64,000 nucleotides of DNA from Bacteroidales bacterium. Lineage in GTDB: Bacteria > Bacteroidota > Bacteroidia > Bacteroidales > Bacteroidaceae. This document shows positions 1-64,000 of this stretch, one piece after another. The stretch is taken from assembly GCA_015060905.1 (NCBI GenBank), contig SUXQ01000003.1, forward strand, positions 1 to 64,000. Reading direction: 5' to 3'. The notes below the pieces were generated by a model. That model ran no database searches, was not told the DNA's origin, and saw only the letters and a program-made list of their open reading frames with translations. The position numbers were made by a program, and so were the translations under genes. Positions within the stretch are counted from its first letter, which is position 1, and every line of letters begins with the position of its first letter.

Positions 1-37
1 CATTTGCATCATTCGCAAATCATTTCCGTTTCATCTA

Positions 38-976
38 TTACATGAGGCCTTTTGCCCTGCGTTCTGTGATAGCCCGTTCTACATCGGATTTCAAAAGGAG
101 GTTACTGACACCTATCCGTTCCTTGGTTATATGATACCGTTTGATGATGACCGTAAGGTTGGCGCTGGTCACGTTCATCAACCGACATGCTTGCGCTGTC
201 GTATAAAAGCGGTCATCGTTCCGCAAGTCTGGTTTGAGCCATTCGTCAAGATGTCGCTTGGAGTAATAGGTGATGCCGTATTCTCTCTTGGTCGGAATCT
301 TACGGCGATAGGAACAGGAGCGCAGTGAAGGGGCGCTCATACCGTATCTTTCAGATGCCTCTGATGTAGTAAGCCATTCTTCAATGTTCTCTACATCTAC
401 TGCTGTACCGAAGAACTCATCCGTATGGTGTTTGCTATAAAAGGTTCTGCCGGAAATCCTACAAGTGGGGATGCCGTTGTGTTTGGCACTGGTATAGAGC
501 CACGACTGCTTGACCTTATATATCCTCATCACATCCTCACCGCTGTAGTATTCCATCGGTTCGTTTGATGTTTCTTTTCCCTTTTGTTGAGATTTACAGA
601 CGCTTATCTGATTGGCTTTGGGATGTTGGCAAGGGATTACCCGTCTGTATGGATTTCCTTCCAGCATGTCTTCTATGTCCTTCCTGCGGATAATGGCCAT
701 TCGGTCACTGATGCGTGAAGCATGGAGCTTTCCTTGTGCCACCAGCTTGTAGATATATTGCCGGCTGCATCCCATCAACGTGGATGCTTGTGAGAAAGTG
801 AAATAGTCTTGCTGTCGCAAATTAGCTATTGGTGCAAGTTCATTGAGGAGGCTGTTCCTTTTCTTCTTTATCTCCTGCTTGGCGGCTTCGGCACATTCAA
901 TACAGCAGTACTTTTTCACCGCGCTCTGTGTGCTGAACTCCTTGCCGCAATAAAGGCATTTCTTGGTTCTTTTCAT
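38..976 (-). CDS. Zinc-finger plus multi-HTH (excisionase-like) DNA-binding protein
   Basis: A 312-residue protein read from the ATG at 976; an upstream in-frame extension has no family-like sequence, so the shorter start is preferred. Residues 1-30 carry a CxxC...CxxC knuckle (CLYCGKEF near residue 7, YCCIEC near 23). Four excisionase/MerR-type winged HTH units follow at about 55-105, 140-190, 203-250 and 260-305, each with the pattern 'tt.eA...y.vs...l......ip..r' and a closing 'yskrhldewl'-like wing. Proteins of this build accompany tyrosine integrases on Bacteroidetes integrative and mobilizable elements, probably acting in excision or control of transfer genes. That role is inferred, because no integrase lies inside the window. 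The gene reads out of the left edge, so the body of the element should lie to the left. Direct repeats sit just upstream. Confidence 0.75.
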   Translation of the reverse strand: MKRTKKCLYCGKEFSTQSAVKKYCCIECAEAAKQEIKKKRNSLLNELAPIANLRQQDYFTFSQASTLMGCSRQYIYKLVAQGKLHASRISDRMAIIRRKDIEDMLEGNPYRRVIPCQHPKANQISVCKSQQKGKETSNEPMEYYSGEDVMRIYKVKQSWLYTSAKHNGIPTCRISGRTFYSKHHTDEFFGTAVDVENIEEWLTTSEASERYGMSAPSLRSCSYRRKIPTKREYGITYYSKRHLDEWLKPDLRNDDRFYTTAQACRLMNVTSANLTVIIKRYHITKERIGVSNLLLKSDVERAITERRAKGLM

Positions 977-1323
977 GTGATTCTCTTTTTTGCGTTGAAC
1001 AATCTGTCGTATTCCACGCAAGAGAGTGTACGGAAGTAAATGCTTGTCAACTGTTGTCGCCTCTGTGCACGATATGGCGGGACTTGCATATATGCCCCAA
1101 ATTTGTCTTCTCATGTAAACCGTTGTCAACCGGTGTAAACGGAGTACACGATATGACAAAAAATAAGCCCCGTAATTTCTCTGCGGTAGAAATACGTGGC
1201 AAAATTATCATCAAAAATGCATATCACCAAATAGCGACTGCGAAGTGTTAAAATTTGAGCAGCGTTGATTATCAATGATTTAGTCTATGTTATTTATTTT
1301 TGTTTGTGGTTGTTTGTAAGTGT
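977..1323. other. Intergenic region holding a probable integrative-element end
   Basis: There is no supportable gene in these 347 bases. The left part holds the direct repeats described separately. The right part (about 1200-1323) is AT-rich, with a small palindrome TTGATTATCAA near 1264 and repeats of ACAAACAA on the minus strand. The BspA-like reading frame ends abruptly at 1324, so the junction between inserted DNA and old chromosome probably lies close to 1320-1330. No second element end is available here to define a core site. Confidence 0.4.
1044..1157. repeat. Direct repeats upstream of the HTH gene (control or recombination sites)
   Basis: Two imperfect 35-base direct repeats lie at 1044-1078 and 1123-1157, exactly 79 bases apart. 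Both begin TTGTCAAC and end with CACGATATG. The second copy sits inside three 10-base iterons at 1114-1143 (TGTAAACCGT, TGTCAACCGG, TGTAAACGGA), in phase with one helical turn. The pattern suits binding sites for an excisionase, integrase arm region or autoregulator. The function is inferred. Confidence 0.6.
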
Positions 1324-1653
1324 CTAATTACAATTATAGAACACATTGTCTCCTATGCTTGTAACACTGTTGGGGATTGTTACGCTTGTGAGATCATAGC
1401 AACCCATGAACGCACCCTCTCCTATGCTTGTAACACTATATTTTCTTCCATTATAACTTACGCTTGAAGGTATTGTAACACTTCCTTTATATCTATTGGA
1501 ATGGGAATCATAAGTTACCTTCACTGTTAAATTCGTCTCGTCAGTAACATTGTAATATATTCCACCTACTTCAAAGTCAAGGGCTGTTGCCGCTACGCTG
1601 CATAGCAACGCAACCATTGCAACGAATAGTTGCTTCAAGTAATTTTTATACAT
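1324..1653 (-). pseudogene. Truncated BspA-like leucine-rich-repeat protein (N-terminal fragment)
   Basis: A 109-codon frame with an N-terminal signal peptide (hydrophobic residues 8-24), a short beta-rich domain and then just over one LRR_5/BspA unit ([14 protein letters not shown], then [11 protein letters not shown]). It matches the first 100 residues of the 547-codon frame at 48005 in order and style (FEV.GIYY.VT, then [17 protein letters not shown]). It stops in mid-repeat, two codons after a repeat cysteine, where a complete protein would continue with LTSVTIP. I read it as a gene cut by insertion of the element on its left. A very short secreted protein remains possible. No T9SS-like C-terminal domain is left. 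Confidence 0.6.
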
Positions 1654-2054
1654 ATATTGTTCGCTTTTTAATACTTCTTATCAAAAAAAGGAATAAAATT
1701 CCTAATAAACAGTGCGAAATTAACAATAAAAAATTTGTTCGACAAAACTATATTAGTGTTATTCTATAAAAGAATGGCTGTATTAACATTACGGGGCAAA
1801 AATTGTACAATAACAATAAAGAATAAATGTACTTTGTTTACAGCAAAAGCTAAAAGAGTATCCCCACTTAACGACACAAAATAAGTTAATTAAATAAAAA
1901 TAGGCTGCATTTATCTTCTTTTGCGATAGATTAGAACTATCTTTGTATAATATAGGCGGCACTCGCTGTGAAATATTCAAGCAAGCTTGATATTATTTCG
2001 CTCGTTTGCAACTATCTTTGCACAAGACAATATACGTAAAAATTAATTACCACA
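1654..2054. other. AT-rich intergenic region between BspA fragment and Crp/Fnr gene
   Basis: There is no supportable gene. Two copies of the -7 hexamer context ACTATCTTTG occur at about 1937-1946 and 2011-2020, with GGCTGC/GGCGGC-like words between them. This resembles the promoter repeats in front of porQ. The copy at 2011 is the likely promoter of the downstream regulator. Confidence 0.45.
2013..2020 (+). promoter_or_regulatory. Promoter -7 box for the Crp/Fnr gene
   Basis: TATCTTTG matches the Bacteroidetes TAnnTTTG box and lies 34 bases before the ATG at 2055. No clear TTTG stands 19 bases upstream, so the -33 element is weak or absent. Confidence 0.5.
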
Positions 2055-2738
2055 ATGTACGAAAGCCTTATGTGCCTGCCCTACTTTCAGGGCATGAGCA
2101 AAGACGAAATAACATCGATACTCGACAAAGTAAAATTGGTATTCACCCGTCACGCCGACGGCGAGAGGATTGCCACACAAGGCTCACCATGCAACTGTCT
2201 GATGCTGTTGGTGCGTGGCAGCCTGACGTCAAAATGTGTATCGCCCGACGGGCGATACACACTTATCGAAGAACTTACAATACCGTTCGCCTTTGAGCCT
2301 TATTCGCTCTTCGGACTTTCGCCCACCTACCGAAGCAGCTACTATGCAAATGGCGAGTGTGACATTCTGACAATAGAAAAGTCATATCTGTTCAACGAAT
2401 TTTCGCGATACGACATATTTTTAATGAACATAATGAACCTTCTGTGCCAGCGTGTGCAGCAGAAAAATTCCCAAATATGGAACGCCCGACGATTGCCACT
2501 TGCCGAAAAGATAATAGAGTTTATTGCTATTAGAGCCGAGTCGCAAGATGGCTGCAAGACCCTACAGATAAAGATGGACGACCTTGCCGACATTCTGGAC
2601 GAGACACGCATAAACGTATCCTCGGCACTGAACCTGCTGCAAAAGAGAGGCCTTATAGAGCTGCGACGAAAAGAAATTCACATACCCTCGTTCAAGCTGC
2701 TGGCGAGCTACAGACAACAGACCAGCTCGCTAGAATAA
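2055..2738 (+). CDS. Crp/Fnr family transcriptional regulator
   Basis: A 227-residue cytoplasmic regulator. Residues 1-120 form a cyclic-nucleotide-binding-like beta-barrel (FQGMSKDEI at the start, then ERIATQGSPCNCLMLLVRGSL). A linking helix runs to about 150, and a winged HTH occupies about 165-215 (KMDDLADILDETRINVSSAL, then the LLQKRGLIELRRKEI wing). The N-terminal cysteine cluster of oxygen-sensing FNR is absent, and the canonical cAMP-binding arginine/serine pair is not obvious, so the ligand is unknown. Many Bacteroidetes carry such regulators for redox or nitrosative stress. It stands alone between its own promoter and a strong terminator, so the neighbouring exporter is probably not co-transcribed but could be a target. 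Confidence 0.9.
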   Translation: MYESLMCLPYFQGMSKDEITSILDKVKLVFTRHADGERIATQGSPCNCLMLLVRGSLTSKCVSPDGRYTLIEELTIPFAFEPYSLFGLSPTYRSSYYANGECDILTIEKSYLFNEFSRYDIFLMNIMNLLCQRVQQKNSQIWNARRLPLAEKIIEFIAIRAESQDGCKTLQIKMDDLADILDETRINVSSALNLLQKRGLIELRRKEIHIPSFKLLASYRQQTSSLE

Positions 2739-2744
2739 AAATAT

Positions 2745-2771
2745 AAACGCCACAATTTGTGGCGTTTTTTT
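2745..2771 (+). terminator. Rho-independent terminator after the Crp/Fnr gene
   Basis: An 8-bp GC-rich hairpin (AACGCCAC/GTGGCGTT, loop of about 5 bases) is followed directly by seven T residues, ten bases after the stop codon. Confidence 0.9.
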
Positions 2772-2830
2772 GTATACTTAAACGAGATTGACTAAATTCG
2801 CAGCCCTAAAATAAAACCTACCCTAAAACC

Positions 2831-3730
2831 ATGAACAAACAATCTTTAATAGGGCATCTGTCGTGCCTTATTGCTTACGCTATTTTCGGCTTTAACATCA
2901 TTGTGTGTAAGGACCTTACCGGCGGAGGACTAATATCACCACTGACTATCTTCTGCCTAAGATCCATTGGCGCCGGAGGGCTATTTTGGTTCATTTCCCG
3001 GTTTATGCCTAAAGAGAAAGTAGAGAGGGGAGATTATATAAAAATATTCGCAGCATCTATGTTGGGATTCTTCACCTGCCAGTATACGTTCCTTATGGGA
3101 ATACCCCACATTACCCCGATGGACTGCTCCATACTGTCGGCAATTTCACCAATATACACGATGATAATAGCTGCAATGGTGCTGAAAGAGCCTATCACCC
3201 TGCAAAAAGCCGGAGGCGTTGCGATAAGTTTCGCGGGCATCACCTATCTTATCGTAAGCAAAGTGTCTATGGGCGGCGCGGCAGAGACTACCCCCTTCGG
3301 AATATTAATGCTCATTCTTAACACCCTTAGTTTCTCTATGTATCTTGGTATTTTCAAACCCCTCATAGGAAAATACTCGGTCGTTACATTCATGAAGTGG
3401 ATATTCCTGTTTGCATTTACAGTGTCCTTCCCATTCTCGTGTAAAGAGATAGCCACACTCGACTGGCACACAATTCCGTCCATACAACTGGCCGAACTTG
3501 CCTATCTTATTATCTGTGCTACATTTATAACATATTTTCTTATACCCGTAGGGCAAAAAAACATTAGGCCCACGCTTGTGAGTATGTACAGCTACGTGCA
3601 GCCTATAATCGCAATAGCAATAAGCATCAGTATAGGAATGGAAATTCTCACATGGCAGAAACTGCTCGCCGCAACAATGGTTTTTGGAGGAGTCGTAATT
3701 GTAAGCTACAGTAAAAGCCGAATAAAATAA
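2831..3730 (+). CDS. EamA/DMT superfamily transporter
   Basis: A 299-residue integral membrane protein with ten predicted hydrophobic helices arranged as two EamA repeats (about 1-140 and 150-295). The first repeat contains the usual GFNIIVCKDL and LRSIGAGGLF segments and the second ends in GGVVIVSYSK. Family members export amino acids, metabolites or drugs by drug/metabolite antiport. The substrate cannot be told from sequence. The inside-positive C-terminus (SKSRIK) and length are normal. It follows the Crp/Fnr gene after a terminator and converges with the EF-G-like gene. A second, only distantly similar DMT gene lies at 16570. Confidence 0.9.
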   Translation: MNKQSLIGHLSCLIAYAIFGFNIIVCKDLTGGGLISPLTIFCLRSIGAGGLFWFISRFMPKEKVERGDYIKIFAASMLGFFTCQYTFLMGIPHITPMDCSILSAISPIYTMIIAAMVLKEPITLQKAGGVAISFAGITYLIVSKVSMGGAAETTPFGILMLILNTLSFSMYLGIFKPLIGKYSVVTFMKWIFLFAFTVSFPFSCKEIATLDWHTIPSIQLAELAYLIICATFITYFLIPVGQKNIRPTLVSMYSYVQPIIAIAISISIGMEILTWQKLLAATMVFGGVVIVSYSKSRIK

Positions 3731-3764
3731 AAAACTGCATCAAGATATCACATCTTAATGCAGT
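3728..3764 (-). terminator. Terminator of the EF-G-like gene
   Basis: On the minus strand, ACTGCATTAAGATG pairs with the following ATCTTGATGCAGT (one mismatch), and the stem runs into TTTTTTATTTTATT. It lies 27 bases past the stop codon at 3791. Confidence 0.8.
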
Positions 3765-3790
3765 CGACTAATTAAAATTTATGAAAAAAA

Positions 3791-5944
3791 TTAAACCTCT
3801 TCTTTAATTGCAAATTCTTTAATTAACTTATCCTGAACATCTGTGGGAACAAGTTCGTATGACGCGAACGACATAATGAAAGATGCACGACCACCGGTCA
3901 ATGAGCTGAGGGCTGTTGAATAAGAAGACATCTCAGCCAAAGGAACTTTTGCCGAAAGTTTCTCGTAACCATTTTCGCTGCTCATACCCATGATAAGACC
4001 GCGACGGCCCTGAAGGTCACTCATCACATCACCCATTTTGTCCGAGGGAACAAATACCTCAACGTCGTAAACAGGCTCAAGAAGTTTGGGGGCTGCCGAA
4101 CGGAAAGCCTCGCTGAAGGCGTTACGTCCCGCAAGCATAAACGAAATTTCATTAGAGTCTACCGGGTGCATCTTACCATCGTAAACAATAACTCTTACGT
4201 CACGTGCGTATGAACCGGTCAAAGGACCTTGCTCCATTCTCTCCATCACGCCCTTGAGGATTGCGGGCATGAAACGTGCGTCGATGGCACCACCAACCAC
4301 ACTGTTCACAAATACCAGCTTGCCGCCCCAATCGAGTTTAATCTCCTCTGTTCCGCGAGGAGTAATTTTAAACTCCTGACCGTTGAAACGATAAACCTCG
4401 GGCATGGGCACGCCCTCTTCGTAAGGCTCCACAATCATGTGTACCTCGCCAAACTGTCCGGCACCACCCGACTGTTTCTTGTGACGATAGTCGGCACGTG
4501 CAGCCTTTGTAATTGTCTCGCGATAAGGAATCTTGGGCTCTTCGTACTTAACGAGCATCTTCTCTACATTCACAAGACGCCACTGCAATGTACGCAAGTG
4601 GAACTCTCCCTGACCGTAAACGATAGTCTGACGAAGCTCTTTCGACTGAACAACCACCCATGTGGGGTCCTCTTCGTGCATACGGTTAAGCACCTGCATA
4701 AGTTTCTCCATGTCTGCCTCTTTCTGGGGCTTGATGGCACGCGAATATTTCGATGCGGGATATTTAACAAGCGAGAAGCTGTTATTAGCATCCTTATCGT
4801 TGAGAGTATTACCAATCTTAATATCTTTCAACTTCACTGTACATCCAAGGTCACCGGCCTTAAGTTCATCAACCTGCACGCGATTGGCACCTGCACAGCA
4901 GAAAATCTGAGAGATACGCTCTTTCGAGCCACGGTCGGCATTTACAAGGTCGGCACCTGTCTTAAGCGTACCGCTCATCACCTTAAAGTAGTTTACCTCG
5001 CCAATATGAGGCTCGACAGAAGTCTTAAAGAAGAAAATTGATGTAGGAGCGTCGCTATTGTAAGGAACAACCGTACCCTCGGAATTAACAGGCTGAGGCA
5101 TGTCATCAACCTCGGGAGCCACGTTAGAGAGGAACTCAAGCAGACGGCTGACAGCAACATCAGTTCCTGCCGAGCAGCAAAGAACGGGGTACACGCTTCC
5201 GGTAGAAAGACCCATACGGGCACCGATGCGAATATCATCTTTGTCAAGGTCGGAATCCTCGAAATATTTATCCATAAGTTCCTCTTTATTCTCGGCAGCC
5301 ATTTCCACAAGTTTCATGTGAAGGTCGATAGCCTTGTCAAGCTCGGCAACGGGAATATCCTCTTCGATGGGAGCCTCACCCTCGGCTGTCCATGTGAGTT
5401 TCTTCATCAAAAGAACGTCGATGATTGACTTAAAACCGGGGCCTGTCTCAAGAGGATACTGCACAGGGCAAACTTTGGGACCGTAGATTGTTTGAAGCTG
5501 CTCGATAACCATGTCATAATCACACTTTTCATGGTCCACCTGATTGACAACAAACATCAGCGGCTTGTTCATCTTCTTTATATAACGGAAACAGTTCTGT
5601 GTACCTACCTCAACACCATACTGACCATTGATTACCATCATTGCAAGGTCGGCAACAGTCATGGCCGAAACTGCGCTACCGGCAAAGTCATCTGCACCCG
5701 GGCAGTCTATAAGGTTAAGCTTTTTACCATTCTGCTCTACCTGAAAAACTGTAGAGAATACAGAGTAGCCATACTCTTGTTCAACAGGGAAATAGTCGCT
5801 TACTGTATTTTTTGCAGCAACAGTTCCTCTACGTTTTATAATACCACTCTCAAAGAGGATCGCCTCTGTGAGGGTGGTTTTACCGGCGCCTGAACATCCT
5901 ACGATTGCGATGTTCTTAATTTCGTTAGTCTGATACGTTTTCAT
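3791..5944 (-). CDS. fusA2: EF-G paralogue (EF-G2 type) with degenerate GTPase motifs
   Basis: A 717-residue five-domain translocase: G domain 1-~275, beta-barrel II to ~390, domain III to ~470, domain IV to ~600 and domain V to 717. The P-loop survives (GCSGAGKTT at 16-24), but switch II reads DCPGADDF at 80-87, where canonical EF-G has DTPGHVDF. The catalytic histidine is therefore alanine. The base-recognition NKxD is NQVD, and switch I lacks the usual E-RG-TI pattern. In Bacteroides thetaiotaomicron a paralogue called EF-G2 has been reported to support translation without GTPase activity and to be needed in the gut under carbon limitation. Orthology with that protein is my inference. The genuine fusA should lie elsewhere. 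It is divergent from hemW. Confidence 0.85.
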   Translation of the reverse strand: MKTYQTNEIKNIAIVGCSGAGKTTLTEAILFESGIIKRRGTVAAKNTVSDYFPVEQEYGYSVFSTVFQVEQNGKKLNLIDCPGADDFAGSAVSAMTVADLAMMVINGQYGVEVGTQNCFRYIKKMNKPLMFVVNQVDHEKCDYDMVIEQLQTIYGPKVCPVQYPLETGPGFKSIIDVLLMKKLTWTAEGEAPIEEDIPVAELDKAIDLHMKLVEMAAENKEELMDKYFEDSDLDKDDIRIGARMGLSTGSVYPVLCCSAGTDVAVSRLLEFLSNVAPEVDDMPQPVNSEGTVVPYNSDAPTSIFFFKTSVEPHIGEVNYFKVMSGTLKTGADLVNADRGSKERISQIFCCAGANRVQVDELKAGDLGCTVKLKDIKIGNTLNDKDANNSFSLVKYPASKYSRAIKPQKEADMEKLMQVLNRMHEEDPTWVVVQSKELRQTIVYGQGEFHLRTLQWRLVNVEKMLVKYEEPKIPYRETITKAARADYRHKKQSGGAGQFGEVHMIVEPYEEGVPMPEVYRFNGQEFKITPRGTEEIKLDWGGKLVFVNSVVGGAIDARFMPAILKGVMERMEQGPLTGSYARDVRVIVYDGKMHPVDSNEISFMLAGRNAFSEAFRSAAPKLLEPVYDVEVFVPSDKMGDVMSDLQGRRGLIMGMSSENGYEKLSAKVPLAEMSSYSTALSSLTGGRASFIMSFASYELVPTDVQDKLIKEFAIKEEV

Positions 5945-6038
5945 ATTTCTGTTATTTTTGTTTTATAATTAAGACTAATTAAACAAATCGGTCGCCAATA
6001 TAAGAAAAAAAACTTTATCGAGCAACTACGCGGCGACG

Positions 6039-6073
6039 TTTTTTCAATAATCGGCAAAAATATTTTAACTTTG
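6039..6073 (+). promoter_or_regulatory. Promoter of hemW
   Basis: TAACTTTG at 6066-6073 fits the -7 box, and a T-run TTTTTTC at 6039-6045 stands about 20 bases upstream in place of TTTG. The start codon follows 22 bases later. Confidence 0.55.
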
Positions 6074-6095
6074 TCAGCAAAATACCCCTTGTACC

Positions 6096-7229
6096 ATGGC
6101 AGGAATATACATTCACATACCATTTTGTAAGCAGCGCTGTCGCTATTGCAGTTTTTTCTCGTCTACCAACGAGAAGAAAAAAGGAGAATATATTGATGCT
6201 CTTTGCACAGAATTGCAGACACGAAAAGATTATATAGAAAGTGACATTATTGAAACTATATATATTGGCGGAGGTACACCATCAACTTTGCAGAAAGAGG
6301 ATTTTGAAAAAATTTTCAGCACAATAGAGAGAAATTTCATTATAAAAGAGGGTGCCGAAATTACCTTGGAGACTAACCCCGATGACCTTTCGCGCGACTA
6401 TCTTGCCATGCTGCACAGCCTGCCTTTCAACCGCTTGAGTATGGGAGTACAGAGTTTCAACGACAATCTGTTGAAAAGATTGGGACGCCGCCACGATGCG
6501 AACAGGGCAATAGAGGCCTTTCGCGACGCACGCGCAACAGGATTCAAAAATATAAGCATAGACCTGATGTTTGCCCTGCCCGGCTCGACCGACGAAAGTT
6601 GGAGCAACGACCTTGACACGGCAATAAGACTGCGCCCCGAACATATTTCGGCCTATAATCTCACCTACGAAGAGGGCACCTCCCTTTACAAGGCAATGCA
6701 GAGTGGAGAAATAACGCCACTCGACGAAGAAGAAAATTTAAAGCAGTTTACCACACTCATCGAAAGGCTCGACACTGCCGGTTACCGCCATTATGAAATA
6801 TCGAACTTTGCCCTTCCCGGACACGAGAGCCGACACAACAGCAGCTATTGGCACGACACGCCATATTTGGGCTGCGGGGCGGCTGCACACTCCTACGACG
6901 GAGCCTCGCGTCAGTGGAACGTTGCAAACATCGACCTATATATAAAAGGTATAAAAGAGGGCATGCCCGACTACGAAATTGAGAAATTGACAGAAAGCGA
7001 ATGTTACAACGATGCAATTCTTACCCGTCTGAGGACATACGACGGGCTGCCAATCGAATGGTTCAGAAATAAATTTCAGAATAAATATATCACCTATATG
7101 TTAAACAGTGCCGCCGAGCATATTGCCCGCGGCACATTGACTCATGATAGCGACGATTGCATCAGACTCACAAAAAAGGGAATTTTCATAAGTGACGCAA
7201 TCATACGCGACCTTATATATGTAGATTAG
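6096..7229 (+). CDS. hemW: Radical SAM heme chaperone HemW
   Basis: A 377-residue radical SAM protein. C11, C15 and C18 form CxxxCxxC for the [4Fe-4S] cluster, followed by SFF rather than the fourth cysteine of true oxygen-independent coproporphyrinogen oxidase HemN. That marks it as HemW, which binds heme and delivers it to acceptor proteins. The GGGTPS motif near residue 58, GVQSF near 120 and a C-terminal HemN-like winged domain (from about 300, ending at LIYVD) are all in place. The length is standard for HemW. Its stop codon directly abuts the stop of hpt on the other strand, with no spacer, so no dedicated terminator hairpin fits between them. Confidence 0.92.
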   Translation: MAGIYIHIPFCKQRCRYCSFFSSTNEKKKGEYIDALCTELQTRKDYIESDIIETIYIGGGTPSTLQKEDFEKIFSTIERNFIIKEGAEITLETNPDDLSRDYLAMLHSLPFNRLSMGVQSFNDNLLKRLGRRHDANRAIEAFRDARATGFKNISIDLMFALPGSTDESWSNDLDTAIRLRPEHISAYNLTYEEGTSLYKAMQSGEITPLDEEENLKQFTTLIERLDTAGYRHYEISNFALPGHESRHNSSYWHDTPYLGCGAAAHSYDGASRQWNVANIDLYIKGIKEGMPDYEIEKLTESECYNDAILTRLRTYDGLPIEWFRNKFQNKYITYMLNSAAEHIARGTLTHDSDDCIRLTKKGIFISDAIIRDLIYVD

Positions 7230-7766
7230 TTACTCCAATATTTTGTAAATATCGGGCAGATTGCGACCCTCCTGATCATAGTCGAGACCGTAACCAACAA
7301 TAAAGTCATTTGCAATATCGAAGCAACGATAATGAATATCAAGTTCCACCTGTAAATTACCGGGCTTTACAAACAGCGAGGCTACGCGTACATCGGCAGG
7401 GTTTTTCTCTTTCAACATTCGCAACATTTCGCGCATGGTAATACCCGAGTCGATAATATCCTCGACAATAACCAATGTGCGGCCCTCGATATTTTCGTTA
7501 AGACCAATAAGTTGCTTCACCTTACCGGTAGTGGTGGTACCCTCGTACGACGATACACGCACGAAGCTAACCTCGCAAGGAATATCAATTTCGCGCAAAA
7601 GGTCGGCGGCAAACATAAAAGCACCATTAAGCACAACAAGGAAAAGAGGTTTTTTCCCGGCAAGTTCCTCGTTCATGCCAGCCGCCACCTTTTTCACTTG
7701 TTCTTTTATTTCATTTTCAGAAATGTATAATGAAAATTTTTTATCATTAACTTGAACAGTTTTCAT
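7230..7766 (-). CDS. hpt: Hypoxanthine phosphoribosyltransferase
   Basis: A 178-residue purine-salvage enzyme that transfers ribose phosphate from PRPP to hypoxanthine (and usually guanine), giving IMP or GMP. The PRPP-binding loop VIVEDIIDSGIT is at 99-110, with the two acidic residues after VIV. The flexible-loop residues SSYEGTTTTG at 72-81 and the late base-stacking segment FDIANDFIVGYGLDYD are typical of the HPRT family. It is the last gene of a minus-strand run radA, FAD oxidoreductase, hpt, with gaps of 15 and 26 bases, so co-transcription is likely. A link of function within that run is not obvious. Confidence 0.95.
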   Translation of the reverse strand: MKTVQVNDKKFSLYISENEIKEQVKKVAAGMNEELAGKKPLFLVVLNGAFMFAADLLREIDIPCEVSFVRVSSYEGTTTTGKVKQLIGLNENIEGRTLVIVEDIIDSGITMREMLRMLKEKNPADVRVASLFVKPGNLQVELDIHYRCFDIANDFIVGYGLDYDQEGRNLPDIYKILE

Positions 7767-7792
7767 CGCAATATGTTTATTTATGTTTGCGT

Positions 7793-9394
7793 TTATTTAA
7801 TTCTATTACAATATTCCACCGCTGCCTCGGCGCAACGCTCACCATCGACAGCCGCCGACACAATGCCACCTGCGTAGCCGGCCCCCTCGCCACAAGGGAA
7901 AAGCCCCTCAAGTTCAATATGTTGCAGAGTATCATTATCCCTAACGATGCGCACAGGCGCAGAAGTTCTTGTCTCGACGCCTATAATTGCAGCCTCGTTG
8001 GTTAGAAAGCCGCGCGAGGATTTTCCGAAAAACTCAAACCCGCGACGCAGACGCGAGGCGATAAACTGCGGCATCCAAAAGTGCATGGGCGACGACAGCA
8101 GTCCCGGCGCATAAGTACTCGAAGGAAGGTCGTAGCTCAACTTTCCTCTCACAAAGTCCGCCATACGCTGCGCAGGCGCAGTCTGACGTCTGTTACCCAT
8201 CAGCCAGCAGAGCCTTTCGAGTGACTCTTGGAAGGCCATCATTCGCAGCGGAGAACCGGGAGCAACAGTAACACGCTCCTCGCAATCAATCTGCAAGGCA
8301 GGATTTTCAAGGTCGTCGCTGTTTATCTGCACCACCATTCCCGAATTACTCCAACGGCCGCCTCGACTCGACGGTGACATTCCATTTACCAACAACTGAT
8401 TATTGGCAGTAGCCGAGGGAATTATCACCCCACCGGGACACATACAAAAACTGTAAACTCCACGTCCATCGACCTGCGCCGTATAGGAATATTCAGCCGG
8501 CGGAAGATATTTTCCGCGACCATTAGGATTGTGATACTGTATGCGGTCGATAAGCTGCGAGGGATGCTCGAGACGTACGCCCACGGCTATTCCTTTAGCC
8601 TCTATCGCTATTTTACTATCGTGCAACGAACGGTAGACGTCACGCGCCGAGTGTCCTGTGGCAAGCACCACCGCATCGGCAAGAATTTCGCCCTTATCGG
8701 TACGTATGCCGCACACCCTGCCCGACGCAACAAGAATCTCTTCCATACGTGTTTCGAAGTGCACCTCTCCGCCGCAACTTATTATCCTGTTGCGCATATT
8801 CTCGATGACACGCGGCAGTTTGTCGGTACCTATATGCGGGTGAGCATCGGAGAGTATGGAAACACTTGCACCATGCTGACAGAATACATTCAATATGCCC
8901 TCGATGTTTCCGCGCTTTTTGCTGCGTGTATATAATTTTCCATCGGAGTAAGCACCCGCCCCACCCTCGCCGAAACAGTAATTCGATTCGGGATTAACCT
9001 TATGCTCACGCGAAATTGCGGCAACGTCCAATTTTCGTGTGCGCACATCCTTGCCACGCTCCACGACAATGGGACGCATGCGCAGCTCTATCAGTTTGAG
9101 CGCGGCAAAAAGACCGGCAGGCCCTGCTCCGACAACAACAACCGCCGGACAGCCATCAACATTGCCATACTCGCGGCTCGTATATTCATCGACGGGCGGT
9201 TGCTCGTTCACAAACACCCTGATTGTGAGATTCACATAGATTGTACGCTGACGAGCATCTATACTGCGGCGCAACACACGCACAGCAGTAACCGTCCTTG
9301 CATCAAGCCCTTTGACCTGTGCAATATACTTTTTTATCGCCTGCTCGTTGGCAGCAATATGCGGCTCTACCCTTATCTGATATTCATTAACCAT
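7793..9394 (-). CDS. FAD-dependent oxidoreductase (COG2509-like)
   Basis: A 533-residue soluble flavoprotein. A small N-terminal domain (1-80) precedes a Rossmann dinucleotide-binding motif VVVGAGPAGLFAALKL at 86-101, with VVERG closing the second strand. Further FAD contacts are VVLATGHSARD in the middle and FPCGEGAGYAGG near the C-terminus (about 500-515), followed by SAAVDG. The architecture matches the widespread 'uncharacterized FAD-dependent dehydrogenase' group. No substrate has been firmly assigned. Internal cysteines (for example in the CMCPGG segment) are typical of the group. It lies between radA and hpt in one transcription unit. Confidence 0.85.
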   Translation of the reverse strand: MVNEYQIRVEPHIAANEQAIKKYIAQVKGLDARTVTAVRVLRRSIDARQRTIYVNLTIRVFVNEQPPVDEYTSREYGNVDGCPAVVVVGAGPAGLFAALKLIELRMRPIVVERGKDVRTRKLDVAAISREHKVNPESNYCFGEGGAGAYSDGKLYTRSKKRGNIEGILNVFCQHGASVSILSDAHPHIGTDKLPRVIENMRNRIISCGGEVHFETRMEEILVASGRVCGIRTDKGEILADAVVLATGHSARDVYRSLHDSKIAIEAKGIAVGVRLEHPSQLIDRIQYHNPNGRGKYLPPAEYSYTAQVDGRGVYSFCMCPGGVIIPSATANNQLLVNGMSPSSRGGRWSNSGMVVQINSDDLENPALQIDCEERVTVAPGSPLRMMAFQESLERLCWLMGNRRQTAPAQRMADFVRGKLSYDLPSSTYAPGLLSSPMHFWMPQFIASRLRRGFEFFGKSSRGFLTNEAAIIGVETRTSAPVRIVRDNDTLQHIELEGLFPCGEGAGYAGGIVSAAVDGERCAEAAVEYCNRIK

Positions 9395-9409
9395 TGCAAT
9401 CCCCCTCTA

Positions 9410-10774
9410 TCATCCGAAAATATATCTGAAAGCCTCCTCGACCTTGCTTGCCGCCTTTACCTCTATCGAATATTTCGACAGGTCCATACGCTTGGTATTT
9501 GTCCGAGGAATTATTATCTGTTTAAAGCCCAATTTCTGCGCCTCGGCTATACGCTGTTCAATGCGGTTGATGGGGCGTATTTCACCCGAGAGGCCAACCT
9601 CGCCGGCCATACAGACAGTTGCATCAATTTCAACGTCCATATTGCTGGAAAGTATCGCGCTTATCACCGAAAGGTCTATTGCCGGGTCGTTCACTCGCAG
9701 TCCGCCGGCTATATTCAAAAAAACATCTTTCTGAGCAAGTTTAAAGCCCACGCGTTTTTCGAGTACTGCAAGCAGCATATTCATGCGTCGCGTGTCGAAC
9801 CCCGTTGCCGAACGCTGCGGAGTACCGTAAGCGGCAGTGCTCACAAGAGCCTGCACCTCTATGAGAAACGGGCTTACACCCTCGATGGCCGCGGCTATTG
9901 CAACGCCACTCATTCCCCGGTGGCGGTCGCTCAGCAACAGTTCCGAGGGATTATCAACCTGACGCAACCCCTCGCGACGCATTTCGTATATTCCCATTTC
10001 TGCTGTGCTGCCGAAGCGATTCTTAATCGAGCGCAGCACGCGGTAAATATAATGTTGGTCACCCTCGAATTGCAGGACAACATCTACAATATGTTCAAGA
10101 ATTTTGGGACCGGCAATGGCGCCCTCTTTTGTAATATGGCCGATGAGGATGATTGGAGTGTTGCTTGCTTTTGCATATTTAAGCAACATTGCCGTACACT
10201 CACGTATCTGAGCCACACTGCCCGGCGAGGAATCGACTGCCTCGCTGCTCATTGTCTGTATAGAGTCTATGATGACAAGCTGAGGCAAGCACTCTTTTAT
10301 ATGTTCAAAGATTGTCTCGAGACGAGTTTCGCACACAATCATGCAATCGGACTTTTCATACTCTATACGCTCGGCACGCAACTTTATCTGCTGCACACTC
10401 TCCTCACCCGATACATATAATACTCTTTTCCCTGCCAAACGCAACACCGTCTGAAGAACAAGCGTGGACTTTCCAATGCCCGGCTCGCCGCCCAACAGCA
10501 CCAAAGAGCCGGGAACAAGCCCGCCGCCCAGCACGCGGTTAAGCTCTTTGTCGTTCATGTCCATGCGCGGAAGTTCGTCGGCCGAAATTTCGTCTATCAG
10601 CACCGGACGCGACGACACATTGTCGTTTGTAACGCTTATCTGCGCCACACTATCTTTGCGTATGCTCTTCTCGACAAAGCTGTTCCATGCACCACACGAC
10701 GGACACTTTCCCGCCCATTTTGGGGAATCGTATCCACACTCGTTGCACAGAAAAATTTTCTTATCCTTTGCCAT
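9410..10774 (-). CDS. radA: DNA repair/branch-migration protein RadA
   Basis: A 454-residue RecA-related ATPase that processes recombination intermediates. An N-terminal zinc finger uses C10, C13, C24 and C27. Walker A GGEPGIGKST spans 95-104, Walker B is LVIIDS near 166-171, and the RadA-specific KNRFG motif is at 251-255. The C-terminal third is a Lon-protease-like domain (GGLRVNDPAIDL, then the GEVGLSGEIRP segment) without a proteolytic role. Length and order are canonical. It is the first gene of the radA, FAD oxidoreductase, hpt run and has its own promoter at 10801-10831. Confidence 0.97.
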   Translation of the reverse strand: MAKDKKIFLCNECGYDSPKWAGKCPSCGAWNSFVEKSIRKDSVAQISVTNDNVSSRPVLIDEISADELPRMDMNDKELNRVLGGGLVPGSLVLLGGEPGIGKSTLVLQTVLRLAGKRVLYVSGEESVQQIKLRAERIEYEKSDCMIVCETRLETIFEHIKECLPQLVIIDSIQTMSSEAVDSSPGSVAQIRECTAMLLKYAKASNTPIILIGHITKEGAIAGPKILEHIVDVVLQFEGDQHYIYRVLRSIKNRFGSTAEMGIYEMRREGLRQVDNPSELLLSDRHRGMSGVAIAAAIEGVSPFLIEVQALVSTAAYGTPQRSATGFDTRRMNMLLAVLEKRVGFKLAQKDVFLNIAGGLRVNDPAIDLSVISAILSSNMDVEIDATVCMAGEVGLSGEIRPINRIEQRIAEAQKLGFKQIIIPRTNTKRMDLSKYSIEVKAASKVEEAFRYIFG

Positions 10775-10800
10775 CGAAGCCTTTTTAATGTTTATTGTTG

Positions 10801-10831
10801 CGAAGATAGTGCAATATGGTTAAAATAGCAA
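10801..10831 (-). promoter_or_regulatory. Promoter of the radA run
   Basis: On the minus strand, TTG at 10829-10831 is followed after 20 bases by TATCTTCG (10801-10808), a one-base variant of TAnnTTTG, 26 bases before the radA ATG. Confidence 0.6.
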
Positions 10832-10873
10832 TAAATTACATAAACGAGTTTTTCCAAATTTAATAAAAAACAT

Positions 10874-11569
10874 TTATAGGTATTTTCTCATTTCGCAAAG
10901 TTCGGTAACTTCAAACGTAGGACGAAAAGACAGCTCTTTTTCACCTTTTCCATTCAGAAACATTTGGTCGAGCCCTGCATTTGCTGCACCCTGAATATCA
11001 CTATCGAATGCGTCGCCTATCATAAGAGTGCTATCTTTTTGTGCGCCCGAAACTTTAAGTGCATACTCGAAGAGTGCAGGATGAGGCTTATTGACGCCTA
11101 TTTCCTCGGAAAGGATTATACGCTTGAAATATTTCGTAAGTCCTGTGGTTACCATCTTTTGAGATTGCAGTTCCATAAAGCCGTTCGACAGGATAAACAT
11201 TTCATATTTCGGCGAAAGATACTCGAGTAGTTCAATAGCCCCGGGGAGAAGCATATTTTTGTGCGGGATACGCCCCAATGCCTCCGTGCCGAAACGCGCA
11301 CCAAGCTCTTCGTCGGGACGCCCTACAGCCTCGAGCGGATAGCTGTAACGTATTTTGTTCAGTTGTTCCTTGTTTATTCTGCCGGCATTATACTCGCGCC
11401 ACAGTTCTTTGTTGCGAGGCTCGTATATACTCAACCAATGCTCGAACGACTCGAAAAACCGCTCGTAACCCAACAGTTCGTATGTTTCGCGAAAAGCCTC
11501 GCGCGACGCGCCCGAAAAATCAAAAAGCGTATCGTCGAGGTCTATAAAAAGTGTACGGTATTTATTCAT
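10874..11569 (-). CDS. HAD-superfamily hydrolase, YjjG-like nucleotidase
   Basis: The start at 11569 (MNKYRTLFIDLDDTLFDF) is preferred over an upstream in-frame start, because the first catalytic strand begins there; this gives 231 residues. HAD motif I is DLDDT with D10 and D12, motif II is ILSNG, the motif III lysine lies near GVNKPHP, and motif IV is MIGDAFDSD. A helical C1 cap lies between motifs I and II. This pattern is that of YjjG-type noncanonical pyrimidine nucleotidases, which remove phosphate from nucleoside monophosphates. The substrate is inferred by resemblance only. It is the last gene of the run rsmI, lipoprotein, HAD hydrolase. Confidence 0.85.
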   Translation of the reverse strand: MNKYRTLFIDLDDTLFDFSGASREAFRETYELLGYERFFESFEHWLSIYEPRNKELWREYNAGRINKEQLNKIRYSYPLEAVGRPDEELGARFGTEALGRIPHKNMLLPGAIELLEYLSPKYEMFILSNGFMELQSQKMVTTGLTKYFKRIILSEEIGVNKPHPALFEYALKVSGAQKDSTLMIGDAFDSDIQGAANAGLDQMFLNGKGEKELSFRPTFEVTELCEMRKYL

Positions 11570-11649
11570 CTTTTTCAAACATATAAGGCTGAGCCGAATT
11601 TTTTGTTTCATTCAAGCACAGCCTTATAAAGATACTTTTTTAGAGGCGA

Positions 11650-12498
11650 TTATCGCACCTGTATAATCAAATATTTCGAAACGCTCCAGAAATTATCGGC
11701 ATTTGTAATTGTAAGCACATATTGCTTTTCGCTGTTGCGCTCCAATTTATAGCTGCCCTCGGGGTGCGTGGTCAATAATTTTGCACTTTTTGCATGAGTC
11801 TCTATTGTCGTCAGCTTGCGTTTGTCGGCTTTTGTAAAATAGGACATATTAGCATCGGCCCCACGCAACACTTTCTTACCATCGAGCAGATTCTGCTCTT
11901 TAAGCTCGCGTTTGGTGCCTATTGCGTACCAGACAGCATTCAACGAACTTTCTTGAGCACTTATGGTCTTTTCGTTGGCAACCTTTGCGGCACTAAGCTC
12001 GTTTACATTTGCGCTAAGCTGCTGCACACTCTTGTCAAGTTCGTCTATATGGATATTCTTCTGCGCAAGTTCTTGCTGAAGCGCAACAATCTGCTTGTTT
12101 TTTTCTTCAAGCTCGGCTTTCAATTTTTGCACCATTGCCTTCAGTTGTTTGGAGTAAGATTGGCTCTTTTGCAATTTCTCTTCAAGCTCGGCTATCTGTT
12201 GTTTGTTCTTTTGCAGCGTCTGATTAATAAAGTCTATATCTCTTTGCAGGGCGGCCATTTTTGTCTGCTCGGCACTCGCAGCATCAAGATTGATGCGACC
12301 TTGCGCCTCGTTTATAGCCTTGAACCCCTCTTCTACTACATTTATAGTACTTATCATTTCATCCAACGCAGCGTCGCGCGATGCAATTATACTTCTCAAA
12401 GAATCATTCTGAGCGATAAGGTCGGCCTTCTGAGGACCGCCGGTGCAACCTGCAAGAAACAGCGCAGTTGCAACAAACAGGAAAATCATTTTTTTCAT
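11650..12498 (-). CDS. Coiled-coil lipoprotein of unknown function
   Basis: A 282-residue protein with a lipoprotein signal peptide (lipobox LAGC, Cys18). Residues 25-175 are a long heptad-rich coiled coil dense in Gln, Lys and Glu (QKNKQQIAELEEKLQKSQSY and similar). The C-terminal domain of about 100 residues (AVWYAIGTKRELKEQNLLDG, then SYKLER and FWSVSKYLIIQVR) resembles a conserved domain of many Bacteroidales envelope lipoproteins that I cannot name. It is probably tethered to the outer membrane or periplasmic face. It lies 12 bases after rsmI. No function can be assigned. Confidence 0.8.
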   Translation of the reverse strand: MKKMIFLFVATALFLAGCTGGPQKADLIAQNDSLRSIIASRDAALDEMISTINVVEEGFKAINEAQGRINLDAASAEQTKMAALQRDIDFINQTLQKNKQQIAELEEKLQKSQSYSKQLKAMVQKLKAELEEKNKQIVALQQELAQKNIHIDELDKSVQQLSANVNELSAAKVANEKTISAQESSLNAVWYAIGTKRELKEQNLLDGKKVLRGADANMSYFTKADKRKLTTIETHAKSAKLLTTHPEGSYKLERNSEKQYVLTITNADNFWSVSKYLIIQVR

Positions 12499-12510
12499 AT
12501 TCTCTAAATT

Positions 12511-13212
12511 TTATTCGTTATTATCGACAAACGGTTGGCAATCGGTGCCACCAACCAACAGTACAAACTCCCCTCGCGGCTCGTTTTTTGTAAAATGGGC
12601 AATAAGTTCGTTAAGCGTGCCGCGCACACACTCCTCGTGCAGTTTGGAAATTTCGCGGGCAGCCGCAGCCGGACGCTCGCCTCCAAAAGCCTCGGCAAAT
12701 TGCGTAAGGGTCTTTACCACACGATAGGGCGATTCGTAAAAAATCATCGTACGAGGCTCTTCGCCAAGCTGCATAAGCCTTGTGCGACGACCTTTTTTCT
12801 GGGGCAGAAAACCCTCAAAGACGAAACGCTCCGAAGGTAGCGAAGAGCTTACCAACGCCGGGACAAAAGCCGTAGCCCCGGGCAGACACACAACCTGAAG
12901 CCCCGCACGCACAGCCTCGCGGACGAGCAAAAATCCCGGGTCGGAGATTGATGGCGTTCCTGCGTCAGACACCAATGCTGCATGCGAGCCACACGCTGCA
13001 ATACGCTCCACAGTGTGCCCAAGCGTCTGATGCTCATTGAACTTATGATGAGAGAACATCGGGGCGTGAATATCATAATGCTTCAACAGATTACCCGTAG
13101 TGCGAGTATCTTCGGCCAAAATAAAATCAGCCTCACGCAAAATGCGCAAAGCACGCATCGTAATATCTTCAAGGTTACCGACAGGCGTCGGCACAACATA
13201 CAAAATGCCCAT
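12511..13212 (-). CDS. rsmI: 16S rRNA (cytidine-1402-2'-O)-methyltransferase RsmI
   Basis: A 233-residue SAM-dependent methyltransferase of the tetrapyrrole-methylase fold that adds the 2'-O-methyl to C1402 in the ribosomal P site. Signature segments are VVPTPVGNLEDITMRALRIL at the N-terminus, ILAEDTRTTG near residue 33, SDAGTPSISDPGFLLV near 82-97, and GFLPQKKGRR near 140. The protein is shorter than the E. coli enzyme (286 residues), as is usual in Bacteroidetes. A minus-strand -7 box TATTTTTG lies at 13264-13271. Confidence 0.94.
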   Translation of the reverse strand: MGILYVVPTPVGNLEDITMRALRILREADFILAEDTRTTGNLLKHYDIHAPMFSHHKFNEHQTLGHTVERIAACGSHAALVSDAGTPSISDPGFLLVREAVRAGLQVVCLPGATAFVPALVSSSLPSERFVFEGFLPQKKGRRTRLMQLGEEPRTMIFYESPYRVVKTLTQFAEAFGGERPAAAAREISKLHEECVRGTLNELIAHFTKNEPRGEFVLLVGGTDCQPFVDNNE

Positions 13213-13326
13213 ATTTGCTTTTTCTATTTGTAATCTATTATAAGCCCCTACTGCTTACCGATGCAAAAATAGCGATAAATATGCAATTTGAACTATTACA
13301 ATTATATTTTTTAACATAAAATGAGC

Positions 13327-13357
13327 ATTGCATTAATAAAGAGTAACACTATATTTG
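13327..13357 (+). promoter_or_regulatory. Promoter of the AI-2E family gene
   Basis: ATTG (13327-13330), a 19-base spacer and TATATTTG (13350-13357) give a near-consensus Bacteroidetes promoter 33 bases before the ATG. Confidence 0.7.
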
Positions 13358-13390
13358 CAAAGGATAAGCGAATAATAAAACCTCTTTACC

Positions 13391-14509
13391 ATGAAAGAAA
13401 TAAGCACCGGGCGTTTTTTGCGCATAATATTAATATTGATATTTCTGGGAATATCTTATGCCACAATGAAAAACCTGAGCGAAGTACTGCTCCCGTTTTT
13501 CGTAGCATGGCTTTTGGCTTATTTAATATACCCGATAGTAACATTTTTTCAATATAAATTGAAATTCAAATACCGAATGCCGTCGATAATTACAGTGTTA
13601 CTGTTGCTGTCGGCTGCAATTTTCGGAATATTCATGCTTGTCGTGCCATCTTTTATCGACGAATTTTCGCAACTGAAAAATGTAGCGACAGACTTTATAT
13701 ACGACCGTGTAAAAAACCCTACAATCCCTGCATTTATAAGCAATTTCATACACGAATATGCCGACGAGAGTGACATTATGAACATTCTGCAAAGTTCGGG
13801 CATACAAGATGTTGCAAAGTCCCTCGTGGAAAAAACATGGTTGTTTGCGATGGGAACAATAAACGTCGTAATAAGAATTTTCGCATCGTGTATAACATTG
13901 ATGTACCTGTTCTTCATACTCCTCGACTACGAACGCCTTGCCGACGAATGGCAGACACTTATTCCTATAAAATGGCGCAAAAGAGTAAACGACCTTATGC
14001 ACGACCTTACCGAGGGAATGAACCAATATTTCCGCGGACAGGCCTTAATAGCACTGCTCGTGGGAATAATGTTCTCCATTGGCTTTCTTATCATAGATTT
14101 TCCGATAGCGATAGGATTCGGAATTTTCATAGGCGTGCTGAACCTTGTACCCTACCTGCAATTAGTATCCCTGCTGCCAATGACACTTTTGGCACTGATA
14201 AAAGCAGCAAACACCGGCGACAATTTTTGGATAATACTTATTTCGGCATTAGCCGTTACGCTCATTATACAAGCGATACAGGATTTTATCCTCGTTCCCC
14301 AAATTATGGGCAGACGCATGAAACTGCATCCGGCGGTAATTCTATTATCACTTGCCATCTGGGGGAAATTATTAGGAATTATAGGAATGATTGTGGCACT
14401 ACCTTTGACGACACTCATCTTGGGCTACATTAAACAGTTGCATCAGCCCTCATTCGTTTCGGGAGAGGTTACAAAAGAAACAAAAGCCAAAGAAAAACAA
14501 AAAAAATGA
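13391..14509 (+). CDS. AI-2E family transporter (TqsA/PerM-like permease)
   Basis: A 372-residue polytopic inner-membrane protein. Two hydrophobic helices lie in the first 60 residues (ISYATMKNLSEVLLPFFVAW). A hydrophilic stretch of about 100 residues is followed by five to six helices containing the family's hallmark PYLQLVSLLPMTLLAL and LVPQIMGRRMKLHPAVILLS segments. The C-terminal tail is lysine-rich. The family name comes from a member implicated in autoinducer-2 export, but others act as Na+/H+ antiporters or general permeases, so the substrate is open. It stands alone, divergent from rsmI and upstream of tRNA-Lys. Confidence 0.9.
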   Translation: MKEISTGRFLRIILILIFLGISYATMKNLSEVLLPFFVAWLLAYLIYPIVTFFQYKLKFKYRMPSIITVLLLLSAAIFGIFMLVVPSFIDEFSQLKNVATDFIYDRVKNPTIPAFISNFIHEYADESDIMNILQSSGIQDVAKSLVEKTWLFAMGTINVVIRIFASCITLMYLFFILLDYERLADEWQTLIPIKWRKRVNDLMHDLTEGMNQYFRGQALIALLVGIMFSIGFLIIDFPIAIGFGIFIGVLNLVPYLQLVSLLPMTLLALIKAANTGDNFWIILISALAVTLIIQAIQDFILVPQIMGRRMKLHPAVILLSLAIWGKLLGIIGMIVALPLTTLILGYIKQLHQPSFVSGEVTKETKAKEKQKK

Positions 14510-14538
14510 CAAGTTTCCTAAAAAAAGTCGCAAAAAAG

Positions 14539-14569
14539 TTTGCAGATTCAAAAAATACCCCTACCTTTG
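14539..14569 (+). promoter_or_regulatory. Promoter of tRNA-Lys
   Basis: TTTG (14539-14542), a spacer of exactly 19 bases and TACCTTTG (14562-14569) form a perfect Bacteroidetes housekeeping promoter, 24 bases before the tRNA. Confidence 0.88.
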
Positions 14570-14593
14570 CACACGCTTAACGGCACGAAGGTC

Positions 14594-14666
14594 GATTCGC
14601 TAGCTCAGCAGGTAGAGCACATCCCTTTTAAGGATGGGGTCCTGGGTTCGAGCCCCAGGCGAATCA
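14594..14666 (+). tRNA. tRNA-Lys (anticodon UUU)
   Basis: The cloverleaf folds by eye. The acceptor stem GATTCGC (14594-14600) pairs with GCGAATC (14659-14665). The D stem is GCTC/GAGC, the anticodon stem CATCC/GGATG with loop CTTTTAA (anticodon TTT at 14627-14629), and the T arm CTGGG-TTCGAGC-CCCAG. The discriminator is A14666, and the CCA end is not encoded. It has a private promoter and terminator. Confidence 0.97.
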
Positions 14667-14669
14667 CTG

Positions 14670-14712
14670 AAAGAAACGAGAAAGTCAAAAACTTTTTCGT
14701 TTCTTTTTTTAT
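14670..14712 (+). terminator. Terminator of tRNA-Lys
   Basis: A 16-bp stem (14670-14685 with 14691-14706, containing one G-U pair on the plus strand) is followed by a T-rich run, immediately after the tRNA. Confidence 0.85.
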
Positions 14713-14770
14713 TTACAAATTCTTTACTCAACTTTTTTTCCTTTAGCGACACTATTTTAGAAACTTTGCG

Positions 14771-14778
14771 TAACTTTG
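14771..14778 (+). promoter_or_regulatory. Promoter -7 box for the SulP gene
   Basis: TAACTTTG followed by CAGCC matches TAnnTTTG, 67 bases before the ATG at 14846. A clear -33 TTTG at the right spacing is lacking. Confidence 0.5.
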
Positions 14779-14845
14779 CAGCCGCTTTTAGAAATTTTGA
14801 TATTCTTTAGTAAAATATCACGAAAAACACAAACACACTATAAAA

Positions 14846-16552
14846 ATGAAAGCAAGTAAACTTATCGACTTTAGTCCTAAGATTTTTTCTACTTTAAAGA
14901 ATTACTCCCGCGAGAAACTGAGTGCCGACATTATGGCAGGAGTGATTGTGGGCGTTGTTGCCATTCCCCTTGCCATCGCCTTTGGTATTGCCAGCGGCGT
15001 AGGCCCCACAGAGGGATTGGTGACTGCCATTATCGCAGGATTGCTTATTTCTATCTTTGGTGGTTCCAAAGTACAGATAGGCGGCCCCACAGGTGCATTC
15101 ATCGTAATTATCTACGGAGTGATACAGCAGTATGGGCTGGGAGGATTGACAATCGCTACCATCATGGCCGGAATTATTCTTGTGCTAATGGGAATTTTCA
15201 GATTGGGAAGCGTCATAAAATTTATGCCCTACCCTATCATCGTAGGCTTTACAGGAGGTATTGCAATTACAATATTCTCGACACAGATGAACGATCTATT
15301 CGGTCTTGGAATTACAGACGTTCCTGCCAACTTTATCGATAAATGGATATGTTACGTCAGCAACATTGGCAACATTGATTGGTGGAGCGCAGCAATGGGT
15401 GTCGCAAGCATCGCTGTTATTGCATTAACCCCAAAAATCTCGAAAAAGATACCCGGGTCGTTGTTGGCCATCATCATCATGACCATCATCGCGTGGCTGT
15501 TGAAAGAATTTGCAGGTATTAGCTCCATAAAGACCATTGGCGACCTTTACGAACTTCCATCGGGACTGCCGGCGTTCCGCATGCCTGCATTGGAGGGTGA
15601 CATGAGCCTTTTTGCAACAATTCAGAATCTTGCCCCGGTAGCATTTACAATTGCCATGCTCGGCGCAATAGAGTCGTTACTATCGGCAATGGTAGCCGAC
15701 GGTATTATCGGCGACAAGCACAATTCAAACACCGAACTTATAGGACAGGGTATTGCTAATATGGTTGTTCCTTTCTTCGGAGGAATACCCGCCACCGGTG
15801 CTATTGCACGTACCATGGCAAACATAAACAACGGTGGAAAGACTCCCATTGCCGGAGTTGTTCACACACTTGTACTGTTGCTTGTGTTACTTTTCTTGGG
15901 CGGCATTGTGGGACGTATTCCCATGCCCTGCCTTGCCGGAGTATTGGTAATGGTTGCTTATAATATGAGCGGATGGAGAACTATTGTCTCTATGTGTAAA
16001 AAGTCTGTCGCGGGAGTAACAGTGCTTTTCGTAACTCTGCTGCTGACTGTATTCTTCGACCTTACCCTTGCCATTGAAGTTGGCCTTATCCTTGCTATTG
16101 TGGTATTTATGAAGCGCATGATGGAAAGCACAAGTATCTCTGTAATCCGCGACGAAATGGAGGTGCATCAAGATGGTGAAAATGGCGAAGAGTGCCTAAC
16201 GATTCCCAAAGGTGTGGAGGTTTACGAAATTGAGGGACCTTTCTTCTTTGGAATTGCCAATAAGTTTGACGAGCTTACACGTATGACCCCGCCTGTGCCC
16301 ATCCGCGTGTTGCGCATGCGTAAAGTAACATTCATCGACTCTACGGCATTGCACAATTTAGAGATATTCATTCAATCGTCCATAGAAGAGGGTCGTGCGG
16401 TTATCCTCTCGGGCGTTCACGACAACGTAAACAAGGTGCTTACAAAGGCCGGCGTCAAAAAGATGATCGGCGAGGAAAATGTATGCCCCAATATACACAT
16501 TGCACTTGCACGCGCTGCCGAGATTGCAAAAACAATGAACATTCCCCAATAA
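14846..16552 (+). CDS. SulP family inorganic anion transporter
   Basis: A 568-residue SLC26/SulP protein. About 12-14 membrane helices occupy residues 25-430, beginning with DIMAGVIVGVVAIPLAIAFG and including the family motif GPTGAFIVIIYG. A cytoplasmic STAS domain fills about 445-560 (YEIEGPFFFGIANKF, then FIDSTALHNLEIF). Members carry sulfate, bicarbonate or dicarboxylates by proton or sodium symport or by exchange. The sequence does not tell which. Length and domain order are normal. The DMT gene at 16570 follows after 17 bases and is probably on the same transcript. Confidence 0.94.
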   Translation: MKASKLIDFSPKIFSTLKNYSREKLSADIMAGVIVGVVAIPLAIAFGIASGVGPTEGLVTAIIAGLLISIFGGSKVQIGGPTGAFIVIIYGVIQQYGLGGLTIATIMAGIILVLMGIFRLGSVIKFMPYPIIVGFTGGIAITIFSTQMNDLFGLGITDVPANFIDKWICYVSNIGNIDWWSAAMGVASIAVIALTPKISKKIPGSLLAIIIMTIIAWLLKEFAGISSIKTIGDLYELPSGLPAFRMPALEGDMSLFATIQNLAPVAFTIAMLGAIESLLSAMVADGIIGDKHNSNTELIGQGIANMVVPFFGGIPATGAIARTMANINNGGKTPIAGVVHTLVLLLVLLFLGGIVGRIPMPCLAGVLVMVAYNMSGWRTIVSMCKKSVAGVTVLFVTLLLTVFFDLTLAIEVGLILAIVVFMKRMMESTSISVIRDEMEVHQDGENGEECLTIPKGVEVYEIEGPFFFGIANKFDELTRMTPPVPIRVLRMRKVTFIDSTALHNLEIFIQSSIEEGRAVILSGVHDNVNKVLTKAGVKKMIGEENVCPNIHIALARAAEIAKTMNIPQ

Positions 16553-16569
16553 TCATGCGCGAATAGTTT

Positions 16570-17469
16570 ATGAAAAAGGCTGCCGAACATAGTGGAAATA
16601 ATTTTCTCGCTTATGCGACAGCCTTTTTTGTTGTAACCATTTGGGGCACCACCTTTGTACAGACTAAAGTATTGATAAACGCCGGGCTGTGCCCCGAGGA
16701 GATATTTCTTTATCGCTTTGCGCTCGCCTACCTGCTTATCATCCCCTTTGCCGAGAAAAAGTTGTTGCTGAATAGTTGGCGCGACGAATTTATAGCATTG
16801 CTGCTGGGAGTAACAGGAGGCTCGCTATACTTTGTAACAGAAAATACCGCGCTTATATATGGATACTGCTCGAATGTGTCGTTGCTGGTATGCACCACCC
16901 CCCTTATCACAACTATTGTGATGAGAATATTGTTCCCGAAGGAGAAAATGAGGAGAGGTGCGCTGATAGGGTCATTGGTTGCATTTGCAGGCATGGCCTT
17001 AGTTGTTTTTAACGGTAATTTTGTGCTGAAATTATCACCCCTCGCCGACGCGCTTGCATTTGCGGCTTGTATATGCTGGACACTATATTCAGTGTTTATG
17101 AGATACATGCAGCCACGTTACAGCACAATGCTCATAATGCGCAAGGTTTTTGGTTACGGTGTACTTACAATCGTCCCATTTTTCATAAGCAACCCACCCA
17201 GAATGGAACTACTGATAAATGGAGGAATGCTCGTGTGGATAAACATCCTTACACTTGGATGCATTGCGTCAATGCTATGCTATACCCTTTGGAATTTTGT
17301 TCTAAAAAAATTAGGAACGGTGCATGCTACAAATTTCATATATTTCAACCCGGTTGTTACGATTGTTGCATCGTGGTTGGTACTGGACGAAAGAATCACA
17401 TGGATAGCCATTCTTGGTGCAATATTGGTACTGACCGGAATGTACTATATAGAGCAGAATAGAGAATAA
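16570..17469 (+). CDS. EamA/DMT superfamily transporter
   Basis: A 299-residue inner-membrane protein with ten hydrophobic segments in two EamA repeats. The first starts AYATAFFVVTIWGTTFVQTK and the second closes with ILGAILVLTGMYYIEQ. The conserved YR in the third helix region (FLYRFALAYLL) and the glycine-rich end of each repeat are present. It probably exports a small metabolite or amino acid. The substrate is unknown. It lies 17 bases after the SulP gene in the same direction. No terminator is visible before the converging MATE gene at 17618. Confidence 0.9.
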   Translation: MKKAAEHSGNNFLAYATAFFVVTIWGTTFVQTKVLINAGLCPEEIFLYRFALAYLLIIPFAEKKLLLNSWRDEFIALLLGVTGGSLYFVTENTALIYGYCSNVSLLVCTTPLITTIVMRILFPKEKMRRGALIGSLVAFAGMALVVFNGNFVLKLSPLADALAFAACICWTLYSVFMRYMQPRYSTMLIMRKVFGYGVLTIVPFFISNPPRMELLINGGMLVWINILTLGCIASMLCYTLWNFVLKKLGTVHATNFIYFNPVVTIVASWLVLDERITWIAILGAILVLTGMYYIEQNRE

Positions 17470-17617
17470 GCATCAATAATCATAATGATAAATGCGAGCT
17501 CTATAGCTTTTTAAATTTCGGTTCCGAAAAAGCCACAGCCTAATCCTAAGGCATTAATTGACAAATATCTAAATTACAAGAACAGTTATATTACATCCAA
17601 TAACTTTACACTAGTAA

Positions 17618-18946
17618 TCAAATTTTCAGCTTATTCCACCCGGCATATTTCATGTAAAGGAAGCATATTATTCCAAGTAGCACGCCGTACAATATTTCGG
17701 CACTCCAAACAAATTCCACTCTTGTAGTAAACTGCGTCATTGCAAAGACAAAAAGAACATAAACAACTAAAATAACACTCTCCAAATACAAGGCTGCAGA
17801 AGTATTTCCGGTACCCGAAACGGCTTCGAAATATGCATTACCAATGCCCTGAAAAACAGTCCCGCTGCAGATGACAAAAACAGAAGGAACAACCAACTGC
17901 GCAAAATTAAAATCATCGGTGTATATACCAACTATTTGCAATGGGAAAATAGCAACAAAAGCCACAATAGGAAGCGTACATAACAGATAGTTTTTCAACA
18001 CTTTATTAATGACCGAAAATACCTTGTCAGAATTTCCTTCGCCAATAACCCTACTTACTAATGTATTTGTTGTTGTTGCAAACGCGAAACAAGGCGTAAC
18101 AAGAATCATATAAATACTTCTTGTTATTGACGAAATTCCGGTGGCAGTTTCGCCCATCTTTTCTATAAGAACAAAAAAGACGAACCATACACCGAAAGAG
18201 AAAAGCTTTTGTATCATTGTAGGCGTAGATATTTTTAAAATACGTCCCATCAACACCGCTTCCAACTTATGAAATTTAAATACACCGAATTCGTTTTTTC
18301 TCAACGTAAAATAGCTGTATAGAGTAAAGAACAAAAAGGCTGCAGCCTCTGCGCAGAATGATGCTAACGCAGCGCCACCTACACCCATTCTCGGAAAGTC
18401 CAAGTTACCGAATATCAAACAATAATCTAAAATTATATTTACAACAGCCATTATTATCGTGGAATATGTAATAACTTTTGTATTAGAGATTCCCACATAC
18501 AAAGCCCTATATAGAAAATTGAAACACACGAAAATAATTCCAAACTGACGATATTTTATATACTCCAGAGAAGATTCATAAATATTTGCCGAATCAATGA
18601 GCCATAGTAAAAGCCGGTCAGAAAAGAAATATAATACGGAAAATAAAATTGAGCCTAAAATAAACACAAAAAGAGAGCCATGCTCGAAGATAACACCTAT
18701 CCTGTCGTATTTTTTTTCTCCGAAACGACGAGCCACCATAATTTGAATTCCTACAGCAAAACCTGTTGCTACCGTAGTAAAAACAAAATAAAAAAGGCCG
18801 GCAAGCATGGATGCTCCTAAAGCAATAACACCCAGATGTCCCAAAAATGCAGTATCGGTAAAATTAATAATAGTTTGGGCCATATAACCCAACATAATAG
18901 GCAACGCGATACTCCAAATTTCCTTGCTAGTTATTTGAGTTTTCAT
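17618..18946 (-). CDS. MATE family efflux transporter
   Basis: The ATG at 18946 (MKTQITSKEIWSIALPIMLG) is preferred over a TTG two codons upstream, giving 442 residues. Twelve hydrophobic helices in two six-helix halves are recognisable, with the MATE features FTDTAFLGHLG in helix 1-2, VARRFGEKKYD after helix 3 and VSRVIGEGNSDKVF in the second half. MATE proteins expel cationic drugs or metabolites in exchange for Na+ or H+. The lower GC and longer AT-rich flanks than its neighbours are mild signs of a different history. It follows thrA but is separated from it by a strong hairpin, so it probably has its own transcript. Confidence 0.93.
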   Translation of the reverse strand: MKTQITSKEIWSIALPIMLGYMAQTIINFTDTAFLGHLGVIALGASMLAGLFYFVFTTVATGFAVGIQIMVARRFGEKKYDRIGVIFEHGSLFVFILGSILFSVLYFFSDRLLLWLIDSANIYESSLEYIKYRQFGIIFVCFNFLYRALYVGISNTKVITYSTIIMAVVNIILDYCLIFGNLDFPRMGVGGAALASFCAEAAAFLFFTLYSYFTLRKNEFGVFKFHKLEAVLMGRILKISTPTMIQKLFSFGVWFVFFVLIEKMGETATGISSITRSIYMILVTPCFAFATTTNTLVSRVIGEGNSDKVFSVINKVLKNYLLCTLPIVAFVAIFPLQIVGIYTDDFNFAQLVVPSVFVICSGTVFQGIGNAYFEAVSGTGNTSAALYLESVILVVYVLFVFAMTQFTTRVEFVWSAEILYGVLLGIICFLYMKYAGWNKLKI

Positions 18947-18989
18947 CTGCAATAAAACTTTTAAATATTAAAAGGAGGCTATTGTGATT

Positions 18990-19029
18990 AAAGTGACCAC
19001 AAAGTTTTTTCAAACTTTGTGGTCACTTT
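18990..19029 (-). terminator. Hairpin terminator between thrA and the MATE gene
   Basis: A near-perfect 17-bp inverted repeat (18990-19006 with 19012-19029) lies 25 bases after the thrA stop. The U-run is short on the minus strand, so termination may be partial. Confidence 0.65.
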
Positions 19030-19053
19030 CTAATTTAGCTTTTGTATCTTCTA

Positions 19054-21486
19054 TTAAATATTCGCAATACGCATAATATCGGCAAATACTCCGGCAGCGG
19101 TAACACCCGCACCTGCACCGTAGCCCTGAATGAGCATAGGATACTCTTTGTAACGCTCGGTGGTGAGCAGGATGATGTTGTTGCTACCTTCAAGATGGTA
19201 GAAGGGGTGACGACGATCAACCTCGCACAGTGAAACAGAGCCTTTACCACCCTCGAATTTGGCAACGAAACGCCAATGCTTCTCTTCGCTGCTCAAACGA
19301 CGGCGGTCATTCTCAAACTCTGCATCGAGCGACGGCAATGCTGCCCAAAACTCCTCAAGGGAGCTGTTGAAGAACTCTTGAGGAATGAAAAGATTGGCCT
19401 CAACATCCTCTTGTTCTATTGTGTAGCCGGCCTCACGAGCAAGAATCACAAGTTTGCGAATAACATCCTTTCCGCTGAGGTCGATACGCGGGTCGGGCTC
19501 GCTGTAACCATACTCCTTTGCCAATTTTACAGTGCGGCTGAAAGGAACATCCTCGCTCAGAGCATTGAAGATGAAGTTAAGCGTACCGCTGAGCACTGCC
19601 TCTATCTTCAAAATCTTGTCACCACTGTTTATAAGGTCGTTGATGGTGCAGATGACAGGAAGACCGGCACCAACGTTTGTCTCGAACAGATATTTCACAT
19701 TACGCGCACGTGCAATCTGCTTCAGACGATTATAGGTCGCATAGTCCGATGATGCTGCAATTTTATTTGCCGCAACCACCGAAATATTGTGCGACAACAG
19801 ACTCTCGTATATAGATGCAACCTCACTGCTTGCCGTACAATCGACAAACACCGGATTGTAAATATTCATTCCTATAATACCCTCGAGTAATTTTTCAATA
19901 TTGCTCTCTTCGCTCTTCTCCAACTGCTCGCGATAGGTCGAAAGGTCTATTCCCTCGCGGTTGAATATAGCGCGACGGCTGCTTGCAACGCCCACGACGT
20001 TGAGCATAAGGCTGTGCTCTTTCATCAACTTTTCGCGCTGAGCATCAATCTGTTCCAAAAGGCTGCCACCCACAGTTCCCGTTCCGCATATAAAGAGGTT
20101 GAGCACCTTATACTCGGAGAGGAAGAAAGAGTCGTGAATAACATTAAGGGTCTTGCGCAAAAGGTCGGCCTTTACAACAAAAGAGATATTCGTCTGCTGA
20201 CCACCCTGCGCACAAGCAACAACATTAATACCGTTGCGACCGAGCGTCTGGAAAAGTTTACCCACAATTCCGGGTGTCTGACGCATATTCTCGCCAACGA
20301 TCGCCACAGTCGAAAGATTGCTTACGGCGCGTATAGGCTCCATAAGTCCCATAGAAATTTCCTTGGCAAACTCTTCGTTAAGAACCTCGCAGGCAGGTGC
20401 CGCATCCACGTGACGCAAGCCCAAAGAAGTACTGTTCTCCGACGACGCCTGAGCAACAAGAAACACACTGATTCCCGCATCGGCAAGCGCACGGAAGATA
20501 CGATGATTAACGCCCACAACACCCACCATTCCCAGACCTTGAACAGTCAAGAGGTCAGTATCGTTGATACTAGAAATTCCCTTTATCAAGCGGTCGCCGC
20601 AGCAACGCTCGTTATTGATTATAGTACCCTCGGCTGCGGGATTGAAAGTGTTTTTTATGCGAATGGGGATATTCGCCTTGCACACAGGGTATATGGTGGG
20701 AGGATAGACAACCTTTGCACCGAAGTTACAAAGTTCGGTAGCCTCAAGATAGCTAAGATGCTGAATAGTGTAAGCCTTTCCAATAACATGAGGGTCGGCA
20801 GTCATAAAGCCGTCCACGTCTGTCCATATTTCAAGTGTCTCGGCCTTAAGAGAAGCAGCGATTAGCGACGCAGTATAGTCCGAGCCGCCACGCCCCAGAT
20901 TGGTTATTTCGCCCGTTTCCTTGTCTGTTGCAATAAAGCCGGGAACGACTGCTACTTTTGTATCCTCGCCCGCAAAAGTTTTTCTTATAAGTTCATTTGT
21001 AAGGTCACTATCCAAAATAGACTTTCCACGCTTAGTCTCGGTCTTTATAAAAGAGCGTGAATCGTAGTGTTTGGCACCTTTTATAAGCACAGAAACAATA
21101 AGGCTCGAAATACGCTCACCGTAGCTGACAATCATAGCCTCGGATTTTGGCGACAGGTCGTTTATAAGATAAATACCCTGATAAATATTTCCTAAGTCGT
21201 GAAGAAGAGCATCGACCTTTGTCAAAAGCTCTCTTTTGGCCTTGTCCTCGGGAATAACCGCACTTATAAGCTCATAATGACGTGTAACAATTTCTTGAAA
21301 CGCATCCATATATGCTGCATCACCGGCCGCAGCCATCTGCGACGTCTTTATCAATTTGTCGGTAATACCACCCAATGCAGAAACGACAACAACCACCGGC
21401 TGTTGTTCAGCCTCTACTATTCTCTTTAAATTCAATATACTTGTTGCGGAGCCAACGGATGTTCCGCCGAATTTCATTATTTTCAT
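19054..21486 (-). CDS. thrA: Bifunctional aspartate kinase/homoserine dehydrogenase
   Basis: An 810-residue fusion catalysing the first and third steps from aspartate to threonine and methionine. The aspartokinase domain (1-~290) begins with KFGGTS at 5-10 and contains GRGGSDYTASLIAA. Two ACT regulatory domains (about 310-455, including VGVVGVNHRIFRALADAGI and the VAIVGENMRQTPGI segment) would bind threonine for feedback control. The homoserine dehydrogenase domain (about 460-810) has a Rossmann motif GTGTVGGSLLEQI, ANKIAA and GTLNFIF. Length and order match ThrA of other Bacteroidales, where thrB and thrC usually follow. Here they do not, as a terminator and a MATE gene come next. Confidence 0.96.
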   Translation of the reverse strand: MKIMKFGGTSVGSATSILNLKRIVEAEQQPVVVVVSALGGITDKLIKTSQMAAAGDAAYMDAFQEIVTRHYELISAVIPEDKAKRELLTKVDALLHDLGNIYQGIYLINDLSPKSEAMIVSYGERISSLIVSVLIKGAKHYDSRSFIKTETKRGKSILDSDLTNELIRKTFAGEDTKVAVVPGFIATDKETGEITNLGRGGSDYTASLIAASLKAETLEIWTDVDGFMTADPHVIGKAYTIQHLSYLEATELCNFGAKVVYPPTIYPVCKANIPIRIKNTFNPAAEGTIINNERCCGDRLIKGISSINDTDLLTVQGLGMVGVVGVNHRIFRALADAGISVFLVAQASSENSTSLGLRHVDAAPACEVLNEEFAKEISMGLMEPIRAVSNLSTVAIVGENMRQTPGIVGKLFQTLGRNGINVVACAQGGQQTNISFVVKADLLRKTLNVIHDSFFLSEYKVLNLFICGTGTVGGSLLEQIDAQREKLMKEHSLMLNVVGVASSRRAIFNREGIDLSTYREQLEKSEESNIEKLLEGIIGMNIYNPVFVDCTASSEVASIYESLLSHNISVVAANKIAASSDYATYNRLKQIARARNVKYLFETNVGAGLPVICTINDLINSGDKILKIEAVLSGTLNFIFNALSEDVPFSRTVKLAKEYGYSEPDPRIDLSGKDVIRKLVILAREAGYTIEQEDVEANLFIPQEFFNSSLEEFWAALPSLDAEFENDRRRLSSEEKHWRFVAKFEGGKGSVSLCEVDRRHPFYHLEGSNNIILLTTERYKEYPMLIQGYGAGAGVTAAGVFADIMRIANI

Positions 21487-21585
21487 CCTTGAATATCTAT
21501 TCTATGTATTCAGAAACTTTTGAATTTCTATTAAAAATGCATATTACAAAGTTAGTCACAAAAGGACAATATCACTTCTAAATTG

Positions 21586-21617
21586 CAAAAGTATGAAGTT
21601 TATCGAAAATAGGCAAA
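21586..21617 (-). promoter_or_regulatory. Promoter of thrA
   Basis: On the minus strand, TTTG (21614-21617) and TACTTTTG (21586-21593) are separated by 20 bases. The 5' leader of about 90 bases before the ATG shows no obvious attenuator peptide. Confidence 0.7.
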
Positions 21618-21660
21618 TATTGCAGCCTGTGTTTATCATTTTATAAAAAGTTTTATGCCA

Positions 21661-22212
21661 TCAATGCAAATTTTTAGGCCATTTTATGCACGAAGCATCC
21701 AAAAGAACATACTGTTCGCCGCCACGGTTGCAAACAGGGATAAACAGGCGGGCATCCTCGGGCGACAGTTTTTTGAGAAACGCCGCGCGTATAATCGACA
21801 GATTTTTATGCAACATATTATTCAAAGGATTCGTAATATTATCAATCAAACGACGTATCACCGTGGAATTTTTGCGCCCCGACACCTCGCGATAAATATA
21901 CTCCAATTCTTCACGATAATCGGCAATATTCTTAAGCACAATTTCCGCCGGATGGCGCAGAATCAGCAAATATACAGCCTTGGGGAGTGGTTCCATCGGG
22001 ATTTTTATATTTCCGTTCATCGGCAGATAAATGTCGAAATATTCATCAACATACAACCTGCACGAGAGAATATTCACATTATAATCGGCGCCTGCCTCAC
22101 ACAATCCGAACGCCGGATTATTACTGCCTTCGGAATAATATTTGCCACAACTGTCGGCAATAAAATATCGTAAATAGCCGGAGGCATTCTTTAAAATAAA
22201 TACTTTACACAT
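21661..22212 (-). CDS. Conserved Bacteroidales protein of unknown function
   Basis: The ATG at 22212 (MCKVFILKNASGYLRYF) is preferred over an upstream in-frame start, giving 183 residues without a signal peptide. The first 75 residues look like a small beta-domain. The second half (MEPLPKAVYLLILRHPAEIV, then YREELEYIYREVSGR, then SIIRAAFLKKL) resembles a short helical motif that recurs, as far as I remember, in many unannotated Bacteroidales proteins, often with 'LYLLFLRHPEGI'. It might be a regulatory or DNA/RNA-binding module, but that is a guess. It lies downstream of the structured RNA candidate at 22385-22660 and could be expressed from the same promoter if transcription reads through. 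Confidence 0.7.
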   Translation of the reverse strand: MCKVFILKNASGYLRYFIADSCGKYYSEGSNNPAFGLCEAGADYNVNILSCRLYVDEYFDIYLPMNGNIKIPMEPLPKAVYLLILRHPAEIVLKNIADYREELEYIYREVSGRKNSTVIRRLIDNITNPLNNMLHKNLSIIRAAFLKKLSPEDARLFIPVCNRGGEQYVLLDASCIKWPKNLH

Positions 22213-22384
22213 ACTCTTCTTTTTTATAGTAGAGACAAAAGCTATGCAAATTCTCACAAAATAAAGCATAAAAAAATGGCATATTAATAAAATTCTACAA
22301 AGAAGAATCTCATCAAATATTTATTACGCTTTTCTATAATCTAAATTTTCGAAGTAAGGATTTTGCATAAAAACAGTGTCTCGA

Positions 22385-22660
22385 CCCTCACAATTCCCCG
22401 ATGAGCACAAATAATAAAAAAGTGTGGGAACTTATTGCTTTATCCTAAAGTCGGGTCTTCGCATTACCCTTGGAATAGATAAAGCAATAGCCCACACCTA
22501 AATATTACATCTTTCGTACGGACAAACGACCGCACGTATGGATATAACAACTGATGTGGTGCTATCGCACAATCTTCATTCCAAGTTCATTCTGCGAAGT
22601 TTGACTTTAGAAGATTATTTCAACAACACCTTTTACAAATATGTCTGTCCCCGAAGCCAT
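22385..22660 (-). ncRNA. Putative structured RNA, copy A
   Basis: A gene-free segment related to 49642-49905. On the minus strand it contains, in order: a 5' hairpin (AATCTTC with GAAGATT), the word TCAGTTGTTATAT, a stem CGTGCGG/CCGTACG (one G-U pair on this strand but A-C on the other), a long arm GTGTGGG-C-TATTGCTTTATC (22478-22497) paired with 22422-22444, and an apical GGGT/ACCC. Then come TTTTTT and a 21-base tail (22385-22405) identical to copy B. Compensatory changes against copy B support the fold. Its promoter is at 22677-22705, and the product would be about 255-290 nt. It could be an independent RNA or a leader of the gene at 21661. I do not recognise the family. Confidence 0.6.
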
Positions 22661-22676
22661 CGCTCTAAGAACAGTA

Positions 22677-22705
22677 CAAAAATAGTACAAAATATTTTAG
22701 TACAA
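22677..22705 (-). promoter_or_regulatory. Promoter of structured RNA copy A
   Basis: On the minus strand, TTG (22703-22705), an 18-base spacer and TATTTTTG (22677-22684) precede the RNA. The spacing is identical to the promoter of copy B. Confidence 0.55.
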
Positions 22706-22761
22706 TTAAAAAAGAAGCTCTTTTTTTAACAATAGCCATTTAAAGTTCCATATTGCATCTT

Positions 22762-22816
22762 GTATAAAAATTGATGGCGCCGAACAGAATTTGTTCGGCG
22801 CCATCAATTTTTATAC
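22762..22816 (-). terminator. Terminator of the DUF349 gene
   Basis: A perfect inverted repeat of about 24 bp (22762-22786 with 22792-22815, five-base loop) with A/T ends works in both directions. It lies about ten bases past the stop at 22826. Confidence 0.92.
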
Positions 22817-22825
22817 TGATTTTTA

Positions 22826-24700
22826 TTACTTTTCCATTTCTTCCTCGACCAGACGAATCTTCTTTAGAATTACTTCAGCATCGGATTTTAATTTTTCAAC
22901 CTTCTGATACATTACATCCACAAGGTTCGCTCCTTTTTTATTGGATGCACTAAGAAATCCGAGGTTATTCTCATAAGTCTTTATTTCAACCTTCATCGAC
23001 TCGTATTGACGAATAAGGCGGTCGCGCTCACGGCTGAGGTTGTCACCATTCTTGGCAATATTGCTGCGGAATTCCGAGAGTTTACGTTCATTTGCACTTA
23101 TCTGCAATCTTTCGTAAATTGCATCAAGAGTCTGCTTGTACTCTTTGTAAAGCTTATCTTTATCTTTGAAAGGCACGTGTCCCACCTTGCTCCACTCTTT
23201 TGTAAGCTTCGACACAGCAGCCTCTTGCTCCTCGGCGGGAGAGGTTGCATCTATTGCCTTGAGGCTTTCAATAACTGCGCGTTTCTGCTTAAGATTCTCA
23301 AGTTCTACAGCACGTTGCGACGATGTTGCCTTGTTGCGACGCTCAAAAAAGTAGTCACATGCGCCGATGAATCTTTTCCACAGAGCATCGGAATATTTCT
23401 GAGGGATTGCGCCTATTCCCCTCCACTCTTTCTGCAAAGCCGAGAGTTTTTCGGCAGTCTCTTTCCAATCCTCGCTCTCTTTAAGTTGCTCGGCCGCCTC
23501 GCACAACTGACGTTTATGCTCAAGATTCTCGGCAAGCGAAGCTTTTACATTCTTGAAAAACTCGCTCTTGCGTTTGAAAAACTCGTCGCACGCTGCGCGG
23601 AAACGCTCAAAGATTTTCAAATTCATCTTTTGCGGCGCAAAGCCTATTTCTTTCCATTTTGCCTGAAGGTCGAGCACCTCTTGAGTCTTGTCGCTCCACG
23701 CCTGATAGCTTGTTAGCTCGTCAAAAGAAATCTGCTCGATAGCCTCGCAAATGGCAGTCTTATTTTCAAGATTTTCACGCTCTTTTTCCTTTTTCTCCTC
23801 GAAGTGAGCCTGATGGCGTTTGTTTATAGCCGTAGAAGCAGCCTTGAAGCGCGCCCATACTTCCTCGCGCAATTCGGGAGAGACGGGACCCGCATCGCGG
23901 AACTCAACGTGCAACTGCTGCAACTGACGCGAAGCAGATACAATATCTTTTTCCTCGAGCAAAGCCTCGGCCGCGTCGCATATTCTTGCCTTAATCTCAA
24001 AATTCTTTTTAAAGTCATACTCGCGGAACTCAATATTCAGTTTCAACATGTCGTAGAACTGCTCCACAAGTTGCTGATACTGTTTCCACAGGTCGTTCAC
24101 CTTATCTTGAGGAACATTTTTTATCTCTTTCCAACGAGCCTGCAATGCCTTAAAGTCATTTACTGCCGGAGAGCCTTGTTCGGCCTTGGCTACCATTTCT
24201 TTAAGTTCCTCAATAACAGACAGTTTCGCCTCGTAATTGGCCTGTTGCTCGGCCGCCTGTTGTTGCAACCATGCGCTGCGTTTCTCTTTAATTACGTTCA
24301 TCGCATCCTTGAACTCACCCTCGAGAGTATCATTCTCGGGTACAAATACAGCCGCATCGCCACCCTCGGCAATGAATTCTTTACGAGCATTGTCAATCTC
24401 TATGCTTCTGAGCTTGTAGAACTGAACTTTAAGCATTTCAACCTCGGCCTTGCTGTTAAGCACATCCTCGCCGGCGGCAATAGCCTGCAGACGCTCTATT
24501 ATTTCGCGACGCGTAACCTGCTTCGCCTGAGAATTTACTTCAGACACACTATCGTCGGGAATAATTTCCTCGGTTACTTCACTTGTTGCATCTGTAACAA
24601 CTGCAACTTTTTCATTCGTAGCGGCATTCACAGCCTGTTCAGTAGTACTCGCAATGTTCTGCTCATTGAGCATTGCATCCGGTTTTAATGTTTCACTCAT
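22826..24700 (-). CDS. DUF349 domain protein (long coiled-coil repeats)
   Basis: A 624-residue cytoplasmic protein. The first 80 residues are acidic and low-complexity. From about 110 onward come at least five DUF349 repeats of about 70 residues, each with the signature 'W K E I G . (V/A) P' (for example ARWKEIKNVPQDKVNDLWKQ, AKWKEIGFAPQKM, EWRGIGAIPQKY and EWSKVGHVPFKDKDKLYKEY). The C-terminus ends in a further coiled coil. DUF349 proteins are common in Bacteroidetes and Actinobacteria, and no biochemical role is firmly known. High helix content suggests a scaffold. It has its own promoter and terminator. Confidence 0.9.
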   Translation of the reverse strand: MSETLKPDAMLNEQNIASTTEQAVNAATNEKVAVVTDATSEVTEEIIPDDSVSEVNSQAKQVTRREIIERLQAIAAGEDVLNSKAEVEMLKVQFYKLRSIEIDNARKEFIAEGGDAAVFVPENDTLEGEFKDAMNVIKEKRSAWLQQQAAEQQANYEAKLSVIEELKEMVAKAEQGSPAVNDFKALQARWKEIKNVPQDKVNDLWKQYQQLVEQFYDMLKLNIEFREYDFKKNFEIKARICDAAEALLEEKDIVSASRQLQQLHVEFRDAGPVSPELREEVWARFKAASTAINKRHQAHFEEKKEKERENLENKTAICEAIEQISFDELTSYQAWSDKTQEVLDLQAKWKEIGFAPQKMNLKIFERFRAACDEFFKRKSEFFKNVKASLAENLEHKRQLCEAAEQLKESEDWKETAEKLSALQKEWRGIGAIPQKYSDALWKRFIGACDYFFERRNKATSSQRAVELENLKQKRAVIESLKAIDATSPAEEQEAAVSKLTKEWSKVGHVPFKDKDKLYKEYKQTLDAIYERLQISANERKLSEFRSNIAKNGDNLSRERDRLIRQYESMKVEIKTYENNLGFLSASNKKGANLVDVMYQKVEKLKSDAEVILKKIRLVEEEMEK

Positions 24701-24727
24701 CTGCTTAAGATTTTATAATATTGGTTG

Positions 24728-24759
24728 CGAAGATAATTTATATAGTTTATAAAAACAAA
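24728..24759 (-). promoter_or_regulatory. Promoter of the DUF349 gene
   Basis: On the minus strand, TTTG (24756-24759), a 20-base spacer and TATCTTCG (24728-24735) precede the ATG at 24700 by 27 bases. Confidence 0.65.
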
Positions 24760-24794
24760 TGTAAACTACTTATTTTTTATTTCAAAATAATACT

Positions 24795-26147
24795 TTAGAA
24801 CATCAGTTCACTCAAAAGTTTGGCTATTAACATATAAAATGTCATTCCGCTGAGGTCGTTTACAATCTGTATGAAAGGGCCTGTCGCCACTGCCGGATTA
24901 ATATCCATTCGTTCGAGCACCATTGGCACCAACGTACCGAATGCCGACGCAAACATTATTACGACAAAAAGACTTAAAGGCACCGACAGAGTCACAATGT
25001 CCAACGGGTCGTACATAAAGAAATTATACACATACACAAGCAGCGAAAGTATCGTGGCATTGATAAGTGCCACCATAAGTTCCTTTATTATATGCTTGAA
25101 AATGTGACGCGAATCGAGAGAATTGTTCGCCAGCCCCTGAACAGCAATCGCCGAAGATTGCACGCCCACATTTCCTCCCATTCCTGCAAGCAAAGGGATG
25201 AAAAGTGCCATTTCCGGATGGCTGCCGAGCGTACTTGTAAAGTTATTGAGCAACAACGAAGAGCCGATACCTCCCAACATTCCTATCAACAGCCACGGCA
25301 GACGCGCACTTGTCTGCATAAACACCGTATCGTTTGTTTCAATGTCTTTCGCAATACCCGCAGTAAGCTGATACTCATGCTCATTCTGTTCGCGAATCTC
25401 GTCCATAATATCATCGACGGTAATCTGTCCCAACAGACGGTCAATTTTATCGACCACAGGAATAGCCACAAGGTTGTACTTTTCTATGAGCATGGCAACC
25501 TCGTCGATGGGAGTATCTACATCCACGCTGACAACGTCGCGGTTCATCACATGCTTCACCTTTACCACCGAAGGGCTTGTTACCATCTTTTTCAACGGGA
25601 AGATTCCACACAGACGCTCATCGTCGTCCACCACATATATATAATAAATATCATCAAGGTCCTCGGCCTGACGGCGCATCTCTTTCAGACACTCGGGCAT
25701 ACTCCAATTTTCGTTCACGACGACCATTTCGGTACTCATAAGACCACCGGCAGTATCCTCGTCATACTGCAAGAGGTCTACAATGTCGCCCGCCTGTTCA
25801 ATATCCTTGATGTGCGAGAGAATCTCTTCCTGCTTATCCTCGTCCATGTCACGGATAATCTCGACAGCGTCGTCAGTATCCATGTAATTTACGAAACGTT
25901 TGGCGACAACCTCGGAGGGAAGGTCCTCGAGAAGGTCGTTTCGCAGGTCCTCGTCCATTTCGGTGAGGGTCTCGGCAGCCTTTTCATTATCAAGCTGACG
26001 ATAAAGGAAATGCGCCTCTTCCTCGCTCAGTTCGTTACACAGTTCGGCAATATCGGCAGGGTGCATCTTGCCCAGCTTTTCCTGCAACAGCACAGATGCT
26101 TTCTGCTCTATGAGTTCTTTTATATTATGTACAAATTCGTTTGTCAT
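24795..26147 (-). CDS. mgtE: Magnesium transporter MgtE
   Basis: A 450-residue Mg2+ channel. The cytosolic N domain (about 10-130: MHPADIAELCNELSEEEAH, then repeats rich in DEDL) and a CBS pair (about 135-260: DTAGGLMSTEMV, then VMNRDVVSVDVDTPIDEVA) sense Mg2+. Five membrane helices follow (about 285-450), with the pore motif PLLAGMGGNVGVQSSAIAVQ. The ATG at 26147 has a good GGAG seven bases upstream, while the ATG at 26153 overlaps the rsmA stop and has no room for a ribosome site, so the shorter start is chosen. It is translationally linked to rsmA. Confidence 0.95.
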   Translation of the reverse strand: MTNEFVHNIKELIEQKASVLLQEKLGKMHPADIAELCNELSEEEAHFLYRQLDNEKAAETLTEMDEDLRNDLLEDLPSEVVAKRFVNYMDTDDAVEIIRDMDEDKQEEILSHIKDIEQAGDIVDLLQYDEDTAGGLMSTEMVVVNENWSMPECLKEMRRQAEDLDDIYYIYVVDDDERLCGIFPLKKMVTSPSVVKVKHVMNRDVVSVDVDTPIDEVAMLIEKYNLVAIPVVDKIDRLLGQITVDDIMDEIREQNEHEYQLTAGIAKDIETNDTVFMQTSARLPWLLIGMLGGIGSSLLLNNFTSTLGSHPEMALFIPLLAGMGGNVGVQSSAIAVQGLANNSLDSRHIFKHIIKELMVALINATILSLLVYVYNFFMYDPLDIVTLSVPLSLFVVIMFASAFGTLVPMVLERMDINPAVATGPFIQIVNDLSGMTFYMLIAKLLSELMF

Positions 26148-26149
26148 AA

Positions 26150-26953
26150 TCATTCTCCTTTTTCGCGAGAAATTTCGCGTTGTACCTGTATTGTAAGTTC
26201 TATAAACTCTTCTATCGACAGTTGTTCGGGACGCTTGTCGAGAATAGGATCGGAAAGGATAGGCGACCCTTTTTCGACAATAGTCTGAATGGAGTTGCGC
26301 ATTTTTTTGCGTCGCTGGTTGAAAGTAGACTTTACTATTGTACGGAAAAGTTGCTCGTCACAGGGCAGAGAGGTGCGACTGTTGCGACGCATAAGCACTA
26401 CCGCGCTCTTCACCTTTGGAGGCGGAGAAAATACATGCTCGGGAACTGTGAAAAGATACTCAACGTCGTACCACAGTTGAACAAGGATGCTTAGAATGCC
26501 GTATGCCTTGCTGCCGGGAGCCGCCGCCAGACGTTCGCCCACCTCTTTTTGTATCATTCCGCTGCAACAAGGAATAAACTCCTTGTAGTCCAGCATCTTA
26601 AAGAATATCTGGCTGGAAATGTTATAAGGATAGTTACCGATGAGCATAAATTCACCACCGTCCCACAGACGATCGAGGTGCATCTTCAGAAAGTCGTCGG
26701 GGATTATATTGTCGTCGCCCAACTGAGGCAAATGCTTGCGCAAATAATCGACCGATTCCTCGTCAATTTCGACAACTTTTAACGTGCGCTTCTTTTCGAG
26801 AAGCATACGTGTGAGCACCCCCATTCCCGGCCCCACCTCCAATATTGGCAACTGCGGGGCCACGTCCACTGTGTCGGCAATATTTTGGGCGACTGTCAGG
26901 TCTACCAAAAAATGTTGTCCCAATCTCTTCTTTGCAGTAACTGTTTTTGCCAT
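26150..26953 (-). CDS. rsmA: 16S rRNA dimethyladenosine transferase RsmA (KsgA)
   Basis: A 267-residue enzyme that dimethylates A1518 and A1519 in helix 45 of 16S rRNA during late 30S maturation. KKRLGQHFLVD at 8-18 is the family start signature. The SAM-binding motif is EVGPGMGVLT near 40-50, and motif IV is IGNYPYNISSQIFFKML near 118-134 (NYPY for the usual NLPY). The C-terminal helical domain ends with SIEEFIELTIQV. The length is typical. The last codons overlap the region of the mgtE start, a common pairing in Bacteroidales. Confidence 0.96.
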   Translation of the reverse strand: MAKTVTAKKRLGQHFLVDLTVAQNIADTVDVAPQLPILEVGPGMGVLTRMLLEKKRTLKVVEIDEESVDYLRKHLPQLGDDNIIPDDFLKMHLDRLWDGGEFMLIGNYPYNISSQIFFKMLDYKEFIPCCSGMIQKEVGERLAAAPGSKAYGILSILVQLWYDVEYLFTVPEHVFSPPPKVKSAVVLMRRNSRTSLPCDEQLFRTIVKSTFNQRRKKMRNSIQTIVEKGSPILSDPILDKRPEQLSIEEFIELTIQVQREISREKGE

Positions 26954-27022
26954 TTTTTATATCCTTGACACAATTTTTTCCTAAAAAAACAGAATTTTTA
27001 AACACTGTTTGCAATATATAAT

Positions 27023-27052
27023 TATCTTTGCAACCATTAGGTCGCAAAGTTA
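27023..27052. promoter_or_regulatory. Overlapping opposed promoters for rsmA and the 27135 gene
   Basis: A plus-strand -7 box TATCTTTG lies at 27023-27030 and a minus-strand TAACTTTG at 27045-27052. Their predicted start sites fall within a few bases of each other, so each transcript would run through the other promoter. The -33 elements are weak on both strands. Confidence 0.5.
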
Positions 27053-27134
27053 AATAAATTTCTTTGGAATTCTAATTTTAACAGCGATTTTACATTACAA
27101 CTGACAAGAAAATAGAAAAAGTGCAATAAATACT

Positions 27135-28124
27135 GTGAAAAAGTTTTTCAATCTCATATTAAAAACAATGCTTCCGATAGCCTTGGGCGCTGTTATCCTT
27201 TGGTGGATTTACAGGGATTTTGACTTTACACAGGTGTCGGCAGTCGTGTGCAATGAGATGAATCTTTGGTGGTTCGCACTATCAACTTTCTTTGGAGTAA
27301 TGAGCCACGTGATAAGGGGGTGGCGATGGCTGCTTACATTGGAGCCATTGGGTTACAAGCCCCGCTGCTCGAACTGCGTTTATGCTATTTTCATCGCTTA
27401 CGGAGCGAATCTTGTTGTTCCGCGTGTGGGGGAGGTGTCGCGCTGTGCTGTGCTTGACAGATGCGACGGCGTGCCGTTCATACAATCATTGGGCACTGTG
27501 GTTGCCGAAAGGCTCATTGACACTATTATGGTGCTGACGCTTGTTGTTGCGGCATTGACCTTGCAGTGGAAAATATTCTACACATTCTTCGTCGAGGCCG
27601 GCGGCGGGTCAAACGACACGCAACTGTTCTCTTCAATAACAAACATTGGAATCACATTAGCTTCGGTAACAGCGATTGCATTGTTCGCGTACCTTATAAT
27701 AAAAAAAATGGCTCTGCTGAAAAAACTAAAATCAATATTGTGTAGATTTTGGGAGGGAGTAATGGCTTTAAGTAAAATGAAGAATTTTAAACTGTTTTTC
27801 ATTGAAACTGTTGGTATTTGGTTTTGTTATTTCATGCAGTTCTATCTGTGCTTTTTCTGTTTCCCTTTCAGCAGCGGGCTGTCGATAGCTGCAGGTCTGT
27901 TGCTTTTTGTGGCAGGAAGCGTGGCGGTTGTTGTTCCCACCCCTAACGGAGCCGGTCCATGGCATTTTGCAATAATAAGCATGATGGTACTATATGGCGT
28001 TACACAAAGTGACGCGGGAATGTTTGCCCTCATAGTCCACACTTCGCAAACAGCCCTTGTGGCAATATTGGGGGTAATAGGACTGATGATGGTAAAAACC
28101 GACAAAAAGAAAATAAATGTTTAA
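27135..28124 (+). CDS. LPG-synthase-like (UPF0104) integral membrane protein
   Basis: A 329-residue polytopic membrane protein starting at GTG. About eight hydrophobic helices include the family segments SHVIRGWRWLLTLEPLGYKP near residue 57, NLVVPRVGEVSRCAVLDRCDG near 95-115 (the conserved 'P.R.GE..R' motif) and VPTPNGAGPWHFAIISMM near 265-282. These are the flippase-like membrane part of lysylphosphatidylglycerol synthases without the aminoacyltransferase domain. Stand-alone versions are common in Bacteroidetes, and lipid translocation is a plausible but unproved role. A pepD gene follows 25 bases later. Confidence 0.85.
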   Translation: MKKFFNLILKTMLPIALGAVILWWIYRDFDFTQVSAVVCNEMNLWWFALSTFFGVMSHVIRGWRWLLTLEPLGYKPRCSNCVYAIFIAYGANLVVPRVGEVSRCAVLDRCDGVPFIQSLGTVVAERLIDTIMVLTLVVAALTLQWKIFYTFFVEAGGGSNDTQLFSSITNIGITLASVTAIALFAYLIIKKMALLKKLKSILCRFWEGVMALSKMKNFKLFFIETVGIWFCYFMQFYLCFFCFPFSSGLSIAAGLLLFVAGSVAVVVPTPNGAGPWHFAIISMMVLYGVTQSDAGMFALIVHTSQTALVAILGVIGLMMVKTDKKKINV

Positions 28125-28149
28125 CTCAACATATTAATATATAAAGATT

Positions 28150-29610
28150 ATGGGACTTACTATTAAAGATTTATCTCCTCGCGAGGTATGGAAACATTTC
28201 GAGGCACTCACACAGGTACCCCGTCCGTCGGGCCACCTTGAAAAAATACAAAAATATCTGCTCGACTTTGGCAAAAGCATAAATGTTGAAACTTGGCAGG
28301 ACGAAGCAGGAAACATTATCATGCGCAAGCCCGCAACCCCGGGATTGGAGGGTCGCAAGGGTATAATCCTTCAGGCACATATGGACATGGTGCCCCAAAA
28401 GACCCCCGATAGTACTCACGATTTTGAGAATGACCCTATAAAGACTGTTGTTAAAGGCGATTGGTTGTACGCTGACAACACCACTCTTGGTGCCGATAAT
28501 GGATTGGGCGTTGCAGCCATCATGGCTATCATGGAGGACAATACCCTGACACACGGTCCTTTGGAGGCTCTTATCACCGCCGACGAAGAGACAGGCATGT
28601 TCGGTGCATTCGGCCTTAAGGGTGGCGAGCTTCAGGGCGAGCTTCTGCTTAACCTCGACTCGGAGGAAGAGGGTGTTCTTTACATTGGTTGCGCCGGCGG
28701 AGCAAACATCACCGCCTCTATGGAATTTATGGAGGTTGAGCCTTGTGAAGAGGACGATGCTGCCGTAAAAGTAACTTTGAAAGGATTGCGCGGCGGTCAC
28801 TCGGGACTCGAAATTAACGAAGGACGCGGAAACGCCAACAAGCTGATGGCTCGTTTCGTGCGCGAGGCAATGGACGAGTGTGCAGTAAGCCTTTCATCGT
28901 GGAACGGCGGTAACATGCGCAACGCAATTCCCGCAAGCTGCGAGGTTGTACTTACATTAGGCGCAGAGGCTGTTGAGGAAGTGAAACAAATTGCAGCAAA
29001 ATACGAAGCTCTTTTCAATGCAGAATTTGCAACCATCGAGGAGGGGATCACACTAACCGTAGAAAGCGTGGAAATGCCCGAAACAGTTGTTCCCGAAGAG
29101 ATTCAGGAGAATCTTATAGACGTAATTCTTGCGTGCCACAATGGAGTATTGCGTTTCATCCCCACAATCCCCGACACGGTGGAAACATCGAGCAACCTTG
29201 CCATTGTAAACATCAACGAGGGCGAGGCAGAAATCAGAATTCTTGCACGCAGTTCGTGCGACAGCATGAAAGAAAATCTTGTACTTCAGCTTTCAAGCTG
29301 CTTTGCAATGGCGGGCATGAAAGTAGAAGTTTCGGGCAGTTACAGCGGTTGGCAGCCAAACGTAAACTCACCTCTATTGGGTGCCTTGAAGAGCGCATAC
29401 AAAGAAATGTTCGACAAAGAGCCCGATGTACGCGTGATACACGCAGGACTCGAGTGCGGAATTATTTCCACCAACTATCCGGGCATGGACATGGTATCTT
29501 TCGGCCCCACACTTATGTCGCCCCACTCTCCCACAGAGCGTGCATACATTCCCACAGTAGAAATGTTCTATTCGCTTGTTAAAGCATTAGTAGTGAACGG
29601 AGTTTTATAA
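28150..29610 (+). CDS. pepD: Aminoacyl-histidine dipeptidase (M20 family, PepD)
   Basis: A 486-residue zinc dipeptidase that cleaves Xaa-His (carnosine-like) and other dipeptides in the cytoplasm. The metal-binding sites are recognisable: LQAHMDMVPQ near 75-84 (first His-x-Asp), GADNGLGVAA near 115, TADEETGMFGA near 143-153 (general base and ligand Glu pair), NLDSEEEG near 170, and a late HAGLECG and SPHSPTERAY. A lid domain at about 190-380 contains GGHSGLEI. The length is as in E. coli PepD (485). Confidence 0.96.
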   Translation: MGLTIKDLSPREVWKHFEALTQVPRPSGHLEKIQKYLLDFGKSINVETWQDEAGNIIMRKPATPGLEGRKGIILQAHMDMVPQKTPDSTHDFENDPIKTVVKGDWLYADNTTLGADNGLGVAAIMAIMEDNTLTHGPLEALITADEETGMFGAFGLKGGELQGELLLNLDSEEEGVLYIGCAGGANITASMEFMEVEPCEEDDAAVKVTLKGLRGGHSGLEINEGRGNANKLMARFVREAMDECAVSLSSWNGGNMRNAIPASCEVVLTLGAEAVEEVKQIAAKYEALFNAEFATIEEGITLTVESVEMPETVVPEEIQENLIDVILACHNGVLRFIPTIPDTVETSSNLAIVNINEGEAEIRILARSSCDSMKENLVLQLSSCFAMAGMKVEVSGSYSGWQPNVNSPLLGALKSAYKEMFDKEPDVRVIHAGLECGIISTNYPGMDMVSFGPTLMSPHSPTERAYIPTVEMFYSLVKALVVNGVL

Positions 29611-29643
29611 CACACTATAGTATTAACCTAAAAATGTATTACT

Positions 29644-30192
29644 ATGAAAAAGAATTTTAAATTAGTAGCAGTATTGTTGTCAATGTCTTTGATATTATCA
29701 TCATGCATCGGTTCTTTTAACCTCACAAACAAGGTTAAAGATTGGAACGGGGGCCTCGGCAACAAATTCGTAAACGAGCTTATATTTATCGGATTACACA
29801 TTATTCCTGTGTATGAATTGACAATAATGGCCGACATACTTGTGCTTAACTCCATTGAATTCTGGACAGGAAGTTCGGCACTCTCTAAGAAAGAGAATAG
29901 CACAAAGATTGTAAAGAACCAGAAAGGCGAAGATGTTGCAATTACTTCTTGTGCAGACGGTTACATTATTACAGGTGCTAACGAGGAGATTAAACTTCAG
30001 TTCAACGAGGCAGACAACAGTTGGAGCGTTGCAAGCAACGGCGAAGTTACAAAACTTTTGACCATCGACGCAGAGAACAATCAGGCTGAACTTTATCTGC
30101 TCAACGGCGAAACAATGAACGTGGAACTTAATGCCGAGGGCATGAACGTTGTACGTCACGCACTCTCTACAAACTGTTTCGCAGCGAAATAA
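29644..30192 (+). CDS. DUF3332 lipoprotein
   Basis: A 182-residue protein with a lipoprotein-type signal peptide: a charged start, a hydrophobic stretch at 8-20 and a SSC lipobox with Cys near 21. The segment GSFNLTNKVKDWNGGLGNKF, followed by a second hydrophobic stretch (FIGLHIIPVYELTIMADILV) and SIEFWTG, is characteristic of DUF3332. The C-terminal half is soluble and beta-rich. The family is widespread in Bacteroidetes envelopes, with no known function. It lies 33 bases after pepD and is closed by its own terminator. Confidence 0.85.
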   Translation: MKKNFKLVAVLLSMSLILSSCIGSFNLTNKVKDWNGGLGNKFVNELIFIGLHIIPVYELTIMADILVLNSIEFWTGSSALSKKENSTKIVKNQKGEDVAITSCADGYIITGANEEIKLQFNEADNSWSVASNGEVTKLLTIDAENNQAELYLLNGETMNVELNAEGMNVVRHALSTNCFAAK

Positions 30193-30203
30193 GAGTTTCC
30201 TTA

Positions 30204-30249
30204 TGATAAGAGGTAATTTTCGAATGTATCCGAAAATTACCTTTTATCA
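30204..30249 (+). terminator. Terminator after the DUF3332 gene
   Basis: A 19-bp stem with one or two wobble/mismatch positions (30204-30222 with 30231-30249) lies just after the stop at 30192. The T-tract is interrupted (CTTTTATCATTT). Confidence 0.75.
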
Positions 30250-30268
30250 TTTATAAACAGAAAAAAAA

Positions 30269-31342
30269 ATGCAACGTCGCGATTTTCTTAGAAACATCGG
30301 CCTATTGGGACTAATGTCATACATAGCCCCACAAGACACGTATGCAGCACTTTTCCAAAAAGAAAAGCCATTAAAAGGATTCAACCTTTTGAATAAATTC
30401 AACCCCGACTATCAGACACCTTTTAGCGAAAAAGATTTTGAAATAATAGCAGAATGGGGGTTCAACTTTGTACGTTTGCCACTATCATACTGGTGCTGGA
30501 GCAAAAAGGACGACTGGTACCATGTTAATGAAAATATCCTGAAAGAGATTGACAAGGCTGTAGAATTAGGACAGAAATACAAAATACACGTAAATATAAA
30601 CTTTCACAGAGTACCCGGATACTGCATAAATCCACCACACGAGAAAGTTAATCTTTTCGAGAGTCCCGAGGCCCTGAAAGCCTGCGCATTCCATTGGAAA
30701 TTATTCACAGAAAGATACAAAGATTATTCATCCAAATATCTTAGCTTCAATTTAATAAACGAAGCACCATCAATCGCCGACGAGAAATACGACAAAGTCG
30801 TGCGTCATCTTATAAACACCATACGCGAAATATCGCCCAAACGCACAATCATAGTAGACGGGCTTGACGTTGGAGCAAGGCCTCTGATGTCTATTGCAAA
30901 AGAGAAAAATATAATACAAAGCGGACGCGGCTACCAGCCGATGCTCATTTCGCACTACGAGGCAAGCTGGGTCTATGGAAACGGTCCAATGTACTTTCCA
31001 AAAGAAAAACTATCGTGGCCGCTTAACGAAAATGGGAAAATATACGACAAAAATTGGTTACGCGACACGCTGAACAAAAATTGGCAGCCATTTATAAAGA
31101 AAGGCGGAAAAGTACACATTGGAGAATTCGGATGCCACAATCGCACCCCCCACAATGTAGCATTAGCATGGCTGAACGACCTATTAGCGGTGTTTGAGGA
31201 AAATAGATGGGGGTGGTCTTTATGGAATCTACAAGGAAGTTTCGGAGTATTGGACAGCCACCGTAGCGACGTTAAATACGAGAATTACAAAGGCTGCAAA
31301 CTCGACCGCAAGATGTTGGAGATTCTACTTAAATATAAATAA
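30269..31342 (+). CDS. Glycoside hydrolase family 5-like endoglycosidase
   Basis: A 357-residue TIM-barrel glycosidase. An N-terminal RRDFLRNIGLLGL looks like a twin-arginine or short Sec signal with cleavage near residue 26. FNFVRLPLSYW at about 66-76 and NFHRVPGY at 111-118 are GH5 strand motifs. The acid/base is E165 in NLINEAP and the nucleophile is E286 in VHIGEFGCHN. The closing RWGWSLWNLQGSFGVLDS is also typical. Likely substrates are beta-linked glucans or mannans. The subfamily cannot be set by eye. No SusC/SusD pair or other glycan genes are near, so it is not in a classical polysaccharide locus. Confidence 0.88.
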   Translation: MQRRDFLRNIGLLGLMSYIAPQDTYAALFQKEKPLKGFNLLNKFNPDYQTPFSEKDFEIIAEWGFNFVRLPLSYWCWSKKDDWYHVNENILKEIDKAVELGQKYKIHVNINFHRVPGYCINPPHEKVNLFESPEALKACAFHWKLFTERYKDYSSKYLSFNLINEAPSIADEKYDKVVRHLINTIREISPKRTIIVDGLDVGARPLMSIAKEKNIIQSGRGYQPMLISHYEASWVYGNGPMYFPKEKLSWPLNENGKIYDKNWLRDTLNKNWQPFIKKGGKVHIGEFGCHNRTPHNVALAWLNDLLAVFEENRWGWSLWNLQGSFGVLDSHRSDVKYENYKGCKLDRKMLEILLKYK

Positions 31343-31375
31343 CCCCAAAAGGACATACAGCAACGCCCCACAAAT

Positions 31376-32470
31376 ATGAAACACCCCGAAAATGACGATT
31401 CTTTCAAAGGATTGAAGGTAAACGGCGGAATTGAGCAGCCAACGTCGCTCAACCCCTACCTGAACAGCATGCGACTGCGACGTGCCGCACGCCTTACAGC
31501 CGACGACTATGTAAACGGCATTCTGCGCGGGGATGTGAACATCCTGAGCCGCGCAGTAACGCTTGTAGAGAGCCGCCGACCGGAAGATGCCACGCTTGCC
31601 CACGAGGTTGTGGAACGCTGTCTGCCCCATTCAGGAAACTCCTTGAGAATAGGAATAACCGGAGTACCCGGAGCCGGAAAAAGTACCTCGATAGACTCGT
31701 TCGGCACACACATACTGAGCGAGCGTGGCGGCAAGCTCGCAGTGCTTGCCGTAGACCCCAGCAGCGAGCGCAGCAAAGGCAGCATTCTGGGCGACAAGAC
31801 CCGCATGGAGCGACTATCGCTCAACCCCGACGCCTTTATACGCCCAAGCGCATCGGCAGGCTCGTTGGGCGGCGTTGCCCGAAAGACCCGTGAGACGATA
31901 ATCCTGTGCGAGGCAGCCGGATACGACACAATTTTTGTAGAAACAGTGGGAGTGGGACAGAGCGAGACAGCCGTCTACTCGATGGTGGACTTTTTTCTGC
32001 TCATACAGATTGCCGGCGCAGGCGACGAGCTTCAAGGAATAAAAAGAGGCATCATGGAAATGGCCGACGGCATTGTCATAAACAAGGCCGACGGCGATAA
32101 TATTGCCGAGGCCCGACGAGCAGCCACACACTACCGCAACGCCCTGCAACTGTTCCCGATGCCCGAGAGTGGCCGCCGTCCGCAGGTACTGACATATTCG
32201 GGATTCTACGACAAAGGCATCAAAGAGGTGTGGGACATGATATACGACTATGTGGACTTTGTAAAAGCGAACGGAGCCTTTGAGAGCCGTCGCCGCCAAC
32301 AGGCAAAATATTGGATGTACGAGAGTATCAACGAACAGCTATATTCGCGTTTCTACAATACCCCGGGCATGGAGGAACTTATCGCCGAGTGCGAAAAGAA
32401 TTTATACGAGAATAAAATAACCTCTTTTGCCGCCGCCGCGAAACTGATGAAACATTTCAGCGGAGAGTAA
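31376..32470 (+). CDS. meaB: Methylmalonyl-CoA mutase-associated GTPase MeaB
   Basis: A 364-residue SIMIBI-class GTPase that protects and reloads B12-dependent methylmalonyl-CoA mutase, a step in propionate/succinate metabolism. The P-loop GVPGAGKS is at 96-103, followed by VLAVDPSSERSKGSILGDKT, the switch region RPSASAGSLGGVARKTRE and VETVGVGQSE. The NKAD base-recognition motif appears as INKADGDN. The C-terminal helices (EELIAECEKNL) are normal. The mutase subunit genes, which often adjoin meaB, are not in this window. It lies 33 bases after the GH5 gene. Confidence 0.95.
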   Translation: MKHPENDDSFKGLKVNGGIEQPTSLNPYLNSMRLRRAARLTADDYVNGILRGDVNILSRAVTLVESRRPEDATLAHEVVERCLPHSGNSLRIGITGVPGAGKSTSIDSFGTHILSERGGKLAVLAVDPSSERSKGSILGDKTRMERLSLNPDAFIRPSASAGSLGGVARKTRETIILCEAAGYDTIFVETVGVGQSETAVYSMVDFFLLIQIAGAGDELQGIKRGIMEMADGIVINKADGDNIAEARRAATHYRNALQLFPMPESGRRPQVLTYSGFYDKGIKEVWDMIYDYVDFVKANGAFESRRRQQAKYWMYESINEQLYSRFYNTPGMEELIAECEKNLYENKITSFAAAAKLMKHFSGE

Positions 32471-32483
32471 AAAAAGCATAATA

Positions 32484-32522
32484 AAATATATCCTCAAAAG
32501 TTCGACTTTTGAGGATATATTT
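32484..32522. terminator. Bidirectional terminator between meaB and the basic-secretory-protein gene
   Basis: A 17-bp perfect stem (32484-32500 with 32506-32522, loop of about 5 bases) with A/T ends lies between two converging genes. Confidence 0.88.
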
Positions 32523-32545
32523 ATAAACAACAATAGCTTTACAGT

Positions 32546-33328
32546 TTAGTCTTTAATATCCCCGACGGCAATTTGATACTCTTTCCACAATGCGTCAATA
32601 TCAGCCTCTTCGCCAAAAATGTGCTTAATGGCTCCATTGAACGACCAAGGAATTATTTCTAAAGTACTTTTGTTGAATTTGCGCAAGAATTCAGGGTCTT
32701 TATTGTCGCGCAACCACACAAAAAAGTATCCAGCAGTTCTGTATCCATCCATATAATTGCCACCTTTGGGACGGTCAGCCTCGCCGGTGAATCCACCGTT
32801 GGCTATACGAACAGCATCGGCCATTCCCTCGATGAACGCCCAAAAGACCTTGTTTGTACCGTATGTGCCAATGCCTTGCGGCTCAAGCTGATAGGCGTGT
32901 GTAAGCTCGTGCAACAACACTCCGCGTGTCTCGAAAAAGACTTTTGCAGTGTCATTGTCCGTAAAAGAGCTTGCAACGTATTTTGTACTATAATAGATTG
33001 AAACTTCGCCGTTGCCGCCACCTTTGCCCGAAATTCCGTCCATTTCTTCGATTGTATAATAGAGGTTATTAACCGGCACTATACTATCATCGGGCGAAAA
33101 ATAGAGTGTGTTTAGTACTGTGCGCGCCTGCTCGGCAATATACTCTTCGGGGTTAGGAATCAGACTATTATAGATGCGTGAGCCTTCACTGTCGGGAGAC
33201 TTATCCTCGAAATTAATTTTACCGACAAAATAGTCGTCCCACTGTTGCTGCGTAGCAGCAGGCTTGTTAGAGCAGGCAGCCAAACTTAAAGTCAGCACCA
33301 ACAGACTTACAAAATAAATTTTTCTCAT
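32546..33328 (-). CDS. Basic secretory protein family lipoprotein (putative metallopeptidase)
   Basis: A 260-residue exported lipoprotein (lipobox LAAC, Cys19). The zinc-protease motif HELTH spans 140-144 within GVLLHELTHAYQ. Downstream come FIEGMADAVRIANGGF (with the third ligand Glu/Asp expected here), the GYRTAGYFFVWL segment and the LDxLWKEYQ-like end. These match the plant basic secretory protein/BSP family found in many Bacteroidetes. Proteolytic activity is inferred from the motif. It probably sits on the outer-membrane surface or in the periplasm. Confidence 0.85.
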   Translation of the reverse strand: MRKIYFVSLLVLTLSLAACSNKPAATQQQWDDYFVGKINFEDKSPDSEGSRIYNSLIPNPEEYIAEQARTVLNTLYFSPDDSIVPVNNLYYTIEEMDGISGKGGGNGEVSIYYSTKYVASSFTDNDTAKVFFETRGVLLHELTHAYQLEPQGIGTYGTNKVFWAFIEGMADAVRIANGGFTGEADRPKGGNYMDGYRTAGYFFVWLRDNKDPEFLRKFNKSTLEIIPWSFNGAIKHIFGEEADIDALWKEYQIAVGDIKD

Positions 33329-33366
33329 AGTTCTATAAATTTAATTTACTTATTTTATATACGATT

Positions 33367-34548
33367 CTATTTTCTCTGTTGCTGCTCGGCCTTCAACGCC
33401 AACCTTTTTACAATCACCACAAAGCCACCTGTGAGAATAAGGTTGGAAAGAATTGTGAGCAACGAAATTGCAAGCAACGGACCGCCGAGGCCGTAGCCTA
33501 TCGACACGAATATAATACCCGCGCCAACCTCGCCACGAGTGAACATTCCTATGCTCAGAGCCAAACGCTCGGTCAAAGAACGGTCACGATAGAAAAACAG
33601 GGGAACCATCTTGCCTATATTGGATAGAGCCGTAACAACAAGCACATGCAACGCAATTTCGCCCCACGACATTGAGCCCACCTGAGCAATGACACAATCG
33701 CCGGCAGTTGTGCCAAAATCGACGCCTACAAACAGCGGGGCGCTCATGCCCACAAGGAACATAAACAGATAGGAAATAACATCAGCCACACTCTCGTCCA
33801 TCTTAGTATGATGATGATGAGGCTTCATTATCATTCCCAGAATAAATGCGGGCAACAATACTTCTATGTGAATAGCAGCATCGACGCCGAACAGTTGTTT
33901 AGAAAGGACATACAGCCCCTGAAAAGCAAACACCAATATTGTCGAATAGCCCAATATAGAGCCCCACGACTGATTGAGGTTGTATCGTTTAAGATACTTC
34001 CAGCCAATATACAAACAAAGGAACACCACAAGCACAACCACGCCCAACTGCCAGCGCATGCCTATCATGAATATCTGCAAAGGAATCATCAGCAATATAG
34101 TGTCAAGGTCGTCGAAGATGGCCAAGACCCTTGTCTTTTTATACACCCACGAGGATTTTAAGCCGGCAGCCGCCAACATTGTAAACAATATTCCGGCAGA
34201 GGTGGGCGCAGCGAATCGGCTAAGCAGCAGCGTCTCTTTCCAAGCGTCCCAATCGGTAAAATAGTTCGACGACAGAAGAACCATATAGTAGAAACATATT
34301 AACAGCCACGGTGCCGCTGCAGTTGCCATTGCAATAAAATAGTCGGCCGTATAGGAACGCCAATGACTTTTGTCAAGCTCAAATTCGCGGCCTACATTTA
34401 TCATAATAAACGCAAGGCACACATATAGCATCGAGTCGAACACAGTTTTTGTCTGCGAGAAGGCAGCTTCACCAAAGACAACAGGCAGTGTCTGCGAACA
34501 TACAAGGCCAAGAATCAAAAATATGGAAAAAAGTGCTATTTTCTTCAT
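33367..34548 (-). CDS. Cation:proton antiporter (CPA2-like)
   Basis: A 393-residue membrane protein with about 11-12 hydrophobic helices. The second helix region carries VCLAFIMINVGREFEL, and later helices carry SRFAAPTSAGILFTMLAAAG, AIFDDLDTILLMIPL (the central acidic pair of Na+/H+ exchangers), LPAFILGMIMKPHHHHTKMD and LSIGMFTRGEVGAGIIFVSIG (the conserved 'RGE/G' segment of CPA2). A cytoplasmic TrkA domain is absent. It probably exchanges Na+ or K+ for H+. The four-histidine loop after helix 7 is an unusual local feature. It stands alone with a 38-base gap to the gene behind it. Confidence 0.88.
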   Translation of the reverse strand: MKKIALFSIFLILGLVCSQTLPVVFGEAAFSQTKTVFDSMLYVCLAFIMINVGREFELDKSHWRSYTADYFIAMATAAAPWLLICFYYMVLLSSNYFTDWDAWKETLLLSRFAAPTSAGILFTMLAAAGLKSSWVYKKTRVLAIFDDLDTILLMIPLQIFMIGMRWQLGVVVLVVFLCLYIGWKYLKRYNLNQSWGSILGYSTILVFAFQGLYVLSKQLFGVDAAIHIEVLLPAFILGMIMKPHHHHTKMDESVADVISYLFMFLVGMSAPLFVGVDFGTTAGDCVIAQVGSMSWGEIALHVLVVTALSNIGKMVPLFFYRDRSLTERLALSIGMFTRGEVGAGIIFVSIGYGLGGPLLAISLLTILSNLILTGGFVVIVKRLALKAEQQQRK

Positions 34549-34585
34549 AGATAACTTTTTATGTTATAAAATTATTAAAAGAATT

Positions 34586-36727
34586 TTACTTTACGATATT
34601 CATTTCTTCTATCAGGCGTTTGCAGTTGCCATATTTTTCGATGATGAACAGCACGTAGCGTATGTCTACATTTATGCAACGTTGCTTGTCTGTGTCGAAG
34701 TTAATATCGCCGCTGAGCGACTCCCAATTTCCGTCGAATGCAAGGCCTATAAGCTCGCCTTTTGAATTAAGAACGCCGCTGCCACTGTTTCCGCCGGTAA
34801 TGTCGTTGGTGGTGAGGAACGCCACAGGCATTTCTCCGTTGGGGAGCGCATACTCGCCATAATCTTTCTTTTCGTAAAGCTCTTTCAGGCGGGCAGGAAC
34901 GATAAACTCACTACTCTCGGGGTTCTCTTTTTCCATCACTCCTTTAAGCGTAGTATAATGGTTGTATGTTACTCCGTCCTTTGGTTGGTAGGATTTTACA
35001 CTGCCGTATGTCATACGCATTGTGGAGTTTGCATCGGGAGCCATTGGGGTACCGTCGGCCTTTTCCATCAATCCTTTCAGATAGATTTTGTGCAGGGGGT
35101 TTATTCTTTTTGCAAATTCGCGGTTCTTTTCGGAAAGTTCACCTTGCGTTGAGAGGATTGCTGTGCGCAACTGCTGTGCAGGGTCTTTCTCGAATTTCTT
35201 CAGTGTAGGCTTTTTCAGGAATTTATTGAGATTCTTTTCGCTTGCAAGGATAGAATTATCGTAAACCTCGTCGATGTATTTTTCGAGGTTGCCTTTGTAT
35301 TTTTTCTCTACTGCGTTAAGATATTCGTCACGCTCTTCGGGAGCAGTCAGTTTAAAATAGAGCGGAAGCACCTCTTTGGCTATACGGCGGTCGATTGCGT
35401 GAACATAATCGCGGTTGTGCAGCCACGAATAGAGCGACTGCATCTTTTCGCCCACTTTTTCGGGAGTGTCGAAGATATTCTTGTTTCTGTCCGAGAGGTT
35501 GCGCGAGAAAAATTCCACGTTTCCTACAAGCTCGTTTGTGAGCATGGTAAGATACTGCGTGCGGTTCATCTCCTCGACACATCTGTTTATCTGCTCGACA
35601 ACATTGACATATTCGCTGTTGCCTATACTCTCGGCCCACGCTTTAAAGAGAGCCTCTTCCTGCAATTTTGTTTCAACAACCTTGTTGTCCACGATAGCCT
35701 TGTTCATGCCTATGGAGTTTTTCCAATAGTTGCTGATGCGGGCAAGCTTGCCGGCATATTTTATGTAAATATCTTCGCTTTTTTCCATTTCCTCGCGGAT
35801 GACTTTCAGGCTGAGGTCGCGCATAGCTATTCGCGGCTCGTTCTTCTGGTACATACGCTGTTTCACTTCGTCGGCTGTAAGGTAGCGCGATGTACTTCCG
35901 GGGAATCCCATAATCATTGCAAAGTCGCCATAGTCGAAGCCTGCAATGGAAATATTCAGATGTTTGGGGGTGTTCAAGGGAATATTATCTTTGCTGTATG
36001 CGGCGGGGTTGCCATCTTTGTCGCCGTAGATTCGGAACACCGAAAAGTCGCCTGTGTGACGCGGCCACATCCAGTTGTCTGTCTCGCCGCCGAATTTACC
36101 TATCGCAAAGGGAGGCGTTCCCACCAAGCGTACGTCGGGGTATTTTTTATAATATACAAGGTAGAATTTGTTTGCCTCGAAATAGGGGAGCAGTTGAGGA
36201 TAGAGGTATTTTTTACCCTCTAGATTATCGGCGTCGAAAAGTTCCTTTCCTATTTTCGCAAGCTCACCGCGATTGAAAGATTGCTCTACGGTTATTTTTC
36301 CGTCGGCCACGCGCGAATTTATTTCGTCGGTTACATCCTTTATGTTTACCACAAATGTAAAGCCTAATCCCTCGCAGGGTAGTTCTTCGTCGTTACTTTG
36401 GCTCCAAAAGCCATTTTGCAGATAGTTGTGCTCTACACTGCTCAGTTGCTGTATGAAGCTGAAGCCACAATGGTGGTTGGTAACGACAAGGCCGTTGGGC
36501 GATACAACCTCACCCGTACAACCGCCGCCGAAGATTCCTATTGCATCTTTCAGCGAGGGTGCGTTGGGGGAATATATTTCATCGACGCTTATCCGGAGGC
36601 CCAGCTTACGCATTTGGTCCTCGAGATTCTGTTGGCGCATAATCTGCAACAGCCACATTCCTTTGTCGGCTTTTAGTTGAGGAAGAGCTATAAGTACAAG
36701 AATGAGTGTCAAAAATAATTTTTTCAT
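34586..36727 (-). CDS. S46 family dipeptidyl-peptidase (DPP7-like)
   Basis: The ATG at 36727 (MKKLFLTLILVLIALPQLKA) is chosen because a signal peptide starts there, giving 713 residues. The trypsin-like fold shows a catalytic His in TNHHCGFS (H86), the segment GGETDNWMWPRHTGDFSVFR with the catalytic Asp, and a Ser in GGNSGSG (S648). S46 enzymes remove dipeptides from peptide N-termini in the periplasm. In Porphyromonas, the residue 18 positions after the Ser is Gly in DPP7 (hydrophobic P1) and Arg in DPP11 (acidic P1). Here it is Gly666 in LAFDGN, so DPP7 specificity is inferred. The usual SGSPV reads SGSGV here. Confidence 0.93.
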   Translation of the reverse strand: MKKLFLTLILVLIALPQLKADKGMWLLQIMRQQNLEDQMRKLGLRISVDEIYSPNAPSLKDAIGIFGGGCTGEVVSPNGLVVTNHHCGFSFIQQLSSVEHNYLQNGFWSQSNDEELPCEGLGFTFVVNIKDVTDEINSRVADGKITVEQSFNRGELAKIGKELFDADNLEGKKYLYPQLLPYFEANKFYLVYYKKYPDVRLVGTPPFAIGKFGGETDNWMWPRHTGDFSVFRIYGDKDGNPAAYSKDNIPLNTPKHLNISIAGFDYGDFAMIMGFPGSTSRYLTADEVKQRMYQKNEPRIAMRDLSLKVIREEMEKSEDIYIKYAGKLARISNYWKNSIGMNKAIVDNKVVETKLQEEALFKAWAESIGNSEYVNVVEQINRCVEEMNRTQYLTMLTNELVGNVEFFSRNLSDRNKNIFDTPEKVGEKMQSLYSWLHNRDYVHAIDRRIAKEVLPLYFKLTAPEERDEYLNAVEKKYKGNLEKYIDEVYDNSILASEKNLNKFLKKPTLKKFEKDPAQQLRTAILSTQGELSEKNREFAKRINPLHKIYLKGLMEKADGTPMAPDANSTMRMTYGSVKSYQPKDGVTYNHYTTLKGVMEKENPESSEFIVPARLKELYEKKDYGEYALPNGEMPVAFLTTNDITGGNSGSGVLNSKGELIGLAFDGNWESLSGDINFDTDKQRCINVDIRYVLFIIEKYGNCKRLIEEMNIVK

Positions 36728-36763
36728 AGTATTTGTTTTTATCATTTTGCAAAGATTAAGGTA

Positions 36764-37492
36764 TTACTTTCTAACTGTCAGACGGGCAAGATAATCGTAA
36801 TGTTCGCCATCGATACATTTTTCGCATACAAAGCCAAACTGTTCGGCGTACAGCGAAAGTGTGTCAAAATCAATATACAGCCAATCGAACGTTTCGCCTT
36901 TTATTCCACGATACTGCATGCGGTAGTCAAGCTCGCCATAATATCCGGCGGCAAGGTCAATATCGAGCGACCCATCTTCATTTTCAAAGACATATTTAAT
37001 ATCCGAAGAGTCGAGAAGTATCTGTCCGTCGGGAGCAAGCAATTGCTTGGCACGCATAAAAAACTGGGACAGCCGCTCTATTTTGCCGACAATGCCAATG
37101 CCGTTCATTGCCATGAGCACAGTGTCGAACTTTTCGTCGAAACTTTTGTCGAAAAAGTCACATACACGCGCATCAATGCCACGCTCTTTCATCACCTGCA
37201 CCGATATTTCTGAAATATCTATTGCAACAACATCGAGGCCTCGCTTGATAAGTTCCACCGAGTGGCAGCCCGAGCCTGCACCCACGTCGAGCACTCGTCC
37301 GCGACACAGGCGCACAGCCTCTTTTTCTTGCGGGGGCATCTGCTCGTAGGTGCGGAAAAGCGTGGCAACAGGAATTTCATCTTCGTAGAATTGCGAGGAG
37401 AATACGCGCAATTTCGTGGCCTTTCCTGTGGTAAAAAATTCTTTAATAGCGTGCCCCATCGGGTCTTTTTCTTTTTTTGTCGTGCTGTTCAT
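36764..37492 (-). CDS. Class I SAM-dependent methyltransferase
   Basis: The ATG at 37492 (MNSTTKKEKDPMGHAIKEFF) follows the stop of the upstream gene by two bases and gives 242 residues. Motif I is VLDVGAGSGCHSVEL at about 67-81, the acidic residue of strand 2 is VVAIDISE, and the motif IV region is FDTVLMAMNGIGIVGKIERL. The substrate is unknown. Proximity suggests co-transcription with the secreted protein of 37495-38670. The MNGIG in place of the usual N/DPP motif argues for a small-molecule or carboxyl substrate rather than DNA. Confidence 0.85.
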   Translation of the reverse strand: MNSTTKKEKDPMGHAIKEFFTTGKATKLRVFSSQFYEDEIPVATLFRTYEQMPPQEKEAVRLCRGRVLDVGAGSGCHSVELIKRGLDVVAIDISEISVQVMKERGIDARVCDFFDKSFDEKFDTVLMAMNGIGIVGKIERLSQFFMRAKQLLAPDGQILLDSSDIKYVFENEDGSLDIDLAAGYYGELDYRMQYRGIKGETFDWLYIDFDTLSLYAEQFGFVCEKCIDGEHYDYLARLTVRK

Positions 37493-37494
37493 TT

Positions 37495-38670
37495 TTATTC
37501 GAAATATATTTCGCCGCATACTGTGTATCTGTCGTAACCGTGAATAAGCGTCTCGTCGAAACGCGAGAATTTTGTGCCGAGGCCTATCAGTTGCCTTAAG
37601 AAAAGCCCGAATTTCACGGTTGAATAAGTTTCAAAATTCTTATTCGGCGAATATGTTATTATGAATGAATTTTTGTACGGCGTCTGCTGCTCGTCGATAT
37701 TTACAACATCTCCGGCGCGCAACAAATAGTTCGTGTCGGAAAGTGTGGCAGAAAAAATATCATATTTTTCGACAATATTCTCATATTCGTCAAGCGTGAC
37801 GCACGGTGGCAATGCAACCTTGCCTTTGGGCGGAACGGCAAGAATTTTCTGCTCTTTAACAACCTGTGACGTCTGTCTCTTATCTTCCAATGTAAAAGTT
37901 GCGCCACCGGTTGTTGTCTTTCTTCCTTCTGTATATTGTGGGCGCGACACTGTACTTTTGTTTGAAAAAGAGAGTTTGGAATTACTCTGCTTATTTTGAC
38001 GTATCTGCCTGCCACTATAATAGGGTTTAAAAGTGCCGTCATTGTAGATGCGGAAACAATTTTCAAGGTCGAGATATATTATCTTGTCACCCCTATTTTG
38101 AACAAATATTTCATATTGAAAAATTTCCGAAGATTTTAAAATTTCAACCGTAACATCCTCGTTGGCAAGCACCGAGCCTGTGGTTACCCCCATTATGGCA
38201 ACGGCACGACCGGTTTTTTTGCTTTTCTGCTTTTTATCGCCGTAGCTACTGTGATTTTTATTATAAGCAGCAACAAACTGCGCATTATCGGCCGATGTTT
38301 CGCGCTTAATTTCGCCTTTCGGCTTTTTGGGGGACTTTTCGACAGAATCGGCCGACACACTATTGACGACGTACACTATTGTTTCTTTTTTCTGATTTTC
38401 GGCAAGCTGTTGCACAATTACAGGCGCAGGAGCGGGCTTGGAAATTGTTACACTTTTGCAGTTTCTCTTTTTTACGGAAAGAACTTTTGCCCTGCCTATT
38501 CTGCGCGACGGCGACTCTTTGCCGGGTTTTTCTCGGTAAGTGATAAATTTCGCATTAATTTTAAGGTCGTACACTTTTAACGTGTCACCATCTACCTTCA
38601 CAATAATATCCTGCGCCGTTGCTGTCAGCAGGCACAGGATAGTCAATATTGTTGTTAGAAATAACCTCAT
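37495..38670 (-). CDS. Secreted protein of unknown function
   Basis: A 391-residue protein with a clear Sec signal peptide (hydrophobic 3-17, ending TATAQ). Residues 20-70 form a short domain (IIVKVDGDTLKVYDLKINAK) resembling the 'D.I...DG..I..KV.EI....I.YK' module seen in many exported Bacteroidales proteins. The middle (80-160) is basic and low-complexity. The rest is beta-rich with conserved-looking blocks VEILKSSEIFQYEIFVQNRG, LAVPPKGKVALPPCVTLDEY and NSFIITYSPNKNFETYSTVK. I cannot name it. It ends two bases before the methyltransferase start, so the two are likely co-expressed. Confidence 0.7.
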   Translation of the reverse strand: MRLFLTTILTILCLLTATAQDIIVKVDGDTLKVYDLKINAKFITYREKPGKESPSRRIGRAKVLSVKKRNCKSVTISKPAPAPVIVQQLAENQKKETIVYVVNSVSADSVEKSPKKPKGEIKRETSADNAQFVAAYNKNHSSYGDKKQKSKKTGRAVAIMGVTTGSVLANEDVTVEILKSSEIFQYEIFVQNRGDKIIYLDLENCFRIYNDGTFKPYYSGRQIRQNKQSNSKLSFSNKSTVSRPQYTEGRKTTTGGATFTLEDKRQTSQVVKEQKILAVPPKGKVALPPCVTLDEYENIVEKYDIFSATLSDTNYLLRAGDVVNIDEQQTPYKNSFIITYSPNKNFETYSTVKFGLFLRQLIGLGTKFSRFDETLIHGYDRYTVCGEIYFE

Positions 38671-38739
38671 CGTTGCGAATTTATGTAACCCGCCACGAAG
38701 TTATAAAAAAAATACGAGAAAAGCTAATCAAACGGGGCG

Positions 38740-39381
38740 TCAGACGCTTATTATCTTCCACACGGCAACCATGTGACAGATTGTTCCCAACAATACAAAA
38801 ATATGAAAAACAGAGTGCATATGTTTAACCTTATGGAAACTGTAAAGAACGGCTCCTGTGACGTAACAAACGCCCTCGGCTATCAACCACCCTACGACGC
38901 TGAAACTGACAGCCTCGATAAGTGGCTTGAAGGCTACAAGCACCAGCATTCCCATAAGCACAAAGCATAGTGTCTCTATCCGGTTGTGAGGCTTTAATTT
39001 ACGCAGACTGATGATGGTACCGACAATGGCACACAGCCACACAAAAAAGAAAAGCCCCCACCCCCAATAACCCGAATCGCGCAAAGCAATAAGGGTAATA
39101 GGAGAATAGCTGCCGGCAATGTGCCAATATATGGCTGCATGATCAAATTTTCGCAGCTTCATCTTCAGGGCCTTGTCGGGCGAACAAGCGTGGTAACTTG
39201 TCGAGAATATATATGAAGCCAACATTCCGAACATATATAAAATGACACTGAAAATAGCCCATGAATCGCCACGTTGCATCACTGTAGCCAGAAACAAGGT
39301 GCTGACAGCGCAACCAATAAGGATACCTATAGAATGGGAAATTGCATTGAATTTTTCCTCTTCTTTTGTATATTTTTTCAC
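38740..39381 (-). CDS. PAQR/hemolysin III family membrane protein
   Basis: A 213-residue protein read from GTG at 39381, with seven hydrophobic helices. The family's metal-site residues are present: STSYHACS near residue 60-67, FDHAAIYWHIAGSY (Asp and His) near 78-91, and HSVFHIFVLLGTICH near the end. This resembles YqfA/Hly-III proteins, relatives of the adiponectin receptors, which are suspected ceramidase-like or membrane-lipid hydrolases. The start EEEKFNAISHSIGILIGC is canonical. No partner genes are evident. Confidence 0.9.
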   Translation of the reverse strand: MKKYTKEEEKFNAISHSIGILIGCAVSTLFLATVMQRGDSWAIFSVILYMFGMLASYIFSTSYHACSPDKALKMKLRKFDHAAIYWHIAGSYSPITLIALRDSGYWGWGLFFFVWLCAIVGTIISLRKLKPHNRIETLCFVLMGMLVLVAFKPLIEAVSFSVVGWLIAEGVCYVTGAVLYSFHKVKHMHSVFHIFVLLGTICHMVAVWKIISV

Positions 39382-39424
39382 GATGTTACTGTTTAATTGT
39401 TAAATTCTTTTCTGCGAAAAAGCA

Positions 39425-40201
39425 TCAGATTGAAAAAAGACGGATGGCATTTGCTGTTGTAACCTCGGCCACATGCTCTATTGTTGTATTATAAATTTCG
39501 GCCAGACGAGCGGCAATAAAAGGAATATAGGAACTCTCATTTCTTTTGCCGCGACGAGGGACGGGTGCCAGATAAGGAGAGTCTGTTTCTAACACTATTC
39601 GTTCAAGAGGAATATACGACAACACTTCGGGAAGGTCGCTTTTTTTATACGTCACCACCCCTCCAATGCCAAACATAAAGCCCTCCAGCTTCATTAACAA
39701 ATCAGCATGCTCTTTTGTTCCCGAAAAGCAATGAAAAACACCTGTAAGTTCACTGCATCTGCACCGTTGCATAGACTCGTACAAGCAGTCAAAAGCATTG
39801 CGCGAGTGAATGACGAGCGGCAACGCACGCTCCCTTGCCCACGCTATCTGCGTTTCAAAAGCCACTATCTGCTCACCGCGACGCGTGTCGTCCCAATAAA
39901 GGTCGATGCCAACCTCGCCGACAGCTATTATATTCTTATTCTCATCAAGATGTTTTTTAATAACCGCAAGCTGCTCTTTATAATCGTCGCCAACCTCTGT
40001 CGGATGCAGCCCTGCCATTGCGTAACACACACCCGGATATTCACGGCACATTGCTTCTATAGGGGCAATAGAGTCGGCCGTAATTGAGGGCAGACACAAT
40101 TTGTTCACACCCGCGTCGATGGCGCGCTGCACCGCAGCCGCCCTATCTTCGTCAAACTCCTGCACAAACAGATGTGTGTGCGTATCTACAAATTTATTCA
40201 T
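39425..40201 (-). CDS. TatD family metal-dependent hydrolase
   Basis: A 258-residue TIM-barrel hydrolase. VDTHTHLF at 5-12 gives the first metal His pair, GEVGIDLYWDDT near 95-106 the Glu and Asp region, PLVIHSRNAFD near 130 the His, VFHCFSGT near 155 the next His, and LETDSPYLAPVP near 200-211 the final Asp. Family members are 3'-5' DNA exonucleases or D-aminoacyl-tRNA-type hydrolases. Which applies here is undecided. Its ATG overlaps the stop of the upstream gene (TGATG), so translation is coupled to the 237-residue protein. Confidence 0.92.
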   Translation of the reverse strand: MNKFVDTHTHLFVQEFDEDRAAAVQRAIDAGVNKLCLPSITADSIAPIEAMCREYPGVCYAMAGLHPTEVGDDYKEQLAVIKKHLDENKNIIAVGEVGIDLYWDDTRRGEQIVAFETQIAWARERALPLVIHSRNAFDCLYESMQRCRCSELTGVFHCFSGTKEHADLLMKLEGFMFGIGGVVTYKKSDLPEVLSYIPLERIVLETDSPYLAPVPRRGKRNESSYIPFIAARLAEIYNTTIEHVAEVTTANAIRLFSI

Positions 40202-40914
40202 CAGGCTGTTACGGATTTTTTCTTTCTATCGGGACGTGTGTAATATATAATTCCATACTGCGCACATTTTTTCAGACGTTCCTTGCCCTCGAGCCCGGAA
40301 AAAGCAGTCTCAATCTCTTGCCAAACGGCAAGAATAATCTTGTCACACTCGGCACGCATAGCTGCCACGCGCTGCAACGATTCGGCGGTACTATGTTGCA
40401 GACGCTGCTGCTTTTCGTACATTTCCCTGAAAAGGTCGCAAGCAACGGATACTCGTCCCATAGTAGGATTGTAGATGGGGACACCACCCTCGCCTTGTCT
40501 TTTACGCTCGCCATCGACTATTTTATTGCTCCATTCGAGCACCGATGTTTCAAGAGCAATTGTCGGCAGGGAGTCATCCTCGACCGAAAGGCCATAGTAT
40601 GCCCTTTTGGCACGAGCAATCTCACCACGCATCACAGACATTGAAAAAACCTGCAAAAAGTGTACCACGTACATACGGGCACTTTTAAATGCCGCTTCGT
40701 ACTTTGCGTTTCCACGCTTGGACGACTGCTCGGATACACATTTTTTATATATTGACACCTCGCGCTCAAATTTTTCGAGAAAATTCTTTGCCGTCGCATA
40801 GGTATTGTGCTTCAAGGTGTTTGTATATACACCACCCTGCACACAGCTATCAACGGCCATTTTCAACGCTCGGATGCGCGCTTGGTCGGTATTTGGTAAT
40901 CTTCTATATGGCAT
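40201..40914 (-). CDS. Conserved hypothetical protein translationally coupled to the TatD-family gene
   Basis: A 237-residue soluble, helical, basic protein without signal peptide or membrane segment. Recognisable stretches are PYRRLPNTDQARIRALKMAV at the start, GNAKYEAAFKSARMYVVHFLQVFSMSVMRGEI in the middle and GVPIYNPTMGRVSVACDLF later. Similar proteins appear in Bacteroidales beside TatD or polyprenyl synthase genes as far as I recall, with no assigned function. Coupling to the next gene through overlapping TGATG suggests a shared dosage requirement. A nucleic-acid-associated role is possible but not shown. Confidence 0.75.
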   Translation of the reverse strand: MPYRRLPNTDQARIRALKMAVDSCVQGGVYTNTLKHNTYATAKNFLEKFEREVSIYKKCVSEQSSKRGNAKYEAAFKSARMYVVHFLQVFSMSVMRGEIARAKRAYYGLSVEDDSLPTIALETSVLEWSNKIVDGERKRQGEGGVPIYNPTMGRVSVACDLFREMYEKQQRLQHSTAESLQRVAAMRAECDKIILAVWQEIETAFSGLEGKERLKKCAQYGIIYYTRPDRKKKSVTA

Positions 40915-40954
40915 TATTGTCGATGAAGATTCTGTAAATGGATAAAATAAATAT

Positions 40955-41929
40955 TTAATGTATTCTGCTCAGAAGCGAATCGGCAAAATTCCTTATTGCC
41001 TGCTTGCGCTCGACGGGTACGGATACAGCATCTATGTAACGGTCACAATCGTTGAATAGCGCAGCTATTCTCTCTTCGCAAATAGCCTTAATGCCAAGCT
41101 CATTATAGAGCGACGTGAAATATCCTATTTTTTCATCTGCATCGAACGTCTCTTGTGCCATACGTTGCTCCATTTCCTTACGCTGCTCGGGCGACGCAAG
41201 CTCCATTGCCTTTATCAGCAGGAATGTCTTTTTGTTGCAACAAATATCGCCACCTATCTTTTTCCCGAAAATTTTCGGGTCGCCATAAACATCAAGAAGG
41301 TCATCCTGCAGTTGAAAAGCAAGTCCCACAGTCTCGCCATAAGCATAGAGATTATCAACATCCTCTTGCGGAGCCCCTGCAAGCATTGCACCCATCTTCA
41401 TGCAGTTGGCAATAAGCACCGAGGTTTTAAGCCTTATCATATTTATATATTCGGCCTCGGTAACGTCGCCTCTCGTCTCAAATTCCATGTCAAACTGCTG
41501 CCCCTCGCCTATTTCTTTTGCCATTTCTGTAAATATGGCCATCGTTGCACGCAGTTTATCGTCGGGCACATTTGCCATAAACTCGTAAGCAAGCACAAGC
41601 ATTGTATCGCCCGAAAGTATAGCCGGGCTCTCGCCCCATTTTGCCCAAACAGTAGGCAATCCGCGACGAATATCAGCCTTGTCCATTACATCGTCGTGAA
41701 TGAGAGTGTAATTGTGGTACACCTCCATTGCCACTGCCGGATAGAGTGCCTTTTCAATCTCTTCCTTATACAAATTATAAGCCATAAGGAATATTACGGG
41801 GCGTATGCGTTTGCCACCCTGCTGCAAAGTATATGTTATTGGCTCATATAATTTTCGGGGCGCACGTTCGTACTCCAATGTTGATATAAAATCATTTACT
41901 TTATTGCGAATTTCTTCCCAGCTATACAT
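40955..41929 (-). CDS. Polyprenyl (trans-isoprenyl) diphosphate synthase
   Basis: A 324-residue all-helical prenyltransferase extending allylic diphosphates with isopentenyl diphosphate. QQGGKRIRPV near 36-45 binds the substrate phosphates. The first aspartate-rich motif DDVMD lies at 79-83, followed by the RR of IRRG, and the second motif DDLLD at 209-213. Residues before the first motif (LIH) and the short DDxxD spacing suit a long- or medium-chain enzyme making farnesyl, geranylgeranyl or quinone side-chain precursors. Chain length cannot be fixed by eye. It connects with ispH at 44832 in the isoprenoid pathway. Confidence 0.93.
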   Translation of the reverse strand: MYSWEEIRNKVNDFISTLEYERAPRKLYEPITYTLQQGGKRIRPVIFLMAYNLYKEEIEKALYPAVAMEVYHNYTLIHDDVMDKADIRRGLPTVWAKWGESPAILSGDTMLVLAYEFMANVPDDKLRATMAIFTEMAKEIGEGQQFDMEFETRGDVTEAEYINMIRLKTSVLIANCMKMGAMLAGAPQEDVDNLYAYGETVGLAFQLQDDLLDVYGDPKIFGKKIGGDICCNKKTFLLIKAMELASPEQRKEMEQRMAQETFDADEKIGYFTSLYNELGIKAICEERIAALFNDCDRYIDAVSVPVERKQAIRNFADSLLSRIH

Positions 41930-41970
41930 TTTAATACTTTATTAATAGAAACAATAATGGAGCTATAAAA

Positions 41971-42012
41971 CAAACAAGAGGCTGCTATTTGCAGCCTCTT
42001 GTTTGTTTTTAT
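41971..42012. terminator. Terminator between tonB and the polyprenyl synthase gene
   Basis: A perfect 15-bp stem (41971-41985 with 41991-42005, loop TATTT) lies 14 bases past the tonB stop. It is T-rich on both sides. Confidence 0.9.
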
Positions 42013-42018
42013 TTTTTA

Positions 42019-42750
42019 TTACTGCAACCTGAACATTACAGGCAGTGTATATTTTACACGTACAGTCTTACCCTGCTGTTTACCGGGCTTCCATTTGGGC
42101 ATTCCCGACACCACGCGAACAGCTTCTTTGTCGAGGTACACGTCGTTGGTACTCTTCATTACCTCAACGTCGGTAATTGAACCATCGGTATTTACGACGA
42201 AGTTGATATATGCACGACCCTGTGAATTATTCTGACGGCTGATGCTGGGATATTTGATGTTGTCACGAAGATATTTCATCAACGCCTGCATACCACCGGG
42301 GAATTCAGGTTTGTCCTCTACCACATTGTAGATTGTTTCTTCCTCGGGAAGCTCCTCGACAACGATATTCATATTTTCGTTGATTTCAACAACCTCACCT
42401 TGGTCCTCGACAGAGATAATTTCTGTCTCTTCAATTTCTGCATCGTCCTCTACAATTTCAAGAACGTCAGTAATCTGCTTAGCTTCGGGGGGAGGAGGAA
42501 CCACCTTCTTCTCGGGCAAAGTGATAGGAATCATAACCTCTTCTTCGAGAAGAACTCCGGCACTAATTACCATGCCTGTCTCTTTGCGTTCTGTGGCAGT
42601 CCACTCGAAAGCCACAAACATTACTGCAAAAACGAGTACATAACCTATAAGTAACCATGTACTTTTGTTACTCTCGAGGTTGGCCTTCGGGCTCTTTTTC
42701 ACCTCAAGAATCTCGTTCTCATTCTCTTGAATTTTCTTTTTGCTGTCCAT
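42019..42750 (-). CDS. tonB: Energy transducer TonB
   Basis: A 243-residue inner-membrane-anchored protein. A single helix (about 30-50: STWLLIGYVLVFAVMFVAFEW) follows a basic cytosolic tail. The periplasmic linker at 75-150 is proline/acid-rich (PPPPEAK, then repeated EEVE-like blocks). The C-terminal TonB fold (about 153-243) has KPEFPGGMQALMKYLRDNIK, INFVVNTDGSITDVEVMKS and the closing KVKYTLPVMFRL-like strand. It transmits proton-motive force to outer-membrane receptors. ExbB/ExbD are not adjacent. Bacteroidetes usually have several TonB copies, so the partner receptor is unknown. Confidence 0.93.
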   Translation of the reverse strand: MDSKKKIQENENEILEVKKSPKANLESNKSTWLLIGYVLVFAVMFVAFEWTATERKETGMVISAGVLLEEEVMIPITLPEKKVVPPPPEAKQITDVLEIVEDDAEIEETEIISVEDQGEVVEINENMNIVVEELPEEETIYNVVEDKPEFPGGMQALMKYLRDNIKYPSISRQNNSQGRAYINFVVNTDGSITDVEVMKSTNDVYLDKEAVRVVSGMPKWKPGKQQGKTVRVKYTLPVMFRLQ

Positions 42751-42910
42751 TATATTAATTTGTATTTATTTTCCATTGGGCAAAAATAAACAATATTTTT
42801 CTATATACCCAGAATTTTAATCCATTTTTTTACTTTCAAATAAAATTATTTTCAAAATCATAAAAAACTGATTGTTTCGTTAAAGATAAAAAGAGCTTTT
42901 ACCCTAACTT

Positions 42911-43087
42911 TTGAAGAAGATAGGCGCCAGGTAAATAGGCGGCTTGCACTATCTTTGAAGAAGATAGGCTGCGCCTCGGGAGAAAAAACTGAGACGGCTT
43001 GCACTATCTTTAGAGAAGATAGGCTGCGCCTCGGGAGAAAAAATAAATTAATTTATTTTGTTCTCCTCTCGGCTTGCACTATCTTTG
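42911..43087 (+). repeat. Three tandem copies of a promoter-like segment
   Basis: Units at about 42911-42953, 42954-43009 and 43010-43084 each run from GAAGATAGGC (or GAGAAGATAGGC) through a GC-rich word to GGCTTGCACTATCTTT. The boundaries form small palindromes (CTATCTT with AAGATAG). Lengths differ (43, 56 and 75 bases) by internal insertion. Only the third has TTTG at the right spacing. Confidence 0.8.
43057..43087 (+). promoter_or_regulatory. Promoter of the porQ-cmk-ispH-pfkA cluster
   Basis: TTTG (43057-43060), a spacer of exactly 19 bases and TATCTTTG (43080-43087) form a consensus promoter. It lies 84 bases before the GTG start of porQ. Confidence 0.85.
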
Positions 43088-43171
43088 CAAAATAGGTTAC
43101 AAGGACAGAGTATATAATTTTGCGGTTGCAGGCTAAAGGCTCGACGATGGTCCTATATTAAATTATACATT

Positions 43172-44149
43172 GTGAAAAGAAGAGTAATTTTATTTCTTAC
43201 GGCAATCTTTTTCTCCTATGCAATTTTTGCACAGGAAAGTGCCGCTGTTTTTAATTTTTTACGTCTGCCTTTCTCGGCACACGCTGCTGCACTCGGCGGG
43301 AATAATATTTCGCTCGTCGAGGATGATATTTCACTCGGCTACCACAATCCGGCACTATTAATAAATGTATCGGACAACACCTTGAACCTTAATTATATGA
43401 CCTACATTGCCGACAGCAAGGTTGCAGGCGCAATGTATAATAAAGTATTCGGCGAACGTTCGGTCGGCGCTGTTGCCGCACGTTACGTGGATTATGGTTC
43501 GTTCGATGGATACGATGAAAATAACACCGCCACCGGCAGTTTCAACGCAAAGGACATTGAGATTAAAATAATGTACAGTTATTTGCTGACGGACATGCTC
43601 AGCGGTGGAGTTTCGGGAAAATTCATCACTTCGAAATACGAAAGTTACTCGTCTGTGGCCTTAGGCGTGGACTTGGGCCTGAACTATTATGATGAGGATA
43701 AAAATTTCTCTGCGTCATTTACTTTGAATAATCTTGGCGGGCAGGTAAAAGCCTTTGACGACAAGACCGAGAAGCTGCCCATCGACGTACAGCTGGGTTT
43801 TACAAAGCGTTTCGCCCACGCACCGTTGCGTTTCTCGGTAACGCTTAACAATCTGAATCATTGGGATAAAAAATATTTTTACAACGCCGATGGCAGCGAG
43901 GATAATTTCAGCGAGATGCTGTTCAAACATGCTATTTTCGGCGCCGACCTGTTATTGGGAGAGAACTTCACTGTATCGTTAGGTTACAACTACCGAATAT
44001 CGCAAGAGCTGTCTGTGGCAGGCAGCAAATGGGACGGAATTACGGCAGGTGCCAACCTTGCAATAAAAAGAGTAAAATTGGGAGCGTCGTACAGCAAACT
44101 GCACGTTTCATCGTCGTCGCTACTGTTTAATATATCTTACACTTTATGA
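43172..44149 (+). CDS. porQ: Type IX secretion system protein PorQ
   Basis: A 325-residue outer-membrane beta-barrel read from GTG, with a signal peptide to about residue 20 (ending FAQ). The start of the mature part, [20 protein letters not shown], followed by LGYHNPALL, is the PorQ/PorV family signature, and alternating strands run to the C-terminal LLFNISYTL. In the T9SS, PorQ belongs to the surface attachment complex with PorZ, PorU and PorV, which cleaves and anchors cargo. The adjacent cytidylate kinase is the usual neighbour of porQ, which favours PorQ over PorV. Its TGA overlaps the cmk ATG (ATGA). Confidence 0.88.
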
Positions 44150-44835
44150 AAAAAATAGTTATAGCAATAGACGGATTCTCGTCATGTGGAAAAAGTACGA
44201 TGGCAAAGGCTCTCGCACGCAGCATAAATTACCTTTATTTCGACAGCGGGGCAATGTATCGTGCCGTTGCATTCTACTGCATGCAGAATGGAATTATTGC
44301 CAATGGCGAAATTGACACAGAGAAATTGCGCACAGCAATGAGCGACATTAAAATAACATTCGCCGCCGATGAAGAGACAAAAAATTCTGTCACCTACCTT
44401 AACGGAGTAAATGTGGAGAGTGAGATTCGTACACTCGAAGTATCGCAGCACGTCAGCCGCGTGGCAGCCCTCGACTTTGTGCGTGCAGCACTCATCGAAC
44501 AACAGCGCGAAATGGGCAAGGCCAAAGGCATTGTAATGGACGGACGAGATATTGGAACAACGGTGTTCCCCGATGCCGAGCTTAAGATATTCGTCACCGC
44601 AAGCGCCGAGGTGCGCGCACGCCGACGCTACGACGAGCTTGTGGCACGCGGCAGCAACCCCGACTATCAAGAGATTCTTGCAAACGTCATTGAGCGCGAC
44701 CATCTTGACCAGACACGCGAAGTAAGCCCGTTGCGCAAGGCCGACGATGCCCTGTTGCTGGACAACAGCAATATGACCATAGAAGGACAATTACAGTGGC
44801 TGTGCGAACAATATAAAAAAATTGCCGAACAATGA
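44146..44835 (+). CDS. cmk: (d)CMP kinase
   Basis: A 229-residue nucleoside monophosphate kinase phosphorylating CMP and dCMP with ATP. The P-loop [11 protein letters not shown] is at about 9-19, [11 protein letters not shown] at about 30-40 contacts the base, [12 protein letters not shown] near 127-138 is the CMP-binding motif, and the lid region has [13 protein letters not shown]. The end [10 protein letters not shown] is typical. It overlaps porQ by four bases (ATGA) and its own TGA overlaps the ispH ATG, so three proteins are translated in a coupled chain. Confidence 0.97.
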
Positions 44836-45707
44836 TAAATGTCGAAATTGACGAACATTCGGGTTTCTGCTTCGGAGTAACGACGGCAATAAAAAAAGCC
44901 GAAGAGGAACTTAAAAATGGTGCAACATTGTACTGTTTGGGAGATATTGTGCACAACAGCAAGGAGTGTGAACGTCTGAAAAAGTTGGGCCTTGTAACCA
45001 TCGACCACCAAGAGTACCGCAACCTGCGCAATGCCAAAGTGCTGCTGCGCGCCCACGGCGAGCCTCCAGAGACATACGCCATTGCCAAAGAAAACAATCT
45101 TGAACTTATCGACGCCACCTGCCCCGTTGTACTAAAATTGCAACAGCGCATAAAGCAAAAGTGGGAGAGCAGCACCGACGAAAAACGTCAGATAGTAATC
45201 TACGGACAAGCCGGACACGCCGAAGTGTTAGGACTTGTGGGACAGACACATGGCAACGCTATTGTGGTTGAAAGCCCGGCGCAGATAGAAAAGCTCGACA
45301 AAGATTGCGACACCTACCTTTACTCGCAAACAACAAAATCGCTCGAAGGCTACAAACATATTGCCCAAGAGATACGCACCTACACGTCGCCCGAAAAGAG
45401 GTTTGAATTCTACGACACAGTCTGTCGGCAGGTCGCAAACAGAATGAGCGGGATAAGCGAATTTGCACGCACGCACGAGCTTATAATCTTCGTCTGCGGG
45501 CGTAAAAGTTCAAACGGCAAAATACTCTTCGACGAATGTAAAAGAGTAAACCCAAACTCACATCAAGTTGAAAGCGCCAAAGAGATTGACTTTTCACTGC
45601 TCGACGGTGTGAAATCGGTGGGCATCTGCGGAGCAACATCCACCCCCAAGTGGCTGATGGAAGACTGCAAACAAGCAATACTTAATTATGAAGAGAAGAA
45701 CTTATAA
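44832..45707 (+). CDS. ispH: 4-hydroxy-3-methylbut-2-enyl diphosphate reductase
   Basis: A 291-residue iron-sulfur enzyme, the last step of the MEP pathway, producing isopentenyl and dimethylallyl diphosphate. Cluster cysteines are C13 (SGFCFGV), one in [11 protein letters not shown] near residue 97, and one near 260 in [20 protein letters not shown] near 72-80 and CGRKSSNGK near 217-225 are substrate-binding motifs. It starts inside the cmk stop codon. The pathway partner polyprenyl synthase is at 40955. Confidence 0.96.
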
Positions 45708-45718
45708 ACATATATACT

Positions 45719-46705
45719 ATGGGAAAAGAGATTAAATGCGTCGGAATATTAACATCCGGAGGTGACGCTCCCGGAATGAACGCCGCCATACGCGCCATCA
45801 CACGCGCAGCCATATATCATGGACTAAGAGTAAAAGCCATCTATCGTGGTTACAAAGGGCTTATCACAGGCGAGATTAAAGAGTTTCAGACCCACGATGT
45901 AAGCAACATCATACAACGCGGAGGAACAATCCTCAAGACCAGCCGTTGCGACGAGTTTAAAACACTCGAAGGACGCACACTCGCATACGAGACGATGCAA
46001 AGAGAGGGCATAGACGCCCTTGTGGTAGTGGGTGGCGACGGCTCTATCACCGGTGCATATAACCTTGCAAAAGATTTTGATGTTCCATGCATCGCACTGC
46101 CCGGTACCATCGACAACGACCTCTATGGCACCGACACGACAATAGGTTACGACACAGCCTTGAACACCATCATGGAGTGTATCGACAAAATACGCGACAC
46201 AGCCTCGTCGCACGAGCGTCTTTTCATTGTAGAGGTAATGGGACGCGACGCAGGATTCCTTGCCCTCAACGGTACCATCGCAACTGGTGCCGAGGCGTGC
46301 GTGCTCCCCGAGATTGACCCCGAATTTGAGAAAATAACACAATTTATCTCCAACGGTCTGCGCCGCACAAAGAGCAGCAGTATAGTGCTCTTTGCCGAAG
46401 GTCGCGAAAAAGATTACAACATCATGGAGGTTGCCGAAAACATGCGACAAAAATTCCCCGAACTTGACGTACGCGTCTCTATCCTCGGATATTTGCAACG
46501 CGGCGGAAGCCCCACTGCAAGCGACAGAATTCTGGCCAGCCGTCTGGGTGTGGCAGCCATCGAGTCACTGCTCGAAGGTCAAAGAAACATCATGGTGGGA
46601 TTGCGCAACAACGAGATTGTTTATATTCCTTTCGCCAAGGCTATTAAAGATGATAAGCCTCTCGACAAGGATGTTGTACGCGCACAAGAGATTATGGCAT
46701 CATAA
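45719..46705 (+). CDS. pfkA: ATP-dependent 6-phosphofructokinase
   Basis: A 328-residue group A PFK committing fructose-6-phosphate to glycolysis. [17 protein letters not shown] at 9-25 binds ATP phosphates, GGDGS at 105-109 (Gly rather than Asp at the fourth position, so ATP rather than pyrophosphate is the donor), [12 protein letters not shown] near 127-138 holds the catalytic Asp, and [10 protein letters not shown] near 175 binds substrate. It lies 11 bases after ispH and closes the porQ-led cluster before a hairpin. Confidence 0.97.
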
Positions 46706-46716
46706 GAAAGAACAAC

Positions 46717-46752
46717 AAACAAGCGGTTGTCTTTGAAGGCAACCGCTTGTTT
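46717..46752 (+). terminator. Hairpin after pfkA
   Basis: A 13-bp stem AAACAAGCGGTTG/CAACCGCTTGTTT (46717-46729 with 46740-46752) lies 11 bases past the stop. The downstream T-tract is weak. Confidence 0.7.
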
Positions 46753-46786
46753 CATCATAAAAAGCCGCCTCTAAACAACTAAAAAA

Positions 46787-47923
46787 ATGGAAATGAAAAG
46801 AAAATTAGGATTCGGGCTGATGCGTTTACCGTTGCTCGACCCCAACAAACAAAGCAGTATAGACATTGAAGAGACCAAAAGAATGGTCGATTATTTCATA
46901 GCAGAAGGATATACTTATTTTGACACAGCGTGGATGTACTGCGGATTCAAAAGCGAAAAAGCCGTCAAAGAGGTGCTTACCACAAGATACCCCCGCAATG
47001 CCTTTACCCTTACAACCAAGCTGCACAGCGCATTCATAAAGACAAAAGAGGATAGAGACAAAATCTTCGACACACAGAGGGAGAATACAGGCGTAGAATA
47101 TTTCGACTACTATCTTTTGCACGACATTGGCTACGACAGCTACAAAATATACAACGAGCTTGATTGTTTCAGTTGGATATCCGAAAAAAAGGCACAAGGT
47201 CTTGTAAAACACATAGGATTCTCGTTCCACGACAATGCAGAAATGCTAGACAAAGTGCTTACCGAGCACCCCGAATTTGAATTTGTACAATTACAGGTTA
47301 ATTACCTCGACTGGGACAATGCAGGCATACAATCGCGCAAATGTTGCGAGGTTGCAGCCAAGCATGGCAAGCCCATCATAGTCATGGAGCCGGTGAAAGG
47401 CGGCACACTTGCCAACCTTCCCGAAAAGGCGGGAAACATGTTCAAAAGCTACAATCCACAAATGTCAATCCCCTCGTGGGCCATACGATTCGCAGCTTCG
47501 CAGCCCAACGTTATGCTTGTATTAAGCGGAATGAGCAATATGCAGCAAATGCAGGACAACACTGCTTTTATGAAGGAGTTTACCCCCTTGAACGATGAAG
47601 AACTTAAAATAATAAAGGAGGCAGTAGACATTATAAACAGCAACATTGTTATTCCCTGCACAGGATGTTCATACTGCACAGACGGTTGCCCGCAGAATAT
47701 CGCAATCCCCAAATATTTCTCGCTGTATAATGCCGAAATGCAAGAGCTTAAAGGTAAATTCTGGACACCGCAGGCCGAATATTACGACCGTTTGACGGCT
47801 GTCTACGGAAAAGCCGGTGAATGTTTGGAGTGTGGTCAGTGCGAGACTGTATGTCCGCAACACCTGCCCATCATCAAGCACTTGAAAGAGGTTGCGCAAC
47901 GCTTCGAGAATGGCGAAAATTAG
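46787..47923 (+). CDS. Aldo/keto reductase with C-terminal ferredoxin-like domain
   Basis: A 378-residue protein. The AKR barrel (1-~280) starts GFGLMRLPLL and has YFDTAWMYCGFKSEKAV (catalytic Asp and Tyr), LTTKLHS (Lys), LLHDIG (His) and MEPVKGGTLANLP. The C-terminal part has two [4Fe-4S] motifs: CTGCSYCTDGCP near 287-298 and CLECGQCETVCP near 345-356. This fusion is widespread in anaerobes, including Bacteroides and Clostridia. It probably reduces an aldehyde or ketone with electrons moving between NAD(P)H and clusters, but its substrate is not known. It is a single-gene unit flanked by hairpins. Confidence 0.92.
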   Translation: MEMKRKLGFGLMRLPLLDPNKQSSIDIEETKRMVDYFIAEGYTYFDTAWMYCGFKSEKAVKEVLTTRYPRNAFTLTTKLHSAFIKTKEDRDKIFDTQRENTGVEYFDYYLLHDIGYDSYKIYNELDCFSWISEKKAQGLVKHIGFSFHDNAEMLDKVLTEHPEFEFVQLQVNYLDWDNAGIQSRKCCEVAAKHGKPIIVMEPVKGGTLANLPEKAGNMFKSYNPQMSIPSWAIRFAASQPNVMLVLSGMSNMQQMQDNTAFMKEFTPLNDEELKIIKEAVDIINSNIVIPCTGCSYCTDGCPQNIAIPKYFSLYNAEMQELKGKFWTPQAEYYDRLTAVYGKAGECLECGQCETVCPQHLPIIKHLKEVAQRFENGEN

Positions 47924-47946
47924 CAGGGAAAAACAGCCTTATACAT

Positions 47947-47989
47947 AAAAAATCTACTGTCCGAAGAAAGCCCCCGGGCAGTAGATTTT
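47947..47989. terminator. Bidirectional terminator between the AKR and BspA-like genes
   Basis: The stem AATCTACTGTCC pairs with GGGCAGTAGATT (with one wobble), flanked by A and T runs on both sides. On the minus strand it lies 16 bases past the stop at 48005. Confidence 0.85.
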
Positions 47990-48004
47990 CATATAAGCAT
48001 TTGC

Positions 48005-49624
48005 TTACAATCTCACTTTCACAGCCTTGTCACCTACGCAAATGATATAAACGCCCTTGTCGAGAGTAATCTCCTCGCCCGCGTAGCTGTCGATTTTCTC
48101 AACAAGCGCACCGGCGGTGGTGTAAACAGCAACAGTCTTGCCCTCGGCATCAGTCAGTTGAATACCACCGGCAGCAACTTTAATTACAGGAGCATCCTCC
48201 TCATCCGCAACATCCTCTATGGCTGTGGGGTCAAATTCCACGATATTTTTAAAAATTTTCCAACCGTTAGCAGTCTTATATGTTTCTATCGCCCCCTGCG
48301 GAACGTATAAAGTTATATCTAAGTTATCAAAATAATAACTAAAAGAATAAACATCAACGTTTGCCGGAGTTGCACTTAATACATAGATGCTTGTAAGGTT
48401 ATGGCAAGCTTGGAATATATAATTCCCTATTTCTGTCACGCTGTTAGGTATTGTAATACTTGTAAGGCCGTCACAACCATAGAATGCATATCCTCCTATG
48501 CTTGTCACGCTATTGGGGATTGTCACACTTGTAAGACCGTCGCAATTTTGGAATACAGATTCTTCTATGCTTGTCACGCTATTAGGTATTGTAATACTTG
48601 TAAGACTGTCGCAAGCATTAAATGCATATCCTTCTATACTTGTCACACTATTAGGAATTTTAATATTTGTAAGAGCGGTACAATATGTAAAAGCTGCCCA
48701 TCCAATGTGTGTCACACTGTTGGGGATATTAATGTTAGTAAGACTTGTTTGAGCGCCAAACGCAGCCTTACCTATACATGTAATACTGTTGGGAATAATT
48801 GTATTTTTGCAACCTTGTATAAGTGTATTTGTTGCAGTTTCTATTATTGCATTGCAATTCTCACGAGAATCATATACACTGTTGCCACCTTCTACGACAA
48901 TGTTTGTAAGTCCGGCGCAACCGTAGAATGCATATTCTCCTATGTTTGTCACGCTATTGGGGATTGTCACACTTGTAAGACCGTCGCAAAAATAGAACGC
49001 ATATTCTCTTATGTTTGTCACGCTGTTAGGGATTTCAATATTTGTAAGACCTGCGCAACCACTAAATGCATTCATTGCTATTGTTGTAACACTGTTAGGA
49101 ATAGCTGTATTTTTGCAACCATTAACTAATGTGTTTGTTGCAGTTTCTATTATTGCATTGCAATTCTCGCGAGAATCATAAACTGTATTACCGGGTTCAA
49201 CAACTATACTTGCAAGTGAAGTGCAACCTGTAAATATAATATCCGTATTAGAAATAAAGGTCGGGCCTATACTTGTCACGCTGTTAGGAATAGTAATACT
49301 TCTAAGGCTGCTACATTCAGCGAACGCACAAAATCCTATACTTGTCACACTATTAGGTATTGTAATACTTGTAAGGCCGTCACAACCGTAGAATGCATAT
49401 TCTCCTATGCTTGTCACGCTATAAGTCTTTTCATCATATACTACAGTTGAGGGAACAACAATTTCTCCACTATATTTCCCTAAACGGTCTGTTACTTCTA
49501 CAGTAAATTCCGTTCCCGAGGTTACTTTGTAATAAATTCCATTTACCTCAAAGGCACTCACAGTTACGCTGCATAGTAGTGCAACCACTGCCACCAGCAT
49601 TTGTTTAATGTAAAATTTTCGCAT
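48005..49624 (-). CDS. BspA-type leucine-rich-repeat surface protein with T9SS-like C-terminal domain
   Basis: The ATG at 49624 (MRKFYIKQMLVAVVALLCSV) places a signal peptide at the start, giving 539 residues. After a short beta-domain, about 12 LRR_5/BspA units of about 23 residues run from 60 to 430 (consensus [21 protein letters not shown]). Two are interrupted by a longer block beginning VVEPGNTVYDSRENCNAI or VVEGGNSVYDSRENCNAI. Residues from about 460 are a different domain ending KGVYIICVGDKAVKVRL, which matches the style of T9SS sorting domains (terminal KxVKVxV). It is therefore a likely surface adhesin exported by the system whose parts (PorQ, SprA) lie nearby. The sorting role is inferred. 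Confidence 0.88.
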   Translation of the reverse strand: MRKFYIKQMLVAVVALLCSVTVSAFEVNGIYYKVTSGTEFTVEVTDRLGKYSGEIVVPSTVVYDEKTYSVTSIGEYAFYGCDGLTSITIPNSVTSIGFCAFAECSSLRSITIPNSVTSIGPTFISNTDIIFTGCTSLASIVVEPGNTVYDSRENCNAIIETATNTLVNGCKNTAIPNSVTTIAMNAFSGCAGLTNIEIPNSVTNIREYAFYFCDGLTSVTIPNSVTNIGEYAFYGCAGLTNIVVEGGNSVYDSRENCNAIIETATNTLIQGCKNTIIPNSITCIGKAAFGAQTSLTNINIPNSVTHIGWAAFTYCTALTNIKIPNSVTSIEGYAFNACDSLTSITIPNSVTSIEESVFQNCDGLTSVTIPNSVTSIGGYAFYGCDGLTSITIPNSVTEIGNYIFQACHNLTSIYVLSATPANVDVYSFSYYFDNLDITLYVPQGAIETYKTANGWKIFKNIVEFDPTAIEDVADEEDAPVIKVAAGGIQLTDAEGKTVAVYTTAGALVEKIDSYAGEEITLDKGVYIICVGDKAVKVRL

Positions 49625-49641
49625 ATAATATGTATTTCTTG

Positions 49642-49905
49642 CCCTCACAATTCCCCGATGAGTGCGGATAAAAAAAAAGAGACGTGGGAACTATTGTTAA
49701 TTACGACGTTGAGGCTCTGGACTGCCCATCTTCAAGTAACAAACAATAGCCCACGCCAAATGTATATATAGTCCACCCGAGTGGGTGTATATATAACACT
49801 GACGTGAGCACCTTGCTTAATATCCTTGAAGATTGAAATTGTCCAGATTTCAACGACGGATATGTAACAAAACGCTCTATAAAATATGTTCTTCCGGCAT
49901 ATACA
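49642..49905 (-). ncRNA. Putative structured RNA, copy B
   Basis: Related to copy A (22385-22660). On the minus strand come: a hairpin TTGAAAT/ATTTCAA, the word TCAGTGTTATAT, a hairpin TATATATA...CCAC/GTGG...ATATATA, and a long arm CGTGGG-C-TATTGTT (49742-49755) paired with AACAATA-GTT-CCCACG (49683-49698). An apical GGC/GCC caps the arm, followed by a run of nine T and the 21-base tail at 49642-49662 identical to copy A. Compensatory pairs (T-A to C-G, C-G to T-A) distinguish the two arms. The RNA would start near 49916 and be about 245-275 nt. The BspA-like ATG follows the tail by about 20 bases, so it could also act as a leader. Confidence 0.6.
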
Positions 49906-49921
49906 ATGCGTGGAATTGCCG

Positions 49922-49950
49922 CGAAGGTACAAAAAAAAGCGTTTGTTCAA
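49922..49950 (-). promoter_or_regulatory. Promoter of structured RNA copy B
   Basis: On the minus strand, TTG (49948-49950), an 18-base spacer and TACCTTCG (49922-49929) give the same spacing as for copy A. A second -7 box TATCTTTG is at 49996-50003. Confidence 0.55.
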
Positions 49951-50077
49951 GCAAGTTTTTCAATGAATTTTAGATCAAACAACGTGAAGTTAGTGCAAAG
50001 ATAGCAACGCTTCCACAAGTTAAGGTTGCAGAATTAACACAAATATATCCTCCCCAGACAAAAAAAATGCGGAGCAT

Positions 50078-50377
50078 TCAGCTTCGCATTTTTCGTTTAG
50101 GATTCTCGGGGAACCACCCTTTTTCGACCCTTTTGCGCTGTTGAAAAACCTCGCCTATGCTCCAGAATGAGGAGAAGGCCACCACGCCTAAAAGTATCGA
50201 CACAATCGTGTCGGCGACAAGCAACGATGCCACACACGACACTATGCCGGCAAAGAGAAAGAGCCACCAGCTTTTAACGCCAATATAATATTCGGCCTTT
50301 ATTACCAAAGGGTGAAAAAGCCCTATAACAAGAAAGGTTACTACACCTATTAATAATCCTAAATAATTAAGTTCCAT
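50078..50377 (-). CDS. DUF4491 small membrane protein
   Basis: The ATG at 50377 (MELNYLGLLIGVVTFLVIGL) gives 99 residues. An upstream in-frame start would overlap the gene behind and is not needed. Three hydrophobic helices are followed by a basic tail. The stretches GLFHPLVIKAEYYIG, WWLFLFAGI, and the end FSSFWSIGEVFQQ...GWFPENPKRK are the DUF4491 signature, a Bacteroidetes-typical family without known function. It is 10 bases downstream of the nuclease gene, so probably co-transcribed. Confidence 0.88.
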   Translation of the reverse strand: MELNYLGLLIGVVTFLVIGLFHPLVIKAEYYIGVKSWWLFLFAGIVSCVASLLVADTIVSILLGVVAFSSFWSIGEVFQQRKRVEKGWFPENPKRKMRS

Positions 50378-50387
50378 AATTTTATCT

Positions 50388-51203
50388 TTATAAGTTCCAC
50401 ACAGATTTTTCAATTTCAGCCTCTACAACATCTTCAACATCATCGGGCAGAGAGGGGAAAAAGTCTATTCCTGTGACACGCTCCACCTCGTCGATGGTCG
50501 CTGCATGCTCAACAATCTTTTTGCCACCTTTTTTATTCTCGAAGAGAAAGCCCACGCCCTTATACTCACCATAATAGGGCGCAAGAATCACTTTGAAAAA
50601 ACCATCGGGCACCATTACTCCATTATCGCCTATTGTTCCGTAACGATTATTCTCGACAACAGGGCCGCAGACTATATAAACTGTGCCAAAATATCGTGCA
50701 TACTCGCGGCAACGCTCCTCGAGCTTTTTCCACGTACCGGTGTTAAGCTTGTGGTCCTGCGGACAGATGTTTGTGAGATAGAAACAGTCATCCATCGCAC
50801 GCTCACTCCACTTCATGTCAGCAGCAGGAGCCATATGCCCCTTGTCCCATCCGGAATTTCTATAATCGGACACTTCTGCTTGAAGCCCCGATATTTCAGG
50901 GTCTTTTTTGAAGTGCTCGCCACGAGGCTCGTCGCCCTGTGTTTCGAGGGACGTAAGTTCGTACGCCACCCAATTGGGGATGAGCCTTTGGGGATTGTAC
51001 GACAGGGTGTACCCCTCGCGCACAATAGTACGTTCGGGCAATCCTTGTGTGACGGGAATCTCGAGTTTGTCTATTTTCTCTGCTACCGAGACCCGCGAGC
51101 CACCGCATTTATATACAAGGTAACCGAACAGTATAAGTATAAGGTATATGATTATTTTATACTGAACAGACGAACCACTTTTTATTATTTTTTTTCGTGC
51201 CAT
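50388..51203 (-). CDS. Membrane-anchored DNA/RNA non-specific endonuclease
   Basis: The ATG at 51203 (MARKKIIKSG) gives 271 residues. A single hydrophobic helix at about 15-32 anchors the protein, with the catalytic domain outside the cytoplasm. The beta-beta-alpha-metal motif is DKGHMAPAADM at 120-130 (DRGH in most relatives; catalytic His123), and CPQDHKLNTGTWKKLEE near 155-170 supplies the metal-binding Asn. Members cleave single- and double-stranded DNA and RNA with Mg2+, commonly for nutrient scavenging. It is a single-gene unit with DUF4491. Confidence 0.9.
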   Translation of the reverse strand: MARKKIIKSGSSVQYKIIIYLILILFGYLVYKCGGSRVSVAEKIDKLEIPVTQGLPERTIVREGYTLSYNPQRLIPNWVAYELTSLETQGDEPRGEHFKKDPEISGLQAEVSDYRNSGWDKGHMAPAADMKWSERAMDDCFYLTNICPQDHKLNTGTWKKLEERCREYARYFGTVYIVCGPVVENNRYGTIGDNGVMVPDGFFKVILAPYYGEYKGVGFLFENKKGGKKIVEHAATIDEVERVTGIDFFPSLPDDVEDVVEAEIEKSVWNL

Positions 51204-51325
51204 AAACAATCTGTAAGGGTAAAAAGTTGAATTCAAAGCGCGAAGATAATAAAAATCTTCAATAATGTAAATAACTTGAACACAAAGAACACACTGCACA
51301 TTTTACATATTTTGTGCAAATTTTA

Positions 51326-51356
51326 TTTATTTTTTGGACTTTTATCACTATCTTTG
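51326..51356 (+). promoter_or_regulatory. Promoter of the SDR-ALDH pair
   Basis: TTTA (51326-51329), a 19-base spacer and TATCTTTG (51349-51356) lie 31 bases before the ATG. Confidence 0.65.
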
Positions 51357-51386
51357 CAGCACAAAAGGACTATAAAAACCTAAAAT

Positions 51387-52196
51387 ATGACTAAAATTAA
51401 AGGAAATTGCATTCTTATTACCGGTGGCGCATCGGGAATAGGACGCATCATGGGACGCATAGCATTGGAAAGAGGTGCGCGCCAACTTGTTATCTGGGAT
51501 ATTAACGAGGCGAGTATCAACAGCACTTGCGCCGAGTATAAAAAAATAGGCAACGTAAAAGGCTACAAGATTGATATTTCGGACAACAAGGCTGTTGCCG
51601 ACTGTTTCGAACAGACAAGCAAAGAGTGTGGCGAGGTTGATATTATCATCAACTGTGCAGGAATAGTAACAAGCAACAAGACCTTTGACAAGCAAAATAT
51701 AACGGATATTGAGCGTACGATGAATATTAACACCGTAGCACCCATGAACATTTCCCTGCAAGCCCTGCCGAGAATGATTGCCCGCGACAAAGGACACATA
51801 TGCAACATTGCATCGGCAGCGGGTATGCTCTCTAACCCCAAAATGTCCGTTTACGTTGCAAGCAAATGGGCTATGATTGGGTGGTCCGACTCGGTGCGCA
51901 TAGAACTGAAACAGGCCAAGAGCAAGGTGCGCGTATCGACAATTGCTCCTTATTATATTAATACGGGAATGTTCGACGGCGTAAAATCGAGATTTTTCCC
52001 TATCTTAGAGCCCGAATCAACATCGCGCAAAATTCTTAACGCCATTGAAAAGAACAGAGATTTTAAAGGTATTCCCTTCGGATTCCACTTTATAAGATTG
52101 TGTCAGGGACTATTGCCAACAGCATGGTTCGACATTATTTTTGGAAAATGGGTGGGAATTTTCTCGGCAATGGATAACTTTACAGGGCGAAAATAA
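51387..52196 (+). CDS. Short-chain dehydrogenase/reductase
   Basis: A 269-residue classical SDR. ITGGASGIGR at 11-20 binds the cofactor, and Asp38 at the end of strand 2 (VIWDINE) suggests NAD rather than NADP. NCAG lies at 89-92, and the catalytic triad is S143, Y156 and K160 (MSVYVASKWA). The C-terminal part, with RFFPILEPE and FGFHFIRLCQGLLP, is hydrophobic like membrane-associated SDR16C/retinol-dehydrogenase-type enzymes. Together with the aldehyde dehydrogenase seven bases downstream, it would oxidise an alcohol through an aldehyde to an acid. A fatty alcohol is plausible but not proved. Confidence 0.9.
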   Translation: MTKIKGNCILITGGASGIGRIMGRIALERGARQLVIWDINEASINSTCAEYKKIGNVKGYKIDISDNKAVADCFEQTSKECGEVDIIINCAGIVTSNKTFDKQNITDIERTMNINTVAPMNISLQALPRMIARDKGHICNIASAAGMLSNPKMSVYVASKWAMIGWSDSVRIELKQAKSKVRVSTIAPYYINTGMFDGVKSRFFPILEPESTSRKILNAIEKNRDFKGIPFGFHFIRLCQGLLPTAWFDIIFGKWVGIFSAMDNFTGRK

Positions 52197-52203
52197 AAAA
52201 GCA

Positions 52204-53586
52204 ATGAAAATAGAGAATCATTCATCCGAAAGAATAAAAAAAGTCATAGAAGCGCAAAGAGAGTTTTTCGCTTCGGGAGCTACACTACCCTATGAGTTTC
52301 GTCGCGAACAACTGAAAAAGTTGCAGTCGGCACTGAAAGAATGGGAAAAGCCACTGTGCGACGCATTGTGGAAAGACCTGCATAAGTCGCCCGAAGAGGC
52401 TATCCTCACAGAAATAAGCATCGTGGGCGGAGAGATAAAAAACCACATTAAACATCTGAAAAAATGGATGAGCCACGAGCGACGTTCAACGCCGATAAAG
52501 ATGATGCCGTCGTGCAGTCGCATTGTGAGCGAACCGCTTGGCAACACCCTTATAATATCCCCATGGAACTACCCTGTGCAACTGCTGCTAAACCCATTGG
52601 TGGGAGCAATTTCTGCCGGTTGCACAGCCATTCTTAAGCCCTCGCCCTACGTCCCCGAAACATCCGCAACCATCGAAAAGATGATAAAGGAGACTTTCGA
52701 CGAAAAATATATAACCGTCGTACAGGGCAACCGCGATGTAAACAGCATGCTGCTGGACGAGAGATTCGACCTTATATTCTTCACAGGCAGCCCCGCGCTT
52801 GGCAAAAAAGTGATGCAGGCGGCCGCACGCAACCTAACCCCGGTAATTCTGGAGCTTGGCGGAAAAAGCCCGTGCATAGTAGACAAAGAGGCCGAGATAA
52901 AAATTGCAGCCCGACGCATCGCATGGGGAAAAACCCTGAATGCCGGACAAACGTGCATTGCACCCGACTACCTGCTGATACACTCATCATTGTCAGAAAA
53001 ATTCGCAACCGCAATGCGCGAAGAATTGAAAAAACTGCACGGCGAGGATATACACAAAAGCAAGAATTTTGTGCGCATGGTAAACGACCGCGCCTTTGAA
53101 CGCGTGTCAAGCTATCTGAAAGATGGTCGCATAGTTTTTGGAGGCACCATAAATGCCAAAGAGCGATACATAGAGCCCACACTCATTGCCGACGTAAACC
53201 CCGACTCTCCCGTGATGCAGGAGGAGATATTCGGGCCCATTTTACCGATGGTTACCTTTGAAAAGCTCGAGGAGGCCATACGCTTTGTAAATGAGCGCGA
53301 AAAACCCCTCGCACTATACTATTTCGGCAACAAGGAGAAGGGGCTGGAGGTAATAAAAAAGACCTCATCGGGAGGTGCATGCATAAACGACACAATAATG
53401 CACATTGCCAACGAGAATCTCCCATTCGGCGGAGTGGGAAATTCGGGAATGGGACATTATCACGGGCGCAACAGCTTCGACGCATTTTCGCACAAACGGG
53501 CAGTAGTTGTAACAACCACAAAGCTTGACCTGCCATTCAGATACATGCCCTATAAAATGTTCGACCTTGTAAAGAAAATTTTATAA
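52204..53586 (+). CDS. Aldehyde dehydrogenase (ALDH3-like)
   Basis: The ATG at 52204 (MKIENHSSERIKKVIEAQRE) follows the SDR stop by seven bases. A longer in-frame start would lie inside the SDR gene and is rejected. The 460-residue protein has ISPWNYPVQLLLNPLVGAIS near 118-137, FFTGSPALGKKVM near 192-204, the general base E217 in LELGGKSP and the nucleophile C251 in AGQTCIAPDY. EEIFGPILPMVTF and LPFGGVGNSGMGHYHG complete it. The length and the truncated N-terminus are those of ALDH3, which oxidises medium- and long-chain or aromatic aldehydes. The last 20 residues are hydrophobic and basic, consistent with membrane association. Confidence 0.93.
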   Translation: MKIENHSSERIKKVIEAQREFFASGATLPYEFRREQLKKLQSALKEWEKPLCDALWKDLHKSPEEAILTEISIVGGEIKNHIKHLKKWMSHERRSTPIKMMPSCSRIVSEPLGNTLIISPWNYPVQLLLNPLVGAISAGCTAILKPSPYVPETSATIEKMIKETFDEKYITVVQGNRDVNSMLLDERFDLIFFTGSPALGKKVMQAAARNLTPVILELGGKSPCIVDKEAEIKIAARRIAWGKTLNAGQTCIAPDYLLIHSSLSEKFATAMREELKKLHGEDIHKSKNFVRMVNDRAFERVSSYLKDGRIVFGGTINAKERYIEPTLIADVNPDSPVMQEEIFGPILPMVTFEKLEEAIRFVNEREKPLALYYFGNKEKGLEVIKKTSSGGACINDTIMHIANENLPFGGVGNSGMGHYHGRNSFDAFSHKRAVVVTTTKLDLPFRYMPYKMFDLVKKIL

Positions 53587-53763
53587 GAATACAATGTTAT
53601 ATAATGTCTATTCGATATAAAATTCGTATTTTTGTATGAGGGTTGAGAAAAAAGTTGCCTCAATTTGATGCTTACTTTTATATTCTATGGTAGTTTTTAC
53701 CCTTATCATTTGTTGCTAATTAATAGGCAGTTGTTTCTATCTCACCCTTTTGGCACTTTATAC

Positions 53764-54848
53764 ATACTTTTTGTGCCGACAAAAAGTATCAAAAAGCTCT
53801 GCGCATGGACGCTTTCTTAACGCCAAACGAAGCTGATGATTTTTGGGCGTTGCGGAACTCTCTCGGTTAGTTGCGCTTAGCGCCCCTAACCCACGTTCAG
53901 ACAGTCCTCACGCTTTTCCAAAAATCATTGACGCCGTTTGTCTAAAAGCTTAATGCGCACCAACCAAGCAATACTCCACTCAATGAATAACAATAGTTTT
54001 TTTACACCTCTTATCCGCGCCCCTCGGCGGTCGTTGCCTGTGATTTTGACAACGCTGTATTTTTTTTGAAGTAACTGTTGGCTGTTGTTTATACAAGCAT
54101 CGGTAACTTCAAAATCCATCCGGCACCGTTAAAGAGCACAGTGAGAGCCCGGATGTTTTTCGGATTAAGTGCGAAAGTTTCGTGCCAGCGAGCAGAATGC
54201 AAGCTTGCTTGCAATTATAAGCGAGCGCAGCCGGTGGTAGGCGCAGCCAACATTATCTCTCGGTTAGTTGCGCTTAGCGCCCCTAACCCACGTTCAGACA
54301 GTCCTAACGCTTTTCCAAAAATCATTGACGCCGTTTGTCTAAAAGCTTAATGCGCACCAACCAAGCAATACTCCACTCAATGAATAACAATAGTTTTTTT
54401 ACACCTCTTTTCCGCGCCCCTCGGCGGTCGTTGCCTGTGATTTTGACAGCGCTGTATTTTTTTTATAGTAACCGTTGCAATGCTTTTTGCGAAGCAATGG
54501 TAACTTCAAAATTCATCCGGCACCGTTAAAGAGCATAGTGAGAGCCCGTATGTTTTTCGGATTAAGTGCGAAAGTTTGTGCAAGCGAGTGAGTGGAAGCT
54601 TGCTTACATTTACAACGAGCGCAGCCAAAGTTCGCCGAAGGCAAAGACTGTTTGACTGTGAGTTATACACGCATCGCGTGGATAACTGAAGGAGTTCCAC
54701 AGCACCCGAAAAAACATACGATAGGCTTGAGTGACAAGGCTCGTTCGACTGAAGAATGTTGCCCTAAAAGGCAACTTGTGAACAAAGAACGAGACGACTG
54801 CTCTTTCCGTGTGCCGGGGCTTTTGCTTCTTTTGCCCGGCAAAAGAAG
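53764..54848. repeat. Repeat block bounded by inverted palindromes
   Basis: The left edge (53764-53797, ATACTTTTTGTGCC plus GACAAAAAGTAT then CAAAAAGC) and the right edge (54811-54848, read in reverse as CTTCTTTTGCC plus GGGCAAAAGAAG then CAAAAGCC) are inverted imperfect copies of one palindromic motif. Between them lie a tandem duplication and several hairpins (GGTTAG...CTAACC, GTTATACACGC...GCGTGGATAAC, GTTGCC...GGCAAC). Confidence 0.6.
53860..54640. repeat. Tandem direct repeat of 397 bases
   Basis: Copy 1 is 53860-54256 and copy 2 begins at 54257 and ends near 54640. The first 240 bases are almost identical, with a single TCTTAT to TCTTTT-type change and few others. The last 140 bases diverge more, notably in a small hairpin (TAACTGTTGGCTG... 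against TAACCGTTGCAATG...). Copy 2 lacks the last 15 or so bases of copy 1. Confidence 0.9.
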
Positions 54849-54980
54849 AGAAGAGAAAAATCAACCTTGCAAATTGCAACGACAATTAAGGGTAAAATAG
54901 ACTATAAATAAAAAATCCTCAATCCCCCATAATACAAGAAGCATTAAAAATTATATCCGAACTAACATTAATATATTAGC

Positions 54981-55013
54981 GTCGGGAAGCATAAATGCTT
55001 CCCGACTTTGTTT
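54981..55013 (+). terminator. Rho-independent terminator upstream of ruvA
   Basis: A 12-bp perfect stem GTCGGGAAGCAT/ATGCTTCCCGAC (54981-54992 with 54995-55006, two-base gap) is followed by TTTGTTTTT. Its T-tract doubles as the -33 box of the ruvA promoter. No gene is seen just upstream, so it may end a transcript of the repeat region. Confidence 0.85.
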
Positions 55014-55037
55014 TTACACGCATTTGAAGTATTTTTG
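55007..55037 (+). promoter_or_regulatory. Promoter of the ruvA-sprA-DUF456 run
   Basis: TTTG (55007-55010), a spacer of exactly 19 bases and TATTTTTG (55030-55037) match the consensus. The ATG of ruvA follows after 88 bases of AT-rich leader. Confidence 0.8.
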
Positions 55038-55124
55038 CAATAAATCTTAAGATTATTATTTCCGCAACGAACTATACAATAATTTTGTAAAAAACACGTT
55101 AAAATATAAGTTTAATAAATTACT

Positions 55125-55718
55125 ATGATAGAATATTTGCGAGGAGAAATAGCGGAACTGACACCTGCAACCGCCATAATAGATTGTGCCGGAGTAGGTT
55201 ACGAAACAAGTATCACGCTAAACACATATACAGCGATACAAGGCAAGAAAGAGGCTAAACTTTTCATTTACGAAATAATTCGCGAAGATACTCACCAACT
55301 TTTCGGGTTCAGCAACAAGCAGGAACGCGAACTTTTTCTGTTGCTTATTTCCGTCTCGGGAATAGGCGGAAACACTGCACGCACAATTCTTTCGGCATTC
55401 ACGATAAGTGAACTGTGCGATGTAATTTATTCGGGAGACGAAAGGACTCTGAAAAGCGTAAAAGGTATCGGGCTAAAAACCGCGCAACGCATCATCGTGG
55501 AGCTAAAAGACAAGATTCTTTCCATCGCAGCAGGACTACCCACTGCATCACCCGCAGCAAGCAGCATAGACAAAGAGACTGTTGCCGAAGCAGTATCGGC
55601 ACTGAGTATGCTGGGATTCCCCGCAGCAGCCGCAAACAAAGTGGTACAAAGTATCGCAAAAGAACAGAGCGAGGCAACCGTAGAACAACTTATCAAATTA
55701 GCACTCAAGCAATTATAA
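55125..55718 (+). CDS. ruvA: Holliday junction branch migration protein RuvA
   Basis: A 197-residue junction-binding protein that forms a tetramer with RuvB. Domain I is at 1-62 ([20 protein letters not shown]). Two helix-hairpin-helix motifs lie at about 70-130 ([20 protein letters not shown], then [19 protein letters not shown]). Domain III is at about 150-197 ([20 protein letters not shown]). The length is normal. The next gene starts one base after its stop, a ruvA-sprA arrangement common in T9SS-bearing Bacteroidetes. Confidence 0.96.
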
Positions 55719-55719
55719 A

Positions 55720-58700
55720 ATGAATTTCCGTACGCTTATAACAATCATTCTGCTGTGTGCATGCACCATAGGGCTGTATGCACAGGAAGATAATAAGCGT
55801 ACCGTGCGTCGCAGCAACAGAGTAAGGCGCACAAAAGTAGAACAAAAGGACAGTGTCCCGGCGCGTTACCCCATAGGAAACGTCATTCCCGAGAGCGAAA
55901 AAGACCTGAAAAAGCTACCGTTGGACCTGCGCAACCCCGACAACATAAAACAAGACACAACATACAACGACAAAGACAGCACATACAGCATTGCCACAAA
56001 GATGGGAAACAGCATCTTGGGCACCCCCTTTATTTTGTCGCAGGAGGAGTATGCTAAAAACAAGATGCAAAATTCATTGCACCGTTACTTCAAGAAAAAG
56101 AATCAAGAAGAATTCGACAAAATGAATAACGGCGACAAGTTCGACTTCAGCGACATGAAATTCGACCTCGGCCCTGCCGAAAAACTGTTCGGTCCGGGTG
56201 GCGTGCGCATAAAGACACAAGGAAGTGCCGAAATGAAATTCGGTCTTCAGATGCAGACTGTAGACAACCCCTCGTTGCCACAGCGCAGCCGCGAAACAAA
56301 AAGTTTCAATTTCGACGAAATAATAAACCTCAACGTCAAGGGTAACGTAGGCGACAAGATGAACCTCGACTTCAATTATAATACCGAGGCGACATTCAAC
56401 TACGACACAAAAAAAATCAGTCTGAAATACGAAGGAAAAGAGGATGAAGTATTCAAACTGATAGAAGCCGGAAATATATCATTCGGAACAAATTCGTCGC
56501 TGATAAAAGGCGCAACCTCACTCTTCGGTATACGCACAGACATGCAATTTGGCAAGTTGTCGCTGCAAGCTGTTGTATCGCAAAAAAATTCAAGCTCGAC
56601 AGTTGTAAACTCAAAAGGCGGCACACAACTGACTACATTTGAAATTGACGTTGCCAACTACGACGAGAACAGACATTTTTTCCTCGCCCACTACTTCCGC
56701 GACAATTACGATAAGTCTATGGCGCAACTGCCAACCATCGTATCGGGAATAACAATCAACCGCATAGAAGTGTGGGTGACCAATAAAAAAAGCGATTTTA
56801 CAAACCCACGTAACATTGTAGCGTTCACCGACCTTGGAGAGTCGTCACACATAAGCAATAATATGTGGAGCGCATCAAGCGGAAACACCCTGCCCGCCAA
56901 TAGCGCAAACAACCTCTACGCCACAATGAACAACGGTTACACCGAAATTCGCGACATTGACCGGGTAAATGCCACATTCAGTGGAATATACGGATTCAAC
57001 GGCGGACTCGACTATGAAAAATTATCAAACGCCAGACTACTATCATCATCAGAATACACCGTAAACAGACAGTTAGGTTACATTTCGCTGCGCAACGCCC
57101 TACGAGCCGACGAAGTGCTTGCCGTAGCATATGAATATACATACGGCGGAACAACTTATCAAGTGGGAGAATTTTCCTCGGACCAAAAAGAGTCATCCAC
57201 TACGCTTATGGTAAAGTTGTTGAAGCCAAACTCATGCTCGCCGCAAAACGGCTGCTGGGACCTGATGATGAAAAACGTATATAGCCTGGGCGCAAGAAGT
57301 CTGAAAAGCACAGACTTCAAGCTGGACATATACTATGCAAGCGACAGTCTGGGAACAAACATCACCTATCTTCCCGAGGAAAATTTGAAAGACACCCCGC
57401 TGTTGAGAATAATGAACCTCGACCGTCTCGATGCAAACAACTCGAAAGAGGCCCCCAACGGCATCTTTGACTACGTTGAAGGCTTTACGGTACAATCATC
57501 CTCGGGACGAATCTTCTTCCCGACAGTAGAACCTTTCGGCAGCAACCTTTATAAAAAGATAGGCAACAAAAAAACAGCCGAAAAATATGTTTACCAAGAG
57601 CTGTACGACTCGACAAAAACCGTCGCCAAACAGCTTGCCGAAAAAGATAAATTTTATCTTATCGGAGAATATACCGGTTCGTCGGCAAACGTCATACAGA
57701 CAGGCTCGATGAACATCCCCAAAGGCTCGGTAACAGTAACCGCCGGCGGAGTTATACTCACAGAGAACAGCGACTATACAGTAGACTACGCCGCAGGTAT
57801 TGTAACCATCGTAAACCAAAGTATAGTAGACGCCGGAACCCCCGTAGAAGTGTCGCTCGAGAGCAACACCCTATTCAACATGCAGCGCAAGACAATGCTC
57901 GGCCTTAATTGGCAATACAACTGCTCGGACTACCTTACTTTGGGCGGAACAATAATGTCGCTTACCGAAAAACCGCTAACCTCAAAGGTAGACATGGGCT
58001 CGGAGCCGTTGAACAACCTTATCTGGGGAGTAAACCTCTCGTGGAAAAGACAATCCCAATGGCTCACAACCTTCCTCGACCGTCTGCCGCTACTAAGCTG
58101 TTCGGCACCATCAAGCATAAACCTGACAGCAGAATTTGCCAAACTGAATGCAGGAACATCCGACGAACTGCAAAGTAACGCATCGTACATCGACGACTTT
58201 GAAAGTACCGAAAATGGAATCGACCTTGACGCGCCATCAGCGTGGGTATTATCATCAATTCCCACAGGCATGGCAAACTATGGCCTTACAAACAATATAC
58301 TCACCGGATACGACCGCGCACTTATAAATTGGTACACCATAGACCCGCTATTCACACGTCGCAGTTCGTCACTCACCCCCTCGCACATAAAAAGCGACCT
58401 CGACCAACTGTCCAACCACTATCTGCGCGAAGTGTACGAGCGCGAACTTTACCCAAACAAAGAATCCACATACGGCGAGTCGTCCACACTGTCGCTGATG
58501 AACGTCAGCTACTACCCCGACGAACGTGGCCCCTACAACCTCGACCCCGACCTTACATTCGACGGTAAGCTCAACGCCCCCGAAAAGCGTTGGGGAGGAA
58601 TCACACGCCAACTGACAACCACAGACTTCGAGACAGCCAATGTACAATACATTGAATTTTGGCTGCTCGACCCCTTTATCTATAATGACGCAGATGGCGG

Positions 58701-61700
58701 CGGCGACTTTTACATAAACTTAGGCGAAGTATCCGAAGACATTCTGAAAGACGGAAAAAAATTCTTCGAGAACGGCCTTCCCGCCGGCAGCAACAACTAC
58801 GGCTACGAAGAGACCGTATGGGGACGTGTACCCTTAACCTCGAGCCTTGTTTACGCATTTGACAACAATGCCGGCAGCCGCACACAGCAAGATATTGGTC
58901 TAAACGGACTCACGGGCAACGACGAAGCAACATTCCCCACATACGCCAACTATCTTAACACGATACGCGGCAAAGTACGCAGCGAAGTATACGACAGCAT
59001 CGCCGCCGACCCCGCCAACGACAACTACCACCACTATCGCGGCTCGGACTACGACGACGCACAACGCAACATCTTCGAACGATACAAATACTACAACAAC
59101 CCCGAAGGAAACTCGGCAACAACATCGGCATCAAACGAAAGCTACAATACATCGGCAAAAACCACGCCCGATATTGAAGATGCCAACCAAGATTTTACAA
59201 TGGACGAATATGAAAACTTCTTCCAATATAAAATCTCACTCCGTCCACAAGACATGCAAGTTGGTCTCAACTACATTTCGGACAAACGCACCGTCACAGC
59301 CAAACTGCGCAACGGCAGCACAGAAAGCGTCGATTGGTACAAATTCCGCATACCCATAGACGACTACGAAAAAGTAGTGGGAACCATACGCGACTTTACC
59401 TCGATACGCTTCATGCGCATGTACCTTACAAACTTCAAGAAACCCGTCACACTGCGTTTCGCCACATTGAAACTCGTACGCGGCGACTGGCGTCCCTACA
59501 TGAACGCAATAGCATCGACAAACAACACCTCGCCCACCGTCAGTGGCGAACTTATAATGTCGGCTGTAAACATCGAAGAGCATGGCGACCGCCAGCCTGT
59601 AAACTACGTGCTTCCCCCGGGAGTCACACGTATATTAGACCCCGAGCAACCACAGTTGAGACAGGACAACGAACAAGCACTGTCGCTACAAGTCAATAAT
59701 CTTGGAGCAAAAGAGTCGCGCGCCGTCTACAAAAAAAGCACAATAGACATACGACAATACGAAAGGATTCAAGTATTTGCACACGCCGAAGCCCCGGTAA
59801 TAGACGGTACAATTCTTGCCGACAACGACGTATCGCTATTTGTAAGAATGGGCTCGGACTACAAAAGCAACTACTACGAATACGAAATTCCACTGAAACT
59901 GACCCCTCATGGCACCTACGACGCATACAGCACTTCGGCAGGTGAAACCGTATGGCCTACAGAAAACATGCTCGACATTCCGCTGAACAAACTGACAGGC
60001 CTTAAAGTCAAACGCAACACACTAAGAAATGCCAATGCTGCGGGAGTAAACAACACAACCATATATAGCGAATATGACGAAGAAAACCCAAAGAACAAAA
60101 TAAGCGTCATTGGTAACCCCTCATTAGGACAAGTAAAAGTAATGATGATAGGTGTACGCAACAACACCGGAACACCAAAATCGGCCATCGTGTGGGTAAA
60201 CGAAATGCGCATGCTGGGCTTTAACAACAAGAGCGGTTGGGCAGCACAAGGCAATCTGAACGTAAAACTTTCGGACCTCGGAAGCATCGCCGCACAAGGA
60301 AAAGTAGAAACAGCCGGATTCGGCGGGCTCGAGGACAAACTCGCAGCACGTCGCAAGGACAATTACTACAAATACTCCGTAACAGGAACCTTCGACTTTG
60401 GACGATTCTTCCCCAAAAAGACAAAAATAGCACTGCCACTATACTACTCAATATCGCAAGAGGTAAAATCGCCACTTTACAGTCCCTTCGAGACAGACCT
60501 TCTCTTTGACGACGTACTCGACTCTTACAGCGGAGCCGCACAAGACTCCATACGCGATATTGCCGAGGTAAAGTCCACCACACGCAACTTCAGTGTAAGC
60601 AACGCCAAAATAGGCATCGCAAGCAAAAAGCCCATGCCCTACGACCCCGCAAACTTCACATTCGGATTCTCACATTCGCGCACCGACAACAGCGGAAGCA
60701 CCATCAGTTGGGAAAATCGTCTCAACTGGAAAGCTACCGCCGCATACGCATACACCAACCCCATAAAGACAATAAATCCGTTCAAAAACATCAAGAGTAA
60801 GTCAAAATGGTGGAACGTTGTAAAAGAGTGGGGAATAAACCCGCTGCCACAAAGCCTGTCGCTTAACACAGACATGACACGTACATACTACGAACGACAG
60901 ACACGCGACCTTAGCAACACATACAACCAGACGGCAACCCCGCTTAACTTCTCGCAACAATTCTATTGGAACCGCAACATGACGCTTAAATGGGACCCCA
61001 CAACCAATCTGCGCATGAACCTCACCACCGGAACAAATGCCGAAATTGAAGAGCCCTATATGCCGGTAAACAAAAGTCGTTACCCCGATGAATACTCCAT
61101 TTGGAAAGACTCGGTAATGCACAGCATCAGGAATTTGGGACGTCCGCTCAGCTACCAACAAAGTTTCACAGCATCGTATACCCTGCCGATAAACAAACTG
61201 CCAATATTCGAGTGGGTAACAACAAGTGCAAACTTCGCATCATCGTACAATTGGGCACGAGGAAACAGTTCATCGGGAGTAAACTTCGGCAACACCATAG
61301 CCAACAAACGTACAATAACACTCAACGGCAGCTTCAACCTCGAGAAATTGTATAACATGTTCCCCTATCTTGAAGAGACAAACAAGCGTTTCGCCAGCGG
61401 AGCAGCCGCAAAAAACAAAAAGATAAAAGAACAAAAAGCAGCAAAAATAAAACCCTTCAAGACAGAAATAACACTGCGCGCCGACACAGTGCTACCCCTC
61501 GCGCACGGACTAAAAAGCAAAAAACTTGTAATAAACGCCCGCACCAAAAAAGGACGCCCCTACAAACTTAAATACAAAGTTGTAGACGAGAATACCATCC
61601 TTATAAAAAACAAAGACACCCTGCCCTTGAAACTGACAATTACCCCAAAGGTAAAGAGCGAAACTACAGATTTTATGAAGAGGATGCAGTACCCCACACG

Positions 61701-63093
61701 TTTCCTTATGATGCTACGCAGCATGTCAGTTACCTATTCAAACAACTACTCAATGTCGTTGCCGGGATTCATGCCTAATGTGGGCGATGCGCTCGGACAG
61801 AATAAGATGGGTGGCTCATATGCTCCGGGACTTGACTTTGCCTTCGGCCTTACAGACGACAGCTATCTGCGTCGCGCCTACGACAAAGGATGGTTGTTGT
61901 GCAGCGACAGTGTAGCGGTGCAAGCCTCATCGAGTGCCGCCGAAAATCTTCAGATGAAATTTATTCTGGAGCCGCTAACAGACGTCAAAATAGACCTCAA
62001 CGCCGATTGGTCGAGAAACAGCAGCCGCAACATACAGTATATGTACGCAGGAATGCCCGAGACACAGTCGGGAGGATTCTCAATGACCACTATCACCATA
62101 GGAAATTCATTCGACGTAGGCAGCGAAAGCAACAATTACAAATCGTCCACATTCAACAAATTTGTAGACAACCTTGAAGGCATAAGGCAGCGCATGGAAG
62201 ATAGATACACAGGCACTTTGTACCCACAGAACAGCAGCCTTGCCGGACAAACATTCAACCCCGAGAATGGAACGATAAACAAATACTCGGCAGAAGTGAT
62301 GATTCCCGCCTTCCTAAACACATATACGGGACGCGACGGAAAGAACAGCCTGACAGACCTGTTCCCCTCGTTCCTGCACATGCTACCCAACTGGAATATA
62401 AAATATGCGGGACTGTCGAAACTTCCGATGTTCCAGAAACACTTCAAGAGCGTAAATGTTACTCACGGCTATAAGAGTGTCTATGCAATAGGCTCGTACA
62501 GCACTTACTCTACCTATATGGAGTACACCAACGGGCTGGGCTACATTAATAACACAAGCACAGGCCTGCCCGTGCCAAGCAGCAAATACAACATAAGCAC
62601 AGCTTCGATAAATGAATCATTCTCGCCGTTGCTGGGCGTGGATGTTACCACAAACAACAACATTACGTTAGGTGTTAAATATGTAAAATCGCGCGTACTT
62701 AACCTGAGCGTGACAGCTATACAGTTGGTCGAGACACACTCGAAAGAACTTGTATTCAATACAGGTTACAAGATTGTCAATCTTAAATTGCTGGGCGCAA
62801 GCAGCAAGGCCGACAAGAGCAATAAGGTAAGCAACGACCTTAACCTGAGAGCAGCATTCTCGTTCAAGAACATGACCTCTTTGTGTCGCAGCATCGACAA
62901 GGGGACTACACAAGCAACAAGCGGCAATGAATCGTTCAACTACTCACTGTCGGCCGACTATACATACAGTAAAATGCTGAATATGAGCCTGTTCTTTGAA
63001 CGCAAAAAGACTATTCCGTTAATTTCGGCAAGTTCATACCCCACAACAACCACCGACTTTGGCGTGAGTCTTAAATTCTCATTGACAAAATAG
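55720..63093 (+). CDS. sprA: T9SS translocon protein SprA (Sov)
   Basis: A 2457-residue outer-membrane protein with a signal peptide (hydrophobic 5-20, ending LYAQE). The size fits SprA of Flavobacterium and Sov of Porphyromonas (about 2400-2500 residues), which form the large 36-strand barrel through which cargo crosses the outer membrane. Conserved-looking regions include FDLGPAEKLFGPGGVRIKTQ near 150-170, the SYIDDFESTENGIDL segment near 825, NEMRMLGFNNKSGWAAQGN near 1500, and many alternating amphipathic strands toward the C-terminal FGVSLKFSLTK. The frame is intact over 7.4 kb. Codon use is like the neighbours. It is one base downstream of ruvA and one base upstream of the DUF456 gene. 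Confidence 0.96.
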   Translation: MNFRTLITIILLCACTIGLYAQEDNKRTVRRSNRVRRTKVEQKDSVPARYPIGNVIPESEKDLKKLPLDLRNPDNIKQDTTYNDKDSTYSIATKMGNSILGTPFILSQEEYAKNKMQNSLHRYFKKKNQEEFDKMNNGDKFDFSDMKFDLGPAEKLFGPGGVRIKTQGSAEMKFGLQMQTVDNPSLPQRSRETKSFNFDEIINLNVKGNVGDKMNLDFNYNTEATFNYDTKKISLKYEGKEDEVFKLIEAGNISFGTNSSLIKGATSLFGIRTDMQFGKLSLQAVVSQKNSSSTVVNSKGGTQLTTFEIDVANYDENRHFFLAHYFRDNYDKSMAQLPTIVSGITINRIEVWVTNKKSDFTNPRNIVAFTDLGESSHISNNMWSASSGNTLPANSANNLYATMNNGYTEIRDIDRVNATFSGIYGFNGGLDYEKLSNARLLSSSEYTVNRQLGYISLRNALRADEVLAVAYEYTYGGTTYQVGEFSSDQKESSTTLMVKLLKPNSCSPQNGCWDLMMKNVYSLGARSLKSTDFKLDIYYASDSLGTNITYLPEENLKDTPLLRIMNLDRLDANNSKEAPNGIFDYVEGFTVQSSSGRIFFPTVEPFGSNLYKKIGNKKTAEKYVYQELYDSTKTVAKQLAEKDKFYLIGEYTGSSANVIQTGSMNIPKGSVTVTAGGVILTENSDYTVDYAAGIVTIVNQSIVDAGTPVEVSLESNTLFNMQRKTMLGLNWQYNCSDYLTLGGTIMSLTEKPLTSKVDMGSEPLNNLIWGVNLSWKRQSQWLTTFLDRLPLLSCSAPSSINLTAEFAKLNAGTSDELQSNASYIDDFESTENGIDLDAPSAWVLSSIPTGMANYGLTNNILTGYDRALINWYTIDPLFTRRSSSLTPSHIKSDLDQLSNHYLREVYERELYPNKESTYGESSTLSLMNVSYYPDERGPYNLDPDLTFDGKLNAPEKRWGGITRQLTTTDFETANVQYIEFWLLDPFIYNDADGGGDFYINLGEVSEDILKDGKKFFENGLPAGSNNYGYEETVWGRVPLTSSLVYAFDNNAGSRTQQDIGLNGLTGNDEATFPTYANYLNTIRGKVRSEVYDSIAADPANDNYHHYRGSDYDDAQRNIFERYKYYNNPEGNSATTSASNESYNTSAKTTPDIEDANQDFTMDEYENFFQYKISLRPQDMQVGLNYISDKRTVTAKLRNGSTESVDWYKFRIPIDDYEKVVGTIRDFTSIRFMRMYLTNFKKPVTLRFATLKLVRGDWRPYMNAIASTNNTSPTVSGELIMSAVNIEEHGDRQPVNYVLPPGVTRILDPEQPQLRQDNEQALSLQVNNLGAKESRAVYKKSTIDIRQYERIQVFAHAEAPVIDGTILADNDVSLFVRMGSDYKSNYYEYEIPLKLTPHGTYDAYSTSAGETVWPTENMLDIPLNKLTGLKVKRNTLRNANAAGVNNTTIYSEYDEENPKNKISVIGNPSLGQVKVMMIGVRNNTGTPKSAIVWVNEMRMLGFNNKSGWAAQGNLNVKLSDLGSIAAQGKVETAGFGGLEDKLAARRKDNYYKYSVTGTFDFGRFFPKKTKIALPLYYSISQEVKSPLYSPFETDLLFDDVLDSYSGAAQDSIRDIAEVKSTTRNFSVSNAKIGIASKKPMPYDPANFTFGFSHSRTDNSGSTISWENRLNWKATAAYAYTNPIKTINPFKNIKSKSKWWNVVKEWGINPLPQSLSLNTDMTRTYYERQTRDLSNTYNQTATPLNFSQQFYWNRNMTLKWDPTTNLRMNLTTGTNAEIEEPYMPVNKSRYPDEYSIWKDSVMHSIRNLGRPLSYQQSFTASYTLPINKLPIFEWVTTSANFASSYNWARGNSSSGVNFGNTIANKRTITLNGSFNLEKLYNMFPYLEETNKRFASGAAAKNKKIKEQKAAKIKPFKTEITLRADTVLPLAHGLKSKKLVINARTKKGRPYKLKYKVVDENTILIKNKDTLPLKLTITPKVKSETTDFMKRMQYPTRFLMMLRSMSVTYSNNYSMSLPGFMPNVGDALGQNKMGGSYAPGLDFAFGLTDDSYLRRAYDKGWLLCSDSVAVQASSSAAENLQMKFILEPLTDVKIDLNADWSRNSSRNIQYMYAGMPETQSGGFSMTTITIGNSFDVGSESNNYKSSTFNKFVDNLEGIRQRMEDRYTGTLYPQNSSLAGQTFNPENGTINKYSAEVMIPAFLNTYTGRDGKNSLTDLFPSFLHMLPNWNIKYAGLSKLPMFQKHFKSVNVTHGYKSVYAIGSYSTYSTYMEYTNGLGYINNTSTGLPVPSSKYNISTASINESFSPLLGVDVTTNNNITLGVKYVKSRVLNLSVTAIQLVETHSKELVFNTGYKIVNLKLLGASSKADKSNKVSNDLNLRAAFSFKNMTSLCRSIDKGTTQATSGNESFNYSLSADYTYSKMLNMSLFFERKKTIPLISASSYPTTTTDFGVSLKFSLTK

Positions 63094-63094
63094 T

Positions 63095-63583
63095 ATGGAA
63101 TATATTTTAGTGATACTCGCCTTTATATGCGCACTTGCAGGTGTTGCAGGTTCGGTACTTCCGGCACTGCCGGGTCCCCCGCTCTCTTTTGTGGGACTAC
63201 TGCTGCTGTTGCTATGTGGCGGTAACGAAATTGACACATCTACGATAATCTCAACAGGTATTATCGCACTTATAATAACTATCTTCGACTATATTGCCCC
63301 CGTATGGCTCACAAAGAAGAGTGGCGGCTCGAAATATGGAACATGGGGCGCGGGCATAGGAATGTTTGTGGGGCTGTTCTTTGGAGTGTGGGGAATTATT
63401 GTTTTTCCATTTGCCGGTGCCTTTATCGGAGAATTAATTGCCGAAAAGGATACGGGAAAAGCCCTTAAGACTGCATTTGTATCATTCGTTGCATTTATGC
63501 TGACGACGGGTATAAAATTTATCTATTGTGTGATTATGACAGTATTAATTGTAACCAAAAGCTGGGGTATCATTTGGAACTGA
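63095..63583 (+). CDS. DUF456 domain membrane protein
   Basis: A 162-residue inner-membrane protein with four to five hydrophobic segments rich in Gly and Ala. GVAGSVLPALPGPPLSFVGLLL near 19-40 and the later GGSKYGTWGAGIGMFVGLFF, followed by FPFAGAFIGELIAE, are the DUF456 signature. The function is unknown. The family is widespread and often single-copy. It lies one base after the sprA stop and ends the run before a strong terminator. Confidence 0.9.
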   Translation: MEYILVILAFICALAGVAGSVLPALPGPPLSFVGLLLLLLCGGNEIDTSTIISTGIIALIITIFDYIAPVWLTKKSGGSKYGTWGAGIGMFVGLFFGVWGIIVFPFAGAFIGELIAEKDTGKALKTAFVSFVAFMLTTGIKFIYCVIMTVLIVTKSWGIIWN

Positions 63584-63593
63584 ACTGATATTA

Positions 63594-63631
63594 GCAACAA
63601 AAAACCGAGCCGAGGCTCGGTTTTTTGTTGC
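63594..63631. terminator. Bidirectional terminator between the DUF456 gene and the last gene
   Basis: A perfect 19-bp inverted repeat (63594-63612 with 63613-63631), GCAACAAAAAACCGAGCC and its complement, forms a hairpin with T-runs on both strands between two converging genes. Confidence 0.93.
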
Positions 63632-63635
63632 TCTG

Positions 63636-64000
63636 TTACTGCGCAGTAGCCGCGGCAGCAGCTTCCTCGCTACGTTGCTTGTTTCGCTCGATAAATTCTA
63701 TGTGACGCTGTGCCTCTTGTCGGGCAGCCTCACACTCGCGGATGGAGCGCAACAGCATCGATAGGTCGTATAATTTGGTAATTGCACGAACATCATCTTT
63801 GCGCATAGTGTAGGCGTATGATGATTTTCCTGTAAGCTCTACCTTGATGCTCTTTTCGGCATTAAGAACAATAAAGCCTATTATGCCCTCGTCCTTTCCG
63901 AAACGAAAATCGACACGCTCGGTGGTAACGCCCAAATGCTTGGATGTGTAATTGCTTATAGGGTTGTCCGATTCGGCGTAACTGTCGCCAACCGACACTT
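63636..64000 (-). CDS. Partial protein of unknown function (window edge)
   Basis: About 121 codons are visible, ending in a TAA at 63636. The start lies beyond the right edge, since the reading frame is open to the last base. The visible part is a soluble domain (NYTSKHLGVTTERVDFRFGK, then FIVLNAEKSIKVELTGKSSY, then RKDDVRAITKLYDLSMLLRS) followed by a basic helical tail and alanine-rich end (RSEEAAAAATAQ). I do not recognise a family. Confidence 0.6.
   Translation of the reverse strand, partial: VSVGDSYAESDNPISNYTSKHLGVTTERVDFRFGKDEGIIGFIVLNAEKSIKVELTGKSSYAYTMRKDDVRAITKLYDLSMLLRSIRECEAARQEAQRHIEFIERNKQRSEEAAAAATAQ

Follow-up and report, generated by a model that had tools for sequence, protein, structure and literature searches.

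What is the structured RNA that occurs twice on the minus strand of the window, the stretch of 64,000 nucleotides of a Bacteroidales contig that was analysed here, and what does it do? An earlier note on this DNA had described a promoter-bearing RNA outside the known families. Both copies do have a promoter-like start, a GTTATAT word, a long arm (GTGGG..TATTG against CAATA..CCCAC), an apical hairpin, a T-run and a common tail, all seen in the sequence, and the compensatory changes that had been named between the copies are visible. Folding, the promoter motif and the Rfam scans support that description. Beyond it, we describe the element as a 5' leader with two mutually exclusive pairings, which is common in the window's bacterial family.

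The RNA and its relatives

The element has a size of about 290 nt (Table 1). On the minus strand, copy A has a folding z of -7.6 and copy B of -4.8, and for neither copy did any of 200 shuffles match this stability. Folding of the copy A plus strand is weaker (z -4.1).

Table 1. Parts of the two window copies and the frames behind them (window positions).
Feature	Copy	Position	Strand	Partner or basis
Whole element	A	22380..22679	-	R1 covariance model match, 184.6 bits
Whole element	B	49637..49924	-	R1 covariance model match, 278 bits
Promoter -7 element (TATTTTTG within ACTATTTTTG)	A	22677..22686	-	motif
Promoter -7 element (GTACCTTCG, TAnnTTTG variant)	B	49922..49930	-	sequence
5' hairpin H1	A	22647..22672	-	predicted fold and sequence
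5' hairpin H1	B	49892..49917	-	by eye; inner part alone in predicted fold
P2 5' strand	B	49868..49877	-	partner 49806-49815; P2 paired in 933/1006 cells (leans upwards, see text)
P4 loop CTTCGCA	A	22593..22599	-	complements TGCGAAG 22457-22463
P4 hairpin	B	49833..49853	-	loop CTGGAC 49841-49846 complements GTCCAG 49717-49722
X2 strand	A	22577..22585	-	partner Y2 22469-22477; per-copy pairing test
X2 strand	B	49825..49833	-	partner Y2 49728-49736; copy-specific sequence
Strand F (CCACATC)	A	22553..22559	-	upstream partner of strand M
Strand F (TCACGTC)	B	49801..49807	-	upstream partner of strand M
Strand M (GGTGTGGG)	A	22491..22498	-	common to both rival pairings
Strand M (GGCGTGGG)	B	49750..49757	-	common to both rival pairings
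Apical hairpin GGGTAATGCGAAGACCC	A	22453..22469	-	sequence
Apical hairpin GGGCAGTCCAGAGCC	B	49713..49727	-	sequence
Strand T (GTTCCCACACT)	A	22421..22431	-	downstream partner of M
Strand T (GTTCCCACGTC)	B	49681..49691	-	downstream partner of M; GTTCCC 49686-49691 is the tail-loop pseudoknot partner
T-run	A	22408..22421	-	immediately 3' of M:T
T-run	B	49666..49680	-	immediately 3' of M:T
Tail hairpin	A	22383..22408	-	loop GGGGAAT at 22393-22399
Tail hairpin	B	49641..49665	-	loop GGGGAAT 49650-49656 pairs with GTTCCC
14-codon frame behind the element	A	22324..22368	-	start resembles LRR gene starts (by eye, alignment)
Gene behind the element: BspA-type leucine-rich-repeat protein, 539 aa, ATG at 49624	B	48005..49624	-	LRR_5, E 4.7e-85

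Known RNA families were ruled out by Rfam scans. At the curated cut-offs of Rfam 15, neither copy has a match, as the earlier note had expected. A permissive scan gave none for copy B. For copy A, it gave two implausible matches near E=1, one to a ciliate snoRNA and the other, the better one, to a Listeria sRNA (E 0.95, far below its cut-off). In 16 further loci (E<=0.1), no match lies over the RNA; the only match to a Bacteroides RNA, BTnc060, adjoins the leader and does not overlap it. This sRNA (RF04184; L051:1966-2180, minus strand) is located about 180 nt upstream of the leader copy, on the same strand. The stated absence of 6S RNA, tmRNA, RNase P and SRP RNA agrees with the lack of Rfam matches, and ARAGORN found no tmRNA in the window.

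The covariance model R1 was built from 15 sequences and has M:T, P2 and the tail stem in its structure. Searches with it returned further homologues, which keep their stems by compensatory change; differences that destroy the stems had been named as one outcome that would speak against the RNA. With 150 of 936 first-look candidates scored, R1 matches the window's genome 15 times at E<=0.001. Nine of these matches exceed 180 bits; among the six weaker ones, some are partial. The supposed multi-copy family is thus confirmed and is far larger than the two copies from which it had been proposed. A 19-base stretch of the tail occurs nine times in this genome (with up to 3 mismatches). A chance repeat in two copies is rejected by these tail recurrences, by the 15 matches in the own genome and by the matches throughout the family.

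In a sample of the bacterial family (Bacteroidaceae), at least 166 of 301 genomes have a match (E<=0.001), and in a sample of the order (Bacteroidales) at least 47 of 295 (E<=1e-6). Both counts are lower bounds because the filters were strict and about six candidates were scored per genome. The phylum sample, which doubles as a negative control for the E-values, had a match in one of 247 genomes, the window's own. When 13 genomes were searched more deeply, each had 2-10 matches (E<=1e-5). A pattern search of named genomes led to six loci: four from Bacteroidaceae and one from Alistipes, all five of water buffalo gut origin, and one from Bacteroidales of roe deer. In contrast to the whole element, the tail word is not widely kept: a search for the tail pattern in 151 family genomes (1 mismatch) returned the own genome and one match each in two others (L010, L011), where the rest of the element is absent by eye.

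For the comparisons below, 58 stretches were taken from the better-scoring matches of the family sample, together with two longer flanks. With the earlier loci, this gave 100 sources and 101 matches, 100 of them distinct. The copies counted are thus better-scoring matches and no random sample. From the order sample, 29 loci added 28 further matches, one of them a duplicate. One locus of this sample was missed by the search (L138), and the element is visible there by eye.

Several genomic arrangements were observed in passing. Two copies are found in tandem on the same strand, about 200 nt apart (G257:C1:1619726-1620447). Several matches from the order sample and the deeper searches are close to contig ends (a few hundred bases at most), which is typical of repeats in draft assemblies. 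Two equal-scoring copies of one complete genome (L120 and L121) are located in 4.9-kb segments that are 96% identical, which suggests duplication of the leader together with its surroundings.

Position relative to promoters and genes

In 67 of 100 copies, the motif TAnnTTTG, which we take to be the -7 promoter element of Bacteroidetes, begins no more than 15 nt from the model start, compared to 1.4% in a control from the same loci. At the other end, 84 of 100 copies have the start of a reading frame no more than 60 nt past the model end; among control points, this holds for 396 of 1980 (20%). With a stricter choice, a frame of at least 60 codons is found there in 77 copies, and the distance from the model end to the start codon is 10-14 nt in 48 copies. 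Judged by this arrangement in the sequence, the RNA is a cis-acting mRNA 5' leader on the same strand as the frame that follows. The 21-base tail had been noted as identical in the two window copies. It is indeed common to both and is, in fact, a conserved hairpin that adjoins the start codon of the next gene.

The genes behind the leader are diverse. Among their 77 proteins, 31 Pfam families occur, the commonest being LRR_5 (BspA-type; 15 proteins), and 17 of the 25 families listed have a single member. No shared pathway is apparent, so no ligand is suggested. A crude signal-peptide/lipobox rule assigns 51 of the 77 proteins to export, compared to 36 of 125 other frames (Fisher p 2e-7); this rule is ad hoc, and the background consists of predicted other frames in the same loci. 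None of the 77 directly downstream proteins matches a PADLOC model of defence proteins (E<=0.0001). An RNA of a retron or defence system was rejected, as neither a reverse transcriptase nor a defence protein is encoded directly behind (77 proteins, PADLOC).

Within the window's genome, LRR-type genes follow eight of the nine strong copies (by eye, and by Pfam for copy B). Copy A is not directly followed by an intact gene and lacks the leader arrangement; the 14-codon frame found there is, from its sequence, probably a gene remnant. Because this frame begins like LRR genes, copy A may be the leader of a decayed gene. Short frames differ between six own-genome copies, and that of copy B is not kept elsewhere (by eye, n=6). 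Judged by these six copies, attenuation by an upstream peptide (such as Bacteroid-trp) looks unlikely.

Two other genes of the window are worth mentioning. The gene upstream of copy A (22829-24700, minus strand) has five DUF349 stretches, and a strong palindrome 3' of it (GGCGCCGAACA..TGTTCGGCGCC) looks like its terminator. The window that codes for the LRR surface protein also codes for a 2457-aa protein with a SprA_N domain (55720-63090, plus strand), presumably the outer-membrane translocon of type IX secretion.

Two exclusive pairings and further contacts

Strand M has the consensus GGYGUGGG. In the alignment, 688 of 701 cells (98%) are paired between M and strand F, which lies upstream, and 797 of 804 cells (99%) between M and the downstream strand T; M:T, P2 and the tail stem belong to the R1 structure fitted by the alignment, so that their counts lean upwards. 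F:M, the contact between the loops (kissing loop), X1:Y1, X2:Y2 and the tail pseudoknot are outside this structure. For several helices pooled, all of 500 shuffles stay below the observed values for pairing and for covariation, and pairing falls to 41-51% when the partner is slid by 1-3 columns. Since M pairs with F and also with T, it can join one or the other, not both. The long arm reported previously for the window copies does pair, and its pairing is kept across 100 distinct copies; its base, however, is only one of the two competing pairings.

The main G-C/A-U swap (48:48 at one M position) coincides with a division into two subtypes and may represent few events. Further events were sought for this reason. 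All three strands have changed together in L073 (F/M/T are CAUGCU/AGCAUG/CAUGCU), in L143 (CACGGA/UCCGUG/CACGGA) and in L082, L087 and L092 (CGCGUC/GGCGCG/CGCGCC). An F partner matching six of six bases within 93 nt 5' of M is present in 119 of 125 copies and absent in the other six. If strands are exchanged among copies that differ in M, 55% have such a partner, a control value that is high because G-U pairs are allowed and the position is free.

Directly after M:T, 95 of 100 copies have at least seven T in 12 nt (4.7% expected), and A or C frequently interrupts these T-runs. A simple terminator scan, which considers only loops of 3-8 nt, far shorter than that of M:T, found none at copy A or copy B. 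In nearest-neighbour calculations that leave pseudoknots uncounted, the forced F:M fold beats the forced M:T fold in 93 of 99 copies, by a mean of 11 kcal/mol. As energies favour F:M, termination would need kinetics or a factor. With two exclusive helices that have one strand in common, one of them ending in a T-run, the element has, judged by sequence and covariation, the layout of an attenuator.

The two halves of the RNA are joined by additional contacts. The core of the apical loop was recognised in 90 of 101 rows (the pattern dropped 11), and its exact complement is present in the P4 region in 85 of these 90. The loop-loop types are GUCCAG, GUCGAG, GUCUAG and UGCGA; the complement is absent in L004. 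The strands X and Y were compared copy by copy, with 16 of 100 rows dropped as they have no recognised loop pair. X2 has a mean score of 17.8 with its own Y2, compared to 8.4 with the Y2 of other copies (n=84), and the own Y2 is best or tied in 64 of the 84. For X1:Y1, tighter windows give 16.8 (own) versus 9.9 (others), the own partner being best or tied in 42 of 84, while wider windows leave a weak signal (13.4 versus 12.1). By column, 76% of X1:Y1 cells are paired, and the shuffles reaching the observed values are 0 of 500 for pairing and covariation score, 31 of 500 for pair types and 455 of 500 for pair changes on both sides. X2:Y2 is absent in L012. Column counts are low for the kissing loop (369/592) and for X2:Y2 (401/869), which we attribute to an alignment that does not line up the variable parts; therefore, the per-copy tests were relied on. 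In the MAFFT alignment, the rod pairs of the two subtypes are likewise out of register. Together, the long-range helices form a single nested rod, and the minimum-energy structure predicted for copies A and B is this same rod.

The two hairpins of the element resemble each other: in window 49681-49877 (minus strand) and its homologues, strands a and c are alike, as are b and d (by eye). It looks as if the RNA had originated by internal duplication of one hairpin.

The stem of the tail hairpin covaries and is paired in 90.8% of cells, a count that likewise leans upwards. Its loop pairs with GUUCCC just above strand T, forming a pseudoknot, which was analysed in 126 copies (one distinct order-sample row was dropped, and the pattern may have misplaced a few order-sample words). 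The word beside T can be GUACCC, GCUUCC, GAACCC, GUUACC, GUUUCC or CAAUCCC, among others. A non-canonical word is present in 53 copies. Of these, 35 find a strong partner in their own tail (score >=14), compared to 10.8% for the tails of other copies; such a partner is absent in the remaining 18. The tail pairing is absent in L101, L112 and L119. The linker between strand T and the tail varies widely in length (by eye).

We consider it somewhat probable, judging from the sequence comparisons, that the element is a 5' leader acting in cis as a strand-exchange attenuator of the gene behind it. In a rod state, M would pair with the upstream strand F, while X1:Y1, X2:Y2 and the loop-loop contact would join both halves. 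The word GUUCCC beside T would then be free to pair with the loop of the tail hairpin (GGGAAC). In a two-hairpin state, P2, P3 and P4 would form on one side, and M:T would act as a terminator, a GC-rich stem with a T-run immediately after it. How often the polymerase reads through into the surface or accessory gene would depend on the balance of the two states. The rod would allow read-through and the hairpins would cause termination; transcription, termination and the sign of control are part of this proposal rather than observations.

That a conserved tail hairpin comes after the putative terminator is unexpected if the leader attenuates transcription alone, and this arrangement would suit translational control as well. 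Such control, with the T-run as a flexible linker and with the tail hairpin and its pseudoknot opening or closing the start region before the AUG, is a possible, less probable reading. It gains from the covariation of the tail stem and of the tail loop with the word beside T, from the start codons close behind the model end and from the variable linker. A T-rich stretch that follows a GC-rich M:T in nearly all copies, however, exceeds what a linker needs, and L143, L101, L112 and L119 have kept M:T and T-run despite being devoid of a tail partner.

The own promoter motif, the terminator-like end and the very high structure are also what would be expected of a small RNA of about 250-290 nt that acts mainly in trans and ends at the T-run, with the gene being expressed by leak; the copy-specific X/Y segments could serve as guides. 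This is quite unlikely, as a conserved tail hairpin follows the T-run and forms pairs with the body of the element, and the open frame close by in most copies would be superfluous for a free RNA. We regard an explanation at the level of DNA as very improbable. The repeat would then be a mobile palindrome or a site of recombination between paralogous genes for surface proteins, and templated correction of a quasi-palindrome would have produced the covariation. Its many copies, the matches near contig ends and the duplicated 4.9-kb segments would suit this, whereas G-U pairs are used freely as in RNA (UG 68 at one F:M pair), copy A folds better on the minus strand, the direction is consistent relative to promoter motif and gene, and four queries have no match in plasmid, phage and viral collections (a 901-base query for plasmids, a 321-base query for phages, two patterns for viral contigs).

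The preferred reading, a cis-acting attenuator, could be extended to a Bacteroidales-wide leader class in which each copy has a private X1:Y1/X2:Y2 code, complementary within the copy and made different between sister copies of one genome. Leaders could then work side by side without cross-talk, perhaps with the terminated leader acting on its own gene in trans. We consider this extension rather doubtful. Sister copies of one genome that differ by less than 10% elsewhere differ by 33% in X/Y (six pairs, five of them from the window's genome and thus non-independent), compared to 10.6% for copies from different genomes at the same distance, where five of eight pairs are nearly identical in X/Y. 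At a distance of 10-20%, the contrast fades (38% within genomes, three pairs; 33% between genomes, 134 pairs). The close pairs, a small sample, hint at selection for different codes among sister leaders. Two between-genome pairs (L036/L045 and L057/L060) have identical X/Y segments before different genes, which speaks against a gene-specific code.

Significance and comparison with known systems

If the attenuator reading holds, a class of regulatory RNA with matches in over half of the family genomes sampled (166/301) is missing from Rfam 15, and a set of surface and accessory genes would be linked to one signal. The leader would also be a natural example of an RNA with two folds supported by evolution, and the switch is directly testable with base changes already made by nature.

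6S RNA, tmRNA, RNase P RNA and SRP RNA are structured RNAs of similar size. The Bacteroidales leader differs from them in having many copies per genome, located before genes, and in having no Rfam match. The c-di-GMP riboswitches, whose classes are represented in Rfam, occur in many copies per genome before surface and accessory genes. In this respect they are alike; the Bacteroidales leader is, however, much larger and has no Rfam match.

Among the top-ranked titles of our literature searches, none describes this leader family. We therefore call it new to Rfam 15 and not found in the literature searched, and make no wider claim. Other structured RNAs of Bacteroidetes that were found by comparison are Bacteroidales-1, Bacteroides-1, Bacteroides-2 and GUCCY-hairpin (Weinberg 2010, PMC2864571). 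In that paper, the first two have Rfam numbers, and neither gave a match to the Bacteroidales leader here. Bacteroides-2, found in one sequenced organism, and GUCCY-hairpin are given there without such a number and hence are outside the Rfam comparison made here. A set of 3161 candidate RNAs has been reported for human microbiomes (Fremin and Bhatt 2021, PMC8040213). The Bacteroidetes examples for which the accessible text gives lengths have 40-132 bp, and these candidates could contain fragments of the leader family. In B. thetaiotaomicron, 13.5% of mRNAs have a 5' UTR longer than 100 nt, and about 2% of these long 5' UTRs are predicted to hold a riboswitch, according to PMC7366714. If the present reading is correct, the leader might explain some of the long leaders in gut Bacteroides.

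The closest likeness in layout that we describe is with riboswitches and leaders that attenuate transcription, strand-exchange purine riboswitches being one example (B. subtilis yxjA; PMC9756952). Attenuators of this kind are also 5' leaders, with one strand common to the antiterminator-like and terminator-like helices, a T-run and a gene downstream. The Bacteroidales leader had no match outside the window's order in the phylum sample, and the genes behind it are mostly unrelated to each other. It also differs from these attenuators in its length of about 290 nt, in the covariation of the helices of both folds, and in a tail hairpin that pairs back across the T-run.
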